NCBI RefSeq assembly: GCF_023276355.1
Contig: NZ_JALLPL010000002.1
Span: forward strand, 62,001-126,000
DNA length: 64,000 nucleotides
From: Haloplanus sp. XH21
GTDB taxonomy: Archaea > Halobacteriota > Halobacteria > Halobacteriales > Haloferacaceae
Reading direction: 5' to 3'
Part shown: piece after piece, positions 1 to 64,000 of the stretch
Position numbering within the stretch: position 1 is the stretch's first letter
Layout of the letters: each line of letters starts with the position of its first letter
Notes under the pieces: model-generated
Database searches by the model: none
The model's input: the letters and a program-made list of their open reading frames with translations, nothing else
Told to the model about the DNA's origin: nothing
Program-made: the position numbers and the translations under genes

Positions 1-599
1 TCGCAAACGAAATCGGCAAGGACCACGTTCTGGGTGGTGTGGCCTACATTTTCTCTACCCTCTCCGAACCCGGAGTTGTCACACACTCGAGTGGGCCGGC
101 ACGGCTCATCTTCGGCGAACTGGATGGAACGCGAAGTGACCGAGCACAGCGATTCTTGGATCTTTGTGAACAGAGCGAAATCGAGGCGGAGCTATCCACG
201 GAGATCCGGAAGAACCTGTGGACGAAGTTTGCGTTCATCTGTGCACAGGCGGGGATGACGGCGACGGCAAGGTGTCCTATAGGGCAAATCCGTAACACCC
301 CTGAATCCTGGGCGATGTACGAACGGCTCCTGCGAGAGGTCATCACGGTTGCGAACGCTACAGGTGTCGAGCTCTCGGACGAGGTTGCCGACCGCTGGCT
401 GTCGTTTGCGACCGAACTCGATCCAGATTCGTACTCCTCACTCCACCACGATCTCGTCCACGGAAACAGAACCGAACTGGAGGCCTTTCAGGGGACTGTC
501 GTCGACTACGCGGATCAGCAGGACGTAGCAGTTCCCGCTACGGAGGCGGTGTATGCGGTACTCAAACCACAGCACGACCGAAACCTGAGCAAATCCTAA
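1..599 (+). CDS. Ketopantoate reductase-like protein, C-terminal part (cut by window start)
   Basis: The reading frame is open from base 3, so the gene begins outside the window; no start codon is assigned. About 198 residues are visible. They match the C-terminal helical domain of the ApbA/PanE family: an early HSSGPARLIFGELDG segment, a helix with LWTKFAF carrying the lysine expected in this family, and a late TELEAFQG...VPATEAVYAVLK segment. PanE enzymes reduce 2-dehydropantoate with NADPH in the cytosol. Many haloarchaeal homologues sit in catabolic clusters and act on other 2-keto acids, so the exact substrate is open. It is followed by a 200-base gap and then a RidA gene. Confidence 0.8.
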   Translation, partial: ANEIGKDHVLGGVAYIFSTLSEPGVVTHSSGPARLIFGELDGTRSDRAQRFLDLCEQSEIEAELSTEIRKNLWTKFAFICAQAGMTATARCPIGQIRNTPESWAMYERLLREVITVANATGVELSDEVADRWLSFATELDPDSYSSLHHDLVHGNRTELEAFQGTVVDYADQQDVAVPATEAVYAVLKPQHDRNLSKS

Positions 600-799
600 A
601 GGGGCCTTCGTAAGTAATTGCACTCCTGATCGTACGCAGTCCAACCAGGTGTGCCATTAATTCCGAACGCTACTATAACGACCTCGGATGGCCTGTTTTC
701 GAGGCGCACGGCTAATCATCAGAGATTTGTGGGATAGTGTATCCTTCTCCACACATAGGGGAAAATTGAATAGGGCCTGGGATGTTATGGCTTTCACCG

Positions 800-1240
800 A
801 TGAAGAAAATGCTCCTCAATCCTAAGGAAGGACAGGTAGACTCGGACACTGGGCCCCAGTGGGCGGACCACGATACTGCCTATTCGCGCGGCGTCGTCGT
901 GCAGGGCGACGGCTACAAACGCTTGTTCCTCACGGGCATCTGTTCGGAGAAGGACGGGGTAGAAGCACAGACACGGGACATACTACAACAGATCGAGGCG
1001 GAACTCGAGAATCTCGATGGCGGGATGGAGGATATCGTACGCGTACGCGTATTCGTGAGTAAGCCGAACATGGACGAACAGACTCTCGAAACAATTCACG
1101 ACATCCGGAACGAGTTCTTCGTTCAGGAACATCTGCCGGCCAGCACGCTCATCGAAATCGAAGACCTAGTGCGGGACCGGTATCTTGTCGAAATCGATGC
1201 TGATGCTGTTATCCCGGACGACGGCTGGGACATTGAGTAA
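800..1240 (+). CDS. RidA family protein, copy 1 (no catalytic Arg)
   Basis: A 146-residue YjgF/YER057c/UK114-fold protein. The start at 800 (MKKMLLNPKEG) is chosen over 782 because the paralogue at 7174 begins the same way. RidA proteins are cytosolic trimers that hydrolyse reactive imines/enamines released by PLP enzymes or amino acid oxidoreductases. The motif that normally reads PAR (the Arg binds the substrate carboxylate) reads PAS at residues 113-115, so this copy belongs to a Rid subgroup without the canonical Arg and its chemistry is uncertain. It ends DADAVIPDDGW, shared with the copy at 7174. The OFA-type transporter lies 220 bases downstream. Confidence 0.85.
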   Translation: MKKMLLNPKEGQVDSDTGPQWADHDTAYSRGVVVQGDGYKRLFLTGICSEKDGVEAQTRDILQQIEAELENLDGGMEDIVRVRVFVSKPNMDEQTLETIHDIRNEFFVQEHLPASTLIEIEDLVRDRYLVEIDADAVIPDDGWDIE

Positions 1241-1461
1241 TTGTAACACGTTCACCAGGGTATTGGGCCACGCTGGGCGATCATCGGTCCCAACCTTGTC
1301 CGTTCAAGGTGTTCGGAAGTGGATGATGCAACGGATTCACTGTCGGGTGACCACCGATAGGATGACCTTCACGGAGGACCACGCACGAACGTTGTCGGGC
1401 AGACGATGACGCGTACAGGACGGATGGCATCGCGCATATCTTACCTACCCGACCGACATCG

Positions 1462-2709
1462 ATGAACTATCCGAGCCGCCCGTCACCGTACTTCCGATGG
1501 CTACTCGTGGTCGTCGCAGCGGCGATTTTTGGTGTTTCGGGTACCTACCAGTTCGTCTGGTCAACCATTCGGCCCGAACTCGGAATTCGAATCGGCGCGT
1601 CTGAAGCCGGTGTCGGGACCGTTTTCACGCTGTTCATTATCGCACAGGTACTCAGCCAGTTCCCTGCCGGCTGGATTCGTGATCGGTTCGGTCCCCGTCT
1701 CCCGCTTCTTGTGGGTGGAATCGGGCTCGGGGCCGGCTACATCGGACTGGCACAGGCGGGGTCCGTTTTCGAGGCGTATCTCTTCTACACAGCTGGGGGG
1801 ATCGGATCGGGAATGGTGTATGTCGTCGCAATCAATACTCCGGTGAAGTGGTTCGACAAGCGGCGAGGGCTTGCCACCGGTATCGTGGGTCTGATGTACG
1901 GCGGTCTGAGCGTCGTTCTCATCCCCTACATTCGACGTGGAGTCGTAACCGGTTTCGAGAATACCGTCAGTATGTTGGGCGTCGGAGCTGGCGTCACGTG
2001 TCTCTTGGCCGTCCTCATCTTGCGGGATCCTCGTGAGGAAGAGTCGACGTCCGAAAATACGTCGGAACCTCCGGTGGACGATTCTGACAACCGTCCGAAA
2101 ACCCCGGAGTCGACGGCGGACCTCGACTCTTTTACGTGGTCCGAGATGATTCGCACCTGGCAGTTCTGGCTACTTTATCTGGTCTTCATCGTTGTGAATG
2201 GTGTCGGATTGATGCTCATCAGCAAGATTGTGGGTTTTGCGTCCGGGATCGGTCTCTCAACCACGACAGGGGTCAGAGCTGCTTCGTTGATCGCCCTCGC
2301 CGATGGCCTCGGCATCGTCGTCGGTGGGTGGTTCTCCGATTACTTGGGACGGGAACGAACGACGATGATTACGTTGACGATGTGTGGCATCTCTCTAGCG
2401 GGAAGCGTTCTCGTTGGATGGATGGGACACAGCGAGCTGTTCGTCGTCCTCGTCGCTGTTGCGGCATTCTTCAGGAGCCCTGTATTCGCTATCTTCCCGG
2501 CGCTCATTGGGGAATACTACGGACTATCCCGCTCGTCTCAAAACTACGCTGCCCTGTTTTCGGGGAAACTCTGGGGAGGCGTCATCGGCGGGACGGTGGC
2601 GAGCGTACTGATCGTGTCGTTCGGCTGGTTGCTAGTGTTTCTGACCGGTGCGGTGTTGCTGATTACCTCTGGAATCGCCACGTACTTTCTGCATCCGATT
2701 TCGACGTAG
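1462..2709 (+). CDS. OFA-type MFS transporter (carboxylate carrier-like)
   Basis: A 415-residue twelve-helix major facilitator. The GWIRDRFGPR loop after helix 2 is the MFS signature. The NTPVKWFDKRRGLATGIV stretch (about residues 127-144) is typical of the oxalate/formate antiporter subgroup. A charged cytosolic loop rich in Glu/Asp/Ser (about residues 190-220) separates the two halves. Members exchange small carboxylates across the cytoplasmic membrane, but the substrate cannot be read from sequence. Its place between RidA genes and a sodium:solute symporter suggests uptake or export of a substrate or product of the local pathway. Confidence 0.85.
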   Translation: MNYPSRPSPYFRWLLVVVAAAIFGVSGTYQFVWSTIRPELGIRIGASEAGVGTVFTLFIIAQVLSQFPAGWIRDRFGPRLPLLVGGIGLGAGYIGLAQAGSVFEAYLFYTAGGIGSGMVYVVAINTPVKWFDKRRGLATGIVGLMYGGLSVVLIPYIRRGVVTGFENTVSMLGVGAGVTCLLAVLILRDPREEESTSENTSEPPVDDSDNRPKTPESTADLDSFTWSEMIRTWQFWLLYLVFIVVNGVGLMLISKIVGFASGIGLSTTTGVRAASLIALADGLGIVVGGWFSDYLGRERTTMITLTMCGISLAGSVLVGWMGHSELFVVLVAVAAFFRSPVFAIFPALIGEYYGLSRSSQNYAALFSGKLWGGVIGGTVASVLIVSFGWLLVFLTGAVLLITSGIATYFLHPIST

Positions 2710-3144
2710 GCCGTCGATCGCTACACTCAGTGGACATGTTGTCGCGGGGTACCGATGCGGTTTCGGGATGGTCGCACGTACCGCGCCCTGTAGTCGCCAC
2801 GTGATGCAACACCGATACGGCATCGACCTGTACTGAGTTTCTATGGCGCCCCTGTGTCCCGTCTGCCATGAGCCGACTCGCTTGGAGACGGTAGTCTTGC
2901 TGCCGTGCTCTCGGGAAAGTAGAACTTTCCCGGTCGTGCAAAGACGCGACCCGAAGGGATGCGTGAAACGCGGGCTAGTATAGGAGAGACGACGGGACCG
3001 ATGCGATGGCCCCGACGCGGCACCCCGACATTGGCGAATAGAGGGTTTCAAGGTGTCTATGGCCTACTAATCCGCAGTTTACCCACTCCAAACAGAATCC
3101 TGAAACCACCCAAACAGATAAGTGAATGGAATATATTCCAGTAG
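2710..3144. other. 435-base gap with one hairpin
   Basis: No convincing coding sequence on either strand. A perfect hairpin lies at 2912-2932: arms CGGGAAAG and CTTTCCCG of eight bases with a five-base loop, about 200 bases after the MFS stop. It is rather far from the stop for a simple terminator and could belong to a small RNA or a degraded region. The 60 bases before 3145 are AT-rich (GGAATATATTCC at about 3128) and probably hold the symporter promoter. Confidence 0.4.
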
Positions 3145-3393
3145 ATGACGACAATGCAAGACAATACCATACGGGTAATACTGAACAGTCTGTTCGTGTT
3201 CCTTTCCGTGCTGGTTCTGTGGCCAGGAGCAGTGGCCATGAAAGACATTCAGGCAACCGTCTTCAACTGGCCGTTTTTCGCGTTCTGGGAGGTTATCGTT
3301 GGTCCACTCCTGCTGATCGCACTCTTTATAATAAACAGCGAGTGGCGGATTCGGAACGACAAGCAACTTGCAGAGACAGGTGGTGAACAATAA
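3145..3393 (+). CDS. Small membrane partner of the sodium:solute symporter
   Basis: An 82-residue protein with two hydrophobic helices (about residues 10-30 and 42-63) and a hydrophilic tail SEWRIRNDKQLAETGGEQ. The stop codon overlaps the start of the symporter gene by one base (TAATG), so the two are translationally coupled. Short two-helix proteins (DUF3311-like) often precede SSS-family symporters and are thought to act as accessory subunits. The function here is inferred from size, topology and coupling. The start is ATG 3145; ATG 3154 is an alternative. Confidence 0.7.
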   Translation: MTTMQDNTIRVILNSLFVFLSVLVLWPGAVAMKDIQATVFNWPFFAFWEVIVGPLLLIALFIINSEWRIRNDKQLAETGGEQ

Positions 3394-4928
3394 TGGCGTT
3401 CAATCAGGTACTGTCCACGGCGATCATCGTACTGTACATCCTCGGCTCGCTCATGATCGGTATCTATGCGTGGCGAGGGCAGACAGAAAGCACCCTCAAT
3501 TCTTACCTATCGAGCGACCGCAAGATCAATTGGTTCGTCGGGTTCTTCTCCACCGGGGCCAGCCAGTTCACTGCGTTGGCGTTTATGGGCTTCGTCGCCT
3601 TTTATTTCAACTTCGGCATCGCCGGCTGGATCGCCGTCTTCATCGGATACGTCACGTTCTATATCGGAACGTTCTGGGCGCTTGCAGGGCGGACGTGGAA
3701 GATTGGCCGAAAATATGGCCATCTGACGCCGAGTGACACCGTCCGAGACTTCTACGATAGCCCGCTGCTGGGAATGATCGTTGCTATCGGACTGATCATC
3801 GCGGTGATTCCGTACCTCCAGCTGCAGTTTACCGGAATCGGAATCATCTTCGAACTCGGTACTGGTGGGATGATCTCTGCGATTGTAGGTTCCATCTTTG
3901 TACTGGTTGTCATCGCGATATACACCTGGCTCGGCGGTCTGAAGTCGGTGGCATGGGTCGACACGTTCCAGGGTGTCTTGCTCGTCGGTGCTGCCTTCTT
4001 AGGTGGCCTGAGTATTTTCTTCCTAGTCGGCGGTGGTTCCGGCGAGGCCTGGTCAACGATACTCTCTAACACACCCAACTTCACGAACATCCCCGACCCG
4101 ACGGGAACGTGGAACTGGCCGCGGATCATGACATGGACGTCGGTTGTCATGCTTGGCTGGATTTTCCATCCGCACATCTGGCTCCGCATTCACTCCTTCG
4201 AGAGCGGCCACGCTGCCGAACGGCTCGCTCCCGTTATGGCCGTCCTGCAGTACCTCATCCAGTTGGGCGGGTTCTTCCTTGTATTGGCTGGAGCGATCCG
4301 GTTTGCAGGCTCTCCCCCGGATCAATTCGTCCTGCGAATGTACCGTGAATTCTTCCCGACGGTCCTGTTCAGCATCGTGGCCGCAGCCGGGCTGGCAGCC
4401 ATGATGTCCAGCGTGAGTAGCCAGTGTCACGGAATCGCTGCCGTCGTCGCGCGTGACATAACGAGACAGTTCAAGCCGGACTGGAAGGACAGCAAACACC
4501 TACTCACCGCGCGCATCACGATGGTGGTGGCGCTTATCGCGGCGTTCCTGCTCAGCCTAGCGGATATTCCGTTCCTGCTTACGAGCGGTGCTGCCGCCGC
4601 TGCGTTGGCTGCATCCCTGGTGCTTCCACAGATCACCGCCGCGCTTTACAGCTGGGAGTGGACGACCAAAGAGGGGGCAATCGCCGGTAGTTTGCTCGGC
4701 GGTTCGACTGCACTCGCCTTCCTCGTCGTTCCGGGCCTTTCGCTTCCGTACAATATGTACGGTCCATTCGCTGGCTTGGTTACCAACATCTTGCTCTTCA
4801 CGGTGGTTAGTCTGGCCACTTCATCCACCTCTGGCCGCTCCGATGACTTCGAACAAACCACCCACGAGTCGATGGCACAGCTGGAAGACGAGTATCGTGA
4901 GGGAGAGTCGATCGTTGCAGACGATTGA
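3393..4928 (+). CDS. Sodium:solute symporter family protein
   Basis: A 511-residue SSS (solute:sodium symporter) membrane protein with about thirteen helices. Supporting features are the long N-terminal YLSSDRKINWFVGFFSTGASQFTA segment (ATG 3393 start), GLKSVAWVDTFQGVLL after helix 5, and AGLAAMMSSVSSQCHG in the helix 8 area, where SSS proteins bind sodium. The C-terminus is a charged acidic tail. It would import an organic solute driven by sodium, which suits a halophile. The 1-base overlap with the preceding gene shows co-expression. It is the likely importer of the 1-13 kb catabolic cluster; the substrate is unknown. Confidence 0.85.
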   Translation: MAFNQVLSTAIIVLYILGSLMIGIYAWRGQTESTLNSYLSSDRKINWFVGFFSTGASQFTALAFMGFVAFYFNFGIAGWIAVFIGYVTFYIGTFWALAGRTWKIGRKYGHLTPSDTVRDFYDSPLLGMIVAIGLIIAVIPYLQLQFTGIGIIFELGTGGMISAIVGSIFVLVVIAIYTWLGGLKSVAWVDTFQGVLLVGAAFLGGLSIFFLVGGGSGEAWSTILSNTPNFTNIPDPTGTWNWPRIMTWTSVVMLGWIFHPHIWLRIHSFESGHAAERLAPVMAVLQYLIQLGGFFLVLAGAIRFAGSPPDQFVLRMYREFFPTVLFSIVAAAGLAAMMSSVSSQCHGIAAVVARDITRQFKPDWKDSKHLLTARITMVVALIAAFLLSLADIPFLLTSGAAAAALAASLVLPQITAALYSWEWTTKEGAIAGSLLGGSTALAFLVVPGLSLPYNMYGPFAGLVTNILLFTVVSLATSSTSGRSDDFEQTTHESMAQLEDEYREGESIVADD

Positions 4929-5184
4929 GTGAGTGCCGTATCACGAGGTACTTCTTTTTTCGCTGGTTCCGGAGACCGACACAGTGCGGCGACTCTGCTC
5001 CGCATGAGGAGCAAGTTATTATACGGTGATCGAGCCAACCGACAGTCGGATGGAGCTGGGTTCAGCTCGCTCGAACGCCGGAATCAGCGCTCATCCTTTC
5101 CACTGGCCGTTTCCCTCGAGTGTGCATCAAGTCCATGGCAATCACCACCACAACCCTTATTGTGACACAAACTCAAGGAGAACC

Positions 5185-6267
5185 ATGAGCGAAGTAGATC
5201 ATGAATCCCTTGCTGAGTACCTTGAAGCAGAAGAATCCGAGTTACTCGAAGAGGTTGAGGGGAAGGAAGGGGCCGTAAACAAAGGCTCACACAACAACAA
5301 ATCCAGGCGAGTTGCCGCTCTCCTGCGGAAACACGACAATCAGAAGATCGTCCAATCGCCCCACCAGGCCGAACACCTACTCCAGCAGGATGTCGATGTC
5401 GTTGTTCACATGGGCTGTCACTCGATTCAAACGCCCCATATTGTCGATGGCACCATGGATATCCTCGAGTCGCTCGGCATGACGACCGTCCCACTTGGTG
5501 GATTCAACAACTGTTGCGGTATTCTCGACTTCCAGAACGGAGATGTCGAAACGGCCCAGAGCGTCGACGACAACCGGTTCCGGAACATTGAGGCGTTCGA
5601 TCCAGACTACGCCATCACGGAGTGCACCTCCTGTTTCGCCACCTCCGACAAACTCTCGATGGGGTATCGTGACCCTGACGGCTATGAATTCACGTCCATG
5701 ATCGAATTCCTCCACGACCGCCGGGAACAGCTCCGCGAGATGGCCGAAGTCACCGACCCCGTTACTATCGCGCTCCACGATCATTACGACGGGTTCGATT
5801 GGACCCCCATCGATGAGGCCCATATGGCTCGTGAACTCTTCGAGACCCTTCCGGGCGTCGAAATCGTCGAAATGGAACACACTCTCGAGGATGGGCTCCC
5901 TTGTAACTTCTACAGCGATCTCTCACAGTGGGAGTACGACGACCTCACCGAGCAGGTCTACCAGGAAGCAGCCGACGCCGGTGCCGACCTTCTCATCAAC
6001 TTCTGGCACGCTTGCCACCGCAACATGGTCGTCTACGACCCACACTTCCCACTCGAAACCCGAAACTACGCGAACTTCATCGGCGAGCGTCTCGGATTCG
6101 AGTACCGCGATATCACTAAGGAGTACAAACTCGCCGCGCGCAACGGCAAAATCGACGCCATCCTGAACGATGCAGCCCCCGTCCTCGAGGCCAACGGGAT
6201 CAGCGATTCCGAAGCGAGGTCCATCATCAGGGAGGATCTCGCACCACAGCAAGACAAGGGCTGTTAG
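5185..6267 (+). CDS. CCG-domain (HdrB/GlpC/LutA-like) iron-sulfur protein
   Basis: A 360-residue cytosolic protein. The start at 5185 is supported by an AAGGAG ribosome-binding site at 5175-5180; the frame is open upstream but shows no homologous sequence. The first half has a full CCG cysteine set: Cys78, Cys110-Cys111-Gly, Cys147 and Cys150 (CTSC). The second half has only relics: LHDHYDG where a cysteine is usual, Cys240 (LPCNF) and Cys277 (WHACH). CCG domains bind a 4Fe-4S cluster and pass electrons in heterodisulfide reductases, anaerobic glycerol-3-phosphate dehydrogenase and lactate oxidase. No HdrC- or flavoprotein-type partner lies next to it. It probably serves a dehydrogenase of the local pathway. 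Confidence 0.75.
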   Translation: MSEVDHESLAEYLEAEESELLEEVEGKEGAVNKGSHNNKSRRVAALLRKHDNQKIVQSPHQAEHLLQQDVDVVVHMGCHSIQTPHIVDGTMDILESLGMTTVPLGGFNNCCGILDFQNGDVETAQSVDDNRFRNIEAFDPDYAITECTSCFATSDKLSMGYRDPDGYEFTSMIEFLHDRREQLREMAEVTDPVTIALHDHYDGFDWTPIDEAHMARELFETLPGVEIVEMEHTLEDGLPCNFYSDLSQWEYDDLTEQVYQEAADAGADLLINFWHACHRNMVVYDPHFPLETRNYANFIGERLGFEYRDITKEYKLAARNGKIDAILNDAAPVLEANGISDSEARSIIREDLAPQQDKGC

Positions 6268-6401
6268 GTCTCATTGTATCCGCGTCAATCGACGATGGTG
6301 GCTTCTGGACGGTCACGCCACGGTTCGGATCAACACAGGGGAAATTACGAAGATGAGTTGACCGAAAACGCACGCAAAAAATGCGGCCACTGTCGACGGG
6401 C

Positions 6402-6788
6402 TCAGAGGACGACTATCGCATCTATCTCGACGAGCAGATCGATTTCGAAGACGTCGGCTAGTTCACCGACCTCAAACGCGCTCCGCGCCGGGAATGGTTC
6501 GGATACGTACTCGCTGTACGTTTCGTTCACCGTTGCGAAGTCGTCGATATCATCGAGGTACACCGTCGCTTTAAGCACGTTATCGAACGATGTTCCAGCG
6601 GCTTGGAGTATCCGGTCAAGGTTATCGAGCGTCTGTTTGGTCTGTTCGCGGATGTCGTCACTCACCACGGAACCAGTTTCGGGATCGATGGGAACCTGTC
6701 CGGAGACGTACAGCGCCCCATCGTGTGCGATCGCCTGTGAGAACGGGTAATCGAGAAGCGGTGCTAACTCCGTTTTGATCTCTTCCAT
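6402..6788 (-). CDS. RidA family protein, copy 2 (catalytic Arg present)
   Basis: A 128-residue RidA-fold protein starting at ATG 6788 (MEEIKTELAPLLDYPFSQAI); an upstream in-frame extension is not conserved. It keeps the canonical PAR motif (Arg102), so it can plausibly hydrolyse imines such as 2-aminoacrylate or iminoaspartate. YSEYVSEPFPARSAFEV is the family signature. It runs opposite to the copy at 7174 and shares a 385-base divergent promoter region with it. It converges with the CCG protein gene across 134 bases. Confidence 0.85.
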   Translation of the reverse strand: MEEIKTELAPLLDYPFSQAIAHDGALYVSGQVPIDPETGSVVSDDIREQTKQTLDNLDRILQAAGTSFDNVLKATVYLDDIDDFATVNETYSEYVSEPFPARSAFEVGELADVFEIDLLVEIDAIVVL

Positions 6789-7173
6789 AGAGGACGAACC
6801 GCACGAGGGAACATAAATGCTACCCAAGCGACGACGTGGCTTCCCTTGCATACTAGGAGACCGAGTCGGTTGACGAATTCGAGGTGATCATGACGGTAAC
6901 GACGGTCTCATTGCCTGTGAGACTCCAATTGTGTCGGTGGACAGTTCGCTGTGACCTATCGTGGTGGTCGGCAATCCTTGCGTATTGACGGATGCAGCCG
7001 TCGATATGTTGGTCGTCGCCCCTCGTGGTCTCGACGGCCAATCCGCATCATGGTTGGTCGGACTCGGTGTCAAATCCATTGAAGCCCCCTCAGTTGGGAA
7101 CTGCAACGCATGCGAATCGATCACACTATCCAAATTTTTTTGTTACGACCTTCCCTACTCGTAGGTGGCTCTA
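6789..7173. promoter_or_regulatory. Divergent promoter region between two RidA genes
   Basis: 385 bases without a supported gene between the minus-strand RidA (start 6788) and the plus-strand RidA (start 7174). The last 60 bases are AT-rich (a long A/T run at 7131-7141) and probably hold the promoter for the copy at 7174. The nine bases ACACTATCC at 7123-7131 occur in reverse complement (GGATAGTGT) at 732-740 upstream of RidA copy 1, a possible shared site. Confidence 0.4.
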
Positions 7174-7596
7174 ATGAAAAAAGAGATCGTTAACCCCGAA
7201 ACCGGAGAGTGGGCAGAGCACGATGTCGCGTACTCCGACGCCGTTGTAGTACACATGCCGGACGCAAAGCGGATGTTCATTTCGGGTGTCGCCGCCGAGG
7301 GTGACGACATCGAGACCCAGACACAGGCTACCCTCGAAAAGATCGAGGACATGCTGTCTGAGTTTGGAGGCGGGATGGAGGACGTCGTCCGTGTTCGCGT
7401 GTACATTAACAGGCCCGAGATGGATGAGGACAGCCTTGAAACCGTCCATGGCGTCCGTAGTGAATTCTTCGTCCAAGAACACCTGCCAGCCAGCACGCTT
7501 ATCGAGGTTGAGGACTTAGTCAGCGATGAGTTCCTCATCGAGATCGACGCCGACGCCGTTATCCCTGACGACGGCTGGGAGACTGAGCACGTGTAG
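7174..7596 (+). CDS. RidA family protein, copy 3 (no catalytic Arg)
   Basis: A 140-residue RidA-fold protein, close paralogue of the copy at 800 (shared GGMEDVVRVRV, EFFVQEHLPASTLIE and DADAVIPDDGW). The start at 7174 (MKKEIVNPETGEWAEHD) is preferred over ATG 7165. Like copy 1 it has PAS at residues 105-107 in place of PAR. The pair therefore looks like a duplicated Rid subfamily of its own, perhaps binding a substrate without a free carboxylate or working as a heteromer. It converges with the FAH-family gene. Confidence 0.85.
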   Translation: MKKEIVNPETGEWAEHDVAYSDAVVVHMPDAKRMFISGVAAEGDDIETQTQATLEKIEDMLSEFGGGMEDVVRVRVYINRPEMDEDSLETVHGVRSEFFVQEHLPASTLIEVEDLVSDEFLIEIDADAVIPDDGWETEHV

Positions 7597-7826
7597 GCCG
7601 ACCGTCACTGATTGCTCCAAAGATCGGCTCCTGTCAGTGGCCCCCCTTCACAGGGCGTATGAACGTCGGATCGGGGTCTCCGCTGCTAATGAGACAACTG
7701 TCTTGAGCCGTGTCTTCGGGGTATTGCGATCGGCGAGCCGTCGTGCCGCCGGTCCCACCCTGGTTCGGTTAGAAGTAGATGGGCGGACCGTAAACACGGC
7801 ACGTCGGTAATGGACGCGCAATCGAA

Positions 7827-8600
7827 CTAGAGGTCGGGCATGAACTCATGCTTGCCTTCTTCGACGGGCCCGTCGGCAATCACGTCGTGTTCCAGCGTGC
7901 CGACACCTTCGATCCGGATTTCTACTCGATCACCGTCGCTGAGAGCGCCGATTCCCGACGGCGTTCCGGTCGCGATAACATCGCCTGGTTCCAACGTGAT
8001 CAGCGACGTGATCTCCTCGATCAGTTCGGGGATCGAGAAGATGAGGTTGTCTATCGAGGAATGTTGTCTCGTCTCTCCGTTAACGCGGAGTTCGATGTCA
8101 GCATCATCCGGTACGTGCTCCGGGGATGCGACGACTGGCCCCATCGGTGCGGCGTTGTCGAAGGCCTTCCCCCGGACCCAGTTCTGTTCTTTCTCCTGAT
8201 CTTTCCTGTTCGAGAGGTCATTCAAACAGGTGTACCCAGCGACGACATCCATCGCCTGGTCGGCCTGGACGTTCCGACACTGTCGACTGATAACAACGCC
8301 GAGTTCGCATTCGTAATCGATTCGCTCTTTCCCCTTGGGTAGCGTGATAGTATCACCGTGGCCGGCCACTGTGTTCGGTGGTTTCAGAAACAGCAGGGGT
8401 CGGTCGGGGATGTCCGAATCGGTCTCCGCCGCGTGATCCGAATAATTCAGTCCCACACAAACGATCTTACTTGGTTCCGTTGGGGGGAGGATATCGACCT
8501 CGTCTGGATCGTAAGTCCCGTTCCCGAAAGCGATCGTTCCGTCTAACCACTCACCAGTCCGTACCATTCCTGCCGGATCTTTGAATCGAACTTTCCGCAT
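7827..8600 (-). CDS. Fumarylacetoacetate hydrolase (FAH) family protein
   Basis: A 257-residue FAH-fold enzyme. Metal ligands are visible: Glu97 and Glu99 in DYECELGVVI, and Asp128 in YTCLNDLSNRKDQ. The GKAFDNAAPMGP and IATGTPSGIGA segments line the active site. The family includes acylpyruvate hydrolases, oxaloacetate decarboxylases and 2-hydroxyhepta-dienedioate isomerases, all Mg/Mn-dependent enzymes on 2-keto acids. It is followed (upstream on the plus strand) by convergent RidA copy 3 and lies 296 bases after the AOR gene in the same direction. Near an aspartate dehydrogenase-like enzyme, action on an oxaloacetate-like keto acid is a reasonable guess. Confidence 0.85.
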   Translation of the reverse strand: MRKVRFKDPAGMVRTGEWLDGTIAFGNGTYDPDEVDILPPTEPSKIVCVGLNYSDHAAETDSDIPDRPLLFLKPPNTVAGHGDTITLPKGKERIDYECELGVVISRQCRNVQADQAMDVVAGYTCLNDLSNRKDQEKEQNWVRGKAFDNAAPMGPVVASPEHVPDDADIELRVNGETRQHSSIDNLIFSIPELIEEITSLITLEPGDVIATGTPSGIGALSDGDRVEIRIEGVGTLEHDVIADGPVEEGKHEFMPDL

Positions 8601-8896
8601 CGGTTACGTCTGCACGTCCGAGTAGTATAAACTTAATCAACAACACCGTCTTCCAGGCTCCGACTTCGGGAACCCGTATCGGTAGCAGAGCTATTCGCTC
8701 GGAGGGCGACCGTCTCGTTCCCCAGTGCGGTTGCATCGGTCGGAGTACGAATATTCCCACAGGTCTATCGGATTGTGGAATCCGATGACGGAACCAAACA
8801 CGAACCACCCCTTATGCCCGAAAAACATGCTCAATCGAGTTGATTTCGAACGTTGCAGTCGACCTTTGCTGTCCCTCGCTGTGATTATGGGCCGAT

Positions 8897-10564
8897 TCAG
8901 TGGGATGGCACCTTGACATCGGGCACTGTTCCGTCGTCGTTCCATCCCCGGCGGTCGTAATACTCGTCGAGCGCGGCTTCGAAGCCGGACAGATCGTACG
9001 GAAGCGTGTCGTCCGAGCGGTCGAACCCTCGCTTGCTGTTAAAGTGGCGTTCCAGCGTAACAATCCGTTCCCCGACGTCCAGCAACTCCTCGGCCTCCGC
9101 GTCAAGTAACGTTCCCAGTAGTGACTTCGTATCGGAGTTTCGGGAAAACTTACAGAGGATCGCGCTATCGAGAACGCCATTGAAATTCTCCTTCTCGATC
9201 AGTCGCTCCGGCTTTCCATCCAGTCCCACATTGTCAACTGCCTCGTCGGCGTCGACGAGCGGGTACTCAAGTTCATAAAATGACCCGTACATGTGGTCTG
9301 CTCCCCGGTTCGCGGTGGCGTAAGCAAGGCCCGTTCCGTTCAGGGTTCGTCCCTCGTGGCCTGCGAACTCCATATTCTTGACTGTCCAGTTTTCGACCCC
9401 GATCACGTCGTGGAATCGACCGATCCCTTCAGCAAGGGTGTCGCCGATCCCGTCCCGGTGTGCGATCTTCTCCACCAGTTCGTGTATCAAGTTAGCGTTG
9501 CCGAACTCGTCGTTCGCAGCGAGGTACGCTGCAATCGAATTCCCACAGGAGATCGTGTCCAGTCCGAATCGGTCACAGAGTTCGTTGGATTGCATAATGT
9601 CGACGATATCGTTGACACCGGAGTTCGGACCGAACGCGTACAGTGTCTCGAACTCCGGTCCCTCCGTCTCGACCTCGCGCTCTTCGTCTCTGGTCGGGAG
9701 TTTGCAGGCGAACGCACACGCCGAGCAGGTTCCTTTCTTGTACTTTTTTTCCTCGACGCGGTCACCACTGACCAATGAGATATCCTCAAACGATTGCTCT
9801 GAGTAGTACCTGGTCGGCATTCCATTTATCTCATTAGCGAGTTCTGTCACGCTCGTCGTTCCCTGCCGCTTCATGACGTGATCCGATGTCGCTGCCTGTC
9901 GGTGAACCGTCTGTTGGGCCTCCTCGTCGATAGGGATCTCAGGTGGCGAGTCGCCATCGAATGTGATCGCCTTCACGTTTTTCGACCCGAGGACAGCTCC
10001 GAGACCACCCCTGCCGAACGCCCGGCTTTCCGATGTCATTATGGCAGCGTACCGGACTTCGTTCTCTCCGGCCGGTCCGATAGCGGCAACGTGGTCCGAA
10101 TCCAGTCCGTGAGTCTCCTTGAGGTATTCGTCCGTCTCTGGGATGGTCGCACCTTCGAGCTGCGAGACTTCCTCGAAATCGACTCCCTCGTCGGTGACGT
10201 GAACGATAACGAGTTCCTCGCTTCGATCGGTGATCTCCACCGCGGAGTAGCCTGTCGCGGCGAAGTTCCGGGAGAGGAAGCCGCCGGCATTCGAGGACAG
10301 GAGACCGTCAGTGAGGGGTGAGATACCCGTACAGTTCATACGACCCGTGAAACTCATGTTCGAGACCTGCATCGGCCCCGTTGTGAAAAAAAGGGCGTTG
10401 TCAGGACTGAGTGGAGGGGTCTCGAACGGGAGGCGGTCGTGTGCGAGGCGTGTCCCGACACCGCGCCCGCCGATATACCTCTCCAGAACGTCATCGATGG
10501 ACTCGGTCATTATAGTTCGTGAACCGACATCTACCGACAGGAGTGAACCAATCGCATGACGCAT
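8897..10564 (-). CDS. Tungsten-dependent aldehyde:ferredoxin oxidoreductase family protein
   Basis: A 555-residue AOR-family protein. The N-terminal domain has GGRGVGTRLAHDRLP (about 32-46), and the pterin-binding regions include SSNAGGFLSRN and AFGRGGLGAVLGSKNVKAI. The 4Fe-4S ligands are Cys280, Cys283 and Cys287 (CSACAFAC), with Cys471 (AILCKF) as the fourth. AORs are cytosolic and oxidise aldehydes to carboxylic acids with reduction of ferredoxin, using a tungsto-bispterin. At about 555 residues it is slightly shorter than Pyrococcus AOR but complete. It is divergent from the aspartate dehydrogenase-like gene over 170 bases, so the two may share regulation. A semialdehyde from amine or amino acid breakdown is the likely substrate class. 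Confidence 0.88.
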   Translation of the reverse strand: MRHAIGSLLSVDVGSRTIMTESIDDVLERYIGGRGVGTRLAHDRLPFETPPLSPDNALFFTTGPMQVSNMSFTGRMNCTGISPLTDGLLSSNAGGFLSRNFAATGYSAVEITDRSEELVIVHVTDEGVDFEEVSQLEGATIPETDEYLKETHGLDSDHVAAIGPAGENEVRYAAIMTSESRAFGRGGLGAVLGSKNVKAITFDGDSPPEIPIDEEAQQTVHRQAATSDHVMKRQGTTSVTELANEINGMPTRYYSEQSFEDISLVSGDRVEEKKYKKGTCSACAFACKLPTRDEEREVETEGPEFETLYAFGPNSGVNDIVDIMQSNELCDRFGLDTISCGNSIAAYLAANDEFGNANLIHELVEKIAHRDGIGDTLAEGIGRFHDVIGVENWTVKNMEFAGHEGRTLNGTGLAYATANRGADHMYGSFYELEYPLVDADEAVDNVGLDGKPERLIEKENFNGVLDSAILCKFSRNSDTKSLLGTLLDAEAEELLDVGERIVTLERHFNSKRGFDRSDDTLPYDLSGFEAALDEYYDRRGWNDDGTVPDVKVPSH

Positions 10565-10734
10565 ACCGTGGATGTGGCTATATCATCTATTAAGATTTGG
10601 GTTCCATATCACAGCCAATCGGTCTAGTCACGTAGACAGTCGTCAAATGGGCATCGACCATGAATAATATCTCCCACCGCCGACGGCCTTTGGCGACCGA
10701 ATAGTTATTGAGGCCGGGAACGGCAGTACACGCT

Positions 10735-11559
10735 ATGGTACTTGAGATAGGGCTTATCGGTTGTGGAACCATCGGTACGGAAATAGCGAAGGCCATCGAT
10801 ACGGACAGAGTACCTGACACCAAACTTGGAGCCGTTTTTGACGTCAATCATGCAAAGATGGAATCGCTCGCCGACTCGTTGGCCGGCACTCCGGCCGTGG
10901 TCGACTCCGTCTCGGGGTTGACAGCGGAGGTTGACCTCGTGGTCGAAGCGGCGGGGCAGACGGCCGTTCAGAACGTCGCGGTCGACGTTCTCAAGGCCAA
11001 CACGGATCTGATGTTGATGAGCGTCGGAGCGCTCGCGGATGCCGAACTTCGGACAGCAGTTCTCGACGCCGTCGACGCCCGCTCCTCCCGCCTGTACGTG
11101 CCGTCCGGAGCAATCGCCGGACTGGACGCCGTCAAGGCAGCCGCCCTCGCCGACGAGCTGTCGTCTGTTTCGCTGACGACGCGTAAACCACCCTCCGGAT
11201 TGGAGGGAGCACCGTACATCGAGACGAACGACATCGACCTTTCGGACTTCGACGAATCGACTGTCGTTTTCGAAGGACCGGCGACTGAGGCAGCCAAGGC
11301 CTTCCCCTCGAACGTCAACGTGGCAATCTCCTTGAGTCTCGCTGGCATCGGACCGGATGAGACGGAGGTAACTATCGTTGCCGATCCCGACGAAGAGAAC
11401 AACGTCCACCGGATTCAGGCCACCGGGAGCGCCGGCCGTATTGAGACGACGGTTCGGAACGTTCCGTCGCCGACGAACCCGAAGACGAGTTATCTGGCTG
11501 CCCTCTCGGCTATCGAAAAACTCCGTGGTATCACCACACCCACGAGTACCGGCACGTAA
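10735..11559 (+). CDS. Aspartate dehydrogenase-like (NadX family)
   Basis: A 274-residue NAD(P)-dependent dehydrogenase. The start at ATG 10735 places the Rossmann motif GLIGCGTIGTEIAKAI at the N-terminus; an in-frame start at 10708 would only add a non-conserved leader. PSGAIAGLDAVKAA and SLTTRKPPSGL are typical of L-aspartate dehydrogenase. FPSNVNVAISLSLAG precedes the C-terminal domain. The enzyme oxidises aspartate (or a related amino acid) to the imine, which either enters NAD synthesis or hydrolyses to oxaloacetate plus ammonia. Because the neighbours are RidA, FAH and AOR rather than nadA/nadC, a catabolic role is favoured. RidA proteins are known to hydrolyse iminoaspartate, which links it to copy 4 downstream. 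Confidence 0.8.
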   Translation: MVLEIGLIGCGTIGTEIAKAIDTDRVPDTKLGAVFDVNHAKMESLADSLAGTPAVVDSVSGLTAEVDLVVEAAGQTAVQNVAVDVLKANTDLMLMSVGALADAELRTAVLDAVDARSSRLYVPSGAIAGLDAVKAAALADELSSVSLTTRKPPSGLEGAPYIETNDIDLSDFDESTVVFEGPATEAAKAFPSNVNVAISLSLAGIGPDETEVTIVADPDEENNVHRIQATGSAGRIETTVRNVPSPTNPKTSYLAALSAIEKLRGITTPTSTGT

Positions 11560-11664
11560 TCGGGACTGAAGGCCGGTCCGCGAGCACAAGCTGTCGGAAC
11601 CAACCGTTTCAGCGTGGTTCGCCGCCTGCAAAACGTATTTATGATGGGTGTTACCATACTTACT

Positions 11665-12048
11665 ATGGCGGATTGCCAGCCATTCGATTCGGACGCAGTG
11701 TACAGTCCAGTTGGTCCGTTTTCACACGGGTCGGCAGCAGGTGACTTCGTGTTCGTGAGCGGAACCGGTGGTCTCAATCGGGACGGTGTCGTCGTGAGCG
11801 ACGACGTGGCGGCTCAGGCACGGGCGATGATGGAGAACACGGAGAAGATACTCGCTGAGGATGGCCTGACATTCGATGACGTGGTGAAGACGAATCTTTA
11901 CCTCACCAACATGGACGACTACGGGACGGTCAACGACATCTACGCCGAGTATATGCCGGAAACTCCCCCCGCGAGGACGTGCGTGGAAGTCTCGCGACTG
12001 CCCGTTCAGGAACGAGTCAAGATTGAAGTGATCGCCTACGAGGGGTGA
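11665..12048 (+). CDS. RidA family protein, copy 4 (catalytic Arg present)
   Basis: A 127-residue RidA-fold protein starting at ATG 11665 (MADCQPFDSDAVYSP). It carries the canonical PPART motif (Arg104) and VEVSRLPVQERVKIEVIA, so imine deaminase activity is plausible. It follows the aspartate dehydrogenase-like gene by 105 bases and is 4 bases from the next gene, forming an operon with the AhpD-like and CxxC redoxin genes. This is the copy best placed to clear iminoaspartate made by its neighbour. Confidence 0.87.
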   Translation: MADCQPFDSDAVYSPVGPFSHGSAAGDFVFVSGTGGLNRDGVVVSDDVAAQARAMMENTEKILAEDGLTFDDVVKTNLYLTNMDDYGTVNDIYAEYMPETPPARTCVEVSRLPVQERVKIEVIAYEG

Positions 12049-12052
12049 AATC

Positions 12053-12652
12053 ATGACGCGAGAGAACACAATCGATCTGGTTTCTCGTGACGAGGCTACG
12101 GGCACCGTCAAAGAAGTGTATGATGAGATCATTTCCTCACGTTCGGGTGAAATAGATGAGGAGGCGAGCCTGAACCGCCTCTGGACGGTCTACGGGAACA
12201 CCCCGGAACTCCTCGATATCTTCTGGGACCACATAAAGGAGACGTATCGCGGGGGATCGCTTTCGTTCGACCTCAAACACAAAGTCGCCCTCGTCGTTGC
12301 GACAGTCATGGAGTGTGAGGGGTGTAAGTTCTTCCACTCCTCCACGCTCGAATCGGAAGGAGTAGACGACGAAGAAATCCAGGAAATCCAGGAGCAAGAG
12401 CTCGAAGAGGTCGGCTTTTCCCGAAAAGAGTACGAAATTCTCAAGTTCACCGAGAAGGCGGCGACTGACTCACACGGTATCAGGGACGAGGAGTTTGAGG
12501 AACTTCGGGAAGTCGGTCTCTCGGAGTCGGAAATCGTCGAGTTGATCGATTGTATCGCCGTCCACGCCCACATCGCTATCCTCCTCGGTGCAACGGGCGT
12601 CTCCTACGAAGGCATGCAGGAACAGGAGTTCCTCGGCCCGGTCGAAAACTGA
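12053..12652 (+). CDS. AhpD-like / carboxymuconolactone decarboxylase family protein
   Basis: A 199-residue all-helical protein. The CxxC-xxx-H signature of AhpD-type peroxidatic proteins is at Cys88, Cys91 and His95 (CEGCKFFH). AhpD domains use this dithiol to reduce peroxiredoxin-type partners, and many members of the wider family are uncharacterised. Two acidic helices (residues 105-125 and 145-165) enclose the core. The gene starts 4 bases after RidA copy 4 and is followed 12 bases later by a small CxxC redoxin, which suggests an electron donor/acceptor pair guarding against oxidative or reactive-intermediate stress. Confidence 0.8.
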   Translation: MTRENTIDLVSRDEATGTVKEVYDEIISSRSGEIDEEASLNRLWTVYGNTPELLDIFWDHIKETYRGGSLSFDLKHKVALVVATVMECEGCKFFHSSTLESEGVDDEEIQEIQEQELEEVGFSRKEYEILKFTEKAATDSHGIRDEEFEELREVGLSESEIVELIDCIAVHAHIAILLGATGVSYEGMQEQEFLGPVEN

Positions 12653-12664
12653 TCGGTGAAGCAA

Positions 12665-12907
12665 ATGACGCACATCGCTATATACAAGACGCCAGAGTGT
12701 GGCCGATGTCCAAGTGTCATCGAACGTGTCGAAGAGATCGCGAGCGAACGTGAGGATGTCGAACTAGAGATTGTCGATGCGGAGGAAGACCGGCTACGTG
12801 CGCTCTCGGATGATGTGTTTTCGGTACCAACCGTCGTTATCGACGGTGAAACGAAACTCACAGGTGTTCCGACAAAGGAAGACATCATCGCGGAACTGCG
12901 GTCCTGA
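12665..12907 (+). CDS. Small thioredoxin/glutaredoxin-fold protein
   Basis: An 80-residue redoxin. The CGRC active site is at residues 12-15 after a short beta strand (HIAIYKTPECGRC), and a cis-proline is expected in VFSVPTVVI. The start ATG 12665 is preferred; GTG 12656 is in frame upstream. It is last in the RidA-AhpD-redoxin operon and would supply or accept thiol electrons for the AhpD-like protein. Its stop codon lies inside a perfect hairpin. Confidence 0.75.
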   Translation: MTHIAIYKTPECGRCPSVIERVEEIASEREDVELEIVDAEEDRLRALSDDVFSVPTVVIDGETKLTGVPTKEDIIAELRS

Positions 12908-12922
12908 ATATTTTCAGGACCG
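12899..12922 (+). terminator. Hairpin overlapping the redoxin stop codon
   Basis: Perfect ten-base arms, CGGTCCTGAA and TTCAGGACCG, around a TATT loop; the stop codon TGA is within the left arm. It lies exactly at the end of the three-gene operon and is probably a 3' processing or termination structure. No long T-run follows immediately, so it is not a textbook intrinsic terminator. Confidence 0.55.
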
Positions 12923-13580
12923 AACTCGTCTCACTGGCAGACATCCGCGGCGAAATTTTCTTTTGCGTCTACTGCCCCGCGAGACTTCGCCGACCCGACA
13001 ATCGTGCGCAACTGTCGGGGAATCCCACGGGAGAACCGCCGATGTCGGCATCGTTGGTCTTTGTCGCCCGCTATCGAAGGGGATCAAGTTCACCGTGAGG
13101 CCCGCTGAATCCGAAGAGAGCCACGCGACTCGAGTCGCTGAGGCGTAGCGGCAGAAACTCGGTCGAAAATGTCACGAGACGAGCGTCGCCTCGTCAGGTA
13201 AGCATATTCTGTGTGGCGGTGACGGTGAGTCCGATTCGAGACCGGTTCTCACCGCCTCCGAGACAGTGAACGTACAGTCGGGCCACAACCGACCATACAG
13301 GCGATGGTAGCCACCCGTGTCCCGGGTCTATCTAGGGTGTCATGATGTTGGCCGCCACCTACGGTAGCCTTTGTGAGTCAGCGCACCCCTCATCGCATAC
13401 CGTCCGATGATCAGAAGCGCAACCAGTTCCAACGACTACCTTAGAACCGGTGGTGACGTGATATGTATCCAGATCGAATTCTAGTCACCCCATTCAAGAT
13501 AAATCCCCTTTTGATATAAATGTCTTTGTTGTATCCCGGCAATAGTATTCGAATTAGTTAATTCCATGCGGCGTCGGAGG
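12923..13580. other. 658-base region without a recognisable gene
   Basis: No reading frame with conserved-looking protein sequence on either strand. The first two thirds are GC-rich. The last 100 bases before the IS are AT-rich (GATAAATCCCCTTTTGATATAAATG near 13500, split here by word only) and resemble a lost promoter. It may be the eroded junction between the metabolic island and the accessory region. Confidence 0.35.
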
Positions 13581-14278
13581 GGTAGTGTTCAGATAAGGAT
13601 TGAAAGGTGAGGCGTAGCGTTTTTTGAGTGTCTATGCCAGAAAACGCTAGCTTTAACGGTTGTATCGACCGGATCGAGTTAGGCTTTGTGGAACGAGAGG
13701 CAACACCGCGGCTGTTGATGAAGCTCAGTATTCAGCTCCATCTTGCAGGAATATCACTTTCGAATACTATCTCTATTCTTGAAATGTTCGGTGTTGAGCG
13801 GGCACGATCCACCGTTCACAACTGGGTTCACAAGGCCGATCTACAGCCCGAAGAAGGCCGAAGCCCGGATCACGTTGCGGTCGATGAAACCGTGATCCGA
13901 CTCAATGACGAGCAGTATTGGCTGTACGCCGCGGTCGATCCAGAGACGAATGAATTACTCCACACAAAGCTTGAACCAACGAGAACCAACGTCATCGCTT
14001 ACTCGTTCTTCCGCGAACTGCGCGAGAAACACGACGTTGACGACGCCGTGTTTCTCGTCGATAGCGCAACACCACTGAAAGACGCTTGCCGTCGCCACGG
14101 CCTCGATTTTCAGATACGAACGCCACGGAAATCGGAACAGCGTCGAACGTGTATTCCGAGAGATAAAACGCAGAACTACCATTTTTTCGAACTGTTTCAG
14201 CAACGCCGAAGCAGAAACTGCGAACGAGTGGCTCAGATCCTTCGCCTTCGCATGGAATCAGCTAATCTGAACACTACC
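13581..14278 (+). mobile_element. IS6-type insertion sequence, copy A (transposase frameshifted)
   Basis: A 698-base element with perfect 12-base inverted termini, GGTAGTGTTCAG at 13581-13592 and CTGAACACTACC at 14267-14278. The eight bases on either side differ, so there is no target duplication. A near-identical copy in the same orientation is at 48814-49510. The right end abuts the start codon of the response regulator gene at 14281 with two bases between. Confidence 0.85.
13634..14270 (+). pseudogene. IS6-type transposase, frameshifted
   Basis: DDE transposase highly similar to the intact 211-residue copy at 48867. The N-terminal zinc/HTH region and the first two catalytic aspartates (VAVDET, FLVDSA) are in frame from ATG 13634. 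After HGLDF near 14113 an extra base moves the rest into another frame, where YERHGNRNSVERVFRE, with the catalytic Glu, and FAFAWNQLI up to the TGA at 14268 are still readable. The element can therefore only move if the intact copy acts in trans. Confidence 0.85.
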
Positions 14279-14280
14279 GT

Positions 14281-15806
14281 ATGTCCGCCTCAGTCGAAGT
14301 TCTCCATGTGGATGACGAACCCCAATTTGGGGATCTGGTAGCGGATTTTGTGGAACGTAAAAGCGAACAAATTGAGGTAACGACGAAGAGACATCCAGCG
14401 GAGGCGCTCGACTTTTTGGAAGATGCAGTTGAGGAGATCGATTGTGTCGTCAGCGATTACGATATGCCGGGTAAGAACGGTCTCGAGTTCCTCAATGCGG
14501 TTCGTGACATTACGTCCGACCTCCCGTTCATCCTTTTACTGAGAAGGGCTCGGAGGAAGTCGCGAGTGATGCTATCTCGGCGGGCGTTACGGAGTATATG
14601 CAAAAAGAGGGTGGAACTGACCAGTATACTGTGTTAGCAAATCGTATCGAAAACAGCGTCGACAAATATTGGGCTCAAAAAGAGGCAAAACGCACGCAAC
14701 GGCGGCTCGGAGAACTCACCCAGAGCTCTGTTGATTGTCTGTGGATGTTCAACAGGGAGTGGGATGACCTCCACTTCATTTCTGGGTATGAAGATGTCTG
14801 GCATCGCCCCGTCACAGCGATCAAGGAAAATCCGCAGGACTTCCTAGACGGCGTCCATCCAGATCACCGCGACAACGTTGAGGCTGCGATGAATCGCCTC
14901 TCCAATGGAGAAACGATCGATATTGAATACCGCATCTTACGAGGCGACAACGAACCCGGGTGGGTATGGGTCAAAGGAGAACCCATCTACAACGAGGATG
15001 ATGTGGTTCGAGTTGTCGGTTTTACGCGGGATATCACAGACCGAAAGCAGCGCGAGCGCGCATTACGCGAGGAACGCGATTTCGTCGACCAAGCCCTGAA
15101 CACCTTGGATGACGTTTTCTACCACATTGGGACCGGCTATCTCGAGCGCTGGAACGATCGGTTAGCTTCCGTCACCGGATATGACGATGCACAGATCCGG
15201 GATATGGCTGCCGTGGAACTCTTCCCGGAAGATGAGCGGGAGAAGATCGCTACCGCAATCCAGAATACGCTTACTACGGGCGAAGTAACTGTTGAAGCAG
15301 AATTTCTGACTGTAGATGGAGAGCGAATTCCGTATGAGTTCACTGGGGCTCGTCTCACAAATCCCGAAGGAGAGGTGATCGGCTTGGTTGGCGTTGGGCG
15401 TGATCTTACGGAACGAAGGGAACGCCAACGCGAACTCGAACGAACACAGGCACGGTTCGATGCACTGACTGAAAATACAGACCTCGCGATCGTCACAATC
15501 GATGACCAGCACACAATACAGTACGCTAACAACGGTGTTCAGACTGTGTTCGGCTATACGCCGGATGAACTGATTGGAGAGTCACTGCTCACCATTATGC
15601 CCCAACGATTTCACGAGCGACATCAACATGCTGTCAAGCAATATCTTCAAAGCGGAGAGAAACAGGTCGACTGGAATTGGGTTGAACTCCCAGGACTGGA
15701 CTGTGACGGGAACGAGGTACCGCTTGGCATTTCATTTGGTGAGGCGACGATCGACGGCGAGCGTCGATTCACTGCTGTGCTCCAGGATCTATCTGTCCGT
15801 TCGTAG
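14281..15806 (+). pseudogene. Response regulator-PAS-PAS-PAS signalling protein, frameshifted
   Basis: The start ATG 14281 gives a receiver domain (VLHVDDEPQFGD, phospho-acceptor in VSDYDMPGKNGLEF, residues about 5-85). A single base is missing near 14535, after LPFIL; downstream, EKGSEEVASDAIS and MQKEGGTDQYTVLANRI continue in the next frame and run to 15806. Three PAS/PAC units follow (about 14700-15030, 15060-15420 and 15440-15800), ending LQDLSVRS with no kinase or HTH output domain. The receiver closely resembles the truncated gene at 39035-39619. Haloarchaeal homologues continue into a histidine kinase domain, so the 3' part may be lost as well. The native promoter has been replaced by IS6 copy A. 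Confidence 0.8.
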
Positions 15807-15813
15807 CTATTTT

Positions 15814-15972
15814 TCACTCGACGGTATCGAGGTCTCGTATCTCGAACCGTGCTCCGCTATTACCCCCTTCAACTACGGAAATTGTTCCACCGTGGGCTTC
15901 AACGATCTCATTGACGATGGTAAGGCCGAATCCGGTTCCGTCTTCAGATGTCGTATATACTATTGATTCAAT
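15814..15972 (-). pseudogene. Histidine kinase C-terminal remnant
   Basis: About 45 residues (TSEDGTGFGLTIVNEIVEAHGG, split as a G1/G2 ATP-binding region, then GARFEIRDLDTVE and a stop at 15814). This is the end of a HATPase domain like the one in the intact kinase at 51465-52985. Upstream the similarity stops at about 15970. It runs head to head against the broken receiver-PAS gene with 7 bases between, so it is not that gene's missing tail in the original order. Confidence 0.75.
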
Positions 15973-16013
15973 GTAGAGACACATATTTTTCTCGCCATCG
16001 GCCCGCAATATGC

Positions 16014-16079
16014 ACAGGGGACATCGCGGTGTACACGTTCGACCGGGCGACTGGAAAGAGTCACTGGCAGTTCAAAGTG
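16014..16079 (+). pseudogene. PQQ-type beta-propeller repeat remnant
   Basis: One 22-codon stretch, GDIAVYTFDRATGKSHWQF, reads as a single blade of a PQQ-like beta-propeller (typical GxVYAFDxxTGxxxW pattern). Nothing on either side continues the propeller. Together with the kinase remnant next to it, it marks a mosaic of gene debris. A short match of this kind could be chance, hence the low confidence. Confidence 0.4.
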
Positions 16080-16099
16080 TGTAATTGTGATTATGCGGA

Positions 16100-16519
16100 T
16101 TACTCGGAAGCGTCCCTTACCGGAATTACTGTGGTTGACTCGGCGACTAGGTGGACGATGCCGAGGAACGTCGTCGATGCTGCCTCGTCCGTGCTAGTGG
16201 CGTCACTACCGAGATGGTTGGTGAGACAGAACCGGCATTTCGTCTGTTCGTCTGGGACTGACGCCCCACAGGACCGGCATTCGCCGTCGGCGGCCGTCGG
16301 CGCATCGGGGTCGCCACCAGCGCTCGTCGCGACGCGTTGCCGTCGGGGGTCATCCTCACGGTCGTCGTCCAGCCTCGTGTCCGGAATGTAGGACGCCTCG
16401 CCGGTCGGCCGTAGTTCCTCGAAATCTAGATAGCGATCACACATCGGTTGGTGTGGTTTGTCCCGAATTCGCATTTCAATTTCAGGGCCAGTAGTCCGCT
16501 CCGTCTCCCGTTTGAGCAT
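16100..16519 (-). CDS. Hypothetical zinc-ribbon protein
   Basis: A 139-residue acidic protein with one four-cysteine zinc ribbon, CRSCGAS...CRFCLTNH, at about residues 79-100, preceded by an Asp/Arg-rich linker. I recognise the ribbon type from haloarchaeal accessory regions but no function. The segment FLGIVHLVAESTT near the end reads like the start of a longer domain, so the protein may be cut short at 16100. It starts 170 bases before the TnpB gene on the opposite strand. Confidence 0.5.
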   Translation of the reverse strand: MLKRETERTTGPEIEMRIRDKPHQPMCDRYLDFEELRPTGEASYIPDTRLDDDREDDPRRQRVATSAGGDPDAPTAADGECRSCGASVPDEQTKCRFCLTNHLGSDATSTDEAASTTFLGIVHLVAESTTVIPVRDASE

Positions 16520-16558
16520 GGGCCATGAACTAAATTATTGAAAGATTCGAGGCTAAAA

Positions 16559-16580
16559 CCTCGCCCTTCAGGGCGGGGAT
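16559..16580. repeat. Hairpin repeat, left copy, flanking tnpB
   Basis: CCTCGCCCTTCAGGGCGGGG with a short following AT, identical over 21 bases to the copy at 17979-18000. Each copy can fold into a GCCCTTCAGGGC-type stem. The two copies bracket the TnpB gene 111 bases upstream and 20 bases downstream. Confidence 0.75.
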
Positions 16581-16690
16581 ACAGCCGACAATTCCTCCAC
16601 TAACCATGTTCGATGGCATTCTGGATATTCCACGCCTCAGTCGTTTCGTTTAATACTCTAATTCTCATAAGTGGTTATGAACACAGCCCG

Positions 16691-17959
16691 ATGCTGGATA
16701 CAACCCGCACCTATCGAGCGAAAATCGCCAACCACTCTCAGGTGAGTGGCGATCTCGATGACTGCGGGCACTCCGCGTCGAAGCTGTGGAACGTCGCTCG
16801 CTACCACACCCAACAAGAATGGGATGACACGGGCGAGATACCGTCCGAAGCCGATCTCAAGCGCGAATTGAAAGACCACGAACGATACAGTGACCTACAT
16901 TCTCAGTCAAGTCAGCGAGTTCTTGAAGAGCTTGCTGAGTCGTTCACCGGCTGGTTCAAAAAGCGCAAGAACGGCGACACAGACGCAAATCCGCCCGGTT
17001 ACCGAAAGCGAGGCGACAAACACCCACGCTCTACCGTGACGTGGAAACAGAACGGTATCAAGCACGACTCCGAGCACAACCAACTCCGTCTGAGCAAAGG
17101 CTTCAACCTCAAGAGCCACCGTTCGGACTTCATCCTCGCAGAATACGAAACGCGACCGGACGTGACCGTCGAGAACATACAGCAAGTCAGAGCCGTCTGG
17201 AACGGAGACCGTTGGGAACTTCACCTCGTCTGCAGGGTTGAAATCCCCGTCGAGGACGCACCGGGCGACAACACCGCTGGAATCGACCTCGGTATCAAGA
17301 ACTACCTCGCCATCGCCTACGACGATGGTGATGCGGAGTTGTATCCGGGGAACGCGCTGAAGCAGGACAAGCACTACTTCACCCTCGACGAGTACGACAC
17401 TGAAGGCGAGAACGGGCCGTCACGACGTGCGCTTCGCACCCGTCAGAAGTTGTCTCGGCGGAAAGACCACTTCCTGCACACCCTTGCTAAGCACGTCGTT
17501 GAGCAGTGTATCGACCACGAGGTCGGGAACATCGCTATCGGTGACTTGAGCAAGATTCGTGAGGACGGGAATGGTGACTCTCGGAACTGGGGCAAGCGTG
17601 GAAACAAGAAACTTCACGGATGGGAGTTCGACCGCTTCACTCGCTTGCTTGAATACAAGGCCGAAGAACACGGCATCCTCGTTGACCGCACGAGCGAGCG
17701 AGACACGTCAAAGACGTGTTCGTGTTGTGGTCGGAAGCGAGACGCGAATCGTGTGGAGCGTGGGTTGTACGTCTGTGAGTCGTGCGGGGCGACGATGAAT
17801 GCGGACGTGAACGGTGCGGTGAACATTCGCAGAAAGATAACTCAGAGTCCCCCGACGGGGGATATGAGTAACGGTCGTTTGGCACGGCCAGTAGCCTACC
17901 TGTTCGATCAAACTTCGGGGCGTTTCGCACCGAGCGAGCAGGTAGGTTGCGAATCTTAA
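16691..17959 (+). CDS. tnpB: TnpB (IS200/IS605-family RNA-guided nuclease type)
   Basis: A 422-residue OrfB/TnpB protein (ATG 16691, MLDTTRTYRAKI). RuvC-like motifs: GIDLGIKNYLAIA (first Asp, about residue 198), IAIGDLSKIRED (second motif, where Gly replaces the usual Glu of EDL), and ADVNGAVNIRRK (third Asp). A CxxC/CxxC zinc ribbon (CSCCGRK...CESCGAT) lies between motifs two and three. There is no TnpA partner, as in many haloarchaeal IS1341-type elements. TnpB proteins cut DNA with a guide from the element's right end. The altered second motif leaves nuclease activity uncertain. Confidence 0.88.
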   Translation: MLDTTRTYRAKIANHSQVSGDLDDCGHSASKLWNVARYHTQQEWDDTGEIPSEADLKRELKDHERYSDLHSQSSQRVLEELAESFTGWFKKRKNGDTDANPPGYRKRGDKHPRSTVTWKQNGIKHDSEHNQLRLSKGFNLKSHRSDFILAEYETRPDVTVENIQQVRAVWNGDRWELHLVCRVEIPVEDAPGDNTAGIDLGIKNYLAIAYDDGDAELYPGNALKQDKHYFTLDEYDTEGENGPSRRALRTRQKLSRRKDHFLHTLAKHVVEQCIDHEVGNIAIGDLSKIREDGNGDSRNWGKRGNKKLHGWEFDRFTRLLEYKAEEHGILVDRTSERDTSKTCSCCGRKRDANRVERGLYVCESCGATMNADVNGAVNIRRKITQSPPTGDMSNGRLARPVAYLFDQTSGRFAPSEQVGCES

Positions 17960-18012
17960 TATCCCAACGCTCGGGAATCCTCGCCCTTCAGGGCGGGGAG
18001 GATGTCAAACTT
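17960..18012 (+). ncRNA. Candidate omega (reRNA) right-end region of the TnpB element
   Basis: In IS200/IS605 elements the guide RNA scaffold overlaps the tnpB 3' end and the element right end, and the guide lies just beyond. Here the stop codon is followed by a hairpin (CCTCGCCCTTCAGGGCGGGG, 17979-17998) and GGATGTCAAA. The exact right end and the guide start are not determinable by eye; the guide would be bases shortly after about 18010. Confidence 0.45.
17979..18000. repeat. Hairpin repeat, right copy, flanking tnpB
   Basis: Same 21-base sequence as at 16559-16580, here followed by GGATGTCAA. A degenerate relative, GGGGAGGATGTCACC, occurs at 32535-32549 and may be the right end of a vanished second element. 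Confidence 0.7.
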
Positions 18013-18053
18013 CATGAGCAAGTTGACTGGCGTAGCAACTGGGGATGCTCATG
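18013..18053. promoter_or_regulatory. Nested palindrome at the start of the RHH gene
   Basis: Outer arms CATGAGCA (18013-18020) and TGCTCATG (18046-18053), inner arms AGTTG (18021-18025) and CAACT (18036-18040). The outer right arm overlaps the start codon at 18051. It is a likely autoregulatory operator of the antitoxin-like gene, or an RNA hairpin hiding its start. Confidence 0.5.
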
Positions 18054-18374
18054 AGCAGTAACGACACGAAGCATCTCCAAACGGAACTGACCGAGGACGA
18101 ATACGAACGCTTCCGGAAGTACGCGAGAGAACACGGCCTCTCGCTCAAAGGAACTGGCCACCAGGCGCTCATCGAGTGGATCGAACGCCAACAGCAAGCC
18201 GATCCCAACGACCCGGCGTTCACCCTCCTCGACGACCTCGAGGACGAGCCCCTTCCAGCCTCGGCGGCGACGGACGCTCGCGAAGAGGCCGATCTCGTTG
18301 ACGAGTGGCACGGTAGCGACGAATCGTTCAGGCTCGTCGATGATCCGTCCCCCCAGCCTGACACAGATGAATAA
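18051..18374 (+). CDS. VapB-like antitoxin, apparently orphan
   Basis: A 107-residue protein: N-terminal ribbon-helix-helix-like segment (TELTEDEYERFRKYAREHG...LIEWIERQ, residues 9-48) and an acidic C-terminal tail (DAREEADLVDEWHG...) of the type that wraps around a PIN toxin. Such proteins normally precede a VapC gene. Here the next gene, 193 bases on, is SatD and no PIN-domain frame is found, so the toxin has been lost or is elsewhere. ATG 18045 is an alternative start. Autoregulation is likely through the palindrome at its start. Confidence 0.6.
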   Translation: MSSNDTKHLQTELTEDEYERFRKYAREHGLSLKGTGHQALIEWIERQQQADPNDPAFTLLDDLEDEPLPASAATDAREEADLVDEWHGSDESFRLVDDPSPQPDTDE

Positions 18375-18567
18375 TCCAGTTGACACGACGATCGGGACGG
18401 TCGCAGCCGAGCATTTCCGCCCTGCCCCTCGGTCATTTTTGTTCGCCATTATCGACGAACTCGAAAGTAGTTCGCCCCTATAGCCGAACACATCCCCGAC
18501 CACAACACTCATCCGAGTTCGGTGGGAAACACGAACCAACTCCTAGTTCGGCAATGGAGGCGAACAA

Positions 18568-19230
18568 ATGACCAAGAATCAAGCCGACGCCGTGTTCGTG
18601 GCCGTGATCGGGGACATCCGGGGGTCTCGGGAGCTCGCGGATCGGAGCGAAGCACAGCGGGAGTTCAAGCAGGTGGTCAACTCCCTGAACGACGAGTTCC
18701 CGGACAGTTCCATCGCCTCCCAGTTCACCGTCACGACGGGCGACGAGTTCCAGGTGCTCCTGAGAGAGGCGACTGATGCCGTCGAAGCGGTGGTCTCGGT
18801 AAGCGACCGGTTCCACCCGGCTCGACTCCGGTTCGGCATCGGGGTCGGGGCGCTGGATACGCAGCTGAACCCGAACCAGGCAATCGGGATGGATGGCCCG
18901 TGTTTCCACCGGGCACGAGAGGCGATCGAAGCGGCCGAGGTCGCGGGGGCGTGGGTCCGCGTCGATGGCTGGTCGAGCGAGCTGGTGGCGCACGTCAACT
19001 CGATGTTCGACCTAGTGCAGTGTGTCCGTGAAGATTGGACGGATCGGCAGGCGCAGTTCGCGCGAGCCCTCAAAGAGGAGGGAACCCAGAAACGCGTCGT
19101 TGAGCGCTTCGACATCTCGAAGTCCACGGTGAGTGAATCACTGAGTGCTGGACACGTCCAAGAGGTACGGAACGCCGAGACCTCCCTCGGGAAGCGGCTC
19201 CAGACGGCGCTCGAGGAGGAGCGAGCATGA
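18568..19230 (+). CDS. SatD family protein
   Basis: A 220-residue protein with the SatD N-terminal domain (VFVAVIGDIRGSRELADR, FTVTTGDEFQVLL, LRFGIGVGAL) and a C-terminal helix-turn-helix (QKRVVERFDISKSTVSESL, residues 171-190). The N-terminal fold resembles nucleotide-cyclase-like domains, but the activity is unknown. The last codons overlap the next gene by four bases (ATGA). The SatD plus DUF3307 pair is widespread in bacteria and archaea and is often found in mobile regions. A nucleic-acid-linked regulatory or defence role is only conjecture. Confidence 0.8.
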   Translation: MTKNQADAVFVAVIGDIRGSRELADRSEAQREFKQVVNSLNDEFPDSSIASQFTVTTGDEFQVLLREATDAVEAVVSVSDRFHPARLRFGIGVGALDTQLNPNQAIGMDGPCFHRAREAIEAAEVAGAWVRVDGWSSELVAHVNSMFDLVQCVREDWTDRQAQFARALKEEGTQKRVVERFDISKSTVSESLSAGHVQEVRNAETSLGKRLQTALEEERA

Positions 19231-19985
19231 GCGAGTGGCTGACCGGGCTTGGCCCGGCGGGGACCGCGCTTGCACTGCTCGTGCTGGGGCACGTCCTCGG
19301 TGACTTCGCCTTCCAGACGGAGGCCCTGGCGATGGCCAAGCATCGACTCCGGCCGTTGCTCACGCACTGGGCCATCACCCTCGTCGTCCACGTCGCCGTG
19401 TTCGCGCCGCTGTTGACCGTCCAGTCAGTGGTGGTCGTCGCGGTGATCGGGTTGCTTCATCTCCCCATCGACGCCGTCTCGGCGCAGCTCCGCGAGCGCA
19501 GAGGCGGGTCGGCACTTCTGTTTCTCGGTGACCAACTGGCCCATCTGCTGGTCATCCTCACTGGATGGTCGTTGCTTGCCCCCGGTGTCTGGCGCCTCAC
19601 ACCGCTGCTGACCGGGATTCGTGGCGTGACGCAGCTTCCCTGGGCGGCGGTGACCACGGGAGCGGTGTACCTCGCAGCGTTCGTGTTCGCACACGACGGC
19701 GGGAACGCCATCGTCCGTGGCGTGCTCCCGGACGCGGATCCTGTGCCTGACACGGCGGACGATCTGGAGGTCGGGTCGCTCATCGGGAGCCTCGAACGGT
19801 GGATCATCCTCTTCCTCGGCGTGGCTGGGCTGTGGGGCGCGGTTGGGCTCGTCGTGGCCGCAAAGTCGATCGCCCGCTTCGAGGAGCTGAAGAAACAGCC
19901 CTTTGCCGAGTACTTCCTCGTCGGCACCCTCACCAGCGTGCTCGTCGCCATCGCGCTCGTCGGGCTGGTGTCGGTCCTCGTTTGA
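19227..19985 (+). CDS. DUF3307 membrane protein
   Basis: A 252-residue integral membrane protein with seven or so helices. The family hallmark HVLGDFAFQTEALAMAKH (HxxxDFxxQ, residues 22-39) is followed by LLTHWAITLVVH and LLHLPIDAVSAQ, which place conserved His and Asp near the membrane face. It overlaps satD by four bases and so is coupled to it. The function of the DUF3307 family is unknown. Confidence 0.8.
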   Translation: MSEWLTGLGPAGTALALLVLGHVLGDFAFQTEALAMAKHRLRPLLTHWAITLVVHVAVFAPLLTVQSVVVVAVIGLLHLPIDAVSAQLRERRGGSALLFLGDQLAHLLVILTGWSLLAPGVWRLTPLLTGIRGVTQLPWAAVTTGAVYLAAFVFAHDGGNAIVRGVLPDADPVPDTADDLEVGSLIGSLERWIILFLGVAGLWGAVGLVVAAKSIARFEELKKQPFAEYFLVGTLTSVLVAIALVGLVSVLV

Positions 19986-20070
19986 CGGGAGGAGTAATCG
20001 CAGATCGGGGTCGAAGCTGCTCGCGAACAGCGGACCGACGTGGGTGACCGCGCCATGCGCTAATGCCGCC

Positions 20071-20523
20071 TTACGGCGGGTTTGAGGCGCTATTCAGCTG
20101 TTCGACGTTGTCGTCCTGGTAGGCTGCTCGCCACATCGCATGGACGGCACGCGTCACGAGTGAGACCTCGGTCACGTCGATACAGGACGGTTCGGCGGCC
20201 GTCGTCGTGGCGTCGGGCGGGGGATGGAAATGGATCTCGGGAGAGTGTGTATTCGGGTGGCGATCGAAGCGCCAGTTGATGTCGTCACTATCGACGTAAT
20301 GGAACGAATACATCCCCAGTTCGCTCCATTGGATATCGAGCTGAGCGCTCTCGGCATTGCCGAGCCCATCGCTGAGACTGATCTGTAGTTCCGTAGGGGC
20401 GACGACATCATCGTACGCGGTTGTGTCGACAAGCGGTTCGAGGTCGAGCCAGCAGTCACGAATCCGTTGGAGTGCCGGAAGATAGATCGGCCCGAACTCG
20501 CCGGTATGGTCGTTATCGCTCAT
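20071..20523 (-). CDS. TumE-like (DUF6516-type) putative toxin
   Basis: A 150-residue protein (ATG 20523) containing the pattern FHYVDSDDINWRFDRHPNTHSPEIHFHPP (residues 63-91, given in pieces in the family: F/Y-xY-x-D...R-x-D...HxHP). It resembles the TumE/DUF6516 toxin core. Its start overlaps the stop of the upstream HTH gene by four bases (ATGA), the usual coupling of toxin and antitoxin. TumE's mechanism is not well known. The N-terminal third is acidic. The identification rests on the core motif and gene order. Confidence 0.6.
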   Translation of the reverse strand: MSDNDHTGEFGPIYLPALQRIRDCWLDLEPLVDTTAYDDVVAPTELQISLSDGLGNAESAQLDIQWSELGMYSFHYVDSDDINWRFDRHPNTHSPEIHFHPPPDATTTAAEPSCIDVTEVSLVTRAVHAMWRAAYQDDNVEQLNSASNPP

Positions 20524-21032
20524 ACGGCGAGCTGGTGGCTGGCCTCGTCGTAGGCGAGTGCTGCTTGGGCGACGGCGAGATTCTGTCGCGTCGTGCGCCA
20601 TGCCGTGAGATCGTCCCAGCCCTCCGTCTCGTCGGCGTCGAGTTGCTGGACGAGCTCTTCCGGTGATACCACGTCGTAGCGGTCCTCATAGAGCCGGATT
20701 TCGGCCTTCATGTCTTGAATACTATCGAGCAACTCCGTCCGATCTGCTTCCTCACGCAGCTCGCGGATTCGGGACATCAGGATCCGGTCGCTGTTTCGCT
20801 TGTACAGCGTTGTTTGGCCGTCTGGTTCCGTCTCGACGAAGCCCGTGTTCACGAGCGCCTTGCAGTGTCGACGTGCCGTTGGCTCGCTCACGAGGGCCCG
20901 GTCGGCGATTTCGGCTGCTGACTGCCCGTCGTGGGTTTGTTCGACGATCTCGTACACCCGCTCGAACGGCGTGGTCTCCTCTTCCCAGTCCGCTTTGACC
21001 TGCTCGTTGACGTCGTCCCACGTCTCAGTCAT
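20520..21032 (-). CDS. HTH regulator (DUF7342-like), putative antitoxin
   Basis: A 170-residue protein starting at ATG 21032 (MTETWDDVNEQVKADWEEET). A winged helix-turn-helix at about residues 24-80 (RVYEIVEQTHDGQSAAEIADRALVSEPTARRHCKALVNTGFVET, described by parts) is followed by two coiled-coil-like acidic helices. It is first in a two-gene operon with the TumE-like gene and most likely represses its own promoter. An inverted repeat lies 27 bases upstream. Confidence 0.7.
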   Translation of the reverse strand: MTETWDDVNEQVKADWEEETTPFERVYEIVEQTHDGQSAAEIADRALVSEPTARRHCKALVNTGFVETEPDGQTTLYKRNSDRILMSRIRELREEADRTELLDSIQDMKAEIRLYEDRYDVVSPEELVQQLDADETEGWDDLTAWRTTRQNLAVAQAALAYDEASHQLAV

Positions 21033-21058
21033 ACTGAGTGCTACGCGCTCTAGAGACA

Positions 21059-21081
21059 AATAATTCCCCAAGAAAATTATT
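21059..21081 (-). promoter_or_regulatory. Inverted repeat upstream of the HTH-TumE operon
   Basis: Seven-base arms AATAATT and AATTATT separated by nine bases, centred about 38 bases upstream of ATG 21032. The AT-rich arms could serve as TATA element and operator at once, consistent with autoregulation. Confidence 0.45.
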
Positions 21082-21091
21082 CGTGCATCAA

Positions 21092-21333
21092 TCAGGCTAT
21101 CTGCTTTTCTAGCGTCTCTTGATGCGTCCGGACAGTCGTTAGCATGATGTTCCCGGCCTCGCCGACTTCGGTTTGTGTCGCCCACCGCCCCTGTCTAGCT
21201 GCTTTGTACAACCAGGCGGCCGCAAACCCGCCGGGGAGACACCGGATGCCACACCGAGGTCCTCAGCTCGCTCCGCGAGCGTTCGGGCCCGCTGTCGTCC
21301 CTCATCCGGTACCTCCGCAGTGAGCGACCCCAT
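21092..21333 (-). pseudogene. Transcription factor B (TFB) C-terminal remnant, frameshifted
   Basis: The second cyclin-like repeat of an archaeal TFB is readable: EVPDEGRQRARTLAERAEDL then GVASGVSPAG in one frame, and AAAWLYKAARQ, GRWATQTEVGEAGNIM and TVRTHQETLEKQIA up to a stop at 21092 in another, with one base missing near 21229. The first half of the protein (zinc ribbon, B-finger, first repeat) is absent. It lies just upstream of the HTH-TumE promoter. Confidence 0.75.
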
Positions 21334-21439
21334 GGACGTGTCGCTATACGTGACTGACGCCAACTATAATGCCGCCTCAAAGTATGCGATCCGCAGACAG
21401 TAGCGATTATGGATATCCACTAATCGGTCGGAGGTTCGA

Positions 21440-21631
21440 TTAGATTTGGCTGATTCTTTTGGCGACAAGTAATACGGCAATTCCGGCAACGGCTACGCCG
21501 ACAATCGTCGGAACGAGTTGTCCAGATCCCCACTGCCAGTCAAGGAACTGCGTTCCAACGATCGCGATTAGTGCAACGATGAGGCCAAGTGCAGTGACCC
21601 AGGAGGGCTGCTCTCCGTATCCAGGATCCAT
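21440..21631 (-). CDS. Small two-helix membrane protein
   Basis: 63 residues (ATG 21631, MDPGYGEQPSWVTALG). Two hydrophobic helices (about 12-28 and 38-57) and a basic end AKRISQI. No family recognised. Typical of the many short haloarchaeal membrane proteins between 21 and 32 kb. Confidence 0.55.
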   Translation of the reverse strand: MDPGYGEQPSWVTALGLIVALIAIVGTQFLDWQWGSGQLVPTIVGVAVAGIAVLLVAKRISQI

Positions 21632-21758
21632 ACTACCCTGTTTGTTGGTAAAGAGGTATGAACTTGTTCGATACCTGATCCAACGGAAGTACGAACAACT
21701 ACTCTTACTGTAGCATCTTCTCGGGATCGGTAAGTGAGATAACAACCAACAGCAGGAT

Positions 21759-21958
21759 ATGCGTGAAGCCCTCCAGCGAGCAGCCATCGGGTTGTACGTC
21801 CTGTGGCTTCTGCTCGTCGTACTGCTCATACTCGGACAATACACCGATTCCCGTTGTTGGATATCGTTCACTCGGGCGTTGTGTTTGGTGCGGCTGTTTT
21901 GACTGTCGTCGGGATTGGCAAACTGCTCCGAATTGGATATAGACGAGTTGCAGGCTGA
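21759..21958 (+). pseudogene. Small membrane protein, frameshifted
   Basis: Reads MREALQRAAIGLYVLW, LLLVVLLILGQYTDS from ATG 21759, then after one missing base near 21854 LLDIVHSGVVFGAAVL and TVVGIGKLLRIGYRRVAG to a stop at 21956. Restoring one base gives a 66-residue two-helix protein ending in a basic tail. The total length, 200 bases, is one short of a multiple of three, as expected. Confidence 0.55.
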
Positions 21959-22102
21959 GATATTCGCACACATCACGAACGGCTGTCTCAGCGGCTAGCT
22001 ACCGAATTACTGGGGACGCCAGAGCCAGCCGAACAGAGGTGGCTAAAAACCTATTTTGATTTTCTTTAACATATAACTCCGCTCTGGTAGTGGTCATTCG
22101 TG

Positions 22103-22870
22103 ATGACTCTCCGACTCACGAACGCAATCATCGGCGGCAGTCGACGCGTCTTGACTCGTACCGGCGGAATACTGTTCTTGGTGTTACTCGTTCACGAGGC
22201 GCTGCTCATCACATCTCTCAACACCGTGGTCACGGCAGCGAATCCAGCTGCGATGGGCGACGTGATCGGACTGACCCTGCCGGTTTCGGGAACCGTCGCC
22301 GGTGTGCTCTTGGTCGGGACGCTCGTCTTGAACGCCGTCTATTTCGTGGTTCTCTCCCGGGCCTTCGCTCGCCCGAAATCACAGTTGTCCTCGTTCCCTG
22401 CCGACCTGGTCACTCGCCGTATCGGTTGAGCGTCGCTCACGATGCTCGTCAGCGGATGTATCGTCCTTCTTGCGGTCATGATCGGATTCGCGTTCTTATT
22501 CCTGCCGGGACTGTTCCTCTCTGCGTGTTTCTTCTTCGTCATTTTCACGATTGGTATCGAAGATCAGGGCGTTATCGGCTCGCTCAAGCGGAGCTGGGGT
22601 CTCTCTCAGGGGCACCGTCTCCGGTTAGTGGTGCTCGTCCTTAGTATTGGTATCAGTAGTACCGTAATCAGTGTCGTTCCAACACTCCTTCGCACGGCCA
22701 GCACACCGGCTCTCGGTGATTTCGCCACAATTCTCCTCAACAGTATCCTGTTCATCTTCGTCTACGGGATCATGGCCGAGGCGTATCTACAGGTCACCGA
22801 GGAGGCTAGTAGCCTTGGTGGTACCAACACCTCCACAACTGCAAGTACAAAGAATACGCCGGAGATATGA
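22103..22870 (+). pseudogene. DUF7847-type multi-helix membrane protein with in-frame TGA
   Basis: Two halves in the same frame, 22103-22429 and 22442-22870, are divided by a TGA at 22427-22429 (RRIG-stop-ASLTMLVSG). The position suits a tryptophan (TGG) in this family. Together they give 255 residues and six helices with the amphipathic GIEDQGVIGSLKRSWGL motif that marks DUF7847 proteins. The second half alone could start at ATG 22442 but would lack two or three helices. A relative is on the other strand at 24079-24894. Confidence 0.7.
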
Positions 22871-22898
22871 TCTAGTTCTGACTGTTGTCGTTCTATGA

Positions 22899-23942
22899 CT
22901 ACTGAGCCGGTTCTCGTGGCGCTGTCTGTGCGAACCAGTAGCCGTACCCGAAGGGCACGACGCCAGTAACGAACCCGAGAAATACCGCGAGAGGTCCGAA
23001 AAAGAGACCGACGGGGCCGAGAACGGCCGAGATTGCCGCTGTAGTGAGCAGGCCGACCCCGATCGTCATCCCGACAAGTCTGAGCCACCGCCGCTGGGCC
23101 GTGAGAACACCTGCAACGACACCGGACGCGACGATGGTTTCACTTGCGGGACCGGTGACGAAGCGGGTGGGGGTGCCACTTTCGAAGAGTGCCGTCCCAA
23201 CGAGCGCTATCGGAATCGCGAGTGCAGCGATTGCGACGGCTCGACGGACGGTCAGCAGCTGATCACGCGTCGGTTCGCGATAGCGGTACCCCAAAAGACC
23301 CAGTCCAACGGCGACGTATCCACGTCCGACTGGCGTGAGGATGAATCCGACGAAGACACTCATAAGCTGGGTGCCCAGCGCATCCTCGTTCTCGGGTGCA
23401 ACGACGTAGTATGTCCCGTTCTGACGGTACAACCCCGACTCGGCGATCGGGCCGGTCGTAGTTCCCGTCTCGATGGCTGTTTGGACTTCGGGTGACGCTT
23501 CAGCTACCGGACGCGCAACGGTTGTGAACACTGTTTCGGGGTCCGTCTGTTGCATCGATATCGTCGCGTTCGTCGTCTCCCCATACGTCGATAGCGTCCA
23601 GGCGTAGTAGCTTCCATTGTACTGGACATACGGTGTCTCAATATCCTCGATTACAATGTGCAATTCCGGCGAAAGCGTTCCGTCGTAGGTGCCGGTTGCG
23701 GCGGCGGTTCGAATTGGCTGCCGATATTGGCTGGGCGTATCCGAGAGCCGTTCGTCGAGGTCGGTCACGTTGCTCGTCGCGCGTGTGACCCGTTCTGGAT
23801 TCTCTCCAGGTTCAACTGCTGTAGCCTCGTAGGTGATCGTTGCACCACCTGCCGTTGCGTGGAAGGCGAAGCTGAGACAACCGCCGCCGACGAGCAGGAG
23901 AAGTATTGCAGCGGTACGGATGGAGGGGAAAGCGGGGGACAC
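22899..23942 (-). CDS. Exported/membrane-anchored haloarchaeal protein
   Basis: A 347-residue protein. A signal segment (AAILLLLVGGGCLSFAF, residues 11-27) with a Cys at 22 gives a possible lipoprotein site. An extracellular domain of about 170 residues is rich in Thr/Tyr (YVQYNGSYYAWTLSTYGE). Five to six helices follow in the C-terminal half. The family is not recognised by name; similar proteins are common in haloarchaea as predicted surface proteins. It converges with the broken DUF7847 gene over 28 bases. Confidence 0.6.
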   Translation of the reverse strand: MSPAFPSIRTAAILLLLVGGGCLSFAFHATAGGATITYEATAVEPGENPERVTRATSNVTDLDERLSDTPSQYRQPIRTAAATGTYDGTLSPELHIVIEDIETPYVQYNGSYYAWTLSTYGETTNATISMQQTDPETVFTTVARPVAEASPEVQTAIETGTTTGPIAESGLYRQNGTYYVVAPENEDALGTQLMSVFVGFILTPVGRGYVAVGLGLLGYRYREPTRDQLLTVRRAVAIAALAIPIALVGTALFESGTPTRFVTGPASETIVASGVVAGVLTAQRRWLRLVGMTIGVGLLTTAAISAVLGPVGLFFGPLAVFLGFVTGVVPFGYGYWFAQTAPREPAQ

Positions 23943-24078
23943 ATATAGGCGATGGATGAAGACCGTTTGAAAAGCTGTGGTTCACGTATCGGGATCGCGA
24001 GCTGGAGTAGCGAGCGATCGGCTGTCGGCAACTGCAAGAGGAATGAGTACAGCGACTACGAGTGCCGCGGTGTCGCTT

Positions 24079-24894
24079 TCAATTCAAACCATCGGAGGCA
24101 CCTTCGTTGATCGACCGGTAGAACGCGACCGAATAGACGCCAAAGAATCCACCGAACAGTGTCCCGACGGCAACAATGAGGAATGAAACGCCCACGACAC
24201 CGGCTATGGAAACCTGTGGGAGGTGGAGGGCGCCGGTAGACTGGGGTGATGCGAGGAGCGAGCCGATACCGAACACGCCGCCGACAATACTGCCGAGAAC
24301 TCCCACGAGTACCGAGTATCCAAGTGTACTCACAAGGTGGTGTCGGACGACGGAGATACTGTGTTTGAGTCCGTCGACGGCACCGAGATCGTCGATAACG
24401 ATAGCCTGGCTGTAGAACTGGACGAAGAAGGCGAACAGCAGATACGCGAGTACTAAGAGGGCGACGATCAGGCCCAAAATGACGAGGGTAGCGGTACCGA
24501 CGCCACCACTGGTGTCACTGAAGAGTGCGAAGCCACCGAAGATTGCCACGAAGAACGCGACGAATCCGATAGTGAAGTTGACGGCAACGAGTACCAGCGA
24601 CGCGACGAGAACTGACACGTAGTTGGATTTCCCTTCGCGGAGGAAACTATCGAGTGATGTCTGTCCATCAAGGGCCTCGTCAGCCATCCCGACGATGCCA
24701 GCCTGAAAGAACGGCATGACGAAGAGAAGTGCAAGCGACAGAATCATCGAGACGATGCTGGCGATGAGCGGATTGACGGCTTGGAGAACTAACTGCGGAA
24801 TCTGAAACAGCAGTATCACGAGTACCGGGACGAACAGTATCGGATTGTGCCGGAGGGTGCTTGGCGTCTGGCGGAGGGCTTTCAGGACTGCCAT
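24079..24894 (-). CDS. DUF7847-type membrane protein
   Basis: A 271-residue protein with six helices. The motif IVIDDLGAVDGLKHSISVVRHH (residues 168-189, pattern DxxGAxDGLKxSxxxVRxH) marks the family and matches the position of GIEDQGVIGSLKRSW in the broken relative at 22103. The helix-rich N-terminus (HNPILFVPVLVILLFQIPQL) sits in the cytoplasmic membrane. Function unknown. Confidence 0.75.
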   Translation of the reverse strand: MAVLKALRQTPSTLRHNPILFVPVLVILLFQIPQLVLQAVNPLIASIVSMILSLALLFVMPFFQAGIVGMADEALDGQTSLDSFLREGKSNYVSVLVASLVLVAVNFTIGFVAFFVAIFGGFALFSDTSGGVGTATLVILGLIVALLVLAYLLFAFFVQFYSQAIVIDDLGAVDGLKHSISVVRHHLVSTLGYSVLVGVLGSIVGGVFGIGSLLASPQSTGALHLPQVSIAGVVGVSFLIVAVGTLFGGFFGVYSVAFYRSINEGASDGLN

Positions 24895-24922
24895 AGTAGG
24901 CCTTCACCTATTAATCTGATAA

Positions 24923-24939
24923 GGCTTTGCTGAAACCCT
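24923..24939 (+). repeat. IS-type terminus a
   Basis: GGCTTTGCTGAAACCCT, related to the consensus GGCTCTGTTGAAATCC. It faces terminus b (25513-25528) in inverted orientation 606 bases apart. Confidence 0.5.
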
Positions 24940-25025
24940 CGGAGAATTACAGGTTCGCCCGGCGTGTGGTGTGACTGAATGCAGGCTCTACGGTGGCACA
25001 CACTCCATCAACACATTGTCCTGCT

Positions 25026-25205
25026 CTGCCTCAAGATGCAGAAGAATACGACGCCCGGATGCTTCGCGAGGAGCTCAGCGACATACCTCGGATCGGTCTC
25101 GAGGATCTTCGTTCGCTTATCAAGCACCGCGAGTTCTCGTCGCTCCACAAAGCGTGGAACCCTCGGTTCGACGCTGACTACAGCCAAAGAAGATATTTGC
25201 CAGTG
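25026..25205 (+). pseudogene. IS5-type transposase remnant
   Basis: About 55 residues resemble the C-terminal third of IS5-type haloarchaeal transposases: QDAEEYDARMLREELSD then LRSLIKHREFSSLHKAWN and RFDADYSQRR. The same region in the intact transposase at 38126 reads LREGLRDLGIRPLIKHR...NARIDDNRYNQRS. Nothing remains before the catalytic DDE core, and the frame soon degenerates. Confidence 0.65.
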
Positions 25206-25224
25206 ACGAATCAAGACTTGGAAG

Positions 25225-25461
25225 ATGCCTTCTACTGATTCCGCAACTGCTCGTTCTTCCCGTAAATCCGGTCCAATTCACATAATCAGTACATCTCTTA
25301 GCCGCCAACTGCTTGGGTTCGTGCTCGCATTCATCGGGATTCAGCTCATTAGTTGGGCTGCTGCTGGAAATACCGTATTCACCTCAACAATCATCTACGC
25401 GGCGATAGGTGGGTTCATGATCTTGAATGGCCTGTTCCTTGGGGGAGTTCGCCCCCGATAA
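25225..25461 (+). CDS. Small two-helix membrane protein
   Basis: 78 residues with a polar Ser/Thr-rich N-terminus, helices at about 28-46 (LLGFVLAFIGIQLISWAA) and 51-72, and a basic end GGVRPR. No family recognised. It lies inside the 606-base segment bounded by termini a and b. Confidence 0.5.
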   Translation: MPSTDSATARSSRKSGPIHIISTSLSRQLLGFVLAFIGIQLISWAAAGNTVFTSTIIYAAIGGFMILNGLFLGGVRPR

Positions 25462-25512
25462 CGTCGCACGCGGTACATAACAAGTAGATCTATCGGTCCT
25501 GTTGGCAGTTGA

Positions 25513-25528
25513 GGATTTCAACAAAGCC
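25513..25528 (-). repeat. IS-type terminus b
   Basis: GGATTTCAACAAAGCC. Its reverse complement and the following bases match terminus e (31909) over about 36 positions with a handful of differences, so both are ends of the same element family. Confidence 0.6.
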
Positions 25529-25566
25529 AAAATAGGATTTATTGGATCGGGATAGAGAGTCCCTGC

Positions 25567-25782
25567 ATGGAAGTGCTCGGTGGCCTCAAACGCTGGAAGG
25601 AGGCCATTGCTCTCTTCTTGCTCTGCGTAGTCTTTGCTACCCTCCAGTGGGAGGTTCTTCGTGGATTCGTTATTGCAGGCCCATCCGTTCCCGATACACT
25701 GTATGATGGTTCACTCCTCGTGATGCTGCTCATCACGTTCGGGGCACTGGTCCATGAACTACGGCGAACAGCCTCGGCCTGA
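25567..25782 (+). CDS. Small membrane protein
   Basis: 71 residues, two hydrophobic segments (about 12-27 and 48-63) and a basic tail ELRRTASA. Starts 38 bases after terminus b. No family recognised. Confidence 0.5.
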   Translation: MEVLGGLKRWKEAIALFLLCVVFATLQWEVLRGFVIAGPSVPDTLYDGSLLVMLLITFGALVHELRRTASA

Positions 25783-25911
25783 CCGCTCCACCCTCCATAT
25801 CGGCCGAATCGAAGGGTCGGTTCCAACAACACAAAACAGAATCCGCCGAACGACTAGACCCACTGCTCATTGAGCAGAACCCCTATGACAGGTCACACCG
25901 TTGGCAAAGAC

Positions 25912-26297
25912 ATGTCTGACCACCTAATTGAAGATCATTTCCTCAGACAGGCAGTGCTTATCGTGGTTGTTTCCGTAGCGATGCTATATACGGAAAAACG
26001 GTCGGAGCGTTCTTTCAGACCCGCAATCTTCCCTATGGGGAGTGGCTCGGATTCGTAGTCGGGGCCACACTCATCTTCTCCTATTTGCACTACTATCCCA
26101 GCGCTATGAGGCGTTCTACGACGCTACGCAGTGACTTCTCTCGTTACTTTTTGACATTTTCCTCACCTGTCTCTCCCGGCTCCCCCGACGCACCGAGGGT
26201 GTGGAGAACACTTGCCCCAATAACCCAGGCGACCCCATTCACCACAGAAGAGAACAGGAGGAAACCGGTGAGAAGGATAGCTGGCGATGAGTCGTAA
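25912..26297 (+). pseudogene. Small membrane protein, probably frameshifted
   Basis: From ATG 25912: MSDHLIEDHFLRQAVL, IVVVSVAMLYT; then with one base missing near 25985 the next frame gives YGKTVGAFFQTRNLPYGEW and LGFVVGATLIFSYLHYYPS. This restores two helices. The reopened frame runs to 26297 but overlaps the opposite gene from 26144, so the true end is unclear. Confidence 0.4.
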
Positions 26298-26614
26298 TAT
26301 CCGATACCAATGGCGACGGTCCCCAACGATCCGAGACAGACACCTGCCGGTGGTACAAGTCCTAGCAGTACACTGGTCGGTGCACTTGTGTGCCAGTAGC
26401 TGAGCACCCCAGTGATTGCCGCCCCACCGAGGACGCTACTGTACAGAACGACGGTCGAAGCAAGAGTATGGGTCTCGGCACTAATCACGTCCCCCGTGTA
26501 GCTGATTCGGAGACCTGCGTATGCCACTGTAGTTGCCACACAAAGGGCAAATACGCCAGCTACGACGGCGGGGCGTTCATCGACCGGGGAGCAATTGGGA
26601 AGTAGCTGGGTCAT
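26144..26614 (-). CDS. Four-helix membrane protein
   Basis: 156 residues with four clear helices (about 16-38, 50-72, 82-103 and 110-140), small and Gly/Ala/Val-rich, ending in a charged tail GEPGETGEENVKK. No catalytic motif and no family recognised. Confidence 0.6.
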   Translation of the reverse strand: MTQLLPNCSPVDERPAVVAGVFALCVATTVAYAGLRISYTGDVISAETHTLASTVVLYSSVLGGAAITGVLSYWHTSAPTSVLLGLVPPAGVCLGSLGTVAIGIGYYDSSPAILLTGFLLFSSVVNGVAWVIGASVLHTLGASGEPGETGEENVKK

Positions 26615-26664
26615 AACTGGCGTATTTTTCGTTCCGATAGCATATTGTAGATGGGTAATATGTC

Positions 26665-26680
26665 CCTGTTGAAATCTTCT
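26665..26680 (+). repeat. IS-type terminus c
   Basis: CCCTGTTGAAATCTTC, matching GGCTCTGTTGAAATCCTC at most positions. It faces terminus d (27297-27312) 648 bases apart. Confidence 0.45.
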
Positions 26681-26726
26681 TGTTCAGACATATTATCGTC
26701 TAAAACAGCTGATCACTGGAGGCTGC

Positions 26727-26891
26727 TCACCGATACACCCGTCCGAGAGCAGATTGTGTACCGATTATGGCGACGGCGACAATTGCAAACCTCGACAACA
26801 CCCCCAAGTTCGTAAATGCCCGTAGGGCGAAAAGAACAGCGAGGGCTACCACGGCAGAGGCGACCAGTACCTGATTCTCGCGGGAAACCAT
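26727..26891 (-). CDS. 54-residue membrane protein
   Basis: ATG 26891, reading MVSRENQVLVASAVVALAVL then FALRAFTNLGVLSRFAIV and AVAIIGTQSALGRVYR. Two helices with short basic ends, the same architecture as its neighbours. Short, so coding status is inferred from composition and topology. Confidence 0.45.
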   Translation of the reverse strand: MVSRENQVLVASAVVALAVLFALRAFTNLGVLSRFAIVAVAIIGTQSALGRVYR

Positions 26892-27021
26892 ATCGTAACT
26901 CAAGAGAAGCGAACAAAGTACCTACCGAAAGATGGGTCCCCTGAACCTATCACTGTATTTCCTAAGGACAGAAGTCTCAGCAGTCACATGATACATGTAC
27001 CAATACGGAGTAGAAGGTGCT

Positions 27022-27222
27022 ATGTCTTCGACTGATTTCCCGTCCTCGTGGAGGGACCCGGAGTATGTCGCAACGGTTGTTGGTGTCCTTGCCACCGGCG
27101 CACTTGTATTCTACAGCGCCTTGACCCAATCTGGGCTAACTGTTGAGGAGGTAATATTCGTCGTGCTCGCTATCACTCTCCCAGCCGGTATTGCCTACGA
27201 AATCGCCCGCCGCTGGGGATAA
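27022..27222 (+). CDS. Small two-helix membrane protein
   Basis: 66 residues from ATG 27022 (MSSTDFPSSWRDPEYVATVV); ATG 26995 is an in-frame alternative. Helices at about 14-31 and 41-58 and a basic end YEIARRWG. Lies between termini c and d. Function unknown. Confidence 0.5.
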   Translation: MSSTDFPSSWRDPEYVATVVGVLATGALVFYSALTQSGLTVEEVIFVVLAITLPAGIAYEIARRWG

Positions 27223-27296
27223 CGCCCCCACAGTCTCAGGTCATACGTATTCACTCTGTACTGAGCGCACCGGAGAGAGAACCGATCACTTTCTAA

Positions 27297-27312
27297 GGAT
27301 TTCAACAGAGCC
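27297..27312 (-). repeat. IS-type terminus d
   Basis: AGGATTTCAACAGAGCC, reverse complement of the consensus GGCTCTGTTGAAATCCT. An 11-base direct repeat GTACTGAGCGC flanks it at about 27258 and 27329. Confidence 0.55.
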
Positions 27313-27394
27313 AGTAATGTCTTTTTTGTACTGAGCGCTCCTTGATTGTAGCAACCTCGTCCCTGACTACACCGAGCAGTACATAGTATCTGAG

Positions 27395-28156
27395 ATGCCC
27401 TCCCAAATGGAACTATCTGTGACGACGCTTTTCGGCGGAGCGATGCTGTTCCTCGGTGGTATAATCCTCGTTGTCAGTGGACGATACATCTGGCGGGCGA
27501 CGGCTGTCCTCCGTGCCACGGATGTAGACGCAATCGCTGAGGAAGCTCCGGGGGCACTCGTTCGTGTGTCTGGCACGGCCGAGCAAGAGACGGGGGACGT
27601 TCTCATCGCGCCGTTCAGCGGCATCGAGTGTGTCGCGCTACGGTATCAAATCGAGGAATGTCGGCTGAGTTTCCCGTACATCCTCCCTTGGTACGTGACT
27701 ATTCACGAAGCGACCAGAGCGGTCGAATTTTCCGTCCAGTCGGCGGCTGGGACAGTCCCCATAACGGAACCAATACGGACAGTCGTCTTGACGAACAAGA
27801 TCGTCGAGACGACGAGTGCTGACAGAGCACCGTCGGAACGGATCAAGCAGTTCGAACAAAAACACGAGGATATTCCCGAATCGACGGTCTGGCAGCGCCC
27901 ACCAGCGCCCCTCGAGCCACTATTCCGGATGCTCTCGCTCGGAACCCGGCGATATAGCGAACAGCGGGCAGCACGCGGGGAAGACGTGACAGTTGTCGGC
28001 CACGTCACTGATGGTGGCTCCGGAATCGATCCGGTTGTCGTTTCGGATCGGTCATCGATGGCTACCGTTTTTCGAATGGCCAAAACGTCGATTGCAGGAC
28101 TGCTCGTCGGGGTCTGCGGGCTACTGCTCGGCTATTTCCTCCTATTTTTCGGCTAG
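27395..28156 (+). CDS. GIDE-domain-like membrane protein
   Basis: A 253-residue protein with an N-terminal helix (residues 12-32), a soluble domain of about 180 residues and a C-terminal helix (231-252). The soluble part has the layout of the GIDE/E3-ligase-like domain: LVRVSGTAEQETGDVLIAPFSG, GIECVALRYQIEE, VPITEPIRTVVL and VTVVGHV. Archaeal members lack a RING finger, so no ubiquitin-ligase role is implied. Probably a membrane-anchored scaffold; function unknown. Confidence 0.6.
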   Translation: MPSQMELSVTTLFGGAMLFLGGIILVVSGRYIWRATAVLRATDVDAIAEEAPGALVRVSGTAEQETGDVLIAPFSGIECVALRYQIEECRLSFPYILPWYVTIHEATRAVEFSVQSAAGTVPITEPIRTVVLTNKIVETTSADRAPSERIKQFEQKHEDIPESTVWQRPPAPLEPLFRMLSLGTRRYSEQRAARGEDVTVVGHVTDGGSGIDPVVVSDRSSMATVFRMAKTSIAGLLVGVCGLLLGYFLLFFG

Positions 28157-28201
28157 GTTCTTCAGGGGATCGCTACATGAACTCGCACTCGTGTCAAGGG
28201 C

Positions 28202-28801
28202 TCAATTTCCTTGAATCGCATCGATAACGATTGCTCCGATCACAATTGCCCCTGTCGGGATCGAACTCGTATCGGTCAGCGTAATCTCGTACTGGTCAAA
28301 ATCAAACAGAGCGAACTCACCCTCGATAGAACCGATCGAATCGCCGTCTGCGTCGGTTATCTCGTACTTGTGAGCGATCCCTTGGCCGACCGGCAGGAAT
28401 TTTCGCCCCAAGGTGAAAAGGGCACCACGTGAGCGGATCTCGGCAAGCAGCGACCGATCATCGACATCGCGAATCCGCCACGTGTCTTGCAACAGCGAGA
28501 GGTCGTTATCGAAGATCACGAGATCCTCGTCGGTATGGCTGTCCGTGAGGAGATAGTCGCCGGCGATATCCCACGTGTCGATGGCTTTCACGCGACAGAT
28601 ATCGGTTCCGTCGGCATCGACAAAGGGAAACTCGTCTTGTTCCTCGTACATCTGGTAGGTGGTGCGAAAAATCGTGTCACCCACAACATCTCTAGCTTCG
28701 TACTCGGGTCGAAAGTTCTTATCGCGGCCCGTCTGCTCGACAGTATATTGGCTCCCGGAGAGTGCAGTCGTGGTGGGCTCATACTGTTGTGGGGCAGTCA
28801 T
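28202..28801 (-). CDS. LURP-one-related family protein
   Basis: A 199-residue protein with the beta-rich tubby-like fold of LURP-one proteins: repeated strand patterns YEARDVVGDTIFRTTYQMYEEQ, DYLLTDSHTDEDLVIF, WRIRDVDDRSLLAEI and YEITDADGDSIGSIEG, ending in a hydrophobic C-terminal helix (TGAIVIGAIVIDAIQ), which is where tubby-like proteins have their buried helix. A membrane- or phospholipid-linked role is possible. It is alone on the minus strand. Confidence 0.7.
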   Translation of the reverse strand: MTAPQQYEPTTTALSGSQYTVEQTGRDKNFRPEYEARDVVGDTIFRTTYQMYEEQDEFPFVDADGTDICRVKAIDTWDIAGDYLLTDSHTDEDLVIFDNDLSLLQDTWRIRDVDDRSLLAEIRSRGALFTLGRKFLPVGQGIAHKYEITDADGDSIGSIEGEFALFDFDQYEITLTDTSSIPTGAIVIGAIVIDAIQGN

Positions 28802-28913
28802 TGTGCGGTGTGTTCAGCCGTGGCAAAATGTATCTACCGCCTGTGGTCGCACTCGAAATCGGCTGTGATAACCGGTATCGTCGAGAATCTGTTTGCCTGG
28901 GTCCCCCCAATCG

Positions 28914-29768
28914 CTAGACTCGGTCTCCATCGCTAGCGAATTCGCGGGTTAGCGATGGGGCACCGGTCAGCTTGATTCCGATCGCTACGAGTCCGAACGC
29001 GAACACACCAGCAGCACCGACCGGGCTCGCAACCAGTTCATTGAGAATGGCATTCTCCGTGACCGCATAGGCGACGACGAGGCCAGCGGACCCGTTGAAC
29101 ACGCCGTGGAGTAGCGCCGCCGCAATCACTGACTCGGCGCGAATCACGAGATATGTGTATACGGGTGAGAAGGACAGACAGGCAATCGTCATGGCGGCAA
29201 CCCCAATCATCGGGAAAGACGGGTAGTTGTAGCCAGCGATGATAACCGGTGCGTGCCAAACACCCCAGAGGGCACCAATTGCGAACGATACCTTCCAGAA
29301 GCCCCACGGCGCCAGTTCCCAGAGCAGATAGCCGCGCCATCCGAATTCCTCCCCGAATGCGAACACTGCGTTCACTGTCGCACCCAGTCCGAGCACGAGA
29401 CCGAACGTCGCGATCACGCCGACGGGTCCCGACGGCAGTTCCAGTCCGGGTATCACATCAACTGTCGGATCAAAGCCGATGCCAGGGACAACCACCGCGA
29501 GGAGGAGCATCAATCCGACGAGCGGTAGTGCTCCCACGGCAGCCACAGCGAGCCACCGAACTCGTCCGATCTGCAGACCGACCGCCGATAGCGGAATCTC
29601 TCGACGGAGGCAGACGACAAGCCCCGCAATCATCGGAGAGAACATATACGCTGGCGCGAGTGTAATCGGGTTCACCTCGGCGATTCGAGACACGATATGC
29701 AGACCGACTGCAAAGACCACCAGAATACTGACAAAGACTGTGAGACGGCTTCTATCAGGGTCCGTCAT
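28914..29768 (-). CDS. CPBP family intramembrane metalloprotease
   Basis: A 284-residue membrane protein with eight helices. The three CPBP/Abi motifs are present: EEFGWRGYLLWEL (two Glu and Arg, about residues 139-151), a His in WGVWHAPVI, and a late His in LLHGVFNGS. CPBP (CAAX protease and bacteriocin-processing) proteins are membrane-embedded glutamyl/metal proteases; in archaea their substrates are unknown. Divergent from the gene at 29970. Confidence 0.85.
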   Translation of the reverse strand: MTDPDRSRLTVFVSILVVFAVGLHIVSRIAEVNPITLAPAYMFSPMIAGLVVCLRREIPLSAVGLQIGRVRWLAVAAVGALPLVGLMLLLAVVVPGIGFDPTVDVIPGLELPSGPVGVIATFGLVLGLGATVNAVFAFGEEFGWRGYLLWELAPWGFWKVSFAIGALWGVWHAPVIIAGYNYPSFPMIGVAAMTIACLSFSPVYTYLVIRAESVIAAALLHGVFNGSAGLVVAYAVTENAILNELVASPVGAAGVFAFGLVAIGIKLTGAPSLTREFASDGDRV

Positions 29769-29969
29769 TCAGCACCACTGTCTGAACGAGGTAGTCCCGA
29801 GATAATAAACGTATGAGTCAGTACAACCCTCCTCTCGGACGACCCGCCCAGTTTGGCTGCCACAGCGTGGACAGGAGTCAATAGAAGCGATCGTGGGACC
29901 GGCGGGGTGGTCCAATTTGAATCCCCGAGAAACGGAAGGCCTATCGGCGTTGTATCGACAGTGCGATAT

Positions 29970-30617
29970 ATGCCCTCCTCGACGACCGTTGATCGACCGT
30001 CGGAAGCAGTCGATATCGCCACCCAGTATCGACGACTTGAGCGCCCACTCAGCGGTGCTGTCGCTCTCCTCGTCGCCGCCATCGTCGCGATGTCTATCTT
30101 CTCGTTCTCCCTCGTATCAGGTGGCCTCATTGCGGTAACCGTCCTCCTCGCAGTCCGGGCGCCGCTGTTCAAAACGAGAGGGACTGCGCGCCTCATGTCT
30201 GACGCAACACTCGCCGCGGTGCGGGCCGACTTCGAGAGCACAACGCCACCGATGCTCGCGTTCCAGTGGGGCATCGCCGATACCGTTCGGTCGACACCGG
30301 AGGGCGCAGTCTACGAGATCTCGTATCTCTTCGGTCTGCGGTCGGTCGTGATGGAGCTAGAGACACGCACCGACATCGACGACACCGACGTTCGCCTCGT
30401 AGTAACTACTGGCGAGAATCCATGGGGAACGTACGATGTGAATATCACTGCTAACGGCGACGAGACGGCCATCGATATCGAGTGGGCGTCAGATCGTCGA
30501 TTCGGCCTCAACCGACTGCCACAGTGGCTGCTCGCCGAACGGTACCGTGCCGTCGCGCTCGCCGCCCAGGGATATACGGTCGTTGATCGCGACGCCACCC
30601 TCGCACTCGTTGCATGA
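29970..30617 (+). CDS. Hypothetical protein with two membrane helices
   Basis: 215 residues from ATG 29970 (MPSSTTVDRPSEAVDIATQY); an upstream extension to 29853 is not membrane-like and is discounted. Two helices at about 29-65 are followed by a 140-residue soluble domain rich in beta strands (GLRSVVMELETRTDIDDTDVRLVV). The last codons overlap the next gene by four bases (ATGA), so it is coupled to the DUF6498 gene. No family recognised. Confidence 0.6.
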   Translation: MPSSTTVDRPSEAVDIATQYRRLERPLSGAVALLVAAIVAMSIFSFSLVSGGLIAVTVLLAVRAPLFKTRGTARLMSDATLAAVRADFESTTPPMLAFQWGIADTVRSTPEGAVYEISYLFGLRSVVMELETRTDIDDTDVRLVVTTGENPWGTYDVNITANGDETAIDIEWASDRRFGLNRLPQWLLAERYRAVALAAQGYTVVDRDATLALVA

Positions 30618-31807
30618 CTGACCGTCGATTATCGCTTCTCACCGTTCTCGTCACCAACGCCATCCCGCTCGTTGGTGTCGGGTTTCTCGGATGGTCGATC
30701 GCCGCACTCGTCGTTGTCTACTGGGTGGAGCTCGGCGTCGGCCTCGGATTCGCCGCTCTCAGAGCGACCTTCGCACAGCGGCCGCCGGAACACGACGCCG
30801 ACCTCCTGCTTCTCGGCGCGTTCCGACACAAACGTGGGCGTGTGTCGATACCCTGGATCGAGCTTGATGTCCAGGTCGCGAACATACCGATCCTCCTCGT
30901 CCTGTTCCCGGTGTTCGGTACTATCTGGTTCGTCACCGGTGGGATCGCACTTGGCGGTACCAACGTGGCAATAGCAGGCGATCCATTCGAGACGGAGACC
31001 ATGTCGACGGTAGCGCTCGGAATCATGGGAATCGTCGTCGGCCGGGGCGTCAAGACGGTGTCGGAGTATTTCCTCGACGGACAGTACGAATCCGTCTCCG
31101 TTCAGGGAGCGCTCAAGACGGCGATTTGGCCGGTCATGGTCGTTGGTCTCGCGCTCGCCGTGAGTGGGGCGGCGGCGACCTCGGGTGCCCCCGCGACCGT
31201 CATTCTCGTTGCGCTGGTGGCTACCAAGTCGCTGTTCGATCTCGCCGACATCTATCGAGATCGGCTCGTCGCGTTCGACGAGCGCTCGGCGCTTGACTTC
31301 GGCTGGGCGAGTGATCCCGACGACTGGTCGTCGATCGACACGGAACTCCAGGACACCGTCGATATCGTTCGCCCACGGGGTGCAGCTGTCCTCGTCGACG
31401 GTGTTATCCGAGGACTGCGAACGGAAGCGGTTGGGCTCGCAGCGTTCATCGGTGGCCTCTCACTCCTGTTCGGGACTCTCGGATCAAATCCTGAACTCGT
31501 TCTGTTCGGGGGCGGTGTCGGACTCGTGCTTCTCGTATTCGTCGGTCTCTGTGGGGTCGTCGACGGTCTCGTGAGATACTCGACGATGGAGTACCGATTC
31601 GGACGGGATGTGGTGGGACACGACCGACTGCTCGGGACGCCACAGTGGCGGCTTCCTCGGTGGAAATTGGAGCGGTGTGACCCGCATCGAACGTTCGCCG
31701 ACCGTGTGTTCGGGACGTGGACGCTCACTCTCGATCACGACGGGCGGACTGTCCGTATTCCGCACGTTTCGGATGCATTCGTCGCTGAGCTCTGCACTGG
31801 TGACTGA
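30614..31807 (+). CDS. DUF6498-like membrane protein
   Basis: A 397-residue protein with about eight helices. The N-terminal pattern NAIPLVGVGFLGWS...YWVELGVG is typical of DUF6498 (helix pair with a YWxE motif). Two cytosolic loops and a hydrophilic tail follow. The function of the family is unknown. Translationally coupled to the preceding gene. Confidence 0.65.
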   Translation: MTDRRLSLLTVLVTNAIPLVGVGFLGWSIAALVVVYWVELGVGLGFAALRATFAQRPPEHDADLLLLGAFRHKRGRVSIPWIELDVQVANIPILLVLFPVFGTIWFVTGGIALGGTNVAIAGDPFETETMSTVALGIMGIVVGRGVKTVSEYFLDGQYESVSVQGALKTAIWPVMVVGLALAVSGAAATSGAPATVILVALVATKSLFDLADIYRDRLVAFDERSALDFGWASDPDDWSSIDTELQDTVDIVRPRGAAVLVDGVIRGLRTEAVGLAAFIGGLSLLFGTLGSNPELVLFGGGVGLVLLVFVGLCGVVDGLVRYSTMEYRFGRDVVGHDRLLGTPQWRLPRWKLERCDPHRTFADRVFGTWTLTLDHDGRTVRIPHVSDAFVAELCTGD

Positions 31808-31908
31808 TATTGGAGACACAGAGTGCCCCACACTCGGTAGCTATCGTTTCTCTGCGAAGGCAGGGGGTAGCGATCGTCGACGAGACGTTGCTCAAATTCA
31901 CTCAGGAG

Positions 31909-31926
31909 GCTCTGTTGAAATCCTCA
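31909..31926 (+). repeat. IS-type terminus e
   Basis: GGCTCTGTTGAAATCCTC, the best match to the consensus, with the similarity to terminus b continuing for about 18 more bases. Faces terminus f (32557-32570), 662 bases apart. Confidence 0.6.
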
Positions 31927-32083
31927 ACCGCTAACAGTTCTGGGAGATGCTATAGAGAGAACTACTGCACACTAACTACAGAGGGTGTATGCAGCAGGGG
32001 CTATTCGAGTCAAATAGGTTTCAAGATACAATAACCAATAAGCACGTCGGAGAAGATTAGCACCGGAACGACAACACCGCCGG

Positions 32084-32386
32084 TTATCCTCCGGTAATAA
32101 ATCCGAGATCGAGGAAGGGTGCAACGACGACGCACAGCAATACGAGGATCGCCGCGAAACGGAGTATGCCTACCGCCTGTAGCTGGGTCTCTGGAAGGGA
32201 CTCGGCGCTTCCGGACAACGCAGTTCCGACGGCCATAAAGAGTAACCACCGGCTTTCGCCAGCATCGCCGACGCTCCAGGCATACACGAACATGCACAAG
32301 AAGGTAAACGACAGGCCGAACTGAAAAAGTGCGATGCGTCGGCCTTGAGGCTCGTTGAACAGCACCTCGCTAATATAGGGGACCAT
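32084..32386 (-). CDS. Three-helix membrane protein
   Basis: 100 residues from ATG 32386 (MVPYISEVLFNEPQGRRIAL); the frame is open upstream but lacks membrane character. Helices at about 20-36, 45-62 and 74-92. Lies inside the segment bounded by termini e and f. No family recognised. Confidence 0.5.
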   Translation of the reverse strand: MVPYISEVLFNEPQGRRIALFQFGLSFTFLCMFVYAWSVGDAGESRWLLFMAVGTALSGSAESLPETQLQAVGILRFAAILVLLCVVVAPFLDLGFITGG

Positions 32387-32556
32387 AAGCGACGCACTCC
32401 TGCTTAAGATACAAAACAATGCCTCAGTGCGTCCCAGTAGAGCGTCCTCTCCCGTGCTACGCGATTCCTCTGCAGGAGACGGTAGGTGATACACTGTGAG
32501 ACCGCACGCCGACCTAACGCCTGTTTCAGCGGGGAGGATGTCACCAGGGCAATAGA

Positions 32557-32570
32557 ACTTCAACAGAGCC
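32557..32570 (-). repeat. IS-type terminus f
   Basis: ACTTCAACAGAGCC, reverse complement GGCTCTGTTGAAGT. A few bases before it (32535-32549) is GGGGAGGATGTCACC, resembling the right end of the TnpB element. Confidence 0.5.
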
Positions 32571-32605
32571 ACTCAGGAGGATGTCAACTGGGCGTGGTCG
32601 TCAAA

Positions 32606-32844
32606 TCAGCATCCGGTGAGTTCATCCGGGGTAAGCCGATAGAACGCGAAAGTGAGTTCTTCTGGGAGTTGGTCCGGATCTACGTTCAGCGAGGGAATTT
32701 CGGCGTTTCTGCGATGGCAGCTGCCGCAAGCGTTCGCTCGTCGTCAGGAACCGGTTCAAGACGACCTCGGACGATGATACTCTCCGGAGGGTCCGAAGTG
32801 TGAACAGTGTACGAAACGATATCTGTCGTCTCGAGGAAATCCAT
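32606..32844 (-). pseudogene. Third gene of the TumE operon, frameshifted
   Basis: From ATG 32844: MDFLETTDIVSYTVHTSD, PPESIIVRGRLEPVPDDERT, LAAAAIAETPK; then with one base missing near 32698, PSLNVDPDQLPEELTFAFYR and LTPDELTGC to a TGA at 32606. Begins 14 bases after the HTH gene in the same direction. Its length of 239 bases is one short of a multiple of three. Acidic, about 79 residues when repaired; function unknown. Confidence 0.5.
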
Positions 32845-32857
32845 CTTCCGACTCTCT

Positions 32858-33307
32858 TCACGGCGCGGCAGTGGCCGTGTCGCCAGCCTCTGGATCGAAC
32901 GGGAGGTTGATGACGAGTTCGTCGAACCAGACGATCGGGCGCTTACTCTGGCCGTCTTCCTCGAAGAAGATGATGCCCAGCTGAGCGAGCCGGCTGAGTT
33001 CCTCGTGGACGTTCTTCACGTCCCGGTCAACGACCCGTGCAGTCTCGTTGATGCTGGCCGGCTCTTCCCGGCGGATGGCTTCGATGAGATCGAGAACGCG
33101 CGGCGTCAGCGTTTCCATGAGGTCGTCGTAGCTGGTGAACGAGAGCGTCGGCGTGGAATCCACCGCGTCGCTCCGTTCGAGTGCCTCGATCCCGTCGGTG
33201 ACATCGTCATGGTACTCACTGGACGACTTCACAGTCACGACGAGGGTTGATTCGGCTCGAAGCTGTTCGCGCTCCATCGGGTGCAGCGGCGGCGTGGTAT
33301 CGTTCAT
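32858..33307 (-). CDS. HVO_A0114-type HTH protein, putative TumA antitoxin
   Basis: 149 residues from ATG 33307 (MNDTTPPLHPMEREQLR). A winged HTH occupies about residues 70-125 (LTPRVLDLIEAIRREEPASI, NETARVVDRDVKNVHEEL, LGIIFFEE). HTH proteins of this type are commonly paired with DUF6516/TumE in haloarchaea. It follows the TumE gene by 24 bases, toxin first. Together with the palindromes at 33679-33715 this suggests autoregulation. Confidence 0.75.
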   Translation of the reverse strand: MNDTTPPLHPMEREQLRAESTLVVTVKSSSEYHDDVTDGIEALERSDAVDSTPTLSFTSYDDLMETLTPRVLDLIEAIRREEPASINETARVVDRDVKNVHEELSRLAQLGIIFFEEDGQSKRPIVWFDELVINLPFDPEAGDTATAAP

Positions 33308-33331
33308 GGGTATCACCGTGGTGTGATGGCC

Positions 33332-33670
33332 TCACTTGACCTCGAACTCGGATTTGAGGATCTCGCTCCAGAACCGTTCCCAGAGTTCGACCATCCCCGG
33401 GAACTTGATGCTGTCTGGGTTGGGGTCCGGTGCAACGTGCAGTTCGTGCCCTTTGGTGTCCTCGTGAGAGTTGTCGTACCGACGGATCGGCCCATCGTCA
33501 AGCGTGCGGGGCGGGTCCGGCTCCGTCGCACCGTAGTGGAGCTTGTAGGCCCACCCAGACGGGTACGCGTCACGGGCTGTCCGCATACAGAACACGCGGA
33601 CGACAGTCCCGTCGGGGTACTTTCGCCCCTCGCTCACGCCATCGAGGTCGTCGTCGGTCAGTGAGGCCAT
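33332..33670 (-). CDS. TumE family toxin (DUF6516)
   Basis: 112 residues from ATG 33670 (MASLTDDDLDGVSEGRKYPD). The TumE/DUF6516 core is clear: WAYKLHYGATEPDPP, IRRYDNSHEDTKGHELHV (Tyr, Arg, Asp and His pattern). Toxin and antitoxin genes are 24 bases apart. The cellular target is not established for the archaeal members. Confidence 0.75.
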   Translation of the reverse strand: MASLTDDDLDGVSEGRKYPDGTVVRVFCMRTARDAYPSGWAYKLHYGATEPDPPRTLDDGPIRRYDNSHEDTKGHELHVAPDPNPDSIKFPGMVELWERFWSEILKSEFEVK

Positions 33671-33678
33671 CCTCACCT

Positions 33679-33715
33679 ATTGGTATACAGACCAATAATA
33701 TAACTCTATTGGTCT
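33679..33715 (-). promoter_or_regulatory. Operator-like repeats around the TATA box of the TumE operon
   Basis: Three copies of the half-site ATTGGT: ATTGGT (33679) pairs with ACCAAT (33691-33696), and AGACCAAT (33689-33696) pairs with ATTGGTCT (33708-33715) over an 11-base spacer containing the AT-rich AATATAA. The first repeat ends 9 bases upstream of the start codon, an arrangement suited to repression by the HTH partner. Confidence 0.6.
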
Positions 33716-33969
33716 GGAGAACAATAACAGCCGTCGCACTCCCAATACTCATACGATTCGTCGCCACCAGTCCATTTTACTACGTCGTGGCCCTCCCATT
33801 CGCCTGTCTTCTCGTATTCTCCGTCGCTGTCTTCATCAGGTACAGTAAATTCGCCGAAGTAGTGGCCTCCCTCGTATGTGCCGTCCGCGTAGACCGTGAT
33901 TTCGATTGTCTTGCCACACTCCATGCAGTCTCGTTTGATTGTGCGTTTCTCTCCGTCTCCATCACTCAT
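33706..33969 (-). CDS. Small acidic protein with four cysteines
   Basis: 87 residues from ATG 33969 (MSDGDGEKRTIKRDCMECGK). CMEC near the N-terminus and CDGCYC near the C-terminus can bind zinc, with beta-rich acidic sequence between (ITVYADGTYEGGHYFGEFTV). Start overlaps the end of the next gene upstream (34258-33962) by eight bases. No family recognised. Confidence 0.55.
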   Translation of the reverse strand: MSDGDGEKRTIKRDCMECGKTIEITVYADGTYEGGHYFGEFTVPDEDSDGEYEKTGEWEGHDVVKWTGGDESYEYWECDGCYCSPDQ

Positions 33970-34258
33970 CTTCCGAGTCCTCACTCTGCCATTCCTCAAG
34001 CATCTCCTGGAGGCGGTATGCCTCACCGTGGGCGACAGGGTACATCGTGGCCCGAACCAGACTGAGTACCCTTTCAGCCTGTTCTACGAGTGCCGGATCT
34101 GGATGGTCGGACCCATCAATGTCGCACAGATTCTCAAGGTCCTCTTTGCTTGCTGTGTTTCCCTCGGCGATGTCCTCAATCCCGCGAAGGACACCCTCAG
34201 ATACCTCGGGCCGTTCTTCGTTTTCGTCGTCGTCGTCCTCACAGTCGTCACACGTCAT
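33962..34258 (-). CDS. Small acidic hypothetical protein
   Basis: 98 residues from ATG 34258 (MTCDDCEDDDDENEERPEVS). N-terminal CDDC followed by a long Asp/Glu run and a helical domain (LVEQAERVLSLVRATMYPVA, QEMLEEWQ). Overlaps both neighbours (11 bases upstream, 8 downstream), so the three genes form one tight operon. Function unknown. Confidence 0.55.
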   Translation of the reverse strand: MTCDDCEDDDDENEERPEVSEGVLRGIEDIAEGNTASKEDLENLCDIDGSDHPDPALVEQAERVLSLVRATMYPVAHGEAYRLQEMLEEWQSEDSEDE

Positions 34259-34478
34259 CTTCGAGGAGTTCCCGCAGTTGCTCTTCAGACTCGTCAAAAA
34301 CCGCCAATTCCTCTCGTACCGTTTCCATCACGTCAATGGCTCCCTTGCCTAATTCATCGTAATGGAGCTCCCACCGTGGTCGGCCACCTTGGGTGGAGAC
34401 CATTGATTGCGTGGCTTTGACATCAATTCTGACGTGATACCCTTCGACTGAGATCAAGAATTCGTCTTGGATTTTCAT
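34248..34478 (-). CDS. Small hypothetical protein
   Basis: 76 residues (MKIQDEFLISVEGYHVRID). Beta-rich first half, acidic helical second half (VMETVREELAVFDESEEQL). First or second gene of the overlapping operon, 33 bases after the gene at 34511-34795. No family recognised. Confidence 0.5.
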   Translation of the reverse strand: MKIQDEFLISVEGYHVRIDVKATQSMVSTQGGRPRWELHYDELGKGAIDVMETVREELAVFDESEEQLRELLEDDV

Positions 34479-34510
34479 AATTTTGACTCGCCTTTTCTTT
34501 CGACATCGTA

Positions 34511-34795
34511 TCAGTCGTTGCGTGTGATCTCTACCAGCTGGCCGTCCGTAAACGTCGCATCGAGGCTAACGTAGTCGCCATCGATGGTTCGACGGAACTC
34601 GAATATCCCGTGGTATTCTGTATCTGACCAACCTTGGTGGGTTTTCTTTCTGCTTCCTCGTCCCCGTTCGATCTCGTTTTCAAACCCACCTATTTTCTCG
34701 TTGTATCCAGGCCGCTCTTCCTCAGGAACGAGCCCATACTCGGCTTTTCCTTGAACAGACGCCTGTTTGCCGTTACCTTGTAGTTCTCCATGCAA
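34511..34795 (-). CDS. Small hypothetical protein
   Basis: 94 residues (MHGELQGNGKQASVQGKAEY). Charged N-terminal half with Gly/Arg (EIERGRGSRKKTHQGW) and a beta-rich C-terminal half (FRRTIDGDYVSLDATFTDG). Probably the first gene of the four-gene operon running to 33706. No family recognised. Confidence 0.45.
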   Translation of the reverse strand: MHGELQGNGKQASVQGKAEYGLVPEEERPGYNEKIGGFENEIERGRGSRKKTHQGWSDTEYHGIFEFRRTIDGDYVSLDATFTDGQLVEITRND

Positions 34796-34876
34796 TTATA
34801 CGCCCGATTCGGAGGTACTGCTATGCGATTCCCGGTTTATCACTAGGTTTCTATAGCTTCGACGGTATGTGTGGCC

Positions 34877-35152
34877 ATGGTCCCCGATTCCACGAACAGT
34901 CCCGAAGAGGACTCTGCTGAGGCGAACTGCGGGCAGAGTGCTCACGATGCCACCGAAGACACGCTGATTGACATGATCGGGACAATACTGCTGGTCGCAG
35001 TTTCTGTCATCCTCATCGTCGCCGGCGGGCAAGCAATCATCTGGAGTCTCTCTCCCCTCGGAATGGCGGCTGGCGTCGCTGTCACTGTGTTCGGTGTCTA
35101 TCTCGTCGCAGCGACGCTCGAACTCGTCCCACCGGTGCGCGAATGGGTGTGA
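34877..35152 (+). CDS. Small two-helix membrane protein
   Basis: 91 residues (MVPDSTNSPEEDSAEANCG). Acidic soluble N-terminus of about 35 residues, then helices at 37-56 and 62-82. Begins 82 bases after the opposite-strand operon. Followed by the ABC transporter after 138 bases, but no link is evident. Confidence 0.5.
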   Translation: MVPDSTNSPEEDSAEANCGQSAHDATEDTLIDMIGTILLVAVSVILIVAGGQAIIWSLSPLGMAAGVAVTVFGVYLVAATLELVPPVREWV

Positions 35153-35289
35153 TGGACGCTGGCGACGTTCGCCCGGTGTTCTGATGCCTCGAATCGAACG
35201 TTTTCCTTCCGCTACGAGACGACGAGTGAATGCGTTGTGTCCCGGAGTCGTAACGATTAGGCGACTACCGTTGGAATGGAGCGTGTTTC

Positions 35290-36069
35290 ATGCCCTCCAC
35301 TGACCCGGACGATATTGCCATCGAAGCGACCGACCTCCGGAAGACGTACGGCTCGGAGGTCGCCCTCGACGGCGTCACGTTCTCCATCTCGGCCGGCACG
35401 GTGTACGGCTTTCTCGGGCCGAATGGTGCCGGAAAGACGACGACGATGCGACTCCTGACCGGACTTTCACAGCCATCATCGGGCACCGTTCGTGTCTGTA
35501 ACGTCCCCGTCGACGACCGACGTGCTCTCGCTGACCACATCGGCTACCTGCCCGAGGAACCACCGCTGTACGACGAGTTCAGCGCCCGCGAGCAACTCGA
35601 CTACGTCGCCGACCTCCGGGATATTCCGACAGAACAGGCCCGAACGCGCATCGATGACTATCTGGACGAGTTCGACCTCGCCGACGACGCCGACCGGCGT
35701 ATTGGGTCGTATTCGAAAGGGATGCGCCAGAAGACGGCGTTCATCCAGAGCGTCCTGCACGACCCGGATGTCCTGTTTCTGGACGAACCGACATCGGGAC
35801 TGGACCCGCGGGCAGCCCGTCGCATCCGCGAGTCGATCACCGACTTCGCCGACGCCGGGACGACCGTCTTCCTCTCGACACATATCCTTCCCGTCGTTGA
35901 GGCCGTCGCCGACGAGATCAGTGTGCTGTTCGACGGGCGGTTGGTCGCAGAAGGGACGCCGATGGACGTGAAGGCTCGGGCGGAAATCGGTGAAAGTAGC
36001 TCGCTCGAGGACGCGTTCCTCGCCGTCACGAGCGAGGGATCGATAGCCAGCGCCGACGAGGCAGAATGA
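35290..36069 (+). CDS. ABC transporter ATP-binding protein
   Basis: A 259-residue ATPase of an ABC-2 exporter. Walker A GPNGAGKT (43-50), Q-loop region YLPEEPPLYDEF, signature YSKGMRQK, Walker B VLFLDEPTSGLD and H-loop STHIL are all present and intact. Overlaps the permease gene by four bases (ATGA), so the pair makes one complex at the cytoplasmic membrane. The exported substrate is unknown. Confidence 0.92.
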   Translation: MPSTDPDDIAIEATDLRKTYGSEVALDGVTFSISAGTVYGFLGPNGAGKTTTMRLLTGLSQPSSGTVRVCNVPVDDRRALADHIGYLPEEPPLYDEFSAREQLDYVADLRDIPTEQARTRIDDYLDEFDLADDADRRIGSYSKGMRQKTAFIQSVLHDPDVLFLDEPTSGLDPRAARRIRESITDFADAGTTVFLSTHILPVVEAVADEISVLFDGRLVAEGTPMDVKARAEIGESSSLEDAFLAVTSEGSIASADEAE

Positions 36070-37673
36070 GCCTGCGTCGAGACGTTCGGCACGGACTCCG
36101 GATCGCCCGCGCCGAATTCGTTCGGAGCGTTCGTGGCTACATCCGGAACAAACGCCGTCTCGCCGGCCTCGTTGTTGTCGTCCTGTTTTTCGGCGGGAAC
36201 TTCCTCTTTGCACTTCCAGCGGCGTACGCCGTCGGGTTGGCCGCCCGTTCCATCGAGTCGATTCCGTATTTCGCTCCTGCTGCGACAGTGCTACCGGTTG
36301 GTCTTCTGGCTCTCGCGACGCTTCGAACGCTAGAGCGAATCAGCCGAATCGACGCCGAGGAGCTCATTCTAACGGCCGTGCATCCCCGGGCCGTCGTCGT
36401 GGGGCTCATCGGCGCGGAACTCGGTCGACTGACGCTGTGGTTCGGCGTTCCACTGGTGGCCGTTACCGCCGCGTTCGCACTCGGACTCGGCTCGCTGTCA
36501 CTGCTCCTGTCGGCCGCGCTCGTTTCCATCCCGCTTGTCTGCTGGGCTGCCATCTGGGGATACGCTCTCGGAATCACGACCCTGCGCCTCCTCCGTCGAC
36601 TGCCTGGCGTCCGTCGCGTTCTGAAAGTCGGCGGCGTTCTCGCGATGGTCGCCATCATCGTTGGGTCACAGTTCATTGGCCGGTATCTCGTCGAAGGGGG
36701 TGCCTCAATCACAGCGCTCATGTCGCGACTCGCGGTTACACCACTGACCGACTACGCCGCGCTTGCATTCGTCGGAACCCCGCTCGCTCGACCGCTCTCG
36801 ATCAGTTCACTGGCCGTACTCGGTGGTCTGCTTGCGCTCACACCGGCCGGACTCGTCGTCGCGACGCGACAGGTCTCGCAGCTCTGGTTCACGGATGCTC
36901 CGCAGGCTGACACGCGACAGCCGCGGTCATCCGCAGGCTGGCTCACGGCGCCACGGCCCTTCGCGTGGCGGAAAGCGGGCCGCGTCGCGTGGGGCTTTCT
37001 CGTTCGCACGGGGCGCCATCCGCAGGAACTCGCACACCTCGTGATGGTGCTGTTCTTCCTCGGCCCGCTCGGGACGACTATCGCTCAGTCGTCGGGGAAC
37101 GCGCTTGGTACCCTCATCGCCGGTACCGGCGTCGGGCTCGGTGCGTATCTCTCAGGAGCGGCCTTCGGTCTCAATCCACTCGGTGATGACCGGCCACAGT
37201 TGCCCGTCCTCTTGCTCACGGCGACGGACTCCCGAACGCTCGTTCGCGGTCGACTCCTCGCTGGGATCGCAGTTGGGGGCCCAGTCGCGGTGCTCGGTCC
37301 GCTCGCATCGATACTCCTTGGAACGACGCCGCTGGATGCAACCGTCTTCGCGGGAGTGGGGCTCGTGATGTGTCTGGCTGCGGCCTTGTTTTCGGTCGGT
37401 CTCGGTTCGGCGTATCCGGTCTACGAGGAGCGGGAATTCTGGGGAACGGAGACGGTCGTTCCATCGACGCTCGTGATGATCGTGTATATCCTCGTGGTCG
37501 GCAGTGGGACGGTGATAGGGCTGTTCGCGATGTTGTACGCCCTCACGACCGACCCCCTCACCACGCCGCTCTTCATCGCGGGGTTCGGAATATATCTCGC
37601 CCTGACCGCGAGCGTGTCGTACGCATCGTATCGGTACGCGGTGCGACGCTATCGACGGTACACCGTCGCCTGA
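36066..37673 (+). CDS. ABC transporter permease
   Basis: A 535-residue integral membrane protein with about twelve helices and Ala/Val/Leu/Gly-rich segments; a basic N-terminal stretch RRDVRHGLRIARAEFVRSVRGY precedes helix 1 (described only). Size and coupling to the ATPase identify it as the permease of an ABC-2-type exporter. It lies 50 bases before a truncated Tat-type PQQ-repeat gene. Confidence 0.85.
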   Translation: MSLRRDVRHGLRIARAEFVRSVRGYIRNKRRLAGLVVVVLFFGGNFLFALPAAYAVGLAARSIESIPYFAPAATVLPVGLLALATLRTLERISRIDAEELILTAVHPRAVVVGLIGAELGRLTLWFGVPLVAVTAAFALGLGSLSLLLSAALVSIPLVCWAAIWGYALGITTLRLLRRLPGVRRVLKVGGVLAMVAIIVGSQFIGRYLVEGGASITALMSRLAVTPLTDYAALAFVGTPLARPLSISSLAVLGGLLALTPAGLVVATRQVSQLWFTDAPQADTRQPRSSAGWLTAPRPFAWRKAGRVAWGFLVRTGRHPQELAHLVMVLFFLGPLGTTIAQSSGNALGTLIAGTGVGLGAYLSGAAFGLNPLGDDRPQLPVLLLTATDSRTLVRGRLLAGIAVGGPVAVLGPLASILLGTTPLDATVFAGVGLVMCLAAALFSVGLGSAYPVYEEREFWGTETVVPSTLVMIVYILVVGSGTVIGLFAMLYALTTDPLTTPLFIAGFGIYLALTASVSYASYRYAVRRYRRYTVA

Positions 37674-37723
37674 AGCACGCTCCCAGTCAACAGAGCTACT
37701 GGCTGGGAAGGACCGTTTCGTCT

Positions 37724-38104
37724 GTGGCTCTCGCTCGTCGACGTGTCCTCCAAGCAGTCGGGACGACGGCACTCACCATACCCGCCGGCTGTTCGTCGCC
37801 CAGGTTCCTCGGCTCAGACGATACTGCTTCTGAGTACACCCTTGACATCGAATCTGTCGACGCCTCTCCGGTCGCCCACGCGCTCTATGAACCCCGAGCG
37901 GGGACGCGCCCAGTCGTGGGGACGGACATGGTGTATCTCGGGTGTAGCGGGCGCGACCATGGAACGCTCGTCGCGCTTCGCCAGACAGACGGGACCGACC
38001 GCTGGTCGTTTACGGACCAGAACAGCACCGTGTACGAACCGGCGTTAGTGGGCGATATGGTGTACGCCGGGTCGAACGATAATCGGATTTACGGGCTGTG
38101 TTGA
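37724..38104 (+). pseudogene. PQQ-like beta-propeller protein, truncated by IS5-type element
   Basis: Starts GTG 37724 with a Tat/lipoprotein-like leader (LARRRVLQAVGTTALTIPAGC, Cys at about 22), followed by one and a half propeller blades (VVGTDMVYLGCSGRDHGTLV, ALVGDMVYAGSNDNRIYGL). After NRIYGL the sequence passes into the IS end and a stop at 38102. Full-length homologues continue for several more blades. Confidence 0.75.
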
Positions 38105-39034
38105 ATCGCTGTAAGGCGTAGAGATTCACTGTTTGACGAAGCGCTTGATGTTATAGACGACACACATCAGCGCGATTTCGCGGAACTCACGAAACCATGA
38201 GCGCGCTCGCACGGCGAAGCCGAGCGAGCGCTTCACAGCCGAGTTCACAGTTTCAGTCATAGAGCGCTGATTGTAGCGGTTATCGTCGATTCTGGCGTTG
38301 TGTGCGTGGTCGTACGCTGCGAAGATGCGGTGTTTGATCAGCGGTCTGATCCCGAGGTCGCGTAATCCTTCACGAAGCGATTGCTTGTCATAGCCTTTAT
38401 CGGCCGCAAGAGACCGCAGATCGCCCGCATTTCGGCGGGCGATCTGCTCGGCAAGGTCTGCGTCGCTCCCTTTCCGATTTGTAGAGCAGTGGACGTCAAG
38501 GACGGCTTGAGACGCTGTATCGACGAGTTTCGTGACTTTGAGCTTCTGAACGCGGTAGCTGATTCGCTGGCAGTAGTGGCGGCTGGCTGGTGAGCGGTCG
38601 TAGAACGTGGCGTCGATCGCGGCGTGTTCAGAGAGATCGTGCAGCTGCGCCGACTGGCGCAGCAGCACTCGACAGACGCTCATACTGATCCGGTCGAACG
38701 CCTTACACAACGTGGACGGCGCGGGGAGATCGGCCGCGTTGAGGCCGATCTCCCCGATTATTTGTGGCATCTCTTTGAGCAGGTCGATCGTCATGCGGTA
38801 CGACGAATCGAGGTAAATCCGCAGACAGTGAAGGGAAACGAGTGCATAGTCGGCGAATCCGCCGCCACCTTCTGGGGCGGCGGATTCGCCTCCATCGCCA
38901 GTAACTCTTTGAGCAACCGGTACAACCTCCCCGATGAAGCGGGAGATTTGCGTCATGGTCAACGGAACTCTCCCGCTTCAACTCCTTTGATTTAGCGGCC
39001 TACCTCGCTGCCGTATGGCGATTCAACACAGCCC
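38093..39034. mobile_element. IS5-type insertion sequence
   Basis: About 942 bases between inverted ends GGGCTGTGTTGAATCGC (38093) and GCGATTCAACACAGCCC (39018-39034). It carries one intact transposase on the minus strand. The flanks are different truncated genes (PQQ protein left, receiver-PAS gene right) with no visible target duplication, so a deletion or recombination has joined unrelated DNA at this copy. Confidence 0.8.
38126..38962 (-). CDS. IS5-type transposase
   Basis: 278 residues, DDE type. Catalytic aspartates in AIDATFYDRS and KLVDTAS/LAADKGYD, catalytic Glu in SMTETVNSAVKR, with the IS5 YREK-like R/K pattern around NARIDDNRYNQRS. The N-terminus contains a helical DNA-binding region and a Gly-rich GESAAPEGGGGF stretch. 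Full length with no stops, so the element may be mobile. Confidence 0.85.
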   Translation of the reverse strand: MTMTQISRFIGEVVPVAQRVTGDGGESAAPEGGGGFADYALVSLHCLRIYLDSSYRMTIDLLKEMPQIIGEIGLNAADLPAPSTLCKAFDRISMSVCRVLLRQSAQLHDLSEHAAIDATFYDRSPASRHYCQRISYRVQKLKVTKLVDTASQAVLDVHCSTNRKGSDADLAEQIARRNAGDLRSLAADKGYDKQSLREGLRDLGIRPLIKHRIFAAYDHAHNARIDDNRYNQRSMTETVNSAVKRSLGFAVRARSWFREFREIALMCVVYNIKRFVKQ

Positions 39035-39619
39035 TTCAAACCGAGCTGCCTCCTCGTTTGGGTATAGCCGACTCCAGTGTTCGCCGATGAGATCTTCGGT
39101 ATCGTAGCCGTAGAGGTCGGTGTACGCCTCATTCAGATAGATATACTCGCCGTTGTCGTCAAGGAGTCCAATCCCTTGGGTGGCTGTTTCGAGCGCTTGA
39201 TACACTCGGTCGCGTTCTTGTGTCGACCGATACTGTTCGACGACATTTCGAACACGGTTGGCTAAGAGGTCATACTGTTCGGTGCCGCCTCGCTTTTGGA
39301 GGTAGTCGGTCGCACCAGCCGAAATCGCCTCACTCGCGACTTCCTCGGACCCCTTCCCGGTGAAGAGAATGAACGGAAGATCCGGATATCGGTCTCGAAC
39401 TTCATCGAGGAATTCAAGCCCGGTTTTGCCCGGCATATCGTAATCGCTGACGATACAATCGAAGACCTCGTCGCCAGCAGTGAGGCGTTCTATCCCATCA
39501 GCAGCACTGGTTGCTGTCGTAACCTGGATTTGAGCGTCTTTACGCCCCAGAAAATCAGCCACGAGTTCCCCGAAGCTGGGTTCATCGTCCACATGTAGGA
39601 CTTGGACTGGCGAGGACAT
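39035..39619 (-). pseudogene. Receiver-PAS protein truncated by the IS5-type element
   Basis: Start ATG 39619 (MSSPVQVLHVDDEPSFGEL). Receiver domain with phospho-Asp in VSDYDMPGKTGLEFLDEV and the conserved LPFILFTGKGSEEVAS, then linker and one PAS domain (LDDNGEYIYLNEAYTDLYG) ending LYPNEEAARFEG at the IS boundary. The kinase domain is lost. Closest relative in the window is the frameshifted gene at 14281. Confidence 0.8.
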
Positions 39620-39689
39620 ATGATACACAAAGCACGGGAGTATGTTAATACCCCACATAAGGTCATTCAGCCGAATTTCCCGGATACAG

Positions 39690-39902
39690 CTATTGGACGA
39701 CCGGCCGTCCGACCGTCCCCGTGTGCTTGCACTCGACGATGATCGCACGCCGGGTGCCGTCGACGACCTCCTCCATGATGACGTCCCGCCCCTCGTCGGC
39801 AGTTTTCTCGGCCTGGCGGACGTTCTCGTAGCCGAGGTTCCGGAACACGTCCTCCATCACGTCCTCGAACTCGAACCCCGAGAGATCGTCCAGTACAGCC
39901 AT
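39690..39902 (-). pseudogene. Mrr-type restriction endonuclease-like fragment
   Basis: 70 residues from ATG 39902 (MAVLDDLSGFEFEDVMEDVF). Mrr_cat core: Asp in DEGRDVIM and the ExK in VECKHTG, preceded by the FRNLGYENV helix. Ends at a TAG where related proteins have Lys in VVQKLHSA. Catalytic residues are present, but the remaining fold is missing, so it is probably inactive. Confidence 0.65.
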
Positions 39903-39971
39903 CCTCAATTATGTGGACAGTATGTTGCAACTGCCAAATACGTTGCCGAACGCTGCGCCGTCCTGTTTGTT

Positions 39972-39997
39972 GAACCCCTGAGAGGGGTGCGGGGGTC
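39972..39997 (+). repeat. GC-rich leader repeat, copy 1
   Basis: Core CCCTGAGAGGGGTGCGGGGG, with a preceding TGTTGAA. Shares the pattern CCYGAGAGGGGYGCGGGG with copies 2 and 3. Lies ahead of the DUF6166 fragment. Confidence 0.65.
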
Positions 39998-40020
39998 ACC
40001 GAACCGCCCGCGAGCAACGA

Positions 40021-40230
40021 ATGAACGGGAACGTACCTGTAGCAAGTTCGGAATCGGTACCAGTCGCATCGGGCGCTCAGTCTCACCGAGACGCAGTCGA
40101 ATACGTCGGCTTCCGTGTCGACGGCCAAGCCGTCGTTCTGAACCTCTCGGGGCATCGGCGGCTCTCCCTTGAGCGCAGTCTCGACCTCGTCAACCACAGT
40201 CCGCAGATCCAACCGAAGCTACTTACGTGA
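40021..40230 (+). pseudogene. DUF6166 N-terminal fragment
   Basis: The stretch VEYVGFRVDGQAVVLNL and RLSLERSLDLVNHSP corresponds to the start of the intact DUF6166 gene at 42242 (GRRRRGELVV...LTPDRSLELVNHSP). It stops right after NHSP, where the family continues with SGFEWGY. The 5' part (residues 1-26) is not conserved. Confidence 0.65.
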
Positions 40231-40244
40231 TACAAGCGTATCAC
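40227..40244 (+). promoter_or_regulatory. Operator-like palindrome of the RHH-RelE module
   Basis: GTGATAC-AAGC-GTATCAC, a perfect seven-base inverted repeat with a four-base spacer, ending 5 bases before ATG 40250. Position and symmetry fit autorepression by the dimeric RHH antitoxin. Confidence 0.7.
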
Positions 40245-40249
40245 AGCAT

Positions 40250-40528
40250 ATGAGCACTGACAGCGACGCCGGCGGCGACGGCGAAATGGAGAAGATCAAC
40301 GTCCGGGTGCCACAGTCGCTGCTGGCACAGGTCGACGAGGTCTGGGAGGAGCGTGGCTACGCGAACAAATCCGAGTTCATCCGCGACGCGCTTCGGGACG
40401 CTGTCAATCCCCCCACGCAGCTGTCCGAGGAAGCGCTGGAGCATCTGGCCGAGAGCCGCACGCAACGGGAGCAGGGCGAGACAGTGTCGCAGGACGACGT
40501 GAAGGACCGCCTGGGTATCGATGACTGA
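40250..40528 (+). CDS. Ribbon-helix-helix antitoxin (CopG/RelB type)
   Basis: 92 residues from ATG 40250 (MSTDSDAGGDGEMEKINVRV). RHH domain: beta strand MEKINVRVPQ, helix LLAQVDEVWEERG, helix NKSEFIRDALRDAVN. Acidic C-terminal region expected to wrap the toxin. Overlaps the toxin gene by eight bases. Confidence 0.85.
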   Translation: MSTDSDAGGDGEMEKINVRVPQSLLAQVDEVWEERGYANKSEFIRDALRDAVNPPTQLSEEALEHLAESRTQREQGETVSQDDVKDRLGIDD

Positions 40529-40784
40529 GGTCGAGTGGACACCGAAAGCACTCGATTTACTGGAGGGGCTCGAATCGGAAGCGCAAGAGCGGTTGGTGAA
40601 GAAACTCGACGAGGCGAAAGACTGGACTTCCCATCGTCTCGAAAAGCTCACCGGGTATCCATACTACAAGCTTCGTGCTGGCGACTACCGTGCGATCATC
40701 ACGTGGGATCAGGATGAGGACGTCCTGATCGTTGAGGCGGTCGGGCATCGCCGGAATATCTACGATCGCCACCTCCCACCGTAA
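40521..40784 (+). CDS. RelE/ParE-type toxin
   Basis: 87 residues (MTEVEWTPKALDLLEGLESE). The RelE fold is visible in the helix pair and the LTGYPYYKLRAGDYRAIIT, DVLIVEAVGHRRNIYDR strands, with the conserved arginines of the family. RelE toxins cut mRNA at the ribosome; ParE-like members poison gyrase. Coupled to the RHH antitoxin by an eight-base overlap. Confidence 0.85.
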   Translation: MTEVEWTPKALDLLEGLESEAQERLVKKLDEAKDWTSHRLEKLTGYPYYKLRAGDYRAIITWDQDEDVLIVEAVGHRRNIYDRHLPP

Positions 40785-40860
40785 CACAAGCTGTCTACAG
40801 ACCTGCTCGGGTCGGTGACGAACCCGGTCTGAAATTCAAGTACGATTCCGGTTAGTAGTG

Positions 40861-40890
40861 TTTATTGCCCCCGAGAGGGGCGCGGGGGAA
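40861..40890 (+). repeat. GC-rich leader repeat, copy 2
   Basis: GCCCCCGAGAGGGGCGCGGG follows TTTATT and is followed by GGAATTC. The start codon at 40911 lies about 20 bases downstream. Contains the hairpin-forming CCCC-GAGA-GGGG. Confidence 0.65.
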
Positions 40891-40910
40891 TTCACTCCCG
40901 TCACCGAGCC

Positions 40911-41258
40911 ATGACCGATTCAGAGTACCCCTGGCGAGACGAATCGCTCCTCTACGAACTCTACTGGGAACAGGAGTTGAGCACGGTCAAGATCGCGGAC
41001 AAACTGGGATGTACACAACAGACAGTCTCGAAGTGGATGCAGCGATTCGACATCCCACGTCGAGACGCACGAGAAGCGGCCCCGAACCAGCGACGGCATC
41101 CCGCCGTGTTCACCGACCGTGGCTACGTCATCTGCGCCACGAATTATCGTGGGACGACGGACTCCGTCGGAATTCACCGACTCGTAATGGTGGCAGAACA
41201 CGGGTTCGACGCCGTCGCGGACAAGTATGTGATCACCGCCAATCAGATGGCGGCGTAG
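40911..41258 (+). CDS. HTH protein with truncated HNH-like C-terminus
   Basis: 115 residues. An HTH at about 17-48 (LSTVKIADKLGCTQQTVSKW) is followed by GYVICATNYRGTTDSVGIHR, which is the start of the C-terminal domain seen in the neighbouring gene (GYLRAESAVDG...VYIHQ). The VHHQNHH-type nuclease motif is missing; the protein ends NQMAA. Probably a degraded relative of the next gene. Confidence 0.6.
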   Translation: MTDSEYPWRDESLLYELYWEQELSTVKIADKLGCTQQTVSKWMQRFDIPRRDAREAAPNQRRHPAVFTDRGYVICATNYRGTTDSVGIHRLVMVAEHGFDAVADKYVITANQMAA

Positions 41259-41286
41259 GCCCATTACAACACAAATTCGAATCAAA

Positions 41287-42123
41287 ATGAGTGATGGTAT
41301 CCACCGCGGGTCGTCCGTATATCAGCGGGAACGAGACAAAGCACTCCAGCGAGATGACTGGGTGTGTCAATCTTGCGGGAGAGCTGTAGGCCATGTCGGA
41401 GATCGAGACGTACCGGTGGCACACGTCCACCACGATACAGAGTTATCGGACGGCGGCGTTCACCACGTCGATAATCTCACTACACTCTGTCCGGAATGTC
41501 ACAGTGACATCCACGGAAGTGAGGTAGGGGAGCGAGGCTTCGACGAGCAACCGTACCGAGACGAGGAGTGGTTACGAGAGATGTACCATGGCGAAGAACT
41601 CACACAAGCCGAGATAGCGGACCGAGCCGGGTGCCACCGTCGAACGATAGCGACGTGGTTTCGCAGACACGAGATCAAGGGGCGTCCCGCCGATCAACGC
41701 AAGAAAGTGAGCAATAGTGGCCCGTGGGATGACGAGGAAGTTCTGAGAGAATTATACATAGAGAAGAAGCAGACGCTCTCCGAAATTGCAGACCAACTCG
41801 GTACTTCAGAAGGGACTGTTCAACGGAGGATGGACGACTTCGGAATTGAACGTCGAGATCATGTGGAGTATATGCGGCAGGGACCGGTGTTTCTCAGATT
41901 CGACACAAATGGCTATCTTCGTGCTGAGTCAGCAGTCGACGGCGAGAAGGACATGGTGTACATTCACCAACTCGTAGCAATCGCTGATGGTGCTAATCCA
42001 CGGACTGTTTTCGGTGGCGAACAGGTCCACCATCAGAACCACCACAGGGCCGATAATAGGCCTGAGAATCTGGTTGTTCTGTCTCACGAGGACCATCTCG
42101 CAGAACACGACTTCCACAGATAG
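41287..42123 (+). CDS. HNH-HTH-HTH-HNH endonuclease-like protein
   Basis: 278 residues. An N-terminal HNH nuclease (CQSCGRA, AHVHHDTELSDGG, CPECHSDIHG, residues 24-75) is followed by two helix-turn-helix units (about 92-125 LTQAEIADRAGCHRRTIATW and 147-180 LSEIADQLGTSEGTVQRRM) and a second HNH-type motif at the C-terminus (VHHQNHHRADNRPENLVVLS). The double-nuclease layout suggests a homing endonuclease-like mobile gene. It sits between a truncated sister and the 3' end of another gene (42126-42245). Confidence 0.7.
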   Translation: MSDGIHRGSSVYQRERDKALQRDDWVCQSCGRAVGHVGDRDVPVAHVHHDTELSDGGVHHVDNLTTLCPECHSDIHGSEVGERGFDEQPYRDEEWLREMYHGEELTQAEIADRAGCHRRTIATWFRRHEIKGRPADQRKKVSNSGPWDDEEVLRELYIEKKQTLSEIADQLGTSEGTVQRRMDDFGIERRDHVEYMRQGPVFLRFDTNGYLRAESAVDGEKDMVYIHQLVAIADGANPRTVFGGEQVHHQNHHRADNRPENLVVLSHEDHLAEHDFHR

Positions 42124-42125
42124 CG

Positions 42126-42245
42126 GAGCCGATTCTCAGTCGCTCCAAGTACGCCGAACGACACGTCGGGTCCGAGATTAAGTCCACCGACCACGAGTGG
42201 GACGTCTCGGATCGCGAGCGGGACGACCGGGGACGATTCAAATGA
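42126..42245 (+). pseudogene. 3' end of an unknown plasmid-type gene
   Basis: An open stretch EPILSRSKYAERHVGSEIKS then TDHEWDVSDRERDDRGRFK and TGA at 42243, overlapping the DUF6166 start by four bases. No start codon; the frame is cut on the left by the endonuclease-like gene. The tight ATGA coupling shows that the lost gene once headed the DUF6166 operon. Confidence 0.5.
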
Positions 42246-42859
42246 CGACTGCATACATCGGCCGACGTCGACGAGGAGAGCTCGTTGTCACTCGCCGTCC
42301 CGAGGACACAGAACTCACACCCGACCGTAGTCTCGAACTCGTCAATCACAGTCCGAGTGGGTTCGAGGTCGGGTACCGGGGAAGCGGCCCCGCCCAGCTC
42401 GCGTGCGCACTACTGCTCGACTACTACGACGATGAGCAGTTCGCCCGTGAGCACTACATCGCGTTCCGGAATCAGGTGGTCTCGCAGCTGAAGTGTGACG
42501 GTGCCGCGGCGTGCTGGCACCTCACCGGCGAAGAGATCGACGCCGCGATGGCGACCCTCACCGACGACGTCGTCGCCCTCCCCGACGGCGGACGGCCGTC
42601 GCCGACGCTCCCCGAGAACTGGCGAACCGTCTCCCGTCCGGACCGGCGACTCTTCCAGCGCGCTGATCGCGACCACTATATCGTACTCGGGGATGGAAGC
42701 GACGAGTGGCTGGTCGTGCTCTGTAGCCAGGGCGACCGGGCATATCCTGCCCCGCTCGCACATCGGACGGTTGCCGAGGAGGCTGACGTGGAACAGGTAA
42801 TCCGGGAACTCGCTGAAGAGAGCAACAACCTCATCGAATCCCCGGAGGGGGAGTACTGA
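42242..42859 (+). CDS. DUF6166 family protein
   Basis: 205 residues from ATG 42242. The DUF6166 core, TPDRSLELVNHSPSGFEVGY, then GSGPAQLACALLLDYYDDEQ and a helical YIAFRNQVVSQL region, spans residues 20-100. A long C-terminal extension (PDGGRPSPTLPENWRTVSRP onwards, about 100 residues) is not part of the core. Common on haloarchaeal plasmids; role unknown. Coupled by one-base overlap to the 42-residue gene after it. Confidence 0.75.
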   Translation: MTTAYIGRRRRGELVVTRRPEDTELTPDRSLELVNHSPSGFEVGYRGSGPAQLACALLLDYYDDEQFAREHYIAFRNQVVSQLKCDGAAACWHLTGEEIDAAMATLTDDVVALPDGGRPSPTLPENWRTVSRPDRRLFQRADRDHYIVLGDGSDEWLVVLCSQGDRAYPAPLAHRTVAEEADVEQVIRELAEESNNLIESPEGEY

Positions 42860-42987
42860 TGGAGACGCTTCGACTGGCGCGAGCCACCCACAAGCTCCTC
42901 GAACGTGGTGTCGAGGCACTCGAGAAAATCGGGCGCGAACTGGAGCGGTACAACGACCGACAGGAGCGCACCGACAGAGACAGCTGA
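42859..42987 (+). CDS. 42-residue helical protein
   Basis: METLRLARATHKLLERGVEA followed by LEKIGRELERYNDRQERTDRDS. One long amphipathic, strongly charged helix. The ATG overlaps the DUF6166 stop by one base (TGATG), which argues for translation. No family recognised. Confidence 0.5.
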   Translation: METLRLARATHKLLERGVEALEKIGRELERYNDRQERTDRDS

Positions 42988-43033
42988 GGATGTGAGGACA
43001 CGCTCCAGGTCGGATGGTGGTTCGTGAGACGTT

Positions 43034-43066
43034 GTTTTTGCGCCCGGGAGAGGGGCGCAGGGCGCG
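43034..43066 (+). repeat. GC-rich leader repeat, copy 3
   Basis: GTTTTTGCGCCCGGGAGAGG then GGCGCAGGGCGCG. It ends 6 bases before the start codon at 43072, giving the same arrangement as copies 1 and 2: T-rich stretch, C-run, GAGAGGGG, G-run, start codon. Confidence 0.65.
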
Positions 43067-43071
43067 AGACG

Positions 43072-44277
43072 ATGCAGTCGCGGATCGACGAGCGTTCCTG
43101 CTTCGAGGTGACAGAGATGAAAGACCCAGAGTCCAGAACCATCTTCGCTGGCGTCGACGGGCGTACCGACACGGAACTACCCGAGTGGTACCGAGAGCGT
43201 CACGGAGGGGAAGACTCCGTGAGCTTCGCCGAGGCGGTTCGTGATCTTCCGCAGGCCGTCGAGACCACCGTGGCGTATCAGAACCCGTACTCCGACGAGT
43301 GGGTCGAGACGGAGCGGTTCAACGTGCTCGTCGAGCCGAGTCGCGCTCGCTCGCAGGCCCGAGATGACGATGCCGAGACGGATCCACTATTTCACATCCC
43401 GACAGACAGCTACGCGATCATCAACCCGGTCGACGTCTACGGCCCGCTGGAGGAGGTCCTCCGCGAGGAGACCATCGATGAAACGCCGCTGGGCGAGGTG
43501 ATGTTCGGCGAAATCCGGCGCTACCGGGGCGGCGGCGAGGTCCACATGGACATCATGTTCGACGGCCTCGAGGTACGCCTCCCTGGCCGGTCGGACCCGA
43601 TCACGATGGGCGTCACGTCGGGCTACGACTTCTTCGGCGAGCACGCTGTCTACGTAGAGGGGTTCGCCCAAGACGGCTACTGCTCGAATACGATGCGGTC
43701 GCTCACCGACAAGGAGGTCATCAAACACGTCGGCGACGTACGGAACTTCCGGACCTGGTGGGAGGAACTCCTCGCACAGGTCGAACTCGTCGCCGACGAC
43801 CTCTTCGAGTTCATCCGGGACGCTCAGGACATCGAGCTCGACTTCTCGGAGCTCCCGTTCACCGTCGCGGAGTTCTACACCCTGCTGGGCTTCCCGGACT
43901 ACCTGGCCGAGCGTGCCGCCGGCGATGCAGAAGCCAATGCGGCGTACCCCTTCGAGATCGATATGTGGACGCTGCATTCCGGCGCGACGTACGCGCTCAC
44001 CCACTTCTTCCAGGGGAAAGAAGGGGCATCTCTCGATCAGTACGTCCGGATCGCCAACGACACATCCTGTTCAACCCGGAAGGCACGATCGAGCGCGTCG
44101 AGCAGGCGTACGAGCAGCAGTTAGAGGCGGACGGCGACGACGGGTCGCAAGCCTCGCTGGCCGGCGAACGATCCCTGGCGAGCATCGAGCGCGTCAGCGA
44201 CGACCTGCAGGAGAAAGTCGAGCAGTTCGAAGAACGCGAGGACGCACTTCGGGAGCGGCCAAGACGCGATGAGCTGA
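43072..44277 (+). pseudogene. DUF932-like plasmid protein with two frameshifts
   Basis: From ATG 43072 to about 44060 an uninterrupted 330-residue frame includes DSYAIINPVDVYGPLEEVLR, GEVHMDIMFDGLEVRL, VTSGYDFFGEHAVYVEGF and YCSNTMRSLTDKEVIKHVGD, matching the DUF932 (phage/plasmid-like) pattern. A duplicated AC near 44060 shifts the frame; LFNPEGTIERVEQAYEQQLE and VSDDLQEKVEQFEEREDALR follow in the next frame, and a second indel near 44259 restores QDAMS and a stop at 44275. About 400 residues when repaired. DUF932 proteins are single-strand-annealing-type phage/plasmid proteins of uncertain role. Confidence 0.65.
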
Positions 44278-44571
44278 GACAAACATCGGCCACACCACCA
44301 CCATACCAAAACATCTGGATACTGATAATACACCAATCCACAGCAGTTTAGCACTATTTGCGAGAAACTGAGATTGTAGAATTCCGGTTTTCAAAAATTG
44401 ACACTCAAAAAATAATTCGACAAAGACAAGTCCCTTTCGCCGAGACACAACCTGTACGAAGATGGGTACGATACAGCCTTCACCTGTAGAGCGAAGACCA
44501 CGCTTCACAGCCACTCGCATAGACGGATCTCTTCTCGGATTTCGAAGACGCCGGAAAACCACTACAGAGTA
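44278..44571. other. 294-base gap before narK
   Basis: AT-rich, with no frame showing conserved protein. It begins at the stop of the broken DUF932-like gene. Probably contains the NarK promoter in the A/T-rich section around 44395-44420. Confidence 0.35.
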
Positions 44572-45909
44572 ATGACTGAAGCAGAACAACTCGCGGATGA
44601 GCACGGTGTTACAGGGACACCCAAACGCGGGCTCATCATGTCCACGCTCGTCTTCTATGCAGGCCTGACCACCATCGTGTTCTACGGGGCGGCAGGGCCA
44701 GTCCTCGAAGAACATCTAGCACTTGCCGGAGTCCTTCATGGCCTCTTGCTGGGCTCACCGCACCTCAGCAAGGCGATTCTCAGGATTCCGTTCGGTGCAT
44801 GGGTGGACGAAGTCGGCGGACGAAAACCGCTGCTCATCCTCATGGCCTCGACGATCATCGGGACAGCAGGCCTGGTCATTACGCTGTTCTTGACCTACCC
44901 GGAGAACTTCGACATGAGCCTCTACCCTGTTCTGGTGTTCTTCGGATTCTTGGCGGGTGCAGGTGGGGCGACGTTCTCCGCCGGGATTACACAGACCTCT
45001 TACTGGTATCCCAGCGATAAACAGGGGTTCGCGCTCGGCGCGTTCGCCGGCGTCGGCAACATCGGTCCGGGGATGGTCGTCTATGTCTTGCCCGTCCTCA
45101 TCGGCATCTGGGGGCTGACAATGGCCTACTCGACCTGGTTAGTATTCCTGCTGGTCGTCACCGCTATCTATGCCGTGTACGCGGTCGATCCGTACTATTT
45201 CCAGCTCCGCAAGCAGGGCAAAACACCGGAGGAATCACAAGAAATCGCTGACGATCTCGGCCAGGATATCTTCCCGTCGGGTGGGACGTGGGATTCGCTG
45301 AGGACATCCGCGAGAAACCGCCGCACGTGGATTCTCGTCTTCCTGTATACGGTCTCCTTCGGCGGAGGGTTCACGTCCCTGTCAGCCTGGTTCCCCACCT
45401 ACTGGGCGGAGTTCCACGAACTTACGCTCACGACAGCAGGCCTGCTGGCAGGCATCTTCATCGTCTATGGGTCGCTCATCCGAGTTCCTGCCGGGAGTGT
45501 CAGTGACCGATTTGGCGGTGAATTAGTTGCCATCATTAGCTTCGGTGTGATGGCCCTCGGCGGTGCAATTATGACCTTCTTCACTGGATTCTGGCCCGCC
45601 ATCCTCGGTATGATGGTCCTCGGAACGGGGATGGGGTTCGCCAACGCGGCCGTGTTCGAGCTAGTGCCGAAGTTCGTTCCGGAAGCTGTCGGTGGGGCCT
45701 CCGGCTGGATCAGTGGAATCGGGGGTGGCGGTACCCTTGTTATCCTCCCATTGATGGGTCTCTTCGTGGATATCTATGGGCACATCGGGTACGCAAGGGG
45801 GTTTGCCGTCTTCGTCGTCTTAAGCGGGCTCTGTGTCATCGTCGCAGCCGCGCTCAAGTGGCTGATCTCAGAGCCTGAAGAGACCGCTGACGAGGGAGCT
45901 CTCCACTAA
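44572..45909 (+). CDS. narK: Nitrate/nitrite transporter (NarK family, MFS)
   Basis: 445 residues and twelve helices. The nitrate-transporter features are GSPHLSKAILRIPFGAWVDE after helix 2, GFLAGAGGATFSAGITQTSYWY (first nitrate signature, residues 122-143) and GMGFANAAVFELVPKFVPEAVG (second, about 350-371). It would import nitrate or exchange it for nitrite. No nitrate reductase gene is in the window. It heads a cargo segment lying between two copies of a DUF932-like 3' end. Confidence 0.88.
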   Translation: MTEAEQLADEHGVTGTPKRGLIMSTLVFYAGLTTIVFYGAAGPVLEEHLALAGVLHGLLLGSPHLSKAILRIPFGAWVDEVGGRKPLLILMASTIIGTAGLVITLFLTYPENFDMSLYPVLVFFGFLAGAGGATFSAGITQTSYWYPSDKQGFALGAFAGVGNIGPGMVVYVLPVLIGIWGLTMAYSTWLVFLLVVTAIYAVYAVDPYYFQLRKQGKTPEESQEIADDLGQDIFPSGGTWDSLRTSARNRRTWILVFLYTVSFGGGFTSLSAWFPTYWAEFHELTLTTAGLLAGIFIVYGSLIRVPAGSVSDRFGGELVAIISFGVMALGGAIMTFFTGFWPAILGMMVLGTGMGFANAAVFELVPKFVPEAVGGASGWISGIGGGGTLVILPLMGLFVDIYGHIGYARGFAVFVVLSGLCVIVAAALKWLISEPEETADEGALH

Positions 45910-45965
45910 ACTCCCATCACTCCCTTACAGTTATCGAGAATAAAGGCAGTGGCGACATCCGTATC

Positions 45966-46412
45966 TTACTCTTCAGGGTCTCGGTGAACAGTTAACACCG
46001 GGATCTCGGAGTGGCGCACGACATTTTCGGTGACGCTTCCGAGGAGGGCTCGTTTGACCCCCGTGCGTCCGTGCGTCCCCATGACGATGATGTCGATATC
46101 GTTGGCTTCCGCGTAGCCGAGAATATCGTCGTGGGGGTTTCCTCGACGGACCGCTGCTGTCGTCTCGATATCCCGCTCTCTGGCCTGTTCGACGACGGCT
46201 TTCGTTGCCTGTTCCCCCCGTTCTTCGAGCGCATCCAGAAGGTCATCGAGACCAGAGAATCCCTCTCCCATGCCGGAGACGGACGTGGGCTGATCAACGA
46301 TATAGAGCACGTGGAGCGTTGCATCATGCGCTTCAGCAAGGTCAAGCGCCATCTCCACCGCAGGCTTGGATGGATCACTGCCGTCCGTCGGGATGAGTAT
46401 TCGGTCGAACAT
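45966..46412 (-). CDS. Universal stress protein (UspA family)
   Basis: 148 residues from ATG 46412 (MFDRILIPTDGSDPSKPAVE). The ATP-binding type motif GTHGRTGVKRALLGSVTENV (G-x2-G-x9-G-S/T, residues 117-136) is intact. Cytosolic; converges with narK over 56 bases. UspA genes often accompany transport and respiration genes in haloarchaea. Confidence 0.9.
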   Translation of the reverse strand: MFDRILIPTDGSDPSKPAVEMALDLAEAHDATLHVLYIVDQPTSVSGMGEGFSGLDDLLDALEERGEQATKAVVEQARERDIETTAAVRRGNPHDDILGYAEANDIDIIVMGTHGRTGVKRALLGSVTENVVRHSEIPVLTVHRDPEE

Positions 46413-46571
46413 GAGTCGGTGCGTTCCGTTTGTATATCTCTTTGCGGTACAGATAATGGTGTTCACGCGCCACCGAGAAACCGCTCATGGGCAAGGGGAG
46501 AGAGGAAGCTGAGGAAAATAAAGATGAGATTTGAGACGAATATAGCGTACCCTGAGTCACATAATATATGC

Positions 46572-46772
46572 TTACCAAGCCAGAAATCCGGTTTGACCCC
46601 AGATTCGTCCATCCGGCGTGGACTCGATACGGCTGTAACTACTCTCGGTTCCACACTCAGAGCGGTCGCCGTAGAAGCCGTACATCGGTTGAGGACTCAT
46701 TTTGAGGAGTGGCCGGAACGGTATATCGAACAGCAAGCCGCACGCTACGAGGACAATTACTAGCGTCCCCAC
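46572..46772 (-). CDS. Small membrane protein (uncertain)
   Basis: 66 residues with a GTG start at 46772. One hydrophobic helix at the N-terminus (TLVIVLVACGLLFDIPF) and a polar Ser/Gly-rich tail. Overlaps the end of the membrane pseudogene upstream by 13 bases. Coding status uncertain. Confidence 0.4.
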   Translation of the reverse strand: MGTLVIVLVACGLLFDIPFRPLLKMSPQPMYGFYGDRSECGTESSYSRIESTPDGRIWGQTGFLAW

Positions 46773-47338
46773 CCCGGCCAGTGGATGGAATTTGACTCGC
46801 GAGTAGAGTTCTGTGCGACTATCTCTGATCCAATAGTGCCGAGAAAACCTTCTGGAGCACCAGATTCTGGCCCTACCTTCCGACGGAATGCCTGAAGACT
46901 AGTGACACAGAGGATAGCCATTCCGACGACGAGTGCCTGAATCGACGGGGACGCTCCAATTGCTGCGGTGAAGGTGGTAACGTAAGCCATTGGGTGCTCT
47001 ATGTGAAGGGCGAAAAAGACAGCCGTGCTAGCCACAAAGGCGAGCAGTGCACTTCCGACGATTCAGATCCCAGGCTCCGACATCGGTTCGATACTCGTCG
47101 GGGCGATCGCCTGTGCAAGTGCGGTATACGTCACCTACCCTGCGACTAGCGCGGTCAGATGGCTGACCACGACTGTCTTCGGAGAGTTATCCTCATCATG
47201 CGGGAAGAAGACGAGCAGATAGACCGCGGACGCAAGAACGATGAAGATCCCCCAGAAGCCGGAGGCGAATGCGAATCCTGCGAGTACGGTGAGGAAAACG
47301 ATGCCGTGCCCGCTCGCCCAGATCATTCGCTCATCCAT
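46760..47338 (-). pseudogene. Four-to-five-helix membrane protein with two in-frame stops
   Basis: One continuous frame from ATG 47338 (MDERMIWASGHGIVFLTVLA) is interrupted by TAG (47135-47137) and TGA (47063-47065). Between and after them the protein remains recognisable as membrane sequence: VTYTALAQAIAPTSIEPM, then LLAFVASTAVFFALHIEHPM and FRRKVGPESGAPEG. Restored length is 192 residues. Two independent nonsense mutations and no frameshift argue for genuine decay. Confidence 0.65.
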
Positions 47339-47500
47339 CGCTTGTTTACGAGGACGGTATCACCCTCAATGAGTGTGGCGTACGAGTATGAGGCTACTCG
47401 AACAACCCAGACGCGACTTCAATCCAGGTAACCTACGAACGACAGAAGTTCCCCAAAGTAGGTGACCGATGTCTCCGAGTTGCGATCAGGAGAGCGGGCA

Positions 47501-47824
47501 TTAGTGGCCACCGGAGACGAAGTGGAGACCGACAATCCCGAAGACGATCACGGAGATAAACAGGAGTCGGAGACCAGTCGCCGGTTCATCGAATAGGACG
47601 ATGCCGAGCGAGGCGGTGCCCACGGCGCCGATCCCCGTCCAAACAGCATACGCAGTCCCGATCGGCAGATCCTGAACTGCTCTCGCGAGCAACACCATAC
47701 TGATGATGAGCGCAGCGACTGTCCCCGCCGTCGGAATCGGTTCCGAGAGACCATCAGAATACTCCAAACCGATTGCCCAAGCTATCTCGAACAGACCAGC
47801 GACGAAGAGAACGCCCCACGACAT
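47501..47824 (-). CDS. SMR family transporter (SugE/Gdx-like)
   Basis: 107 residues with four helices. The essential membrane Glu of SMR proteins is Glu13 (AGLFEIAWAIGLEYSDG), and LPIGTAYAVWTGIGAVGT in helix 3 is the family signature. GLEYSDG after helix 1 is typical of the SugE/Gdx (guanidinium exporter) branch. Works as a dual-topology dimer exporting small cations in exchange for protons. Confidence 0.85.
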   Translation of the reverse strand: MSWGVLFVAGLFEIAWAIGLEYSDGLSEPIPTAGTVAALIISMVLLARAVQDLPIGTAYAVWTGIGAVGTASLGIVLFDEPATGLRLLFISVIVFGIVGLHFVSGGH

Positions 47825-48030
47825 TCACATCGATATTGCTCACAGATCGGACTATAAGTTTCGATACCGCCTTCGAGTCGTTTCTGCGATCTGGCGATTC
47901 AACGGAATCGGATAGTCGTATCCTCACCAAGGTCGTGTTCACTATCACAGCAATTCCGCCAGTTTGGGACGGCACAGACGACCACCGAGAGGTTCACGAC
48001 GCTGGGTTTCGAACAGCCAACCCATAGATG

Positions 48031-48465
48031 ATGAGTCCCTCAGACCTCCTTGAGGATACATACGTCGCGGCGCTATAACACGACCTCGTGGATGTTCCCC
48101 CGGAGGCCACCCTGGTGGGAGTCGTCCGGCGGCCAACCGGCTGGTTCCGAACGTCGGTCAACGAGAACTATCCGGAACTCGGTCCTCCCGAGAACCTCTT
48201 CGACGAGTTCAAACAACGCCACGAGGACTTCAAGATGCAGGGGTTGTGTGACGAAGGCGCGCATAATGCGGCCTGGGTCGAGGGCGGATTCGAGGACTGG
48301 TACCGATCACATCTCTCCGACACTGCGGAGGCGCAAGAGGCAGTCGCCGAACTTACGGCCCGACTGCAAGACGGAGAGCAGCTCGTCTTCGTCTGTTTCG
48401 AGAACACCGATCAGAAACGGTGTCACCGAACGCTTCTCAAAGAGCATCTCGCTGCACAGCTGTAG
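48031..48465 (+). pseudogene. DUF488 family protein with in-frame TAA
   Basis: From ATG 48031, MSPSDLLEDTYVAAL then TAA at 48076-48078 and HDLVDVPPEATLVGVVRRPT onwards. Related haloarchaeal proteins have Gln at the stop position (VAALQHDL), so one CAA-to-TAA change explains it. Translation from GTG 48088 would give 125 residues with most of the DUF488 domain (DEFKQRHEDFKMQGLCDEGA, QKRCHRTLLKEHL). DUF488 proteins are small cytosolic proteins of unknown function. Confidence 0.7.
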
Positions 48466-48501
48466 TCAGTTACTCAGGTTGACTGCAACCAGTTCCCGAA
48501 T

Positions 48502-48597
48502 ATCGAGCGCGTCAGCGATGATCTGCAGGAGAAGGTCGACCAGTTCAAGGAGCGTGAGGATGCGCTTCGCGAGCGATTCCAGGATGCGATGGCCTGA
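48502..48597 (+). pseudogene. DUF932-like 3' end, second copy
   Basis: IERVSDDLQEKVDQFKERED then ALRERFQDAMA and TGA at 48595. About 80 percent identical to 44186-44277 of the DUF932-like pseudogene, and in frame. No start codon; the copy is cut on the left. Confidence 0.7.
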
Positions 48598-48663
48598 CGC
48601 TACGATGGTAAGGTAGTCGTCCGTTCTGTCTTTCTCGTCCTTGAGGGGTGGAGGACAATAGAG

Positions 48664-48813
48664 ATGGAGAAGTCCACGGACAGCGACAGGGGTGACGACG
48701 AATTCCCACCCAAGAAGCGCCTCGAAGCACCGAACCATCGGCTGATCGAGGCCGGGATCGCGACGATTCCCGATATGGAGACTCTACAAGAGTGTGTTGC
48801 CTACGAGAACGGC
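48664..48813 (+). pseudogene. Plasmid-type hypothetical gene truncated by IS6 copy B
   Basis: 50 residues from ATG 48664 (MEKSTDSDRGDDEFPPKKRL, then RLIEAGIATIPDMETLQECV). It runs into the IS left end. The sequence follows a DUF932-like gene as in haloarchaeal plasmid gene order, but the family is unknown to me. Confidence 0.55.
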
Positions 48814-49510
48814 GGCGGTGTTCAGATAAGGATGAAGGATGAGGCGGTGCGATTTTTGAGTGGTCAATGCTCGAAACCGACCGCCTCATCGGTGATAGCG
48901 ACAGCTTTGAGTTAGGATTTGTGGAACGAGAGGCGACACCCGAGCCGGCGATGAAGCTTGGTATTCGACTCCATTTGGCTGGTCTATCACTTTTGAATAC
49001 CGTCTCAGTTCTTGATAGTTTGGGTGTCAAACGCTGTCGATCCACCGTTCACAATTGGGTGCAGAAGGCCGATTTACAGCCCACAGATGGTACCACCCCG
49101 GATCACGTTGCGGTCGACGAGACCGTGATCCAACTCAATGACGAACGATATTGGCTGTACGCTGCAGTCGATTCCGAGACGAACCGCTTGCTACACGTTA
49201 AGCTTTCTCCGACGAGAAATCAAGCGATTACCGAGATGTTCCTTTCCGAACTCCGCGAGAAACATCTCGTCGATGAGGCGCTCTTCCTCGTCGATTCTGC
49301 ACCGTGGCTGCAAGCGGCACTCCATCGACACGGCCTCGATTACAGATGCGAAAAACATGGTAATCGGAACAGTGTCGAACGTGTTTTCCGAGAACTAAAA
49401 CGTCGAACAAACCAATTCTCAAACTGTTTCAGCCACGCCGAAGCAGACACCGTCGAAAATTGGCTTCGAGCGTTTGCCTTCGCATGGAATCAGCTAATCT
49501 GAACACTACC
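48814..49510 (+). mobile_element. IS6-type insertion sequence, copy B (intact)
   Basis: 697 bases. Left end GGCGGTGTTCAG (48814-48825), right end CTGAACACTACC (49499-49510); the left end differs from copy A at two positions. Same orientation as copy A 35 kb away. Flanks are a truncated plasmid gene and the inside of a DUF7405 gene, again without target duplication. Confidence 0.85.
48867..49502 (+). CDS. IS6-type transposase (intact)
   Basis: 211 residues. DDE residues in VAVDETVIQLNDE, FLVDSAPWLQ and SVERVFRELKRRT, with the LRAFAFAWNQLI terminus that ends within the right inverted repeat. N-terminal zinc/HTH segment (CRSTVHNWVQKADLQP). Probably active and able to mobilise copy A. Confidence 0.88.
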   Translation: MLETDRLIGDSDSFELGFVEREATPEPAMKLGIRLHLAGLSLLNTVSVLDSLGVKRCRSTVHNWVQKADLQPTDGTTPDHVAVDETVIQLNDERYWLYAAVDSETNRLLHVKLSPTRNQAITEMFLSELREKHLVDEALFLVDSAPWLQAALHRHGLDYRCEKHGNRNSVERVFRELKRRTNQFSNCFSHAEADTVENWLRAFAFAWNQLI

Positions 49511-49644
49511 GCGTGATAGGGGCAGAACATCTTTGCCTCGCGTTGCCATCGGTCGTCCTGATTGTACCATTGATCGAGGTTAAGTCGCAGTTTCGAGATA
49601 TGCTGCGTCGTCCCGCCGGCAAACAGTCCTGACTGGATCGTCAA
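49511..49644 (-). pseudogene. DUF7405 (Dyp-like) internal fragment
   Basis: VTIQSGLFAGGTTQHISKLR then LNLDQWYNQDDRWQREAKMF and CPYHA. This is the same region as DVTIQDGPFAGSTTQHIEYL, DIDLDRWYKQPREKRVGLMF in the intact protein at 54393. Cut on its 3' side by IS6 copy B, and on its 5' side the similarity simply ends near 49645. Confidence 0.75.
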
Positions 49645-49837
49645 TCCTGTCGGTCATTGCGTTCTGCTTTGTACGTCTCTTGAAAGGAGTTTTGGTAGTA
49701 TTCTAGATAATTATGATGGTATAATGTCTTGAGATTACGTCTCTGAATACGGTGATCCAGAATATATCGATCGACGAAGAGCGTAGATCGTCGCTGTGTG
49801 GGATGCTTTTTTTTACATTTCCTGATGACAGTAGGCT
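49645..49837. promoter_or_regulatory. Upstream region of the rhomboid gene
   Basis: AT-rich, with TAATTATGATGGTATAATG near 49710 (18 bases) giving TATA-like elements. No gene. It marks the return to intact DNA after the accessory region. Confidence 0.35.
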
Positions 49838-50716
49838 ATGCGCCGAGAGGTCAAACAGAAATTGACTGAGGGGCCGATTGGGACGATCTGGTCCCAAACA
49901 AAGAGACAAACATCCTCTCGAGAGCGAATCGCGGTGTTCGTAGCCATTCCGTTCGTCCTCGTTTCGATTTCTGCACTCCCGCAACATATCCAAGAGTCAT
50001 GGATGTTGTATGTTAATTCACCAACTTTGGAGGATGCCTATCTGACGAACTTCGTTCACGGTAGTGTCGTCCATCTCGGGAACAATATCCTCGCATACAT
50101 TTTTCTGATGAGTGTTCTCCTTCCACTTGCTGTCTTTGCGGATTGGAAACAAGAATTATACATCACTATGCTATTCTTTCTGACAGCCGTACCCCTTGTG
50201 GTGTCCTACTACTCTGTTTGGACGCTTCAAGGTACAGGAGTGGAGACAACAGTAGGATTCTCCGGCGTAGTTGCAGCCTTCCTCGGATTGCACCCCATCA
50301 TATTGTTCGCGTTCTTCAAACGAGCAGTCAGTTCGAACATCCGCGTCCATTACGGTCTTGCTCTCGTAGCGCCTGAGTTAGCAGTCATCTTTTACTCGTG
50401 GTCCGGGATTTCCGTCTCGGTAATCGCTCTCAGTATTCTAAGTGTACTCGGCCTTGGACTGGTGTTGCACGAGAGTTGTGGTGACTGGGAACTGCTCTTG
50501 TCTTCTCGGACAAATGTACTTCTCGTCTTCACGACGATCATCGTCTTTAGCGTCGTATCATACCGGATCCTCGTTGGTGTTGGTCCCAACGTCAACGTGT
50601 ACGGCCATTTCATCGGCTTTGTTTCAGGATTCCTGTTTCCCGGATTTCTCTCGTTGGTTTCAGGCCTCCCCGAACAAATGGCCAGGGTTCAAGAGCGACT
50701 TCGCGGCATATTTTGA
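49838..50716 (+). CDS. Rhomboid family intramembrane serine protease
   Basis: 292 residues, with seven to eight helices. The catalytic Ser142 is in GFSGVVAAFLG (GxSG) and the catalytic His257 in VYGHFIGFVSGF; His79 and Asn83 (HLGNN) form the oxyanion region. A soluble N-terminal segment of about 30 residues precedes helix 1. Rhomboids cleave membrane proteins within their helices; substrates in haloarchaea may be surface glycoproteins. It is followed 115 bases later by a TRAM protein in the same direction. Confidence 0.85.
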   Translation: MRREVKQKLTEGPIGTIWSQTKRQTSSRERIAVFVAIPFVLVSISALPQHIQESWMLYVNSPTLEDAYLTNFVHGSVVHLGNNILAYIFLMSVLLPLAVFADWKQELYITMLFFLTAVPLVVSYYSVWTLQGTGVETTVGFSGVVAAFLGLHPIILFAFFKRAVSSNIRVHYGLALVAPELAVIFYSWSGISVSVIALSILSVLGLGLVLHESCGDWELLLSSRTNVLLVFTTIIVFSVVSYRILVGVGPNVNVYGHFIGFVSGFLFPGFLSLVSGLPEQMARVQERLRGIF

Positions 50717-50831
50717 TCGTGCTCTGAAGCGGGAGACGCTGGAATCGGTTGACGTCGAGTCAGTCGCGCACCTGCAGAGGGTTATCTTCAAGCCTCTTCG
50801 CCCATTTTGTCGGCATGGAGAGATAACTGAG

Positions 50832-51266
50832 ATGGAGTATTTGGATTCGCTGCTGTGTCTGTTCAATGGTCGCGTAAAGCGCCGTAACGGCTCTTACGTA
50901 GTTGAAGTACCAGAACAGGAATTGGATGTTGGCGCCGTAGATGAAGGTCAGGCCTACAAAATCGGGGTATTCCCTGCTCCAGCAACCGAAACGGAGGAAG
51001 CGGATACGGCCGGTCCAACTACCCAAGAAAGGCCCTCTCGGCAGACGGGAAAGCATCAGCAGTCGCTTGGTGAACCCCCTGTTGAAGACGGTGATATCCG
51101 AGAAGTCGAAATCGAAGATGTCGGTGAGAAAGGGGACGGCTTGGCTCGGATTGGCCCAGGATACGTGGTTTTCGTCGAAGAAACACAGCCAGGTGATCAC
51201 GTGAAAATCAGAGTTACCGAAGCACGAGATAACTTCGCGTTCGCAGAGGTCGTCGATAGGGTATAA
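50832..51266 (+). CDS. TRAM domain protein
   Basis: 144 residues. Start ATG 50832 (MEYLDSLLCLFNGRVKRRNG), the usual beginning of this haloarchaeal family, rather than the long upstream frame inside the rhomboid gene. The TRAM domain occupies the last 65 residues (REVEIEDVGEKGDGLARIGP, GYVVFVEETQPGDHVKIRVT). TRAM proteins bind RNA (tRNA or cold-shock-like chaperone role). A Pro/Ser/Thr-rich linker separates the two parts. Confidence 0.8.
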   Translation: MEYLDSLLCLFNGRVKRRNGSYVVEVPEQELDVGAVDEGQAYKIGVFPAPATETEEADTAGPTTQERPSRQTGKHQQSLGEPPVEDGDIREVEIEDVGEKGDGLARIGPGYVVFVEETQPGDHVKIRVTEARDNFAFAEVVDRV

Positions 51267-51432
51267 TGGGTCATACGCTGGCGATGACACGGCTTTCTAC
51301 AGCCAATTCATCGCTCGACGTATTTCTTGGCAAAACGACCCACCCCAGAAGGATGGGAGTATTATACTTGAGCAAGGCTCTTCTTCGAATGCCATCCGAG
51401 ATAAACCGGATAAGGAAGAGGGTACACATTAA

Positions 51433-51440
51433 TTTAAATA
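51433..51440 (+). promoter_or_regulatory. TATA box of the histidine kinase gene
   Basis: TTTAAATA, centred about 28 bases upstream of GTG 51465. Haloarchaeal transcripts often start at or just before the start codon, so this box favours a leaderless message beginning at GTG 51465 rather than the TTG at 51450. Confidence 0.55.
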
Positions 51441-51464
51441 ATTTGTACTTTGTACGACTTTGTC

Positions 51465-52985
51465 GTGGGGTGCCTGTCTCGGACAGCGGGCCAGTGGTCG
51501 GTCACTACCGTTGGGTTTACCCTTCTACTGCTCACACTAGTTCAAATCCTCCCCGATACTGCGGCGCTATTCGTCAACTTCCCTGAAATATTCCTTCCGT
51601 TTGTCGTCAGCCTCGGACTTACCGTGGGTGGTATTTGGCTCGCTAAAACACAGACTGCCGGCCGCAGTCTGCAGATTGCCTGGTGGATGGTCGGTAGTAG
51701 CGTCGTCGGTATCGCCGTCACTCGTTGGTTTTTGTATATAATCCCGGTTGAACGGATGCCAGCGGACGAATTAGTTGTTCTCACTCTCAACAGTGGTGCG
51801 CTCTGTATTGCCGCGGGGGCAATTCTCGGCTACCATGTGACAGCGCTCGAAAAACGAGAACAGCCACCTACTGAGCATACGTCAAGAATAACGGAACTAC
51901 ACGATATCGCAACCGAGATCGTTGATGCAGAAACACAGGAAATAGTCTATCAGCGAGCGGCTGACGGGGCAGCCGAGTTGTTTGCTGCAGATGTGGCACG
52001 GGTAGCGGTACCAGAGGGTGAGCGACTGGTCTTGGCCGCCAGTTCGAGCGACAAATCGATAGACGATTGGGGACCTGTATCGACTGTCTTCCGATCCGCC
52101 GATCGGAGCTTCCGCTCGAATACCGTAAATCGGGTTGAGGATCCTGTGGCTGTACAGACAGCGACCACATCAACGATAGAAGATGGAGCCTCCAAATCAG
52201 AGGCGAATCTCCCGTCACGGACACTGCTGAGCATTCCCCTCGCAGAATACGGTGTCATCCAACTCTTCGCATCTGAACCACGTGCGTTCTCGGAACAAGA
52301 TGAGGAGGTGGCCGAGCTGTTCGCGACATACGTTATCTCAGCCTTGCAGCAGCTGTCTGCGAAGGCAATCATCCGCCAAGAGCGGGATCACCTCGAAGAG
52401 TTCACTAGTGTCCTATCACACGATCTACGCAATCCATTGAACGTCGCTCAAGGCCACCTAGAGTTGGCAGAGACGATGGGGGAGGATGAGCATCTCAGGG
52501 CGGTAGAGTCAGCTTTGGAGAGGATGGAACAGCTCATTGAGGAACTGTTGACGTTGGCCCGTGAAGGGGATACTATCAGTGAGATCGAACCAGTAGCGCT
52601 CGGTACGATTGCCACTCAAGCATGGGACAACGTGATGACTGACCCGGGGTTACTCAAGATCGATTCGAGTGTACAACTTAAGGCAGATCGCAGCCGTCTC
52701 ATTCAGGTGTTTGAGAATCTGTACCGGAATGCAATCGAGTGTGCGGGAGAGAATGTGACGATTCGCGTTGGGACGTTCGAGAACGGCTTCTATATCGAAG
52801 ACTCAGGCCCTGGCATCCCAGAAGACAGGCGTTCAGATATATTCGAAATTGGATACACGACTTGCGAAGACGGCACAGGATTCGGACTTGCAATTGCCAA
52901 ACGTATCATCGAAGCCCACGGGTGGGAGATTGACGTGACAACCGGAACAGACGGCGGTGCACGCTTCGAAATTTCCGGACTATAG
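51465..52985 (+). CDS. Membrane sensor histidine kinase (GAF, HisKA, HATPase)
   Basis: 506 residues from GTG 51465. Four helices (about 9-30, 43-60, 70-92 and 103-125 of the longer frame) form a membrane domain. A GAF domain (about residues 145-300) and the dimerisation/phosphoacceptor domain with His near residue 319 (VLSHDLRNPLNVAQGHLEL) follow. The ATPase domain has an N-box (NLYRNAIECAGENV), G1 (EDSGPGIPEDRR) and G2 (EDGTGFGLAIAKRIIEAHG). No response regulator gene is adjacent. The C-terminal sequence matches the remnant at 15814. Confidence 0.88.
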   Translation: MGCLSRTAGQWSVTTVGFTLLLLTLVQILPDTAALFVNFPEIFLPFVVSLGLTVGGIWLAKTQTAGRSLQIAWWMVGSSVVGIAVTRWFLYIIPVERMPADELVVLTLNSGALCIAAGAILGYHVTALEKREQPPTEHTSRITELHDIATEIVDAETQEIVYQRAADGAAELFAADVARVAVPEGERLVLAASSSDKSIDDWGPVSTVFRSADRSFRSNTVNRVEDPVAVQTATTSTIEDGASKSEANLPSRTLLSIPLAEYGVIQLFASEPRAFSEQDEEVAELFATYVISALQQLSAKAIIRQERDHLEEFTSVLSHDLRNPLNVAQGHLELAETMGEDEHLRAVESALERMEQLIEELLTLAREGDTISEIEPVALGTIATQAWDNVMTDPGLLKIDSSVQLKADRSRLIQVFENLYRNAIECAGENVTIRVGTFENGFYIEDSGPGIPEDRRSDIFEIGYTTCEDGTGFGLAIAKRIIEAHGWEIDVTTGTDGGARFEISGL

Positions 52986-53073
52986 GATCCGTATCGTCCG
53001 TAGAAGAATGAGACCGCGGCTCTTTTTCTGATTCCACAAATATCATGTACTGCGAATAGCATCCCTTTGACCG

Positions 53074-53439
53074 ATGTCGTCAGCTGACTCGCTGTATACC
53101 AAAATTGGCGGCCGTGAGGCCGTCGAAGCAGTCGTGTCGGACTTCTATGACCGTGTCTTCGAGGATCCGAATCTCAAACCGTATTTCGAGGGGACCGACA
53201 AAGATGCACTGTACGCCCACCAGGTGCAATTCATCAGTGCTGTTACGGGTGGTCCCGTGTCATACGATGGGGATGATATGCAGCAAGCACACGAAGGGAT
53301 GGGAATCACAGAGGAAGACTTCGACCGCGTCGCGACTTATCTCGCAGAGGCGCTCGAAGCGAACGGAGTCGCCGAAGACAACGCTGAGGCCATCTTGGGG
53401 CAGGTAGCAAGCCTCAAACCAGAAGTCGTCGAACAGTAG
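53074..53439 (+). CDS. Group I truncated haemoglobin
   Basis: 121 residues. GGREAVEAVVSDFYDRVFED at the N-terminus, distal-side HQVQFISAVTGGP, proximal His73 in AHEGMGIT, and DFDRVATYLAEAL. Group I trHbs bind O2 and NO and detoxify NO or shuttle oxygen. Cytosolic. Downstream on the opposite strand is a Tat lipoprotein. Confidence 0.88.
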   Translation: MSSADSLYTKIGGREAVEAVVSDFYDRVFEDPNLKPYFEGTDKDALYAHQVQFISAVTGGPVSYDGDDMQQAHEGMGITEEDFDRVATYLAEALEANGVAEDNAEAILGQVASLKPEVVEQ

Positions 53440-53478
53440 TTGAGGATGCCCTGAAGCCGCAGTTCGGCAGGACCGAAC

Positions 53479-54270
53479 TCAAGCCTCGGTCGACTCGACG
53501 ACGATTTCAGAACACCGATAGCTCAATCCGAAAATTTTCTCCACCTCTCCGTCGAACCGAACAGGGAACGTTTCAGCTGTTGTGTCCCCATGGATCGTTT
53601 GGACAGTAACCTCGACTGGGGTCCGTCCTGGGCAGGACAGCGAATCGGCCTCACTGGAGGTCTTTCGGAATGCGAACGGCATCGCACCGCTCTGTACATC
53701 GACTGTGTCAAGGGGAACCAGTGGAGTCGAGTCTACTCCCGTGGTCTCTTCAGGTGGATCGGTGGGGTTAGGGACGTTCGAAAAGCCGAGATACGTCAAT
53801 AGCGTTGGACCTGTTCCAACGTTTTCGATGGTTGCAACGGGATTGAACTCAGAATCGTCCGGAAGGTACAAATCAGCGATCTTGACGTCCGGAGCGAGCG
53901 ACAGCTTTCGCTCGCCGACCCGTTGCCCGTCGTTTTTGACGACCAGTGTCTGTTCTCCCGGTTGATAGTACTCTGGCGACGATGAGTAGCCTGTTTCGAC
54001 AAGCGGTAACGACTGTTCGGTCCCTGGCCTGACTCGTTGTCTGACGAACGTAGACCCATCTGGTGAGTGCAGTTCGAGTGCGTCAGCCTCGACGCCATCA
54101 GTTAGTGTCACAGTGAGCGCTGCGCCGTCGACGGCAACCCCGTCGAATGGGTCCTCGCTTTGAGCGACGGTACTACAGCCAGCGAGCGCGCTGCCAGCCC
54201 CTGCGATAGCCAGTCCCACAAACTCCCGGCGCGTCCGTCGCTTCGATGTTCCAGCTTGATCATGTGGCAT
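53479..54270 (-). CDS. Tat lipoprotein, hypothetical
   Basis: 263 residues from ATG 54270. Twin-arginine signal TRREFVGLAIAGAGS with lipobox ALAGC. The mature part is beta-rich (PDGSTFVRQRVRPGTEQSLP, EFNPVATIENVGTGPTLLTY), resembling immunoglobulin-like surface domains. Divergent from the DUF7405 gene over 122 bases; likely exported and anchored on the outside. No family recognised. Confidence 0.75.
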   Translation of the reverse strand: MPHDQAGTSKRRTRREFVGLAIAGAGSALAGCSTVAQSEDPFDGVAVDGAALTVTLTDGVEADALELHSPDGSTFVRQRVRPGTEQSLPLVETGYSSSPEYYQPGEQTLVVKNDGQRVGERKLSLAPDVKIADLYLPDDSEFNPVATIENVGTGPTLLTYLGFSNVPNPTDPPEETTGVDSTPLVPLDTVDVQSGAMPFAFRKTSSEADSLSCPGRTPVEVTVQTIHGDTTAETFPVRFDGEVEKIFGLSYRCSEIVVESTEA

Positions 54271-54392
54271 GTGAGCGTGTAAACAGGCCACGGCATATCG
54301 ACAGCTTGTAGCCGTGTACCCGCGTAAGTAGCCAAACGTTTATTCACCACGGCTGTTAAATCTAACTGAATATGAGAGGGTTTGACAGCCAC

Positions 54393-55667
54393 ATGTCTCG
54401 GCGGTCATTTGGGAAAATTGCCGTCTCGATTGGGGGGGCTACTGCCTTGGCAGCGTGTACCGAGCGAACCGAGAATGCAGAGGCGCCACCCGGTGGAAGT
54501 TCCGAACCGTGGACACTCCCCAGTCGGCAGCACGCCTGGAACGAATCCTTGAACGGGGGCAACTTGCCGCGTCACCACGTCCTGCTGTTTCTAAACTACA
54601 CCGGCCAACAGCCGACATCTGACGAGCGCGAAACGATCGAAGGAGCTCTCAAGACGCTTGAACGAGCCTATGAATGGAGTAATGACGGACTATTATTCAC
54701 CCTCGGCTACTCACCTGCCTACTTCGACCGGTTTGACGACATAACGTTACCGTCCACGGTTCGGTTACCTGAACCAGAGGCACTCACACCGTTCGAATCA
54801 CCGACGCTCGATCAACAGGATGTGGTTCTCCATTTGGCTAGTGACCGACCGGATGTAGTGCTTCGCGCCGAACAGGCACTATTCGGAGACGTCGAGGAAC
54901 TCAACGGTGTTCAGATGGAAACGAGAATGTCGGATGTCTTCGACCTCGCTGATAGGCGAACAGGGTTCATCGGAGAAGGTCTGCCAGCGGAGAAACAACA
55001 GGATGTGGAGTCGTTATCGGATTCCCCTGTGCCGGATGAAGCCCCTGAATTCATGGGCTTCAAAACGCCGTTTCGGGGCAACCAACCAAGCGAGGACGAC
55101 GTGACGATCCAAGATGGGCCATTCGCGGGGAGCACGACACAACATATCGAGTATCTTGATATCGATCTCGATAGATGGTACAAACAACCACGCGAAAAGC
55201 GGGTTGGATTGATGTTCAGCCCAGAACACGCGTCAGAGGAGCAAGTAGGTGAGATCGGGGAGCAACTGGGAGAATTCAACGGCGTCACAGAAGAGATAGC
55301 TGAGTCGCTTGAGGCGAGCGCCGAAGATGCTGGCTATGTCGGACACGCACAGAAAGCAGCCCGCGGACGTAACGGCGGAACCCCAACCATCCTTCGACGA
55401 GATTTCGACACGATCGACGATGGCAGCGCTGGGCTTCACTTCGTCTCGCTTCAATCGAAAATCTCCGACTACACCTACACTCGAAAGAAGATAGCCGGCG
55501 TGAATCTCGATCACCCATCCGGGAGAGAAATCGATCTGGCAGAGATAGATGGAATCGACACCCGAACCAACAATGGCATCCTCAACTACATCACGACCAT
55601 CCGTCGCGGGAACTTTCTCATTCCGCGGCGCGAACTCCGTGCACTTCCTACCCCCCGTCCGGAGTAG
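54393..55667 (+). CDS. DUF7405 family Tat lipoprotein, Dyp-peroxidase-like
   Basis: 424 residues from ATG 54393 (MSRRSFGKIAVSIGGATALA with lipobox AAC). The body resembles Dyp-type peroxidases: HHVLLFLNYTGQQPTSDERE near the start, RTGFIGEGLP, EFMGFKTPFRGNQ, then GPFAGSTTQHIEYL and a late LHFVSLQSKISDYTYTRKKI. Dyp enzymes bind haem and oxidise substrates with H2O2; whether the haem His and catalytic Asp are kept I cannot tell. A broken relative is at 49511. Confidence 0.75.
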   Translation: MSRRSFGKIAVSIGGATALAACTERTENAEAPPGGSSEPWTLPSRQHAWNESLNGGNLPRHHVLLFLNYTGQQPTSDERETIEGALKTLERAYEWSNDGLLFTLGYSPAYFDRFDDITLPSTVRLPEPEALTPFESPTLDQQDVVLHLASDRPDVVLRAEQALFGDVEELNGVQMETRMSDVFDLADRRTGFIGEGLPAEKQQDVESLSDSPVPDEAPEFMGFKTPFRGNQPSEDDVTIQDGPFAGSTTQHIEYLDIDLDRWYKQPREKRVGLMFSPEHASEEQVGEIGEQLGEFNGVTEEIAESLEASAEDAGYVGHAQKAARGRNGGTPTILRRDFDTIDDGSAGLHFVSLQSKISDYTYTRKKIAGVNLDHPSGREIDLAEIDGIDTRTNNGILNYITTIRRGNFLIPRRELRALPTPRPE

Positions 55668-55724
55668 GGTTCTGCACCGGGAAAACCGAAAAAATGATTT
55701 GGGAGTATAGGTGTTTGGTAATCT

Positions 55725-56258
55725 ATGCCGAAAGGCACAAAGCACTCTTGCAGTCGACGGAGATGCATCACAGCTATCGCAGCACTCGGTCTGTCAGGGT
55801 TGGCAGGCTGTTCCAGTGGCTCTGACGAGTCCACAGCGACGCCGACCGCGACATCGACGGCGACCGATACGCAGACACCCACGGAAACCGCCACGCCCAC
55901 ACCAGAATCCACGGCAACAGGGTCGTATGAGGAGTGGATGTCCGATGTCCCGAACTACGAGGGGATGGCCGACAAAACTGGTCAGAGCGAGGTAGAGGTC
56001 CTCGTCGGCGCGGAAGGCGGTCTCGTTTTCGCACCGCCCGCGGTCGAAATATCGGCCGGGACGAAGGTTACCTGGAAATGGACCGGCAAAGGCGGTTCAC
56101 ATAATGTCGTTCATGACGGTGACGCCTTCGAGAGTGAAATCACCTCAGAGGAAGGACACACGTTCTCGCATACATTCTCAGATCCGGGCCTGTACAAGTA
56201 CTACTGTGTCCCGCATGAGCGGATGGGCATGAAAGGCGTCGTGTCCGTCGTCGAGTAA
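55725..56258 (+). CDS. Halocyanin (type I copper lipoprotein)
   Basis: 177 residues. Lipobox LSGLAGC at residue 29, then a Thr/Pro/Ser-rich linker (TPTETATPTPESTATG) and a plastocyanin-like domain (about 80-177). Copper ligands are visible as His in GSHNVVH, Cys161 and His164 in YYCVPH, and a Met in ERMGM. Halocyanins carry electrons at the outer membrane face. Located 57 bases after the Dyp-like gene and facing the amine oxidase-like gene, all exported. Confidence 0.9.
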   Translation: MPKGTKHSCSRRRCITAIAALGLSGLAGCSSGSDESTATPTATSTATDTQTPTETATPTPESTATGSYEEWMSDVPNYEGMADKTGQSEVEVLVGAEGGLVFAPPAVEISAGTKVTWKWTGKGGSHNVVHDGDAFESEITSEEGHTFSHTFSDPGLYKYYCVPHERMGMKGVVSVVE

Positions 56259-56459
56259 CGCCACTCGACGACTATCGGCGACAAGAAGTGGATGAATCAG
56301 TGGCGTTCGTCCGGTATGGCATGAAAGGCACCCGCCGCACGTGCGAGTGTGTCCGGGTTACGGACACTGACGCGACGTTCCTGATCGGTTGCGGCTAGGT
56401 GCAGGCGACCCGTTCCAGTACTGGAACGGAATGGGCACAGTGGCAGTCGTTCCGATTAG

Positions 56460-58628
56460 TTATTCCTCTTCACTATCACCTCCTCGGCTTTTGAACCACG
56501 CGCCGGCCCCGAGAGCGCCCGCGGCACCGGTGAGTAGTCCCATGCCAGGAGCGTTGGCCTGCGCATTATCCTCGCCGGAGCCACCGCTAGATCCATCACT
56601 GGAACCACCAGAGACCTCATTCTGCGACTGGACGTTTTGCGCGCTGGCGCCCGACCAGTTGTCGACGGTTCCGACGTTCACGTTCACCATGTTGACGAAC
56701 GGAACGCTCCCGGATTCGAAGGGAACGGTTTCGCTGTGAGTCGTCTGGTTCACCCAGACGACCACGCGCTCCCCGTCGACGGATTCGCCGTCCATGTACT
56801 GGGACGGGTGGTAGAACTGCTTCTCTCGATGCCCGTCCTTGACACGAGGTGCGACACCCATCTCGTCCTCGTGATACCGCAACACGTACACTTCGTCCTC
56901 TTGCCTGAGTTCGAAGTCGATGATGTCGTCACCGTTCGGATCCTTCAGGCGCAGCATGTTCGTCCCGTCAGAGAAGAACTCCGACTCCTCGGTGACCTGG
57001 TTCCACTCGCCGTCGAACCAGTGCACCTCCGGCGTCTTCGTTCCACCTGGCGTCGGAATGAAGGACCACATGGACGAGTACGCGGGCATGCCGTGCCCCG
57101 TTTCGTAGCCGGGACCGTTCCGCCGGTAGGTCCCCACCATCTGGCCGTCCTCGAAGAAATGCCAGTCGATGACGTAGTTGTATGGGCCGTACCGGAGACC
57201 GGAGTGGAACTCGGGGACTGAGGTCCCACCCGTGTGGTAGTGGGTGCGCATCTTGAAGCCATTCGGGCGGTCGTTGGGCGCCCAGTCCTTGTCGAGCGGT
57301 GGCAGGTCCGCGATGCCCAGGACACCCGGGCCGGTAAACCCGAGATTGTCGTGGTACATGATGTTCCCATCCTCCCGGGCCCGCGGTTCGACGAAGAAGT
57401 CCTTGCTGTATTGCCCCCGGTCACTGGTGTGTGGGGGATAGGCAGTCAGGGACACCGACAACGCCGCGCGCTCGAAGGCCTGGGTGCCATCGAACTCCAT
57501 GGTGGAGATCATCCCGTCGGTTTCGGAGTCCTTCCACTCGACACTCCAGTTGTTTCGTTTGGCCGGATTCGGCGTCTCGGCTTTGACCTTCGGGCTGTAG
57601 TGTCCATCACCGCGGAAGAGCCATGGAACCTTCTCTGCCGGTGGATCCGGCATCTCATCCACCGACGGATAGCTGTCGTCCACAACGGCGTAATCCTCTG
57701 CCAGCATGTGGGCGGGCTCCGTGACTCGACCTTTCGGCTTGACACCGTACTGGTTCGTCTCGACGTCCTCCGCATCGATCGGATGAATTCCCTGTGCGTA
57801 CACCAGCTCACCAGGCTGTGGGTCGTCCGGCCAATTGTTCACTTCGATGGCTGTGTCGACCACGAGGTAGTCGTGCTCACGCGGCAGGATGAAGATGGGG
57901 AACGTAACCTCTGACTTAGCATACTTCGGCGAGTACGTACTGATGCTCGTCAGTTTCCCGATGCCGACGTACCATTCGTCGGCGTCCCCCAGGAGCTCCT
58001 GGACAGGCTCCTTCTCGAGTGTCGCCTGGAGAACCCGCTTTTCGGCTTCGCCATACCGACGCTTGATCGTGTATCCTTGCGGCTCGGTGATACTGAGGTG
58101 GGTGACACGGTTCTCCCACCCAGGGGAACTCCCGTCGATCGCGCGGTTCGGATCGACGAGAGCCCTGATGTACTGGTTGCCGATGGTCTTGACGGTGTGC
58201 TCTCCCTGTTCGAGCCCCTGCCGACCACCTTCCTCGACGGTGAAGTTTTTACAGCCGTTGAGGCCGAGCGCGTCGTGGTCGACCCAGCTGTCGAACCCGT
58301 CGAAGGTCCCGTACATCTCGCTGATGATGTCGTTGACCTCCGGATGTCGCAGTACTTCGACCATCGTCCGTCGTTTCCGATAGCCGAGTCGCGCTGCATA
58401 CTCTGACTTCGTGAGGTCGAGCGGTGTCGCCTCGGGAGCGAAGTTGGTGTAATTACCGTTGATATGTCCGAGTGTATCGTCCGCATCGATGGCCTCTATC
58501 GAGGACCCTTCCCACTGCTCGTAGGATCCCAGACCCATCATCGCGCCCGCACCGCCTTGGAGATATCGACGCCTGGTTGTCTTCAATTGCTCTATCCCAT
58601 CGTCTTGGGGGTTGCTATTGCTTGCCAT
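56460..58628 (-). CDS. Exported copper amine oxidase-like protein
   Basis: 722 residues with a Tat signal (TTRRRYLQGGAGAMMGLG). The layout and the C-terminal two thirds match the copper amine oxidase fold: LVVDTAIEVNNWPDDPQPGE, MYHDNLGFTGPGVLGIADLP, HYHTGGTSVPEFHSGLRYGP and YNYVIDWHFFEDGQMVGTYR. The last aligns with the topaquinone site (N-Y-D/E-Y in classical enzymes), but here it reads P-Y-N-Y, and the downstream copper His-x-His pair is not visible (GHGMPAYSSMWSF instead). So it may not be a functional amine oxidase. A Ser/Gly-rich stretch and a C-terminal helix (MGLLTGAAGALGAGAWF) may anchor it. Confidence 0.6.
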   Translation of the reverse strand: MASNSNPQDDGIEQLKTTRRRYLQGGAGAMMGLGSYEQWEGSSIEAIDADDTLGHINGNYTNFAPEATPLDLTKSEYAARLGYRKRRTMVEVLRHPEVNDIISEMYGTFDGFDSWVDHDALGLNGCKNFTVEEGGRQGLEQGEHTVKTIGNQYIRALVDPNRAIDGSSPGWENRVTHLSITEPQGYTIKRRYGEAEKRVLQATLEKEPVQELLGDADEWYVGIGKLTSISTYSPKYAKSEVTFPIFILPREHDYLVVDTAIEVNNWPDDPQPGELVYAQGIHPIDAEDVETNQYGVKPKGRVTEPAHMLAEDYAVVDDSYPSVDEMPDPPAEKVPWLFRGDGHYSPKVKAETPNPAKRNNWSVEWKDSETDGMISTMEFDGTQAFERAALSVSLTAYPPHTSDRGQYSKDFFVEPRAREDGNIMYHDNLGFTGPGVLGIADLPPLDKDWAPNDRPNGFKMRTHYHTGGTSVPEFHSGLRYGPYNYVIDWHFFEDGQMVGTYRRNGPGYETGHGMPAYSSMWSFIPTPGGTKTPEVHWFDGEWNQVTEESEFFSDGTNMLRLKDPNGDDIIDFELRQEDEVYVLRYHEDEMGVAPRVKDGHREKQFYHPSQYMDGESVDGERVVVWVNQTTHSETVPFESGSVPFVNMVNVNVGTVDNWSGASAQNVQSQNEVSGGSSDGSSGGSGEDNAQANAPGMGLLTGAAGALGAGAWFKSRGGDSEEE

Positions 58629-58764
58629 AGCGCACTACACCACGCCAATGGTGAACAGGGGTACATAAATTTACCGAATATGTTCAAAATCCAATCACAA
58701 ACCGGAGCGCGAGTTCCGATTCGGGTTGGGGGAGATCTGTGAGAGCCACCGCGGATCGGGTTAA

Positions 58765-58788
58765 AATAACAGATGTACTGGTGTTATT
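58765..58788. promoter_or_regulatory. Operator 1 between amine oxidase-like gene and permease
   Basis: AATAAC, 12 bases, GTTATT (followed by C). The 12-base middle contains GTAC at the centre, making the whole 24-base site palindromic. Lies 137 bases upstream of the amine oxidase-like start and 137 bases upstream of the ATG 58925. Confidence 0.7.
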
Positions 58789-58881
58789 CTATTCGGCGGG
58801 CAGAATATTTTTGTGATTCGGAAATACAATTTATCTATTAATACTTTATATTCCTATTTGTTAATTCATAGTCGAATATAG

Positions 58882-58905
58882 AATAACGGCCGTACACCTG
58901 TTATT
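58882..58905. promoter_or_regulatory. Operator 2, upstream of the permease
   Basis: Second copy with identical arms AATAAC and GTTATT, again 12 bases apart with central GTAC, and the same C after it. Ends 20 bases before ATG 58925. Two such sites 117 bases centre to centre fit a dimeric regulator controlling the divergent pair. Confidence 0.7.
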
Positions 58906-58981
58906 CAGATCGGGGTGGCAAAATATGTTACCCAATCACGATTTCCCTAGAACTATACGCTTGGTTAAACAGTCGTGTTTC

Positions 58982-60349
58982 ATGACCCAAGCTGACCGCG
59001 CGAAAGACGCCGCGGAACTCTCCGGCCGTATTGGCTGGTGGGGCGTCGCCGCTGCGTCGATCGGGTTGGTCGTCGCGTCAACGACGTTTGCGGGGGACTT
59101 CAACGGCTATGGAATAGCCGGCCCGGGGTACTTGCTCACGCTCCTTTTTGGATTGACACTCAACCTCTTTGTCGCCTTTGCGTATGCTGAACTGACGACG
59201 ATATTTTCCGAGACCGGCCAAGTGTTCGACTTCACCAAACGGTGCTTCGCTGACTGGGGCAGTCAACCAGCTACACTGCTGGCGGCAGGAATCGGGACCA
59301 CCTACTGGCTCGTATTCGGTCTCGTCTGGGCATCAGAGACGGTCGCGGGCGCCCACGCGATGGTACAAGCGACGAACCTCGGCACGGTGACCCTGTGGAT
59401 TCTCGTCCTCAACGGGATTGCCATCGGCATCAATATGCTTGGCATCAGATTGACCATCACGATGGTGACGATCCTGGTGCTCTGTATGATCGGGATCCGA
59501 ATGGCGATGGGTGTCGCCGCTTTTTCGGGACTCAATCTGTTAGGTCGGGGAGGCGATTTCGGCGTCTTGTTCGATACCTCTTCCTACCGCCTGTCGGACA
59601 TATTCAAAACCCTACCGCTCGGGATCTGGGCCTTCATCGGACTCGAATTCTCGACACCATTAGTCAAAGAGGTCCGCGACCCATCCACGAATATTCCTCG
59701 TGGGATGATCATCGGCGCATTTACGATTTTAGTGATGGCACTCACGATGGGTGTTGGAATCATTACGACGTTCAATCCGCTGGCCCATCCGTCAGTGTAC
59801 ACTGGCAACGCTCCACAGATCGAAATTGCGGGTGTTCTATTCGGGGCAGAAGGCCGGCTGATTGCGGGTCTCGCGTCGTTTCTAGCGACGATGGGAAGTC
59901 TCCTAATTGCCTATGCTGCTATCCCACGCATTCTCTATGCAATGGCTCGACAAGGGGCCTGGCCGAAGAAGTTCGCATGGCTGCATCCTCGCTTTCTCTC
60001 CCCTTGGCCGGCGACCCTCGCAACGGGCGCGATCATTCTCATTCCGAGTCTCTTCTCAACCGATGTCGTTTCACTCATCAGGCTTGCGGCGGTCGTGTGG
60101 CTTCTCACCTACGTCTGGGTGCTCGTCTTAGCGATCAAATTCCGGTTCAGTCATCCGGATCTCGAGCGGCCGTTCAAGCGTCACATCGGATTCTACGTTC
60201 TTGGAATCCTTCTGATCTTGTTCGTGTTCTGGAAGGCGTACTCGGGCGCATATCATCTGATAGCTATCGGTCTGACTGTGTTCGTTCTAGGGTTCGCGTT
60301 CGCAAAACTGTATCTCGACAACTTCGGAACAGCTCTGTCTAACACGTAG
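58982..60349 (+). CDS. APC superfamily amino acid/amine permease
   Basis: 455 residues from ATG 58982 (MTQADRAKDAAELSGRIGWW); ATG 58925 adds a 19-residue lead and is possible. Twelve to thirteen helices. Typical APC features are GVAAASIGLVVASTTFAGDF in helix 1, AYAELTTIFSETGQVF after helix 2 and WAFIGLEFSTPLVKEVRDPS in helix 6/7. It imports or exchanges an amino acid or amine. Divergent from the amine oxidase-like gene with two shared operators, so regulated together with it. Confidence 0.85.
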   Translation: MTQADRAKDAAELSGRIGWWGVAAASIGLVVASTTFAGDFNGYGIAGPGYLLTLLFGLTLNLFVAFAYAELTTIFSETGQVFDFTKRCFADWGSQPATLLAAGIGTTYWLVFGLVWASETVAGAHAMVQATNLGTVTLWILVLNGIAIGINMLGIRLTITMVTILVLCMIGIRMAMGVAAFSGLNLLGRGGDFGVLFDTSSYRLSDIFKTLPLGIWAFIGLEFSTPLVKEVRDPSTNIPRGMIIGAFTILVMALTMGVGIITTFNPLAHPSVYTGNAPQIEIAGVLFGAEGRLIAGLASFLATMGSLLIAYAAIPRILYAMARQGAWPKKFAWLHPRFLSPWPATLATGAIILIPSLFSTDVVSLIRLAAVVWLLTYVWVLVLAIKFRFSHPDLERPFKRHIGFYVLGILLILFVFWKAYSGAYHLIAIGLTVFVLGFAFAKLYLDNFGTALSNT

Positions 60350-60355
60350 CTCCAG

Positions 60356-60961
60356 TCACACCCCACAGTCGCAACTACCACTTGTGAGTAAGTCGCTAAG
60401 GGGATATTGTGTATCACATTCTTGGCAGTACACCTGGACATCGACGAATACATCGTGTTCACCCAGTGTAATCCGACCTGTCCGACTGAGCCGTTCCAAA
60501 TCATCCTCGGCAACCGCTCGAGTGCGAGATATAAGCCGGTTTATTCGCTCCAGATCAGATTCCACTTGTTCCTCATCGCTCGGTTGTTGATACGTAGTAT
60601 CGCAATAGTCTTGCAAGAAATTATACACAGCTTGATATGTAATGAAATCTGATTCAAGCTCGTCAATCTCCACACCATCCTGTTCAAGTTCGCGCCGCGA
60701 TTGGACCTGAACACCGCTACTCACATCATCATCGGTCAGTACGTGATACAGGTCCTGTATATCACGTTCGTGAGGATTGATATTCGCATCGCGGAGTACC
60801 ACCCGAAGAATACGTCGGTTAAACTCATCAGCGAGTTCACGGAGGCTAGATCGTTCGTCGTCGTCTCTGGTCCACTCAGCCGCCAATTCGTCCTCAATCC
60901 CGTCGAGCGAATATTTCTCAATGAGGCGACCAACCTTATAATCCCGCTTTGACTCACTCAT
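60356..60961 (-). CDS. rdfA: Rod-determining factor RdfA
   Basis: 201 residues. RdfA pattern: YKVGRLIEKYSLDGIEDELA then WTRDDDERSSLRELADEFNR, RRILRVVLRDANIN, LYHVLTDDDVSSGVQVQSRR and ELESDFITYQAVYNFLQDY. C-terminal cysteine cluster (CQECDTQ...CDCG) may bind zinc. RdfA is needed for rod shape in Haloferax. It lies 6 bases after the permease gene (convergent) and 67 bases after the SMC-related gene in the same direction, a conserved pair. Confidence 0.85.
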   Translation of the reverse strand: MSESKRDYKVGRLIEKYSLDGIEDELAAEWTRDDDERSSLRELADEFNRRILRVVLRDANINPHERDIQDLYHVLTDDDVSSGVQVQSRRELEQDGVEIDELESDFITYQAVYNFLQDYCDTTYQQPSDEEQVESDLERINRLISRTRAVAEDDLERLSRTGRITLGEHDVFVDVQVYCQECDTQYPLSDLLTSGSCDCGV

Positions 60962-61028
60962 TCACTATCATACTTCAGTTGCCTCTCGTATAAATGTATT
61001 CTCGCTCTATCTGAACGCCTTGGCCGAT

Positions 61029-63089
61029 TTAGAAGTTCTTGAGAGATTGCCACGGAGGTGACATATACCGATATTTATCGTTGAGGGAGGCCGCGTCCTC
61101 GGGCAGCAGGGCAACGACGAGGTACTCGGCGTAGTCGGAGAGATACTCGACCACTCGTGCGATCCGATCCGAGTCGATCGCTTCGAGCGAGTCAAGGACG
61201 ATGAAGGGAACCGACTCGTGGACATCGTGGACGAGATACCCTGCAAGTGCGAACACCAAGCCGGTCACTTCCCGTTCACTCTCACTGAGATGGTCAATCG
61301 TGTCTCGGTAGTGACTTCCACCATCGGTCGACCGGACGACATGGATATCGAACGAGGTGTCCGTCGAGACGCTGGATCCCGCTGTCTCGGTATCAATCCG
61401 CTCGATCCAGATCCGCTCGATATTTGAATAGTTCAGAATATCCAGAATCTCAGCCATCCGTTCGTTGAACTCGCTCACGGCGCGCTGTTCTATCTGTTCA
61501 ACCCGCTGGCGCAACTCCGTGAGGCGCTCTCGGAGCTCCTCCCGTTCGGCTTCGAGTTCCTCGCGTTGATCTATTCGACTCTCGACCGCGTCGATTTCTT
61601 CTGTGACATCGTCGATTTCCTCTCGATGCTGTTCAATCTCCAATTCAAGCCGCTTCGCGTCCTCTTGGAGGTCTAAAATGGCAGTGTAATCCGTATTCTC
61701 TTCGATATCTATCTCCTCTCGAAGCGCCTCGATTTCATCAGAGAGTTCATCGATTTCAGTCTCGATAGTCGTCTTCCGGGTTTCGAGTTCTTCGATCCGG
61801 TCGTGCCGTGTCTTGATTTCTTGGGCCAGCTGAGCCTGCTTTTGCTCCAACCGCTCTCGTCGCTCATCTGACTTTTCGAGGGACGACTTGGTGTCCTTTA
61901 ATTCCTGAATTTCACTTTTCACGTCGTTGAGAAGCTCAAGCTGCTCGCTACGGATATCCCGTAGCTCGCCGACCACCTCCTTGATCTGCTTCTTTTTCAC
62001 TTGACTGCCGCACGTCCAGCAGGTGAGTACCTGCTGGTCATCTAGGAGCTGGTCGGTAACGGCCTGCTCCTCTTGTTCGGTCCGTAATGCCCCAAGCAGG
62101 TCCGTATTTGCTTCGGATCTAAATAAACCGAATAATCCACCATCATCCGGCGTCTGCAGATTGCCGAATAATCCTTCTCCATCCTCCAGTTGTTCCTCGT
62201 TGAACTGGATAATATTCTGCATCTGGTTGATCGTCGATTCGAGCATATTCTGGCGTTCACAAGCGTTGCTCAGCCTCGAATTAACGTCCTGAATCCGTTT
62301 GTCGGAGATTTCCGGAAGGTTATCAAGTTCAGCTTCGACCTCGCTCTGCTCCGCTTGGAGCGACTCGAAGCTCTGCCGCTCTGTCTGCAGGTCGAATATG
62401 ATGTCTTCGCGGGTTGATTCTAGCTCTTGTCTCTCATCCAATTTTTCTTCGAGCTCTTCGTTTGAGGTGTCTCGCTGGTAGGACTGGATATCGCTATTGG
62501 CTATTTTCGATCGGATCTCCTCAAGTTCATCTTCTTTCCGTTCAATCTCCTCTTCCAGTGACGAGCGACGCTGAACGAGCCCTGCGAGTTGTTTCTCTTC
62601 CTCGTCAATACTCTGAATTTCGGCTTCGATTTCTTTCTGCTCTCGTTTCAGTTCCTGTATTTCGGCTTTGATTTCATCAATATCGACCGGCGACATGATG
62701 AGATTGCGGAGATCACCCATACGGGCAACTGTCTGCCGTGCCTCATTCGACTCGATCAGAAATGCGAACAGATCAGCCACGTCAGCATCTTCGAGCAGCG
62801 GTTCGCCAGACTTGACCACATCTTGTCCATTGCGGACCAGCCGGCGGGTGTATGTCTCGCCCTCCAGTTCAAGTGTCGTTTCCCCCTCCTCAGCGTCTCC
62901 CTTGAGCGTAACACTTGATCCACCGAGCGCACCAATTACCGCTTGTAACAGCGACGTGCGGTTGGTAGCGTTTCGACCAACAAGGACATTCACTCCGGAA
63001 GAGAATTCGACAGATGCTGAGTCAATTCCTCCAATATTGCGCGCCGAGAGGACTGCGTCCTCTGCCGTCGACCGGGTTTCCTCGTTCAT
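61029..63089 (-). CDS. Archaea-specific SMC-related protein
   Basis: 686 residues. ATPase head: P-loop-like GRNATNRTS (residues 38-46), in which the usual GK(S/T) is Asn-Arg-Thr-Ser. Long coiled-coil from about 120 to 590 with a central zinc hook CWTCGS (about 357-360), an ABC-like signature region SESEREVTGLV and Walker B-like FIVLDSLEAID near the C-terminus. SMC/Rad50-like proteins tether DNA. Together with RdfA this pair is common in haloarchaea and probably works in cell shape or chromosome organisation. Confidence 0.85.
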   Translation of the reverse strand: MNEETRSTAEDAVLSARNIGGIDSASVEFSSGVNVLVGRNATNRTSLLQAVIGALGGSSVTLKGDAEEGETTLELEGETYTRRLVRNGQDVVKSGEPLLEDADVADLFAFLIESNEARQTVARMGDLRNLIMSPVDIDEIKAEIQELKREQKEIEAEIQSIDEEEKQLAGLVQRRSSLEEEIERKEDELEEIRSKIANSDIQSYQRDTSNEELEEKLDERQELESTREDIIFDLQTERQSFESLQAEQSEVEAELDNLPEISDKRIQDVNSRLSNACERQNMLESTINQMQNIIQFNEEQLEDGEGLFGNLQTPDDGGLFGLFRSEANTDLLGALRTEQEEQAVTDQLLDDQQVLTCWTCGSQVKKKQIKEVVGELRDIRSEQLELLNDVKSEIQELKDTKSSLEKSDERRERLEQKQAQLAQEIKTRHDRIEELETRKTTIETEIDELSDEIEALREEIDIEENTDYTAILDLQEDAKRLELEIEQHREEIDDVTEEIDAVESRIDQREELEAEREELRERLTELRQRVEQIEQRAVSEFNERMAEILDILNYSNIERIWIERIDTETAGSSVSTDTSFDIHVVRSTDGGSHYRDTIDHLSESEREVTGLVFALAGYLVHDVHESVPFIVLDSLEAIDSDRIARVVEYLSDYAEYLVVALLPEDAASLNDKYRYMSPPWQSLKNF

Positions 63090-63921
63090 ACTTCCCGCTT
63101 CTTGGTACAGTCATATAATACCACGTTTCGCCCTAGCACGATCCTCCGGCTTCGTCAGAGAGTGTAAGCAGGGAATAGAACAGAGAGCCAAAAGGAGAGA
63201 CATCAATTTCAGCTGTAATAACGTCATTTGATATTTGCCTCCATCAATTCGGGAAGGGTATAAAGTTGAGTCGAGATACTGGCTATAACCGGCATTAACT
63301 ATTCAAACATTACCTGTATATGTGAGTGTACAAAGATAAATATCTACATGGATGGCTATTTCGATTCCACGTCCATGGGAAAAGGATAATCAGTGCGTGA
63401 TAGAAGGGTTCCCTAGCAACGCGCACCGTAAGCCTGGCTACACGCCGTCACAACGGCCCGTGTTGCTCGAGTTTTCTTCACAACCAGGGGGCCCGGATTG
63501 ATACAGCGTGGATCACGACGATGTGGCCATTTAGGGTGTGCAGATACCGACGTATATCCGCGGATCATAATCCGGGCAGCAAGGTATGGTGTGTGATATT
63601 ATATTAACTTTTCGGGTCAAAAATCGAATTGAGGCTCTTGTCGCAAGATAACCACACTATTTGTTGTGAATTGACTTAGAAGGTGGGTTTCTATAAGGTA
63701 ATCACGCGGTTAGATGAGTATATGAGCACTTCCAAAGTTCCTCACTGTTCGTAGTATACGAAAATCTAGACCAGAGATTAGAGGTGAAATCAGTATTGAA
63801 TAACAATCCTATTCTTGTTATATACAGCGGCATTGCATGTTCAATAACCGGTCAGACACCGTAGAATACAGGGATAATCCGGGACAGAGTCAAACCGTGG
63901 TGATAGCGAGAACCAACACAG
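63090..63921. other. 832-base AT-rich gap, candidate replication-origin region
   Basis: No coding sequence on either strand. Several A/T-rich patches (around 63215-63240, 63300-63350, 63600-63680 and 63780-63830) alternate with GC-rich blocks. No classic origin-recognition box was found by eye. It separates the RdfA/SMC pair from a possible Orc1/Cdc6-like start, an arrangement seen at haloarchaeal origins. Confidence 0.3.
63799..63822. promoter_or_regulatory. Third AATAAC-type inverted repeat
   Basis: AATAAC, 12 bases, GTTATA. Arm sequence and 12-base spacing equal the two operators at 58765 and 58882, but the central GTAC is CTAT and the last base differs. Upstream of the possible Orc1-like start by about 100 bases. 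Confidence 0.35.
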
Positions 63922-64000
63922 GTGTTCGATAAATACGAACGGATATTTGAGGATGAGTTGGCTGAAACTTCTGCACTGAACCCATACGTACCATCGAATG
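63922..64000 (+). CDS. Possible start of an Orc1/Cdc6-like protein (cut by window end)
   Basis: GTG 63922 opens VFDKYERIFEDELAETSALN then PYVPSN, running off the window. The pattern (Arg/Lys)IFxDE...YxPxx is like the N-terminus of haloarchaeal Orc1/Cdc6 proteins, but 26 residues are too few for certainty. Confidence 0.3.
   Translation, partial: MFDKYERIFEDELAETSALNPYVPSN

What the first reader, a model, noticed from the sequence alone, without database searches (positions are those of the whole stretch)
3145..12907. Candidate imine-handling catabolic pathway (import, NadX-like oxidation, RidA, FAH, AOR)
Sodium symporter, OFA-type carrier, CCG Fe-S protein, FAH hydrolase, tungsten AOR, aspartate dehydrogenase-like enzyme, RidA, AhpD and redoxin lie together and intact. 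An aspartate-type dehydrogenase makes an imine that RidA can hydrolyse to a keto acid; FAH enzymes work on such acids and AOR oxidises aldehydes. I know of no described pathway with this gene set. The substrate is inferred, not shown.
Basis: inference. Interest (0 to 1): 0.65.

Follow-up and report, generated by a model that had tools for sequence, protein, structure and literature searches.

The report
Haloarchaeal aspartate-dehydrogenase and Rid gene island
A salt-loving archaeon carries a cluster of genes that probably turns aspartate or a similar amino acid into a keto acid and cleans up the reactive intermediate; every enzyme type is known, but this combination was not seen in any relative examined, so it looks like a local assembly rather than a conserved new pathway.

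Summary
The named genes are present and intact in a haloarchaeon (family of Haloferax/Haloprofundus).

NadX is not for NAD synthesis here. NadA is absent from this genome and from all 12 genomes of the genus, while 31 of 65 other NadX rows in my tree sit beside nadA or nadC. NadX, RidA4, an AhpD-like protein and a thioredoxin-like protein look like one operon, divergent from AOR. RidA4 keeps the catalytic Arg. RidA1 and RidA3 have Ser there and are probably not imine deaminases.

The pathway as drawn is not conserved: none of 67 other NadX loci has an AOR within the flank held (up to 10 kb). Haloarchaeal NadX instead mostly sits with a Rieske dioxygenase, a TPP enzyme and a hydrolase; AOR pairs with RidA elsewhere, beside aminotransferases. 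The CCG protein has no relative in 391 other genomes of the order.

Best reading: oxidative deamination of aspartate (or an analogue) to oxaloacetate by NadX plus RidA4, with FAH as a plausible oxaloacetate tautomerase. The roles of AOR, CCG and RidA1/3 remain inferred.

The parts
1..599 (+). Ketopantoate-reductase-like (ApbA/PanE) gene; its 5' end lies outside the window at about -348; divergent from an IclR regulator
   Evidence: PF08546 E 1e-28; full ORF and IclR neighbour in L002
782..1240 (+). RidA1: Rid-family protein without the catalytic Arg (Ser instead)
   Evidence: PF01042 E 3.7e-13; Ser at Arg105 column; 57% identical to RidA3
1462..2709 (+). OFA-type MFS carrier
   Evidence: PF07690; TIGR00890 221.7 bits, below its cut-off of 374.85
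3145..3393 (+). 82-aa membrane ORF that ends where the SSF begins; probable small partner
   Evidence: ORF; no Pfam family
3393..4928 (+). Sodium:solute symporter (SSF), substrate unknown
   Evidence: PF00474 E 6.2e-34; all NCBIfam models below cut-off
5026..6267 (+). CCG-domain Fe-S protein, HdrB/GlpC-like, one CCG domain detected; no relative in the order sample
   Evidence: PF02754 E 8.9e-11; HdrB 5odc E 0.0014; match in 1 of 392 genomes, its own
6402..6851 (-). RidA2: canonical RidA with catalytic Arg
   Evidence: PF01042 E 4.2e-36; Arg at position 105
7165..7596 (+). RidA3: Rid-family protein without the catalytic Arg (Ser)
   Evidence: PF01042 E 9.3e-15; PDB relatives 3i7t and PA3499/2ig8
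7827..8600 (-). FAH-fold enzyme; candidate oxaloacetate tautomerase/decarboxylase
   Evidence: PF01557 E 2.4e-71; close to 1gtt, 8sky and FAHD1 in PDB sequences; FAHD tautomerase activity from PMC10825186
8897..10564 (-). AOR/WOR-family aldehyde oxidoreductase
   Evidence: AFOR_N and AFOR_C; CxxCxxxC motif; 1aor E 1e-80 and Haloferax volcanii WOR83 9q1t E 2.7e-63
10708..11559 (+). NadX-like L-aspartate dehydrogenase (likely start 10735), divergent from AOR
   Evidence: PRK13304 296 bits over its cut-off of 267; TIGR03855 238.2 over 206.55; 2dc1 E 5.8e-36
11614..12048 (+). RidA4: canonical RidA with catalytic Arg (likely start 11665), downstream of NadX
   Evidence: TIGR00004 109.7 bits over its cut-off of 106.25
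12053..12652 (+). AhpD/CMD-family protein with a CxxC motif, 4 bases after RidA4
   Evidence: PF02627 E 3.1e-9; CEGC
12656..12907 (+). Thioredoxin/glutaredoxin-fold small protein, 3 bases after the CMD gene
   Evidence: PF13192 E 1.9e-13; ORF

Best explanation
A local assembly of catabolic genes on a 305-kb contig, centred on oxidative deamination. NadX oxidises L-aspartate (or a close analogue) with NAD(P)+ to iminosuccinate (family function, not tested here). RidA4, encoded just downstream, hydrolyses the imine to oxaloacetate and ammonia (inferred). The FAH enzyme keeps oxaloacetate in its keto form, or slowly decarboxylates it (inferred). The AhpD-like and thioredoxin-like proteins give redox protection (inferred). 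The divergently transcribed AOR oxidises an aldehyde formed upstream or downstream of this step, in the place that an NAD-dependent aldehyde dehydrogenase takes beside aspartate dehydrogenase in bacterial clusters (inferred). The SSF or OFA carrier imports the substrate (inferred). RidA1 and RidA3 are probably not imine deaminases, and their role is unknown. The set as a whole was assembled locally and is not a conserved pathway.
For: NadX scores above curated aspartate dehydrogenase cut-offs. NadA is absent from the genome and from 12 of 12 genomes of the genus, so the known NAD route is closed. Outside haloarchaea, NadX loci often carry nadA/nadC beside them (31 of 65 non-window rows of the tree); 0 of 18 other haloarchaeal NadX loci do. 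The window NadX falls inside the haloarchaeal group (97/87) with a lone NadX as sister (99/99). NadX-RidA4-CMD-thioredoxin run on one strand with gaps of 54, 4 and 3 bases between the listed ORFs. RidA4 has Arg105, the residue said to determine deaminase activity (PMC4433059 and PMC5619798, passages). FAHD enzymes are oxaloacetate tautomerases with slight decarboxylase activity (PMC10825186, passages). Aspartate dehydrogenase is directly followed by an aldehyde dehydrogenase in 4 of 11 annotated bacterial plasmid loci and has RidA within 8 kb in 3 of 11.
Against: No other NadX locus has an AOR nearby (0 of 67); only one has a homologue of the FAH and one of the Rid markers. No DNA motif shared by the eight intergenic regions clearly exceeded shuffles, so co-regulation is not shown. 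The genes are on both strands. FAH-fold enzymes have many other substrates, and the FAH scores below every NCBIfam cut-off. RidA4 has Lys at the column of Glu120. Iminosuccinate hydrolyses spontaneously (recalled), so a dedicated RidA is not strictly needed.
Confidence: 0.42

Rival explanations
1. Unrelated catabolic fragments brought together on this contig (hot spot for insertion). NadX-RidA4-CMD-thioredoxin is one small amino-acid deamination operon; AOR-FAH, SSF-CCG and the RidA1/RidA3 pair serve other substrates.
For: AOR, NadX and RidA3 relatives each sit in different neighbourhoods; CCG matches only its own genome of 392; a transposase-like ORF follows at 13628; no shared DNA motif.
Against: Four of five genomic Rid genes in 11.2 kb is hard to explain by random gathering; GC3 of the genes is alike, 0.63-0.72, except the thioredoxin ORF at 0.54.
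Confidence: 0.35
2. NadX serves NAD biosynthesis, making iminosuccinate for quinolinate synthase.
For: The NadX family does this elsewhere, and nadA/nadC lie beside NadX in methanogens and other archaea.
Against: NadA is absent from this genome and from 12 of 12 genomes of the genus, while the search finds it in 12 of 14 control genomes, Haloferax volcanii among them; no nadA/nadC near any of 18 other haloarchaeal NadX genes.
Confidence: 0.03
3. Catabolism of an N-heterocycle or aromatic amine in which Rid and FAH enzymes act on aminomuconate-like intermediates, as in 2-aminophenol pathways, with AOR oxidising the semialdehyde and NadX acting on a non-aspartate amino acid.
For: A RidA3 relative sits next to a FAH gene, an SDR and a monooxygenase in an Agrobacterium plasmid and another near a molybdenum hydroxylase in a haloarchaeon; RidA4 matches 2-aminomuconate deaminase 6izh at E 6.2e-18, though below many RidA entries.
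Against: No ring-cleaving dioxygenase or hydroxylase was seen among the genes of this cluster; other RidA3 relatives have unrelated neighbours, such as RNA polymerase and NusA-like genes.
Confidence: 0.1
4. AOR and RidA act as in the Haloprofundus cluster (aminotransferase-RidA-AOR, perhaps degradation of an osmolyte such as ectoine), with NadX replacing the aminotransferase and AOR making aspartate from its semialdehyde.
For: The aminotransferase-RidA-AOR-IclR arrangement is conserved in four Haloprofundus-genus genomes and found in two others, G060 and G007; BCCT carriers and M24 peptidases occur there.
Against: The window AOR lies outside that AOR clade; there is no M24, BCCT or aminotransferase among the genes of the cluster.
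Confidence: 0.08

Closest known systems
NadX / L-aspartate dehydrogenase of archaea and Thermotoga (PDB 2dc1, 1j5p)
   Same: Family, full-length match and conserved C-terminal domain
   Different: Not next to nadA/nadC, and the host lacks NadA
Non-NAD aspartate dehydrogenase clusters: Rieske dioxygenase - TPP enzyme - hydrolase - AspDH in haloarchaea, with aldehyde dehydrogenase in bacteria
   Same: A NadX-like enzyme in a catabolic, IclR-linked setting; an aldehyde-oxidising enzyme adjacent in the bacterial form
   Different: The window lacks the Rieske, TPP and hydrolase genes and has AOR, FAH and Rid instead
Aminotransferase-RidA-AOR-IclR cluster (Haloprofundus and others)
   Same: AOR 66-68% identical and RidA close by
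   Different: Aminotransferase instead of NadX; the window AOR is outside that clade
RidA imine deaminases
   Same: RidA2 and RidA4 keep the catalytic Arg
   Different: RidA1 and RidA3 have Ser there; they resemble PA3499 (2ig8), also Ser at that place in the alignment
FAHD / oxaloacetate tautomerase family (FAHD1, YcgM, YisK)
   Same: FAH domain
   Different: Activity untested; also close to HpaG/HpcE isomerase-decarboxylases
WOR clade 83, Haloferax volcanii WOR83 (9q1t)
   Same: Tungsten AOR of a haloarchaeon, E 2.7e-63; the paper places some clade 83 enzymes in aerobic halophilic archaea (PMC13328260, passage)
   Different: Clade membership of the window enzyme not tested

Membership tests
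NAD-biosynthetic NadX | Sequence above curated aspartate dehydrogenase cut-offs | tested here: met
   PRK13304 296 over 267; TIGR03855 238.2 over 206.55
NAD-biosynthetic NadX | Quinolinate synthase NadA in the genome | tested here: not met
   0 hits in own genome and in 12 of 12 genomes of the genus; genome 95.84% complete
NAD-biosynthetic NadX | nadA/nadC neighbours | tested here: not met
   None within 10 kb in the window; present for 31 of 65 other tree rows
RidA imine deaminase (RidA2, RidA4) | Catalytic Arg (Arg105) | tested here: met
   Arg in both
RidA imine deaminase (RidA1, RidA3) | Catalytic Arg (Arg105) | tested here: not met
   Ser in both
RidA imine deaminase | Imine hydrolysis in vitro | not testable with these tools
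   Needs purified protein
AOR/WOR | AFOR_N and AFOR_C domains and CxxCxxxC cluster motif | tested here: met
AOR/WOR | Tungsten cofactor, ferredoxin reduction, substrate | not testable with these tools
   Inferred from family only
FAHD oxaloacetate tautomerase | FAH domain | tested here: met
   PF01557 E 2.4e-71
FAHD oxaloacetate tautomerase | Tautomerase activity | not testable with these tools
   Closest entries include HpcE-type enzymes as well
Haloarchaeal Rieske-TPP-NadX cluster | Rieske, TPP and 350-aa conserved protein beside NadX | tested here: not met
   Absent within 10 kb of the window NadX
Aminotransferase-RidA-AOR cluster | AOR in the same clade and an adjacent aminotransferase | tested here: not met
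   AOR tree; no aminotransferase among the identified genes

The most novel reading that the evidence does not exclude
A dedicated oxidative-deamination module in which aspartate dehydrogenase hands its imine to a co-encoded RidA and a FAH-fold oxaloacetate tautomerase, and a tungsten AOR replaces the usual NAD-dependent aldehyde dehydrogenase. In my searches I saw no description of a Rid protein working with an NAD-dependent aspartate dehydrogenase, nor of an AOR paired with one.
Probability: 0.17. Interest if true: 0.6.

Novelty: new variant of a known kind. Interest (0 to 1): 0.34.

Why it matters
If true, it would give a function to aspartate dehydrogenases that are not used for NAD synthesis, a class seen here in many haloarchaea and on bacterial plasmids, and would name a substrate for a Rid protein outside PLP and flavin enzymes. 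The wider pattern (haloarchaeal NadX never beside nadA/nadC in 18 loci) may matter more than this single cluster.

Tried and rejected
Tried: (1) A common regulatory site in eight intergenic regions: no motif clearly beat shuffles. (2) Conservation of the whole set: window proteins searched by tblastn in neighbourhoods of NadX, AOR and RidA3 relatives; no second copy found. (3) Near-identical DNA in plasmids: only one AOR piece, in a Halomarina plasmid. (4) Structure prediction and fold search were not used.

Considered and rejected: NAD synthesis (no NadA). A hydantoinase setting for a RidA3 relative (L221), my first guess from ORF beginnings, was wrong: Pfam shows RNA polymerase and NusA-like domains. 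'Single operon': rejected because of strand order.

Literature: searches (10 of 10 used). Combinations 'RidA + aldehyde ferredoxin oxidoreductase', 'aspartate dehydrogenase + RidA + iminosuccinate' and 'L-aspartate dehydrogenase + gene cluster + catabol' returned nothing that by its listing concerns such a pathway; the library lacks most subscription papers.

Counts and dropped rows: of 68 loci, two fragments (L042, L054) were left out of the tree, giving 66 rows including the window. Flanks there are unequal and often shorter than 10 kb, and some loci come from near relatives. L236 (no annotation) was left out of the 11 bacterial plasmid loci. Those 11 were picked from listings of 122 and 98 matching records. 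Lists were cut by the tool.
Full report
What is there. The window is G000:C2:62001-126000 of a 2.94 Mb genome in three contigs, 95.84% complete; C2 is 305 kb. The organism is a haloarchaeon. Contigs of same-family genomes have the same lengths as records of Haloferax elongans, Salinigranum rubrum and Haloprofundus salinisoli, the last two listed as Haloferacaceae, so the family is probably Haloferacaceae. The genes from -1520 to 12907 are: IclR(-), ApbA-like(+), RidA1(+), OFA carrier(+), small membrane ORF(+), SSF(+), CCG(+), RidA2(-), RidA3(+), FAH(-), AOR(-), NadX(+), RidA4(+), CMD(+), thioredoxin-like(+).

Rid genes. The genome has five PF01042 genes and four are here; the 11 other genomes of the genus have one to four each in total. 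RidA1 and RidA3 are 57% identical. Papers state that subfamilies with this Arg are predicted to be imine hydrolases, that those without are not, and that about 10% of RidA proteins have Ser there (PMC4433059, passages and section 6; PMC5619798, passages). So at most two of the four are safe imine deaminase candidates.

NadX is not for NAD synthesis here. NadA (PF02445) gives no hit in the genome or in any of 12 genomes of the genus, though it is found in 12 of 14 control genomes including Haloferax volcanii. The NadB model matches only one 693-aa frame below its cut-off, probably SdhA (my reading). In 67 other NadX loci with up to 10 kb of flank, nadA or nadC markers lie beside NadX mainly in methanogens, Nitrososphaerota and other non-halophiles: 31 of the 65 non-window tree rows. 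Of 18 other haloarchaeal loci, none has them; 13 sit in a cluster of Rieske dioxygenase, TPP enzyme, alpha/beta hydrolase and a conserved 350-aa protein, in varying completeness, and five (L005, L006, L042, L149, L193) in none of these. The window NadX is sister to the lone gene of L005 (99/99) inside the haloarchaeal group (97/87), which has open forks. In an order-wide sample, 12 of 392 genomes have NadX at E <= 1e-40, own included; of the other 11, ten are in the dioxygenase-type cluster and G307 is not.

The full set is not conserved. None of the 67 other NadX loci has the AOR marker within the flank held; a FAH homologue appears once (L034, 4.4 kb) and a Rid marker once (L167, 3.2 kb). 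The CCG protein matches 1 of 392 genomes of the order, its own, and one Fusobacteriota plasmid at 26%. AOR relatives at 60-69% are common: 123 of 148 family genomes match at E <= 1e-60. A tree of 25 AORs puts the window enzyme with G027 and G060 copies (95/91), whose neighbourhoods show no window relative other than AOR, and outside the clade that includes the AORs of aminotransferase-RidA-AOR-IclR clusters. RidA3 relatives have mixed neighbours.

Parallels in bacteria. Of 11 annotated plasmid loci with an aspartate dehydrogenase gene, four have TPP enzyme, aspartate dehydrogenase and aldehyde dehydrogenase in a row, and three have RidA within 8 kb. A NadX-like enzyme beside an aldehyde-oxidising enzyme, or near RidA, is therefore a recurring theme, though RidA is common and I ran no background control for it.

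How it most likely works. Shown: gene content, order, intact frames, key residues, absence of NadA. Inferred from families: NadX makes iminosuccinate from aspartate, RidA4 hydrolyses it, and FAH acts on oxaloacetate. FAHD enzymes from several domains of life are oxaloacetate tautomerases with slight decarboxylase activity (PMC10825186, passages); the window FAH is also close to HpcE-type enzymes, so this is one option among several. AOR would oxidise an aldehyde whose source is not encoded recognisably here. The two CxxC proteins after RidA4 suggest redox protection. SSF and OFA scores fall below every transporter cut-off, so the imported substrate is open.

Co-regulation. I compared eight intergenic regions for shared 14- and 18-mers on both strands; the best totals (71 and 81) were not clearly above shuffles (means 68.8 and 81.3, maxima 70 and 84). 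At width 14 the total exceeds the shuffle maximum by one match, which I do not count as a site.

Verdict. A real and unusual gene gathering with one credible functional core, not a demonstrated or conserved pathway. The wider observation, that haloarchaeal NadX belongs to catabolic settings, is better supported than the pathway proposed.

Noticed in passing
L007-L011, L041, L147, L148, L185-L192, L194: Haloarchaeal NadX genes lie in a conserved cluster with Rieske dioxygenase subunits, TPP enzyme, alpha/beta hydrolase, SDR, VOC proteins and a 350-aa hypothetical protein; a similar cluster with aldehyde dehydrogenase occurs on bacterial plasmids (L165, L168, L231, L235). Function unknown to me.
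   Followed up: partly
L133, L139-L141, L150, L195, L196: Conserved aminotransferase class III - RidA - AOR - IclR cluster, with BCCT carrier (L133, L139-L141, L150, L195), an IlvA-like gene (L133, L139-L141, L150) or M24 peptidase (L195, L196); could be osmolyte degradation with AOR as the semialdehyde oxidase.
   Followed up: partly
whole genome G000 and genus (12 genomes): No NadA in any of 12 genomes of the genus; how they obtain NAD was not examined.
   Followed up: no
window 13628-14341: DDE transposase-like ORF (PF13610) whose end looks fused to other sequence; possible remnant at the edge of the cluster.
   Followed up: no
window 14281-15806: A receiver-like ORF and an overlapping PAS-domain ORF in another frame look like one signalling gene broken by a frameshift (my reading; PAS domains).
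   Followed up: no
window 16613-17959: ORF with a CxxC zinc-finger-like C-terminus, resembling TnpB (recalled, not searched).
   Followed up: no
window 5026-6267: CCG protein without a relative in 391 other genomes of the order; nearest hit in plasmids is a Fusobacteriota protein at 26%.
   Followed up: partly
L221:9522-12301: A 71% relative of RidA3 lies beside a NusA-like KH protein and an RNA polymerase subunit gene with an intein splicing domain.
   Followed up: no

What the first reader, a model, noticed from the sequence alone, without database searches (positions are those of the whole stretch)
24923..32570. Three 606-662-base segments bounded by inverted IS-type ends and holding only small membrane genes
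Termini with consensus GGCTCTGTTGAAATCC occur six times: 24923(+)/25513(-), 26665(+)/27297(-), 31909(+)/32557(-). Each pair is inverted and the segment sizes are nearly equal. None has an intact transposase; inside are 54-100 residue membrane proteins, and the first also has an IS5-type transposase scrap. They may be non-autonomous elements with passenger genes, mobilised by an IS elsewhere.
Basis: partly seen in the sequence, partly recalled or inferred. Interest (0 to 1): 0.7.

Follow-up and report, generated by a model that had tools for sequence, protein, structure and literature searches.

The report
Jumping one-gene cassettes in haloarchaea
The three segments are members of a widespread family of jumping elements in salt-loving archaea in which the same IS5-type ends carry a different small passenger gene in almost every copy, with or without the enzyme that moves them.

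Summary
The six ends are real (6 matches, 0.53 expected) and bound segments of 606, 651 and 663 bp. The third has a perfect 8-bp target duplication, the second 6/8, the first none. The genus is probably Haloplanus. The parent is not IS6 but an IS5-family element of ISHla2 type.

Across archaea, nearly all haloarchaea, I assembled 113 distinct elements with these ends and 7-8/8 target duplications: 54 with a full 273-aa transposase, 1 partial, 58 without. Every transposase copy that could be delimited carries extra DNA behind the transposase (44 of 44). Passenger ORFs: 103, in 95 clusters. Elements share the left ~880 nt and often the last ~65 nt, while the middle is unrelated, with sharp borders. 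Transposase-free elements pair two different inner ends (21 A1+B1, no A1+A1 or B1+B1).

In the window, segment 1 is a decayed transposase-carrying copy; segments 2 and 3 are transposase-free passenger carriers. Transposition itself, and how passengers are exchanged, remain untested.

The parts
24923..25528 (.). Segment 1 (E1): decayed transposase-carrying element, 606 bp
   Evidence: Inverted ends; no target duplication; transposase-type left end 22.3 bits; three blocks of transposase DNA with deletions between
24923..24938 (+). Left end of E1, 3 mismatches to consensus
24993..25238 (+). Transposase fragments (ORF of 81 aa holding the C-terminal IS5 fragment)
   Evidence: tblastn with the 273-aa transposase: residues 36-54 and 202-230; ORF
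25225..25461 (+). Passenger ORF of E1, 78 aa, hydrophobic
   Evidence: no Pfam or NCBIfam match
25513..25528 (-). Right end of E1, 1 mismatch
   Evidence: inner part not classed
26662..27312 (.). Segment 2 (E2): transposase-free passenger carrier, 651 bp, target duplication 6/8
   Evidence: left inner end is class B1 (35.9 bits), right is weak A1 (7.1 bits, E 0.03)
26727..26903 (-). Passenger ORF, 58 aa, hydrophobic
   Evidence: homologues in 18 of 167 genomes of the family, at several loci 68-71 bp from an end; similar 54-aa ORF in element L134
26995..27222 (+). Second passenger ORF, 75 aa, hydrophobic
   Evidence: no match above cut-off
31900..31907 (+). Left copy of the E3 target duplication ACTCAGGA
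31908..32570 (.). Segment 3 (E3): transposase-free passenger carrier, 663 bp, target duplication 8/8
   Evidence: unoccupied paralogous site in the same genome; right end matches the right terminus of transposase copies (22.2 bits)
32084..32572 (-). Passenger ORF of E3, 162 aa as listed; conserved part starts near residue 45, true start uncertain
   Evidence: matches in 81 of 167 genomes of the family; element L304 shares 407 nt at 88.7% at another site with another duplication
32571..32578 (+). Right copy of the E3 target duplication ACTCAGGA

Best explanation
The three segments belong to one family of haloarchaeal transposable elements moved by an IS5-family (ISHla2-type) transposase that acts on 16-bp terminal repeats and makes 8-bp target duplications. 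In this family nearly every element carries its own passenger gene. The transposase-carrying form is [left end and transposase, about 880 nt] + [unrelated passenger] + [right end, about 65 nt]. The transposase-free form has a short left module in place of the transposase module and, by inference, moves when a transposase is supplied from elsewhere. Segments 2 and 3 are transposase-free passenger carriers. Segment 1 is a transposase-carrying copy whose transposase has been deleted down to fragments. Shown: ends, target duplications, unoccupied sites, modular architecture, passenger diversity. Inferred: movement in trans, and passenger change mainly when the transposase pairs a left module with a different nearby right end, carrying off the DNA between. 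A weaker inference is that the inner ends also serve as inward promoters.
For: Ends above chance. Perfect duplication and unoccupied paralogous site for E3; element absent at E1's left edge in a same-genus genome. 30 perfect duplications among 61 end pairs in 87 loci, 0.53 expected. 113 distinct elements with 7-8/8 duplications, 54 with full transposase, 1 partial, 58 without. Transposase is IS5 family NF033579, 219.7 bits against cut-off 140. In 44 of 44 delimited transposase copies 319-1934 bp follow the transposase. Shared DNA stops 10-20 nt after the stop codon; 7 of 1275 pairs align more than 80 nt beyond it. Passenger interior is uncorrelated with transposase relatedness (r -0.01, p 0.63), while left end (0.65) and right end (0.32) are correlated. 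Related transposase copies whose right end changed together with the passenger, for example L220 and L214 with 96% and 54%. Transposase-free elements pair A1 with B1, 15 of 15 classed type-1 pairs outside the seeds, and B1 is also the right end of 25 of 54 transposase copies. E3's passenger sits in another species at another site with another duplication (L304).
Against: No transposition was observed. This genome has no transposase with these ends in the loci examined, so present mobility is doubtful. E1 has no duplication and E2 only 6/8. E3's left inner end fits no class, E2's right end only weakly. 47 of 91 transposase loci could not be delimited. Some close pairs keep the right end while the passenger differs (L223/L257), which end re-pairing alone does not explain. 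4 of 28 classed type-2 pairs... are A2+A2 in part: 8 A2+B2, 4 A2+A2, 1 A2+B1 outside the seeds, so the pairing rule is looser there.
Confidence: 0.84

Rival explanations
1. Passengers are exchanged between fixed borders: a recombination step replaces the middle of an element while both its ends stay. The short motif at the inner border of A1 ends and behind the transposase would mark that border.
For: L223 and L257 are 97.4% identical over nt 1-886 and 98.5% over the last 67 nt with unrelated passengers of different length between. L215 and L217 keep right ends 82-85% like that of L214 while passengers differ. The motif is within 2 mismatches in 22 of 24 A1 ends at nt 45-47 and right after the stop codon in most of 16 of 52 transposase copies, 0.4% in shuffles.
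Against: In other close pairs the right end changes too (L220 and L214). 36 of 52 transposase copies lack the motif at 2 mismatches. A test for inverted repeats bordering the passenger gave no clear excess (mean 8.23 against 7.75-7.98 in controls). No recombinase was sought.
Confidence: 0.25
2. The segments are ordinary decayed IS copies or MITEs and the small genes inside are incidental.
For: E1 does hold transposase debris. 125-bp MITEs with the same 16-bp ends exist in other genomes. The window is rich in small membrane-like ORFs outside the segments too.
Against: Passenger homologues of E2 and E3 recur beside or inside the same ends elsewhere. Intact transposase copies also carry passengers, 44 of 44. 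Passengers include recognisable enzymes and regulators.
Confidence: 0.08
3. The ends belong to an IS6-family element, suggested by the likeness of GGCTCTGTTGAA to IS6 ends as I recall them.
For: Ten PF13610 matches in this genome; 8-bp duplications also fit IS6 (recalled).
Against: None of the ten IS6-type loci, with 1.5 kb on each side, has a pair of these ends; the transposase found between such ends elsewhere is IS5.
Confidence: 0.02
4. Independent single end insertions happen to flank host genes.
For: Unpaired ends exist: 190 ends gave 61 pairs, and 3 ends in this genome are unpaired within 1.5 kb.
Against: Pairs share 8-bp duplications far above chance, and inner ends come as A+B pairs.
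Confidence: 0.02

Closest known systems
ISHla2-type elements of the IS5 family (haloarchaea)
   Same: Transposase family, 16-bp ends; the ISHla2-labelled copy itself has about 320 bp and an annotated 57-aa hypothetical protein behind its transposase
   Different: The window segments lack a transposase; passengers differ from copy to copy, which I found described nowhere in the papers searched
Mobile insertion cassettes (MIC), recalled from bacteria; the term appears in papers listed
   Same: IS-type ends, passenger gene, no transposase, target duplication
   Different: Here very numerous and diverse, with two distinct inner ends per element and a modular relation to transposase-carrying copies that themselves carry passengers
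Transporter IS (tIS), recalled class of insertion sequences with passengers
   Same: Transposase plus a passenger gene between the ends
   Different: Here a passenger is the rule and almost every copy has a different one
MITEs of haloarchaea (for example in Haloquadratum, PMC3119063, passages read)
   Same: Transposase-free, ends and target duplication shared with an IS
   Different: [quoted passage not shown] the elements here are coding and each differs
Integron gene cassettes (recalled)
   Same: Like it only in outcome: exchangeable single genes between constant flanks
   Different: Moved by a DDE transposase with target duplications at scattered sites; no integrase or attC site was sought

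Membership tests
IS5 family, ISHla2 type (parent elements) | DDE transposase of the IS5 family | tested here: met
   NF033579 at 209-220 bits, cut-off 140, for L056, L071, L075; DDE_Tnp_1 above cut-off
IS5 family, ISHla2 type (parent elements) | Inverted ends with 8-bp target duplication | tested here: met
   44 delimited copies all with 8/8 duplications
IS5 family, ISHla2 type (window segments themselves) | Intact transposase | tested here: not met
   Only fragments in E1, no significant match in E2 and E3
Mobile insertion cassette (E2, E3) | IS-related inverted ends around passenger gene, no transposase | tested here: met
Mobile insertion cassette (E2, E3) | Target duplication | tested here: met
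   E3 8/8; E2 only 6/8
Mobile insertion cassette (E2, E3) | Mobilised in trans by the related IS | not testable with these tools
   Inferred from shared ends and from the same passenger at different sites
Transporter IS (transposase-carrying relatives) | Transposase and passenger inside one pair of ends | tested here: met
   44 of 44 delimited copies have 319-1934 bp behind the transposase, with an ORF
MITE | Short and non-coding | tested here: not met
   E1-E3 hold ORFs with homologues elsewhere for E2 and E3
IS6 family | IS6 transposase between these ends | tested here: not met
   No end pair around any of ten IS6-type loci of this genome
Integron cassette | Tyrosine integrase and attC sites | not tested
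   No search was made; considered only for likeness of outcome

The most novel reading that the evidence does not exclude
Haloarchaea possess a general gene-cassette system built on one IS5-type transposase: standard left and right modules, each with an inward promoter, between which single genes are exchanged so readily that even closely related copies almost never share a passenger. It would be an archaeal counterpart, in effect, of integron cassettes, spreading small membrane, stress, regulatory and toxin-antitoxin-like genes through the class.
Probability: 0.35. Interest if true: 0.87.

Novelty: new variant of a known kind. Interest (0 to 1): 0.72.

Why it matters
Passenger-carrying insertion sequences are usually treated as exceptions (recalled). 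Here a whole, very common family carries passengers as a rule, its ends occur in 25 of 28 genera of the taxonomic family searched, and the same ends also carry genes without a transposase. That gives a concrete, testable route for the spread of small accessory genes, many of unknown function, in haloarchaea. It also suggests that many orphan small membrane genes in these genomes sit inside mobile elements. The asymmetric end pair and the sharp passenger borders pose a clear question: how does a transposon change its cargo so often?

Tried and rejected
IS6 as parent was tested and rejected. Bare relatives were checked: the own genome's IS5 copies with nearest ends (940 bp, GGCTGTGTTGAATCGCC-type ends, one with flanks that repeat 8 bp) have no room for a passenger, so the passenger habit is not general for IS5 here. 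An idea that the passenger is bordered by its own inverted repeats failed its test. The transposase had no match in the phage collection. L057, an element with extra DNA on one side, was examined as possible end-skipping; its inner end is too degenerate to tell. My first choice of passenger ORFs masked too much beside the transposase and was redone; only one search counts are used. The defence-library scan of passengers gave matches in one or two members each and supports no defence claim. Promoter activity of the ends is suggested only by an A+T-rich block near nt 25-33 in most end classes (weakest in B2) and by the transposase start at nt 53.

Dropped rows and limits: end pairs with target similarity of 6/8 or less were left out of the set of 113, so E1 and E2 are not in it; E3 (L004) is. 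47 of 91 transposase loci were not delimited. End classes were trained on six sequences each from the same data, so counts without seed elements are given too. The transposase-directed searches inflate the share of transposase copies: in the pattern-scan loci it is 12 with, 1 partial, 29 without. Passenger ORFs were picked by a heuristic score (length, acidity, TM-like stretch), so single picks may be wrong. ISfinder, most subscription journals and preprints could not be searched.
Full report
Observation. The consensus end occurs six times in the window, as three inverted pairs, against 0.53 expected. The segments are 24923-25528 (E1, 606 bp), 26662-27312 (E2, 651 bp) and 31908-32570 (E3, 663 bp). 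E3 is flanked by a perfect 8-bp duplication, E2 by a 6/8 one, E1 by none. The window is part of a 305-kb contig of a 2.94-Mb genome.

Insertion. The own genome has a paralogous stretch, 86% identical to window 29923-31907, whose match stops exactly at E3's left edge. There the target ACTCAGGA occurs once, and the DNA that follows resembles E3's right flank only over a short stretch. For E1, a same-genus genome is 83% identical up to base 24922 and then continues without an element; E1's right flank has no counterpart there, so E1's right side was probably rearranged.

Parent. Ten IS6-type loci in this genome lack pairs of these ends. Between pairs of these ends in other genomes lies a 273-aa transposase of the IS5 family (NF033579, 219.7 bits, cut-off 140; DDE_Tnp_1). 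A plasmid record of Halorubrum lacusprofundi labels a relative (80% identity) as ISHla2 family. The transposase is found at E up to 1e-60 in 205 of 392 genomes of the order. The own genome has three matches in that search, the best at E 2.6e-69, far weaker than the family proper; the seven PF01609 loci of the own genome show no pair of these ends. A fourth element in this genome, C1:1874781-1875973, has an 8/8 duplication and carries zinc-ribbon protein genes. Three further ends are unpaired within 1.5 kb.

Family survey. The end, with up to 1 mismatch, occurs in 151 of 170 genomes of the taxonomic family (25 of 28 genera); the reversed control pattern has zero in every row shown. Two pattern scans gave 7 viral and 119 genome stretches; in 87 of these 126 loci (all 7 viral and the 80 genome loci that the scan listed), 61 end pairs include 30 perfect 8-bp duplications, against 0.53 expected from shuffled partners. 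Over loci L001-L332, keeping only duplications of 7 or 8 of 8, there are 113 distinct elements, 97 of them perfect: 54 with full transposase, 1 partial, 58 without; the last are 124-2171 bp long.

Architecture. Of 91 transposase loci, 44 could be delimited. In all 44 the transposase starts 52 nt inside the left end and 319-1934 bp follow it. Among 52 distinct copies the shared DNA runs from nt 1 to about 10-20 nt past the stop codon in most pairs and then ends; 7 of the 1275 pairs whose main match spans the transposase reach more than 80 nt beyond the stop. L223 and L257 are 97.4% identical over 1-886, unrelated in the middle, and 98.5% identical over the last 67 nt. Mantel tests: transposase against left end r 0.65, against right end 0.32 (both p 0.0005), against passenger interior -0.01 (p 0.63). 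Among close relatives the right end is sometimes kept and sometimes replaced together with the passenger. I favour re-pairing of the left module with a new right end as the commoner route, with replacement between fixed borders as a real rival; neither is proven.

Transposase-free elements. Their inner ends fall into classes. In all, 21 are A1+B1, 15 A2+B2, 4 A2+A2, 1 A2+B1 and 17 have at least one unclassed end; none is A1+A1 or B1+B1. Without the elements that supplied seeds the numbers are 15, 8, 4, 1 and 17. B1 is also the right end of 25 of 54 transposase copies, A2 of 4, and 25 are unclassed. The inner border of A1 carries a motif that recurs behind the transposase stop in 16 of 52 copies, which ties the two forms together. 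Six MITEs of 124-125 bp in the set share the 16-bp ends but not these inner ends.

Passengers. 103 best ORFs form 95 clusters, median 143 aa, 54 with a TM-like stretch; 3 elements of 200 bp or more have no ORF of 45 aa. Orientation is mixed: 33 opposite to and 22 along the transposase, 19 A to B and 15 B to A in classed transposase-free elements. Pfam gives 66 families at E up to 1e-4, among them BrkB, CAAX protease, GNAT acetyltransferases, methyltransferases, thioredoxin, a PLP enzyme, luciferase-like monooxygenase, SnoaL and a histidine kinase. L067 and L072 look to me like HicAB- and VapBC-type pairs from their ORFs; that is my reading, not a family match.

The window segments in this light. 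E2 has a B1 end on the left (35.9 bits) and a weak A1 end on the right (7.1 bits). Its 58-aa gene recurs in 18 of 167 family genomes, and among the 22 loci examined six (L333, which is the window's own, L339, L343, L344, L345, L354) have an end about 68-71 bp from the gene. E3's right end matches the right terminus of transposase copies (22.2 bits). Its protein has matches in 81 of 167 family genomes. Of 30 loci examined, the own included, 4 have the gene inside an end pair with a 6/8 or better duplication (L303 own, L304, L309, L323); most have no end close by, so the gene family also exists outside elements. E1 starts with the transposase-type end and holds three blocks of transposase DNA with deletions between.

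Literature. Ten searches of the held library showed no description of this family. The nearest are a single haloarchaeal transposon passenger (PMC10544981, passages) and Haloquadratum MITEs, one type of which holds an ORF (PMC3119063, passages). A 2024 review of prokaryotic MITEs does not use the words passenger or cargo (PMC10969869, passages). Whether ISfinder already records the passenger habit is unknown to me. I therefore call it a new variant of a known kind (mobile insertion cassette and transporter IS) rather than categorically new.

Noticed in passing
window 29923-31907: A second copy of these genes, 86% identical in DNA, lies in the same contig at C2:47786-49763; it served as the unoccupied site for E3.
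   Followed up: partly
window about 38094-39033: A 940-bp IS5 copy with related but different ends and no passenger room; a second copy on C1 has flanks that repeat 8 bp.
   Followed up: partly
window about 13874-14089 and 49107-49427: IS6-type transposase matches, unrelated to the segments.
   Followed up: no
L163:4541-4934: A contig labelled Thermoplasmata MAG holds an element with type-2 ends and an 8/8 duplication; mis-binning of a haloarchaeal contig is possible.
   Followed up: no
L171:6221-6368 and L187:4045-4270: Two contigs labelled as methanogen MAGs (Methanomicrobiales, Methanoregula) hold short elements with the same 16-bp end and 8/8 duplications but other inner ends: the terminal motif may reach beyond haloarchaea.
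   Followed up: no
L081:9928-10843: A viral-collection contig carries one of these elements with an 8/8 duplication; its ORF reads like an HNH protein.
   Followed up: no
L312:1028-1484, L316:1844-2301, L317:1877-2347: Related small elements (457-471 bp, 72-78% alike, 7/8 duplications) sit directly beside homologues of the E3 gene in three genomes, outside the gene itself.
   Followed up: no

Follow-up and report, generated by a model that had tools for sequence, protein, structure and literature searches.

In Haloferax, RdfA and Sph proteins have come to notice through phenotypes in cell shape (PMC10869688). The RdfA-Sph3(-DdfA) cell-shape locus of Haloferax volcanii described there carries adjacent genes for RdfA and an SMC-like Sph/ASRP protein, as does the locus analysed here, and it has paralogues in many haloarchaea. 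Neither a DNA site nor a DNA-binding role was reported for that locus, whereas the pair studied here sits with genes for amine uptake and oxidation and with palindromes. A survey of ASRPs described neither a DNA site nor a consensus neighbourhood (PMC9389158). CsmR of H. volcanii, whose regulon includes rdfA and sph3, has a semi-palindromic operator, 5′-TATCA-N4-TGATA (PMC13286277); both this operator and the sites described here are palindromic or semi-palindromic, but they differ in sequence and spacing.

Genes for the haloarchaeal IclR regulators XacR, RhcR, GacR and MscR lie beside catabolic clusters (PMC11519228), and the palindrome class reported here adjoins many such genes. In contrast to these cases, the sites of our locus have no IclR gene within 11 kb, and the arm base of the class is independent of the IclR sequence. 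In the open-access literature we found no operator for a haloarchaeal IclR or RdfA protein and none common to the haloarchaeal IclR catabolic regulators; the site class has apparently not been described before. With clusters of copper amine oxidase (CuAO), ammonium transporter (Amt) and amine permease genes, the comparison is partial: a chromosomal paralogue of our locus has a true CuAO, an Amt and an APC permease, whereas our locus has only a remote CuAO relative and no Amt.

The sequence analysed (the window) is a 64,000-nt stretch of Haloplanus sp. XH21. It is part of a 305-kb contig, C2; a further contig, C1, has 2.5 Mb, and all genes considered are haloarchaeal. The features of the locus are as follows.

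58765..58788, no strand: putative operator 1, AATAACAGATGTACTGGTGTTATT, TAAC type, central GTAC
58882..58905, no strand: putative operator 2, AATAACGGCCGTACACCTGTTATT, 117 bp from operator 1
63799..63822, no strand: putative operator 3, AATAACAATCCTATTCTTGTTATA, central TA, with the ASRP gene 710 bp downstream
58844..58850, plus strand: best TATA-like heptamer, CTTTATA, a candidate by consensus match only, between operators 1 and 2
56460..58628, minus strand: 722-aa Tat-signal protein, very distantly copper amine oxidase-like; divergent putative target gene 1
58982..60349, plus strand: APC amino acid/amine permease (PF13520), with the start placed by comparison with the 69%-identical chromosomal paralogue; divergent putative target gene 2
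60356..60961, minus strand: RdfA family protein (PF21811), proposed reader of the palindromes (Tyr109, Tyr113)
61029..63089, minus strand: ASRP/Sph, an archaea-specific SMC-related ATPase with a CxxC zinc hook (NF045487); RdfA partner gene

Operators 1 and 2 lie in the 353-bp gap between the 722-aa protein gene and the permease gene, and the interval between them is 72% A+T. Both match 5′-AATAAC-N4-GTAC-N4-GTTATT without mismatch, including the central GTAC and the trailing C. The original prediction of operator-like sites between divergent genes was supported. The third site, at 63799, is also real, with one mismatch to that pattern, but it is not the weaker site that it was taken for: it is a full member of the class defined below, with a central TA. 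It had also been placed before a possible Orc1-like gene. This gene is merely a broken Orc1/Cdc6-like N-terminal remnant (VFDKYERIFEDELAETSALNPYVPSN..., at 63924-64000 and beyond) that runs into a stop codon after about 30 residues, and the site is better seen as lying 710 bp upstream of the SMC-like gene.

The loose pattern by itself is only mildly unusual for the window. With up to two mismatches allowed, it has three matches where 0.78 are expected, and as many or more turn up in 3 of 100 shuffles. The symmetric form 5′-TWAC-N5-TA-N5-GTWA (W = A or T) occurs three times in the window against 0.02 expected (200 first-order Markov shuffles) and twice in the intergenic region against 0.003 expected, a count reached by none of 5000 shuffles.

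The RdfA and ASRP assignments are well above the respective cut-offs: 238.6 bits for PF21811 (Pfam cut-off 27) and, for the adjoining ASRP gene, 623 bits for NF045487 (cut-off 300). The product of 56460-58628, first described as amine oxidase-like, does show a remote CuAO resemblance, but its match to Pfam Cu_amine_oxid is weak (13.1 bits, E = 0.044) and under the cut-off of 27; it is the cluster of the chromosomal paralogue that encodes a true CuAO. This protein represents an undescribed haloarchaeal family with conserved HYHTG and PYNY motifs. Homologues are present in 14 of 147 genomes, and the palindrome is absent in the relatives examined; a sequence search against the PDB gave nothing useful. 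A DUF7405 Tat protein and a halocyanin-type copper protein are encoded next to it (54372-56258) and are perhaps its electron partners. No named relatives were found for the permease, which has no close relative among the 147 genomes apart from the chromosomal paralogue.

A genome-wide search for the motif had been proposed as a check, and it yielded further copies, at the paralogous amine cluster on the chromosome. With one mismatch, the loose pattern was found at 7 places (reversed control, 0). The refined pattern was found at 9 places (reversed control, 2), namely eight symmetric sites and one stray with unequal arms. RdfA (PF21811) is encoded exactly four times in this genome, each time at a locus that also carries ASRP, and all eight symmetric sites are at these four loci. 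The chromosomal paralogue of the window locus encodes a copper amine oxidase (501 bits), an Amt, an APC permease 69% identical to that of the window, RdfA and ASRP, and has at least three sites of the looser kind. By analogy with it, the likely substrate class of the window locus is an amine. An insertion-sequence transposase lies between its RdfA and ASRP genes (L008:9337-9972). The other two loci are both on C2 and hold the only two IclR genes of the genome, 11.5 kb and about 60 kb from the window sites; here, the sites are between IclR and ASRP. A second ASRP gene of this plasmid (L010:7105-9143, about 7-9 kb to the right of the window) is probably frameshifted, because it is split over two frames.

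These sites belong to a haloarchaea-wide class tied to RdfA-ASRP and IclR loci. The exact form 5′-ATAAC-N4-GTAC-N4-GTTAT is present in 20 of 147 relatives (none with the reversed control); across the order, 78 of 392 genomes have it (one control match). Among 41 listed exact sites, 18 had an IclR_C gene at no more than 1.5 kb (0.30 expected) and 13 had RdfA at no more than 3 kb (0.20 expected). RdfA genes themselves tend to have an IclR gene nearby: 17 of 53 do so within 6 kb, against an expectation of 1.3.

We also took 60 IclR loci from genomes selected because the exact motif was absent. In 35 of these loci, 41 palindromes of the form 5′-TWAC-N12-GTWA were found, while other gap lengths gave 0-6. 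None was within the IclR gene, and the centre was nearly always TA. With these palindromes, the class extends to arms of two types, TAAC and TTAC. A further 80 named ASRP loci were gathered by protein search, with no use of the motif in their selection. They had 73 symmetric sites at a half-gap of 5, as opposed to 0-2 at other half-gaps, and no site with mixed arms. Of the 73, 58 were no more than 450 bp from ASRP or RdfA, in varying positions: some upstream of rdfA, some between the two genes and some downstream of asrp.

The association with IclR genes suggests IclR proteins as the readers. The two plasmid IclR proteins would then act in trans on the window sites, and the RdfA and ASRP genes would be ordinary members of an IclR regulon. 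The class fits the palindrome expected for a dimeric winged helix-turn-helix regulator, with symmetric arms and almost no mixed ones. The promoter of XacR itself reportedly carries a palindromic operator. Catabolic activators are known among haloarchaeal IclR proteins (PMC11519228). Besides the 18 of 41 exact sites close to IclR genes and the gap-12 palindromes that spare the IclR gene itself, all 20 motif-positive genomes carry IclR, as do 118 of the 147 overall. In one genome (G108), which gave no RdfA match, a site adjoins an IclR gene. On a Haloferax plasmid, a galactose-type cluster (galactonate dehydratase, Gfo6, KdgK2 and beta-galactosidase) has a perfect 5′-ATTACA-N10-TGTAAT at 227 bp from its IclR gene. 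The window sites themselves have no adjacent IclR gene, the nearest being 11.5 kb away, although adjacency holds for the class as a whole. RdfA/ASRP loci without a nearby IclR gene have sites as often as the others: a site was present in 25 of 37 ASRP loci with an IclR gene and in 24 of 43 without one (P = 0.36).

The sequence of the arms speaks against this explanation. Mixed-arm sites numbered 0 of 96, 1 of 97 and 0 of 73 in three site sets; because they are almost absent, the reader must discriminate the second arm base. IclR proteins 60-69% identical flank either arm type, and in 7 of 18 IclR groups identical recognition helices stand beside both. No column of the IclR alignment informed on arm type beyond shuffles, and no recognition-helix code was found. 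Since arm type ignores the IclR sequence and follows RdfA, a simple IclR-operator reading, which was our initial conclusion, is weakened, and we regard it as possible but rather doubtful.

Residue 109 of RdfA was His with TTAC in 30 of 30 cases and Tyr with TAAC in 25 of 26, so that 55 of 56 agree, with one exception (locus L338). This near-perfect co-variation includes the window's own clade. Close Haloferax relatives of H. volcanii have an RdfA of the His type. As the RdfA tree has only 3-4 independent switches at this residue, a sign test cannot reach 0.05 and the co-variation is not statistically decisive. When neighbours were compared by protein identity, arm agreement was 0.98 for RdfA proteins at 50-59% identity, 0.48 for IclR at 60-69% and 0.71 for ASRP at 60-69%. 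Residues of ASRP also co-vary with arm type, as expected for linked genes, and sites near RdfA genes may have been inherited together with the gene. That arm type follows RdfA is suggestive, not proof, of RdfA as the reader.

Sites far from RdfA bear on the same question. A rule of one arm type per genome was dropped, as a single genome can have both. Where the known RdfA set of a genome was of the Tyr type only (n = 4), there were TAAC sites and no TTAC site. Of six genomes with both RdfA types, five showed both arm types, including at IclR loci far from RdfA (one-sided P = 0.024).

An AlphaFold2 model of RdfA (pLDDT 93) is largely helical, with a C-terminal Cys cluster and helices at residues 82-94, 99-105 and 109-119. 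Residues 99-119 form a helix-turn-helix-like pair in this prediction. Residue 109 opens the predicted helix 109-119 and residue 113 is its fifth position, which would place both where a recognition helix contacts bases. The stretch aligns in register with the IclR helix-turn-helix, weakly (hhalign probability 15%). Foldseek searches with the full length and a fragment against the PDB and the BFVD viral library gave no significant match and no helix-turn-helix fold, and a profile search against the PDB gave nothing useful.

Among 20 IclR-negative haloarchaeal genomes, 18 also lacked RdfA, which suggests that the two families are gained and lost jointly. The two RdfA loci in such genomes had no site, which, like the G108 site, counts against RdfA as the reader; one of the assemblies is only 56% complete and one of the RdfA matches is weak. 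These siteless loci fit a joint IclR-RdfA system as well as they fit an IclR reader.

The palindromes might instead be parS- or loading-type sites for an SMC-like ASRP complex and serve chromosome or plasmid organisation rather than transcription. They do adjoin SMC-like genes in variable positions. In IclR-rich genomes, however, most sites adjoin catabolic and IclR genes and are not clustered near replication origins; they occur on chromosome and plasmid alike, and RdfA showed no ParB-like fold in the fold search (E ≤ 0.001, PDB and BFVD). We consider this function improbable. Chance A+T-rich inverted repeats, or the ends of mobile elements, can be dismissed as explanations: the region is A+T-rich, but the spacing optimum is sharp, the arms are exactly symmetric, the gene association extends over many genomes, and the window shuffles with their excess of three sites over 0.02, the sites of the own genome and the 80 ASRP loci rule out a chance origin statistically.

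The original prediction also held that the regulator is not encoded next to the sites. This is unproven, as the gene for RdfA (60356-60961), which we argue to be the likelier reader, is 1.45 kb away, and the same plasmid has an IclR gene at a distance of 11.5 kb. We give about an even chance to the palindromes being operators read by an RdfA dimer with ASRP, which would switch the amine oxidase-like gene and the amine permease. The analysis shows the site class, its symmetry, the genes that it adjoins and its co-variation with RdfA; the mechanism, from DNA binding and the sign of control to the effector and the part played by ASRP, is inferred. In it, RdfA encoded nearby would act on a pair of sites that bracket the A+T-rich divergent promoter region, with the dimer binding each palindrome through a putative helix-turn-helix together with its SMC-like partner. 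Control would probably be by repression or by bridging of both sites, as the geometry suits either, with activation as the alternative. The oxidase-like gene and the permease would be switched jointly with nearby IclR-controlled nitrogen catabolism. More tentatively, and a little short of even, RdfA could be a sequence-specific DNA-binding protein that places ASRP on 5′-TWAC-N5-TA-N5-GTWA sites across haloarchaeal genomes; the second base of each arm would depend on whether residue 109 is Tyr or His.

If this is true, the rod-determining RdfA-Sph pairs would regulate catabolic and cell-state genes with SMC assistance, in circuits shared with IclR proteins. Most RdfA/ASRP loci have a precise DNA site beside them, which, with a specificity prediction that involves one residue, makes their function directly testable in a laboratory haloarchaeon. 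The site class would also serve as an operator that can be read from haloarchaeal genomes and that marks catabolic regulons.
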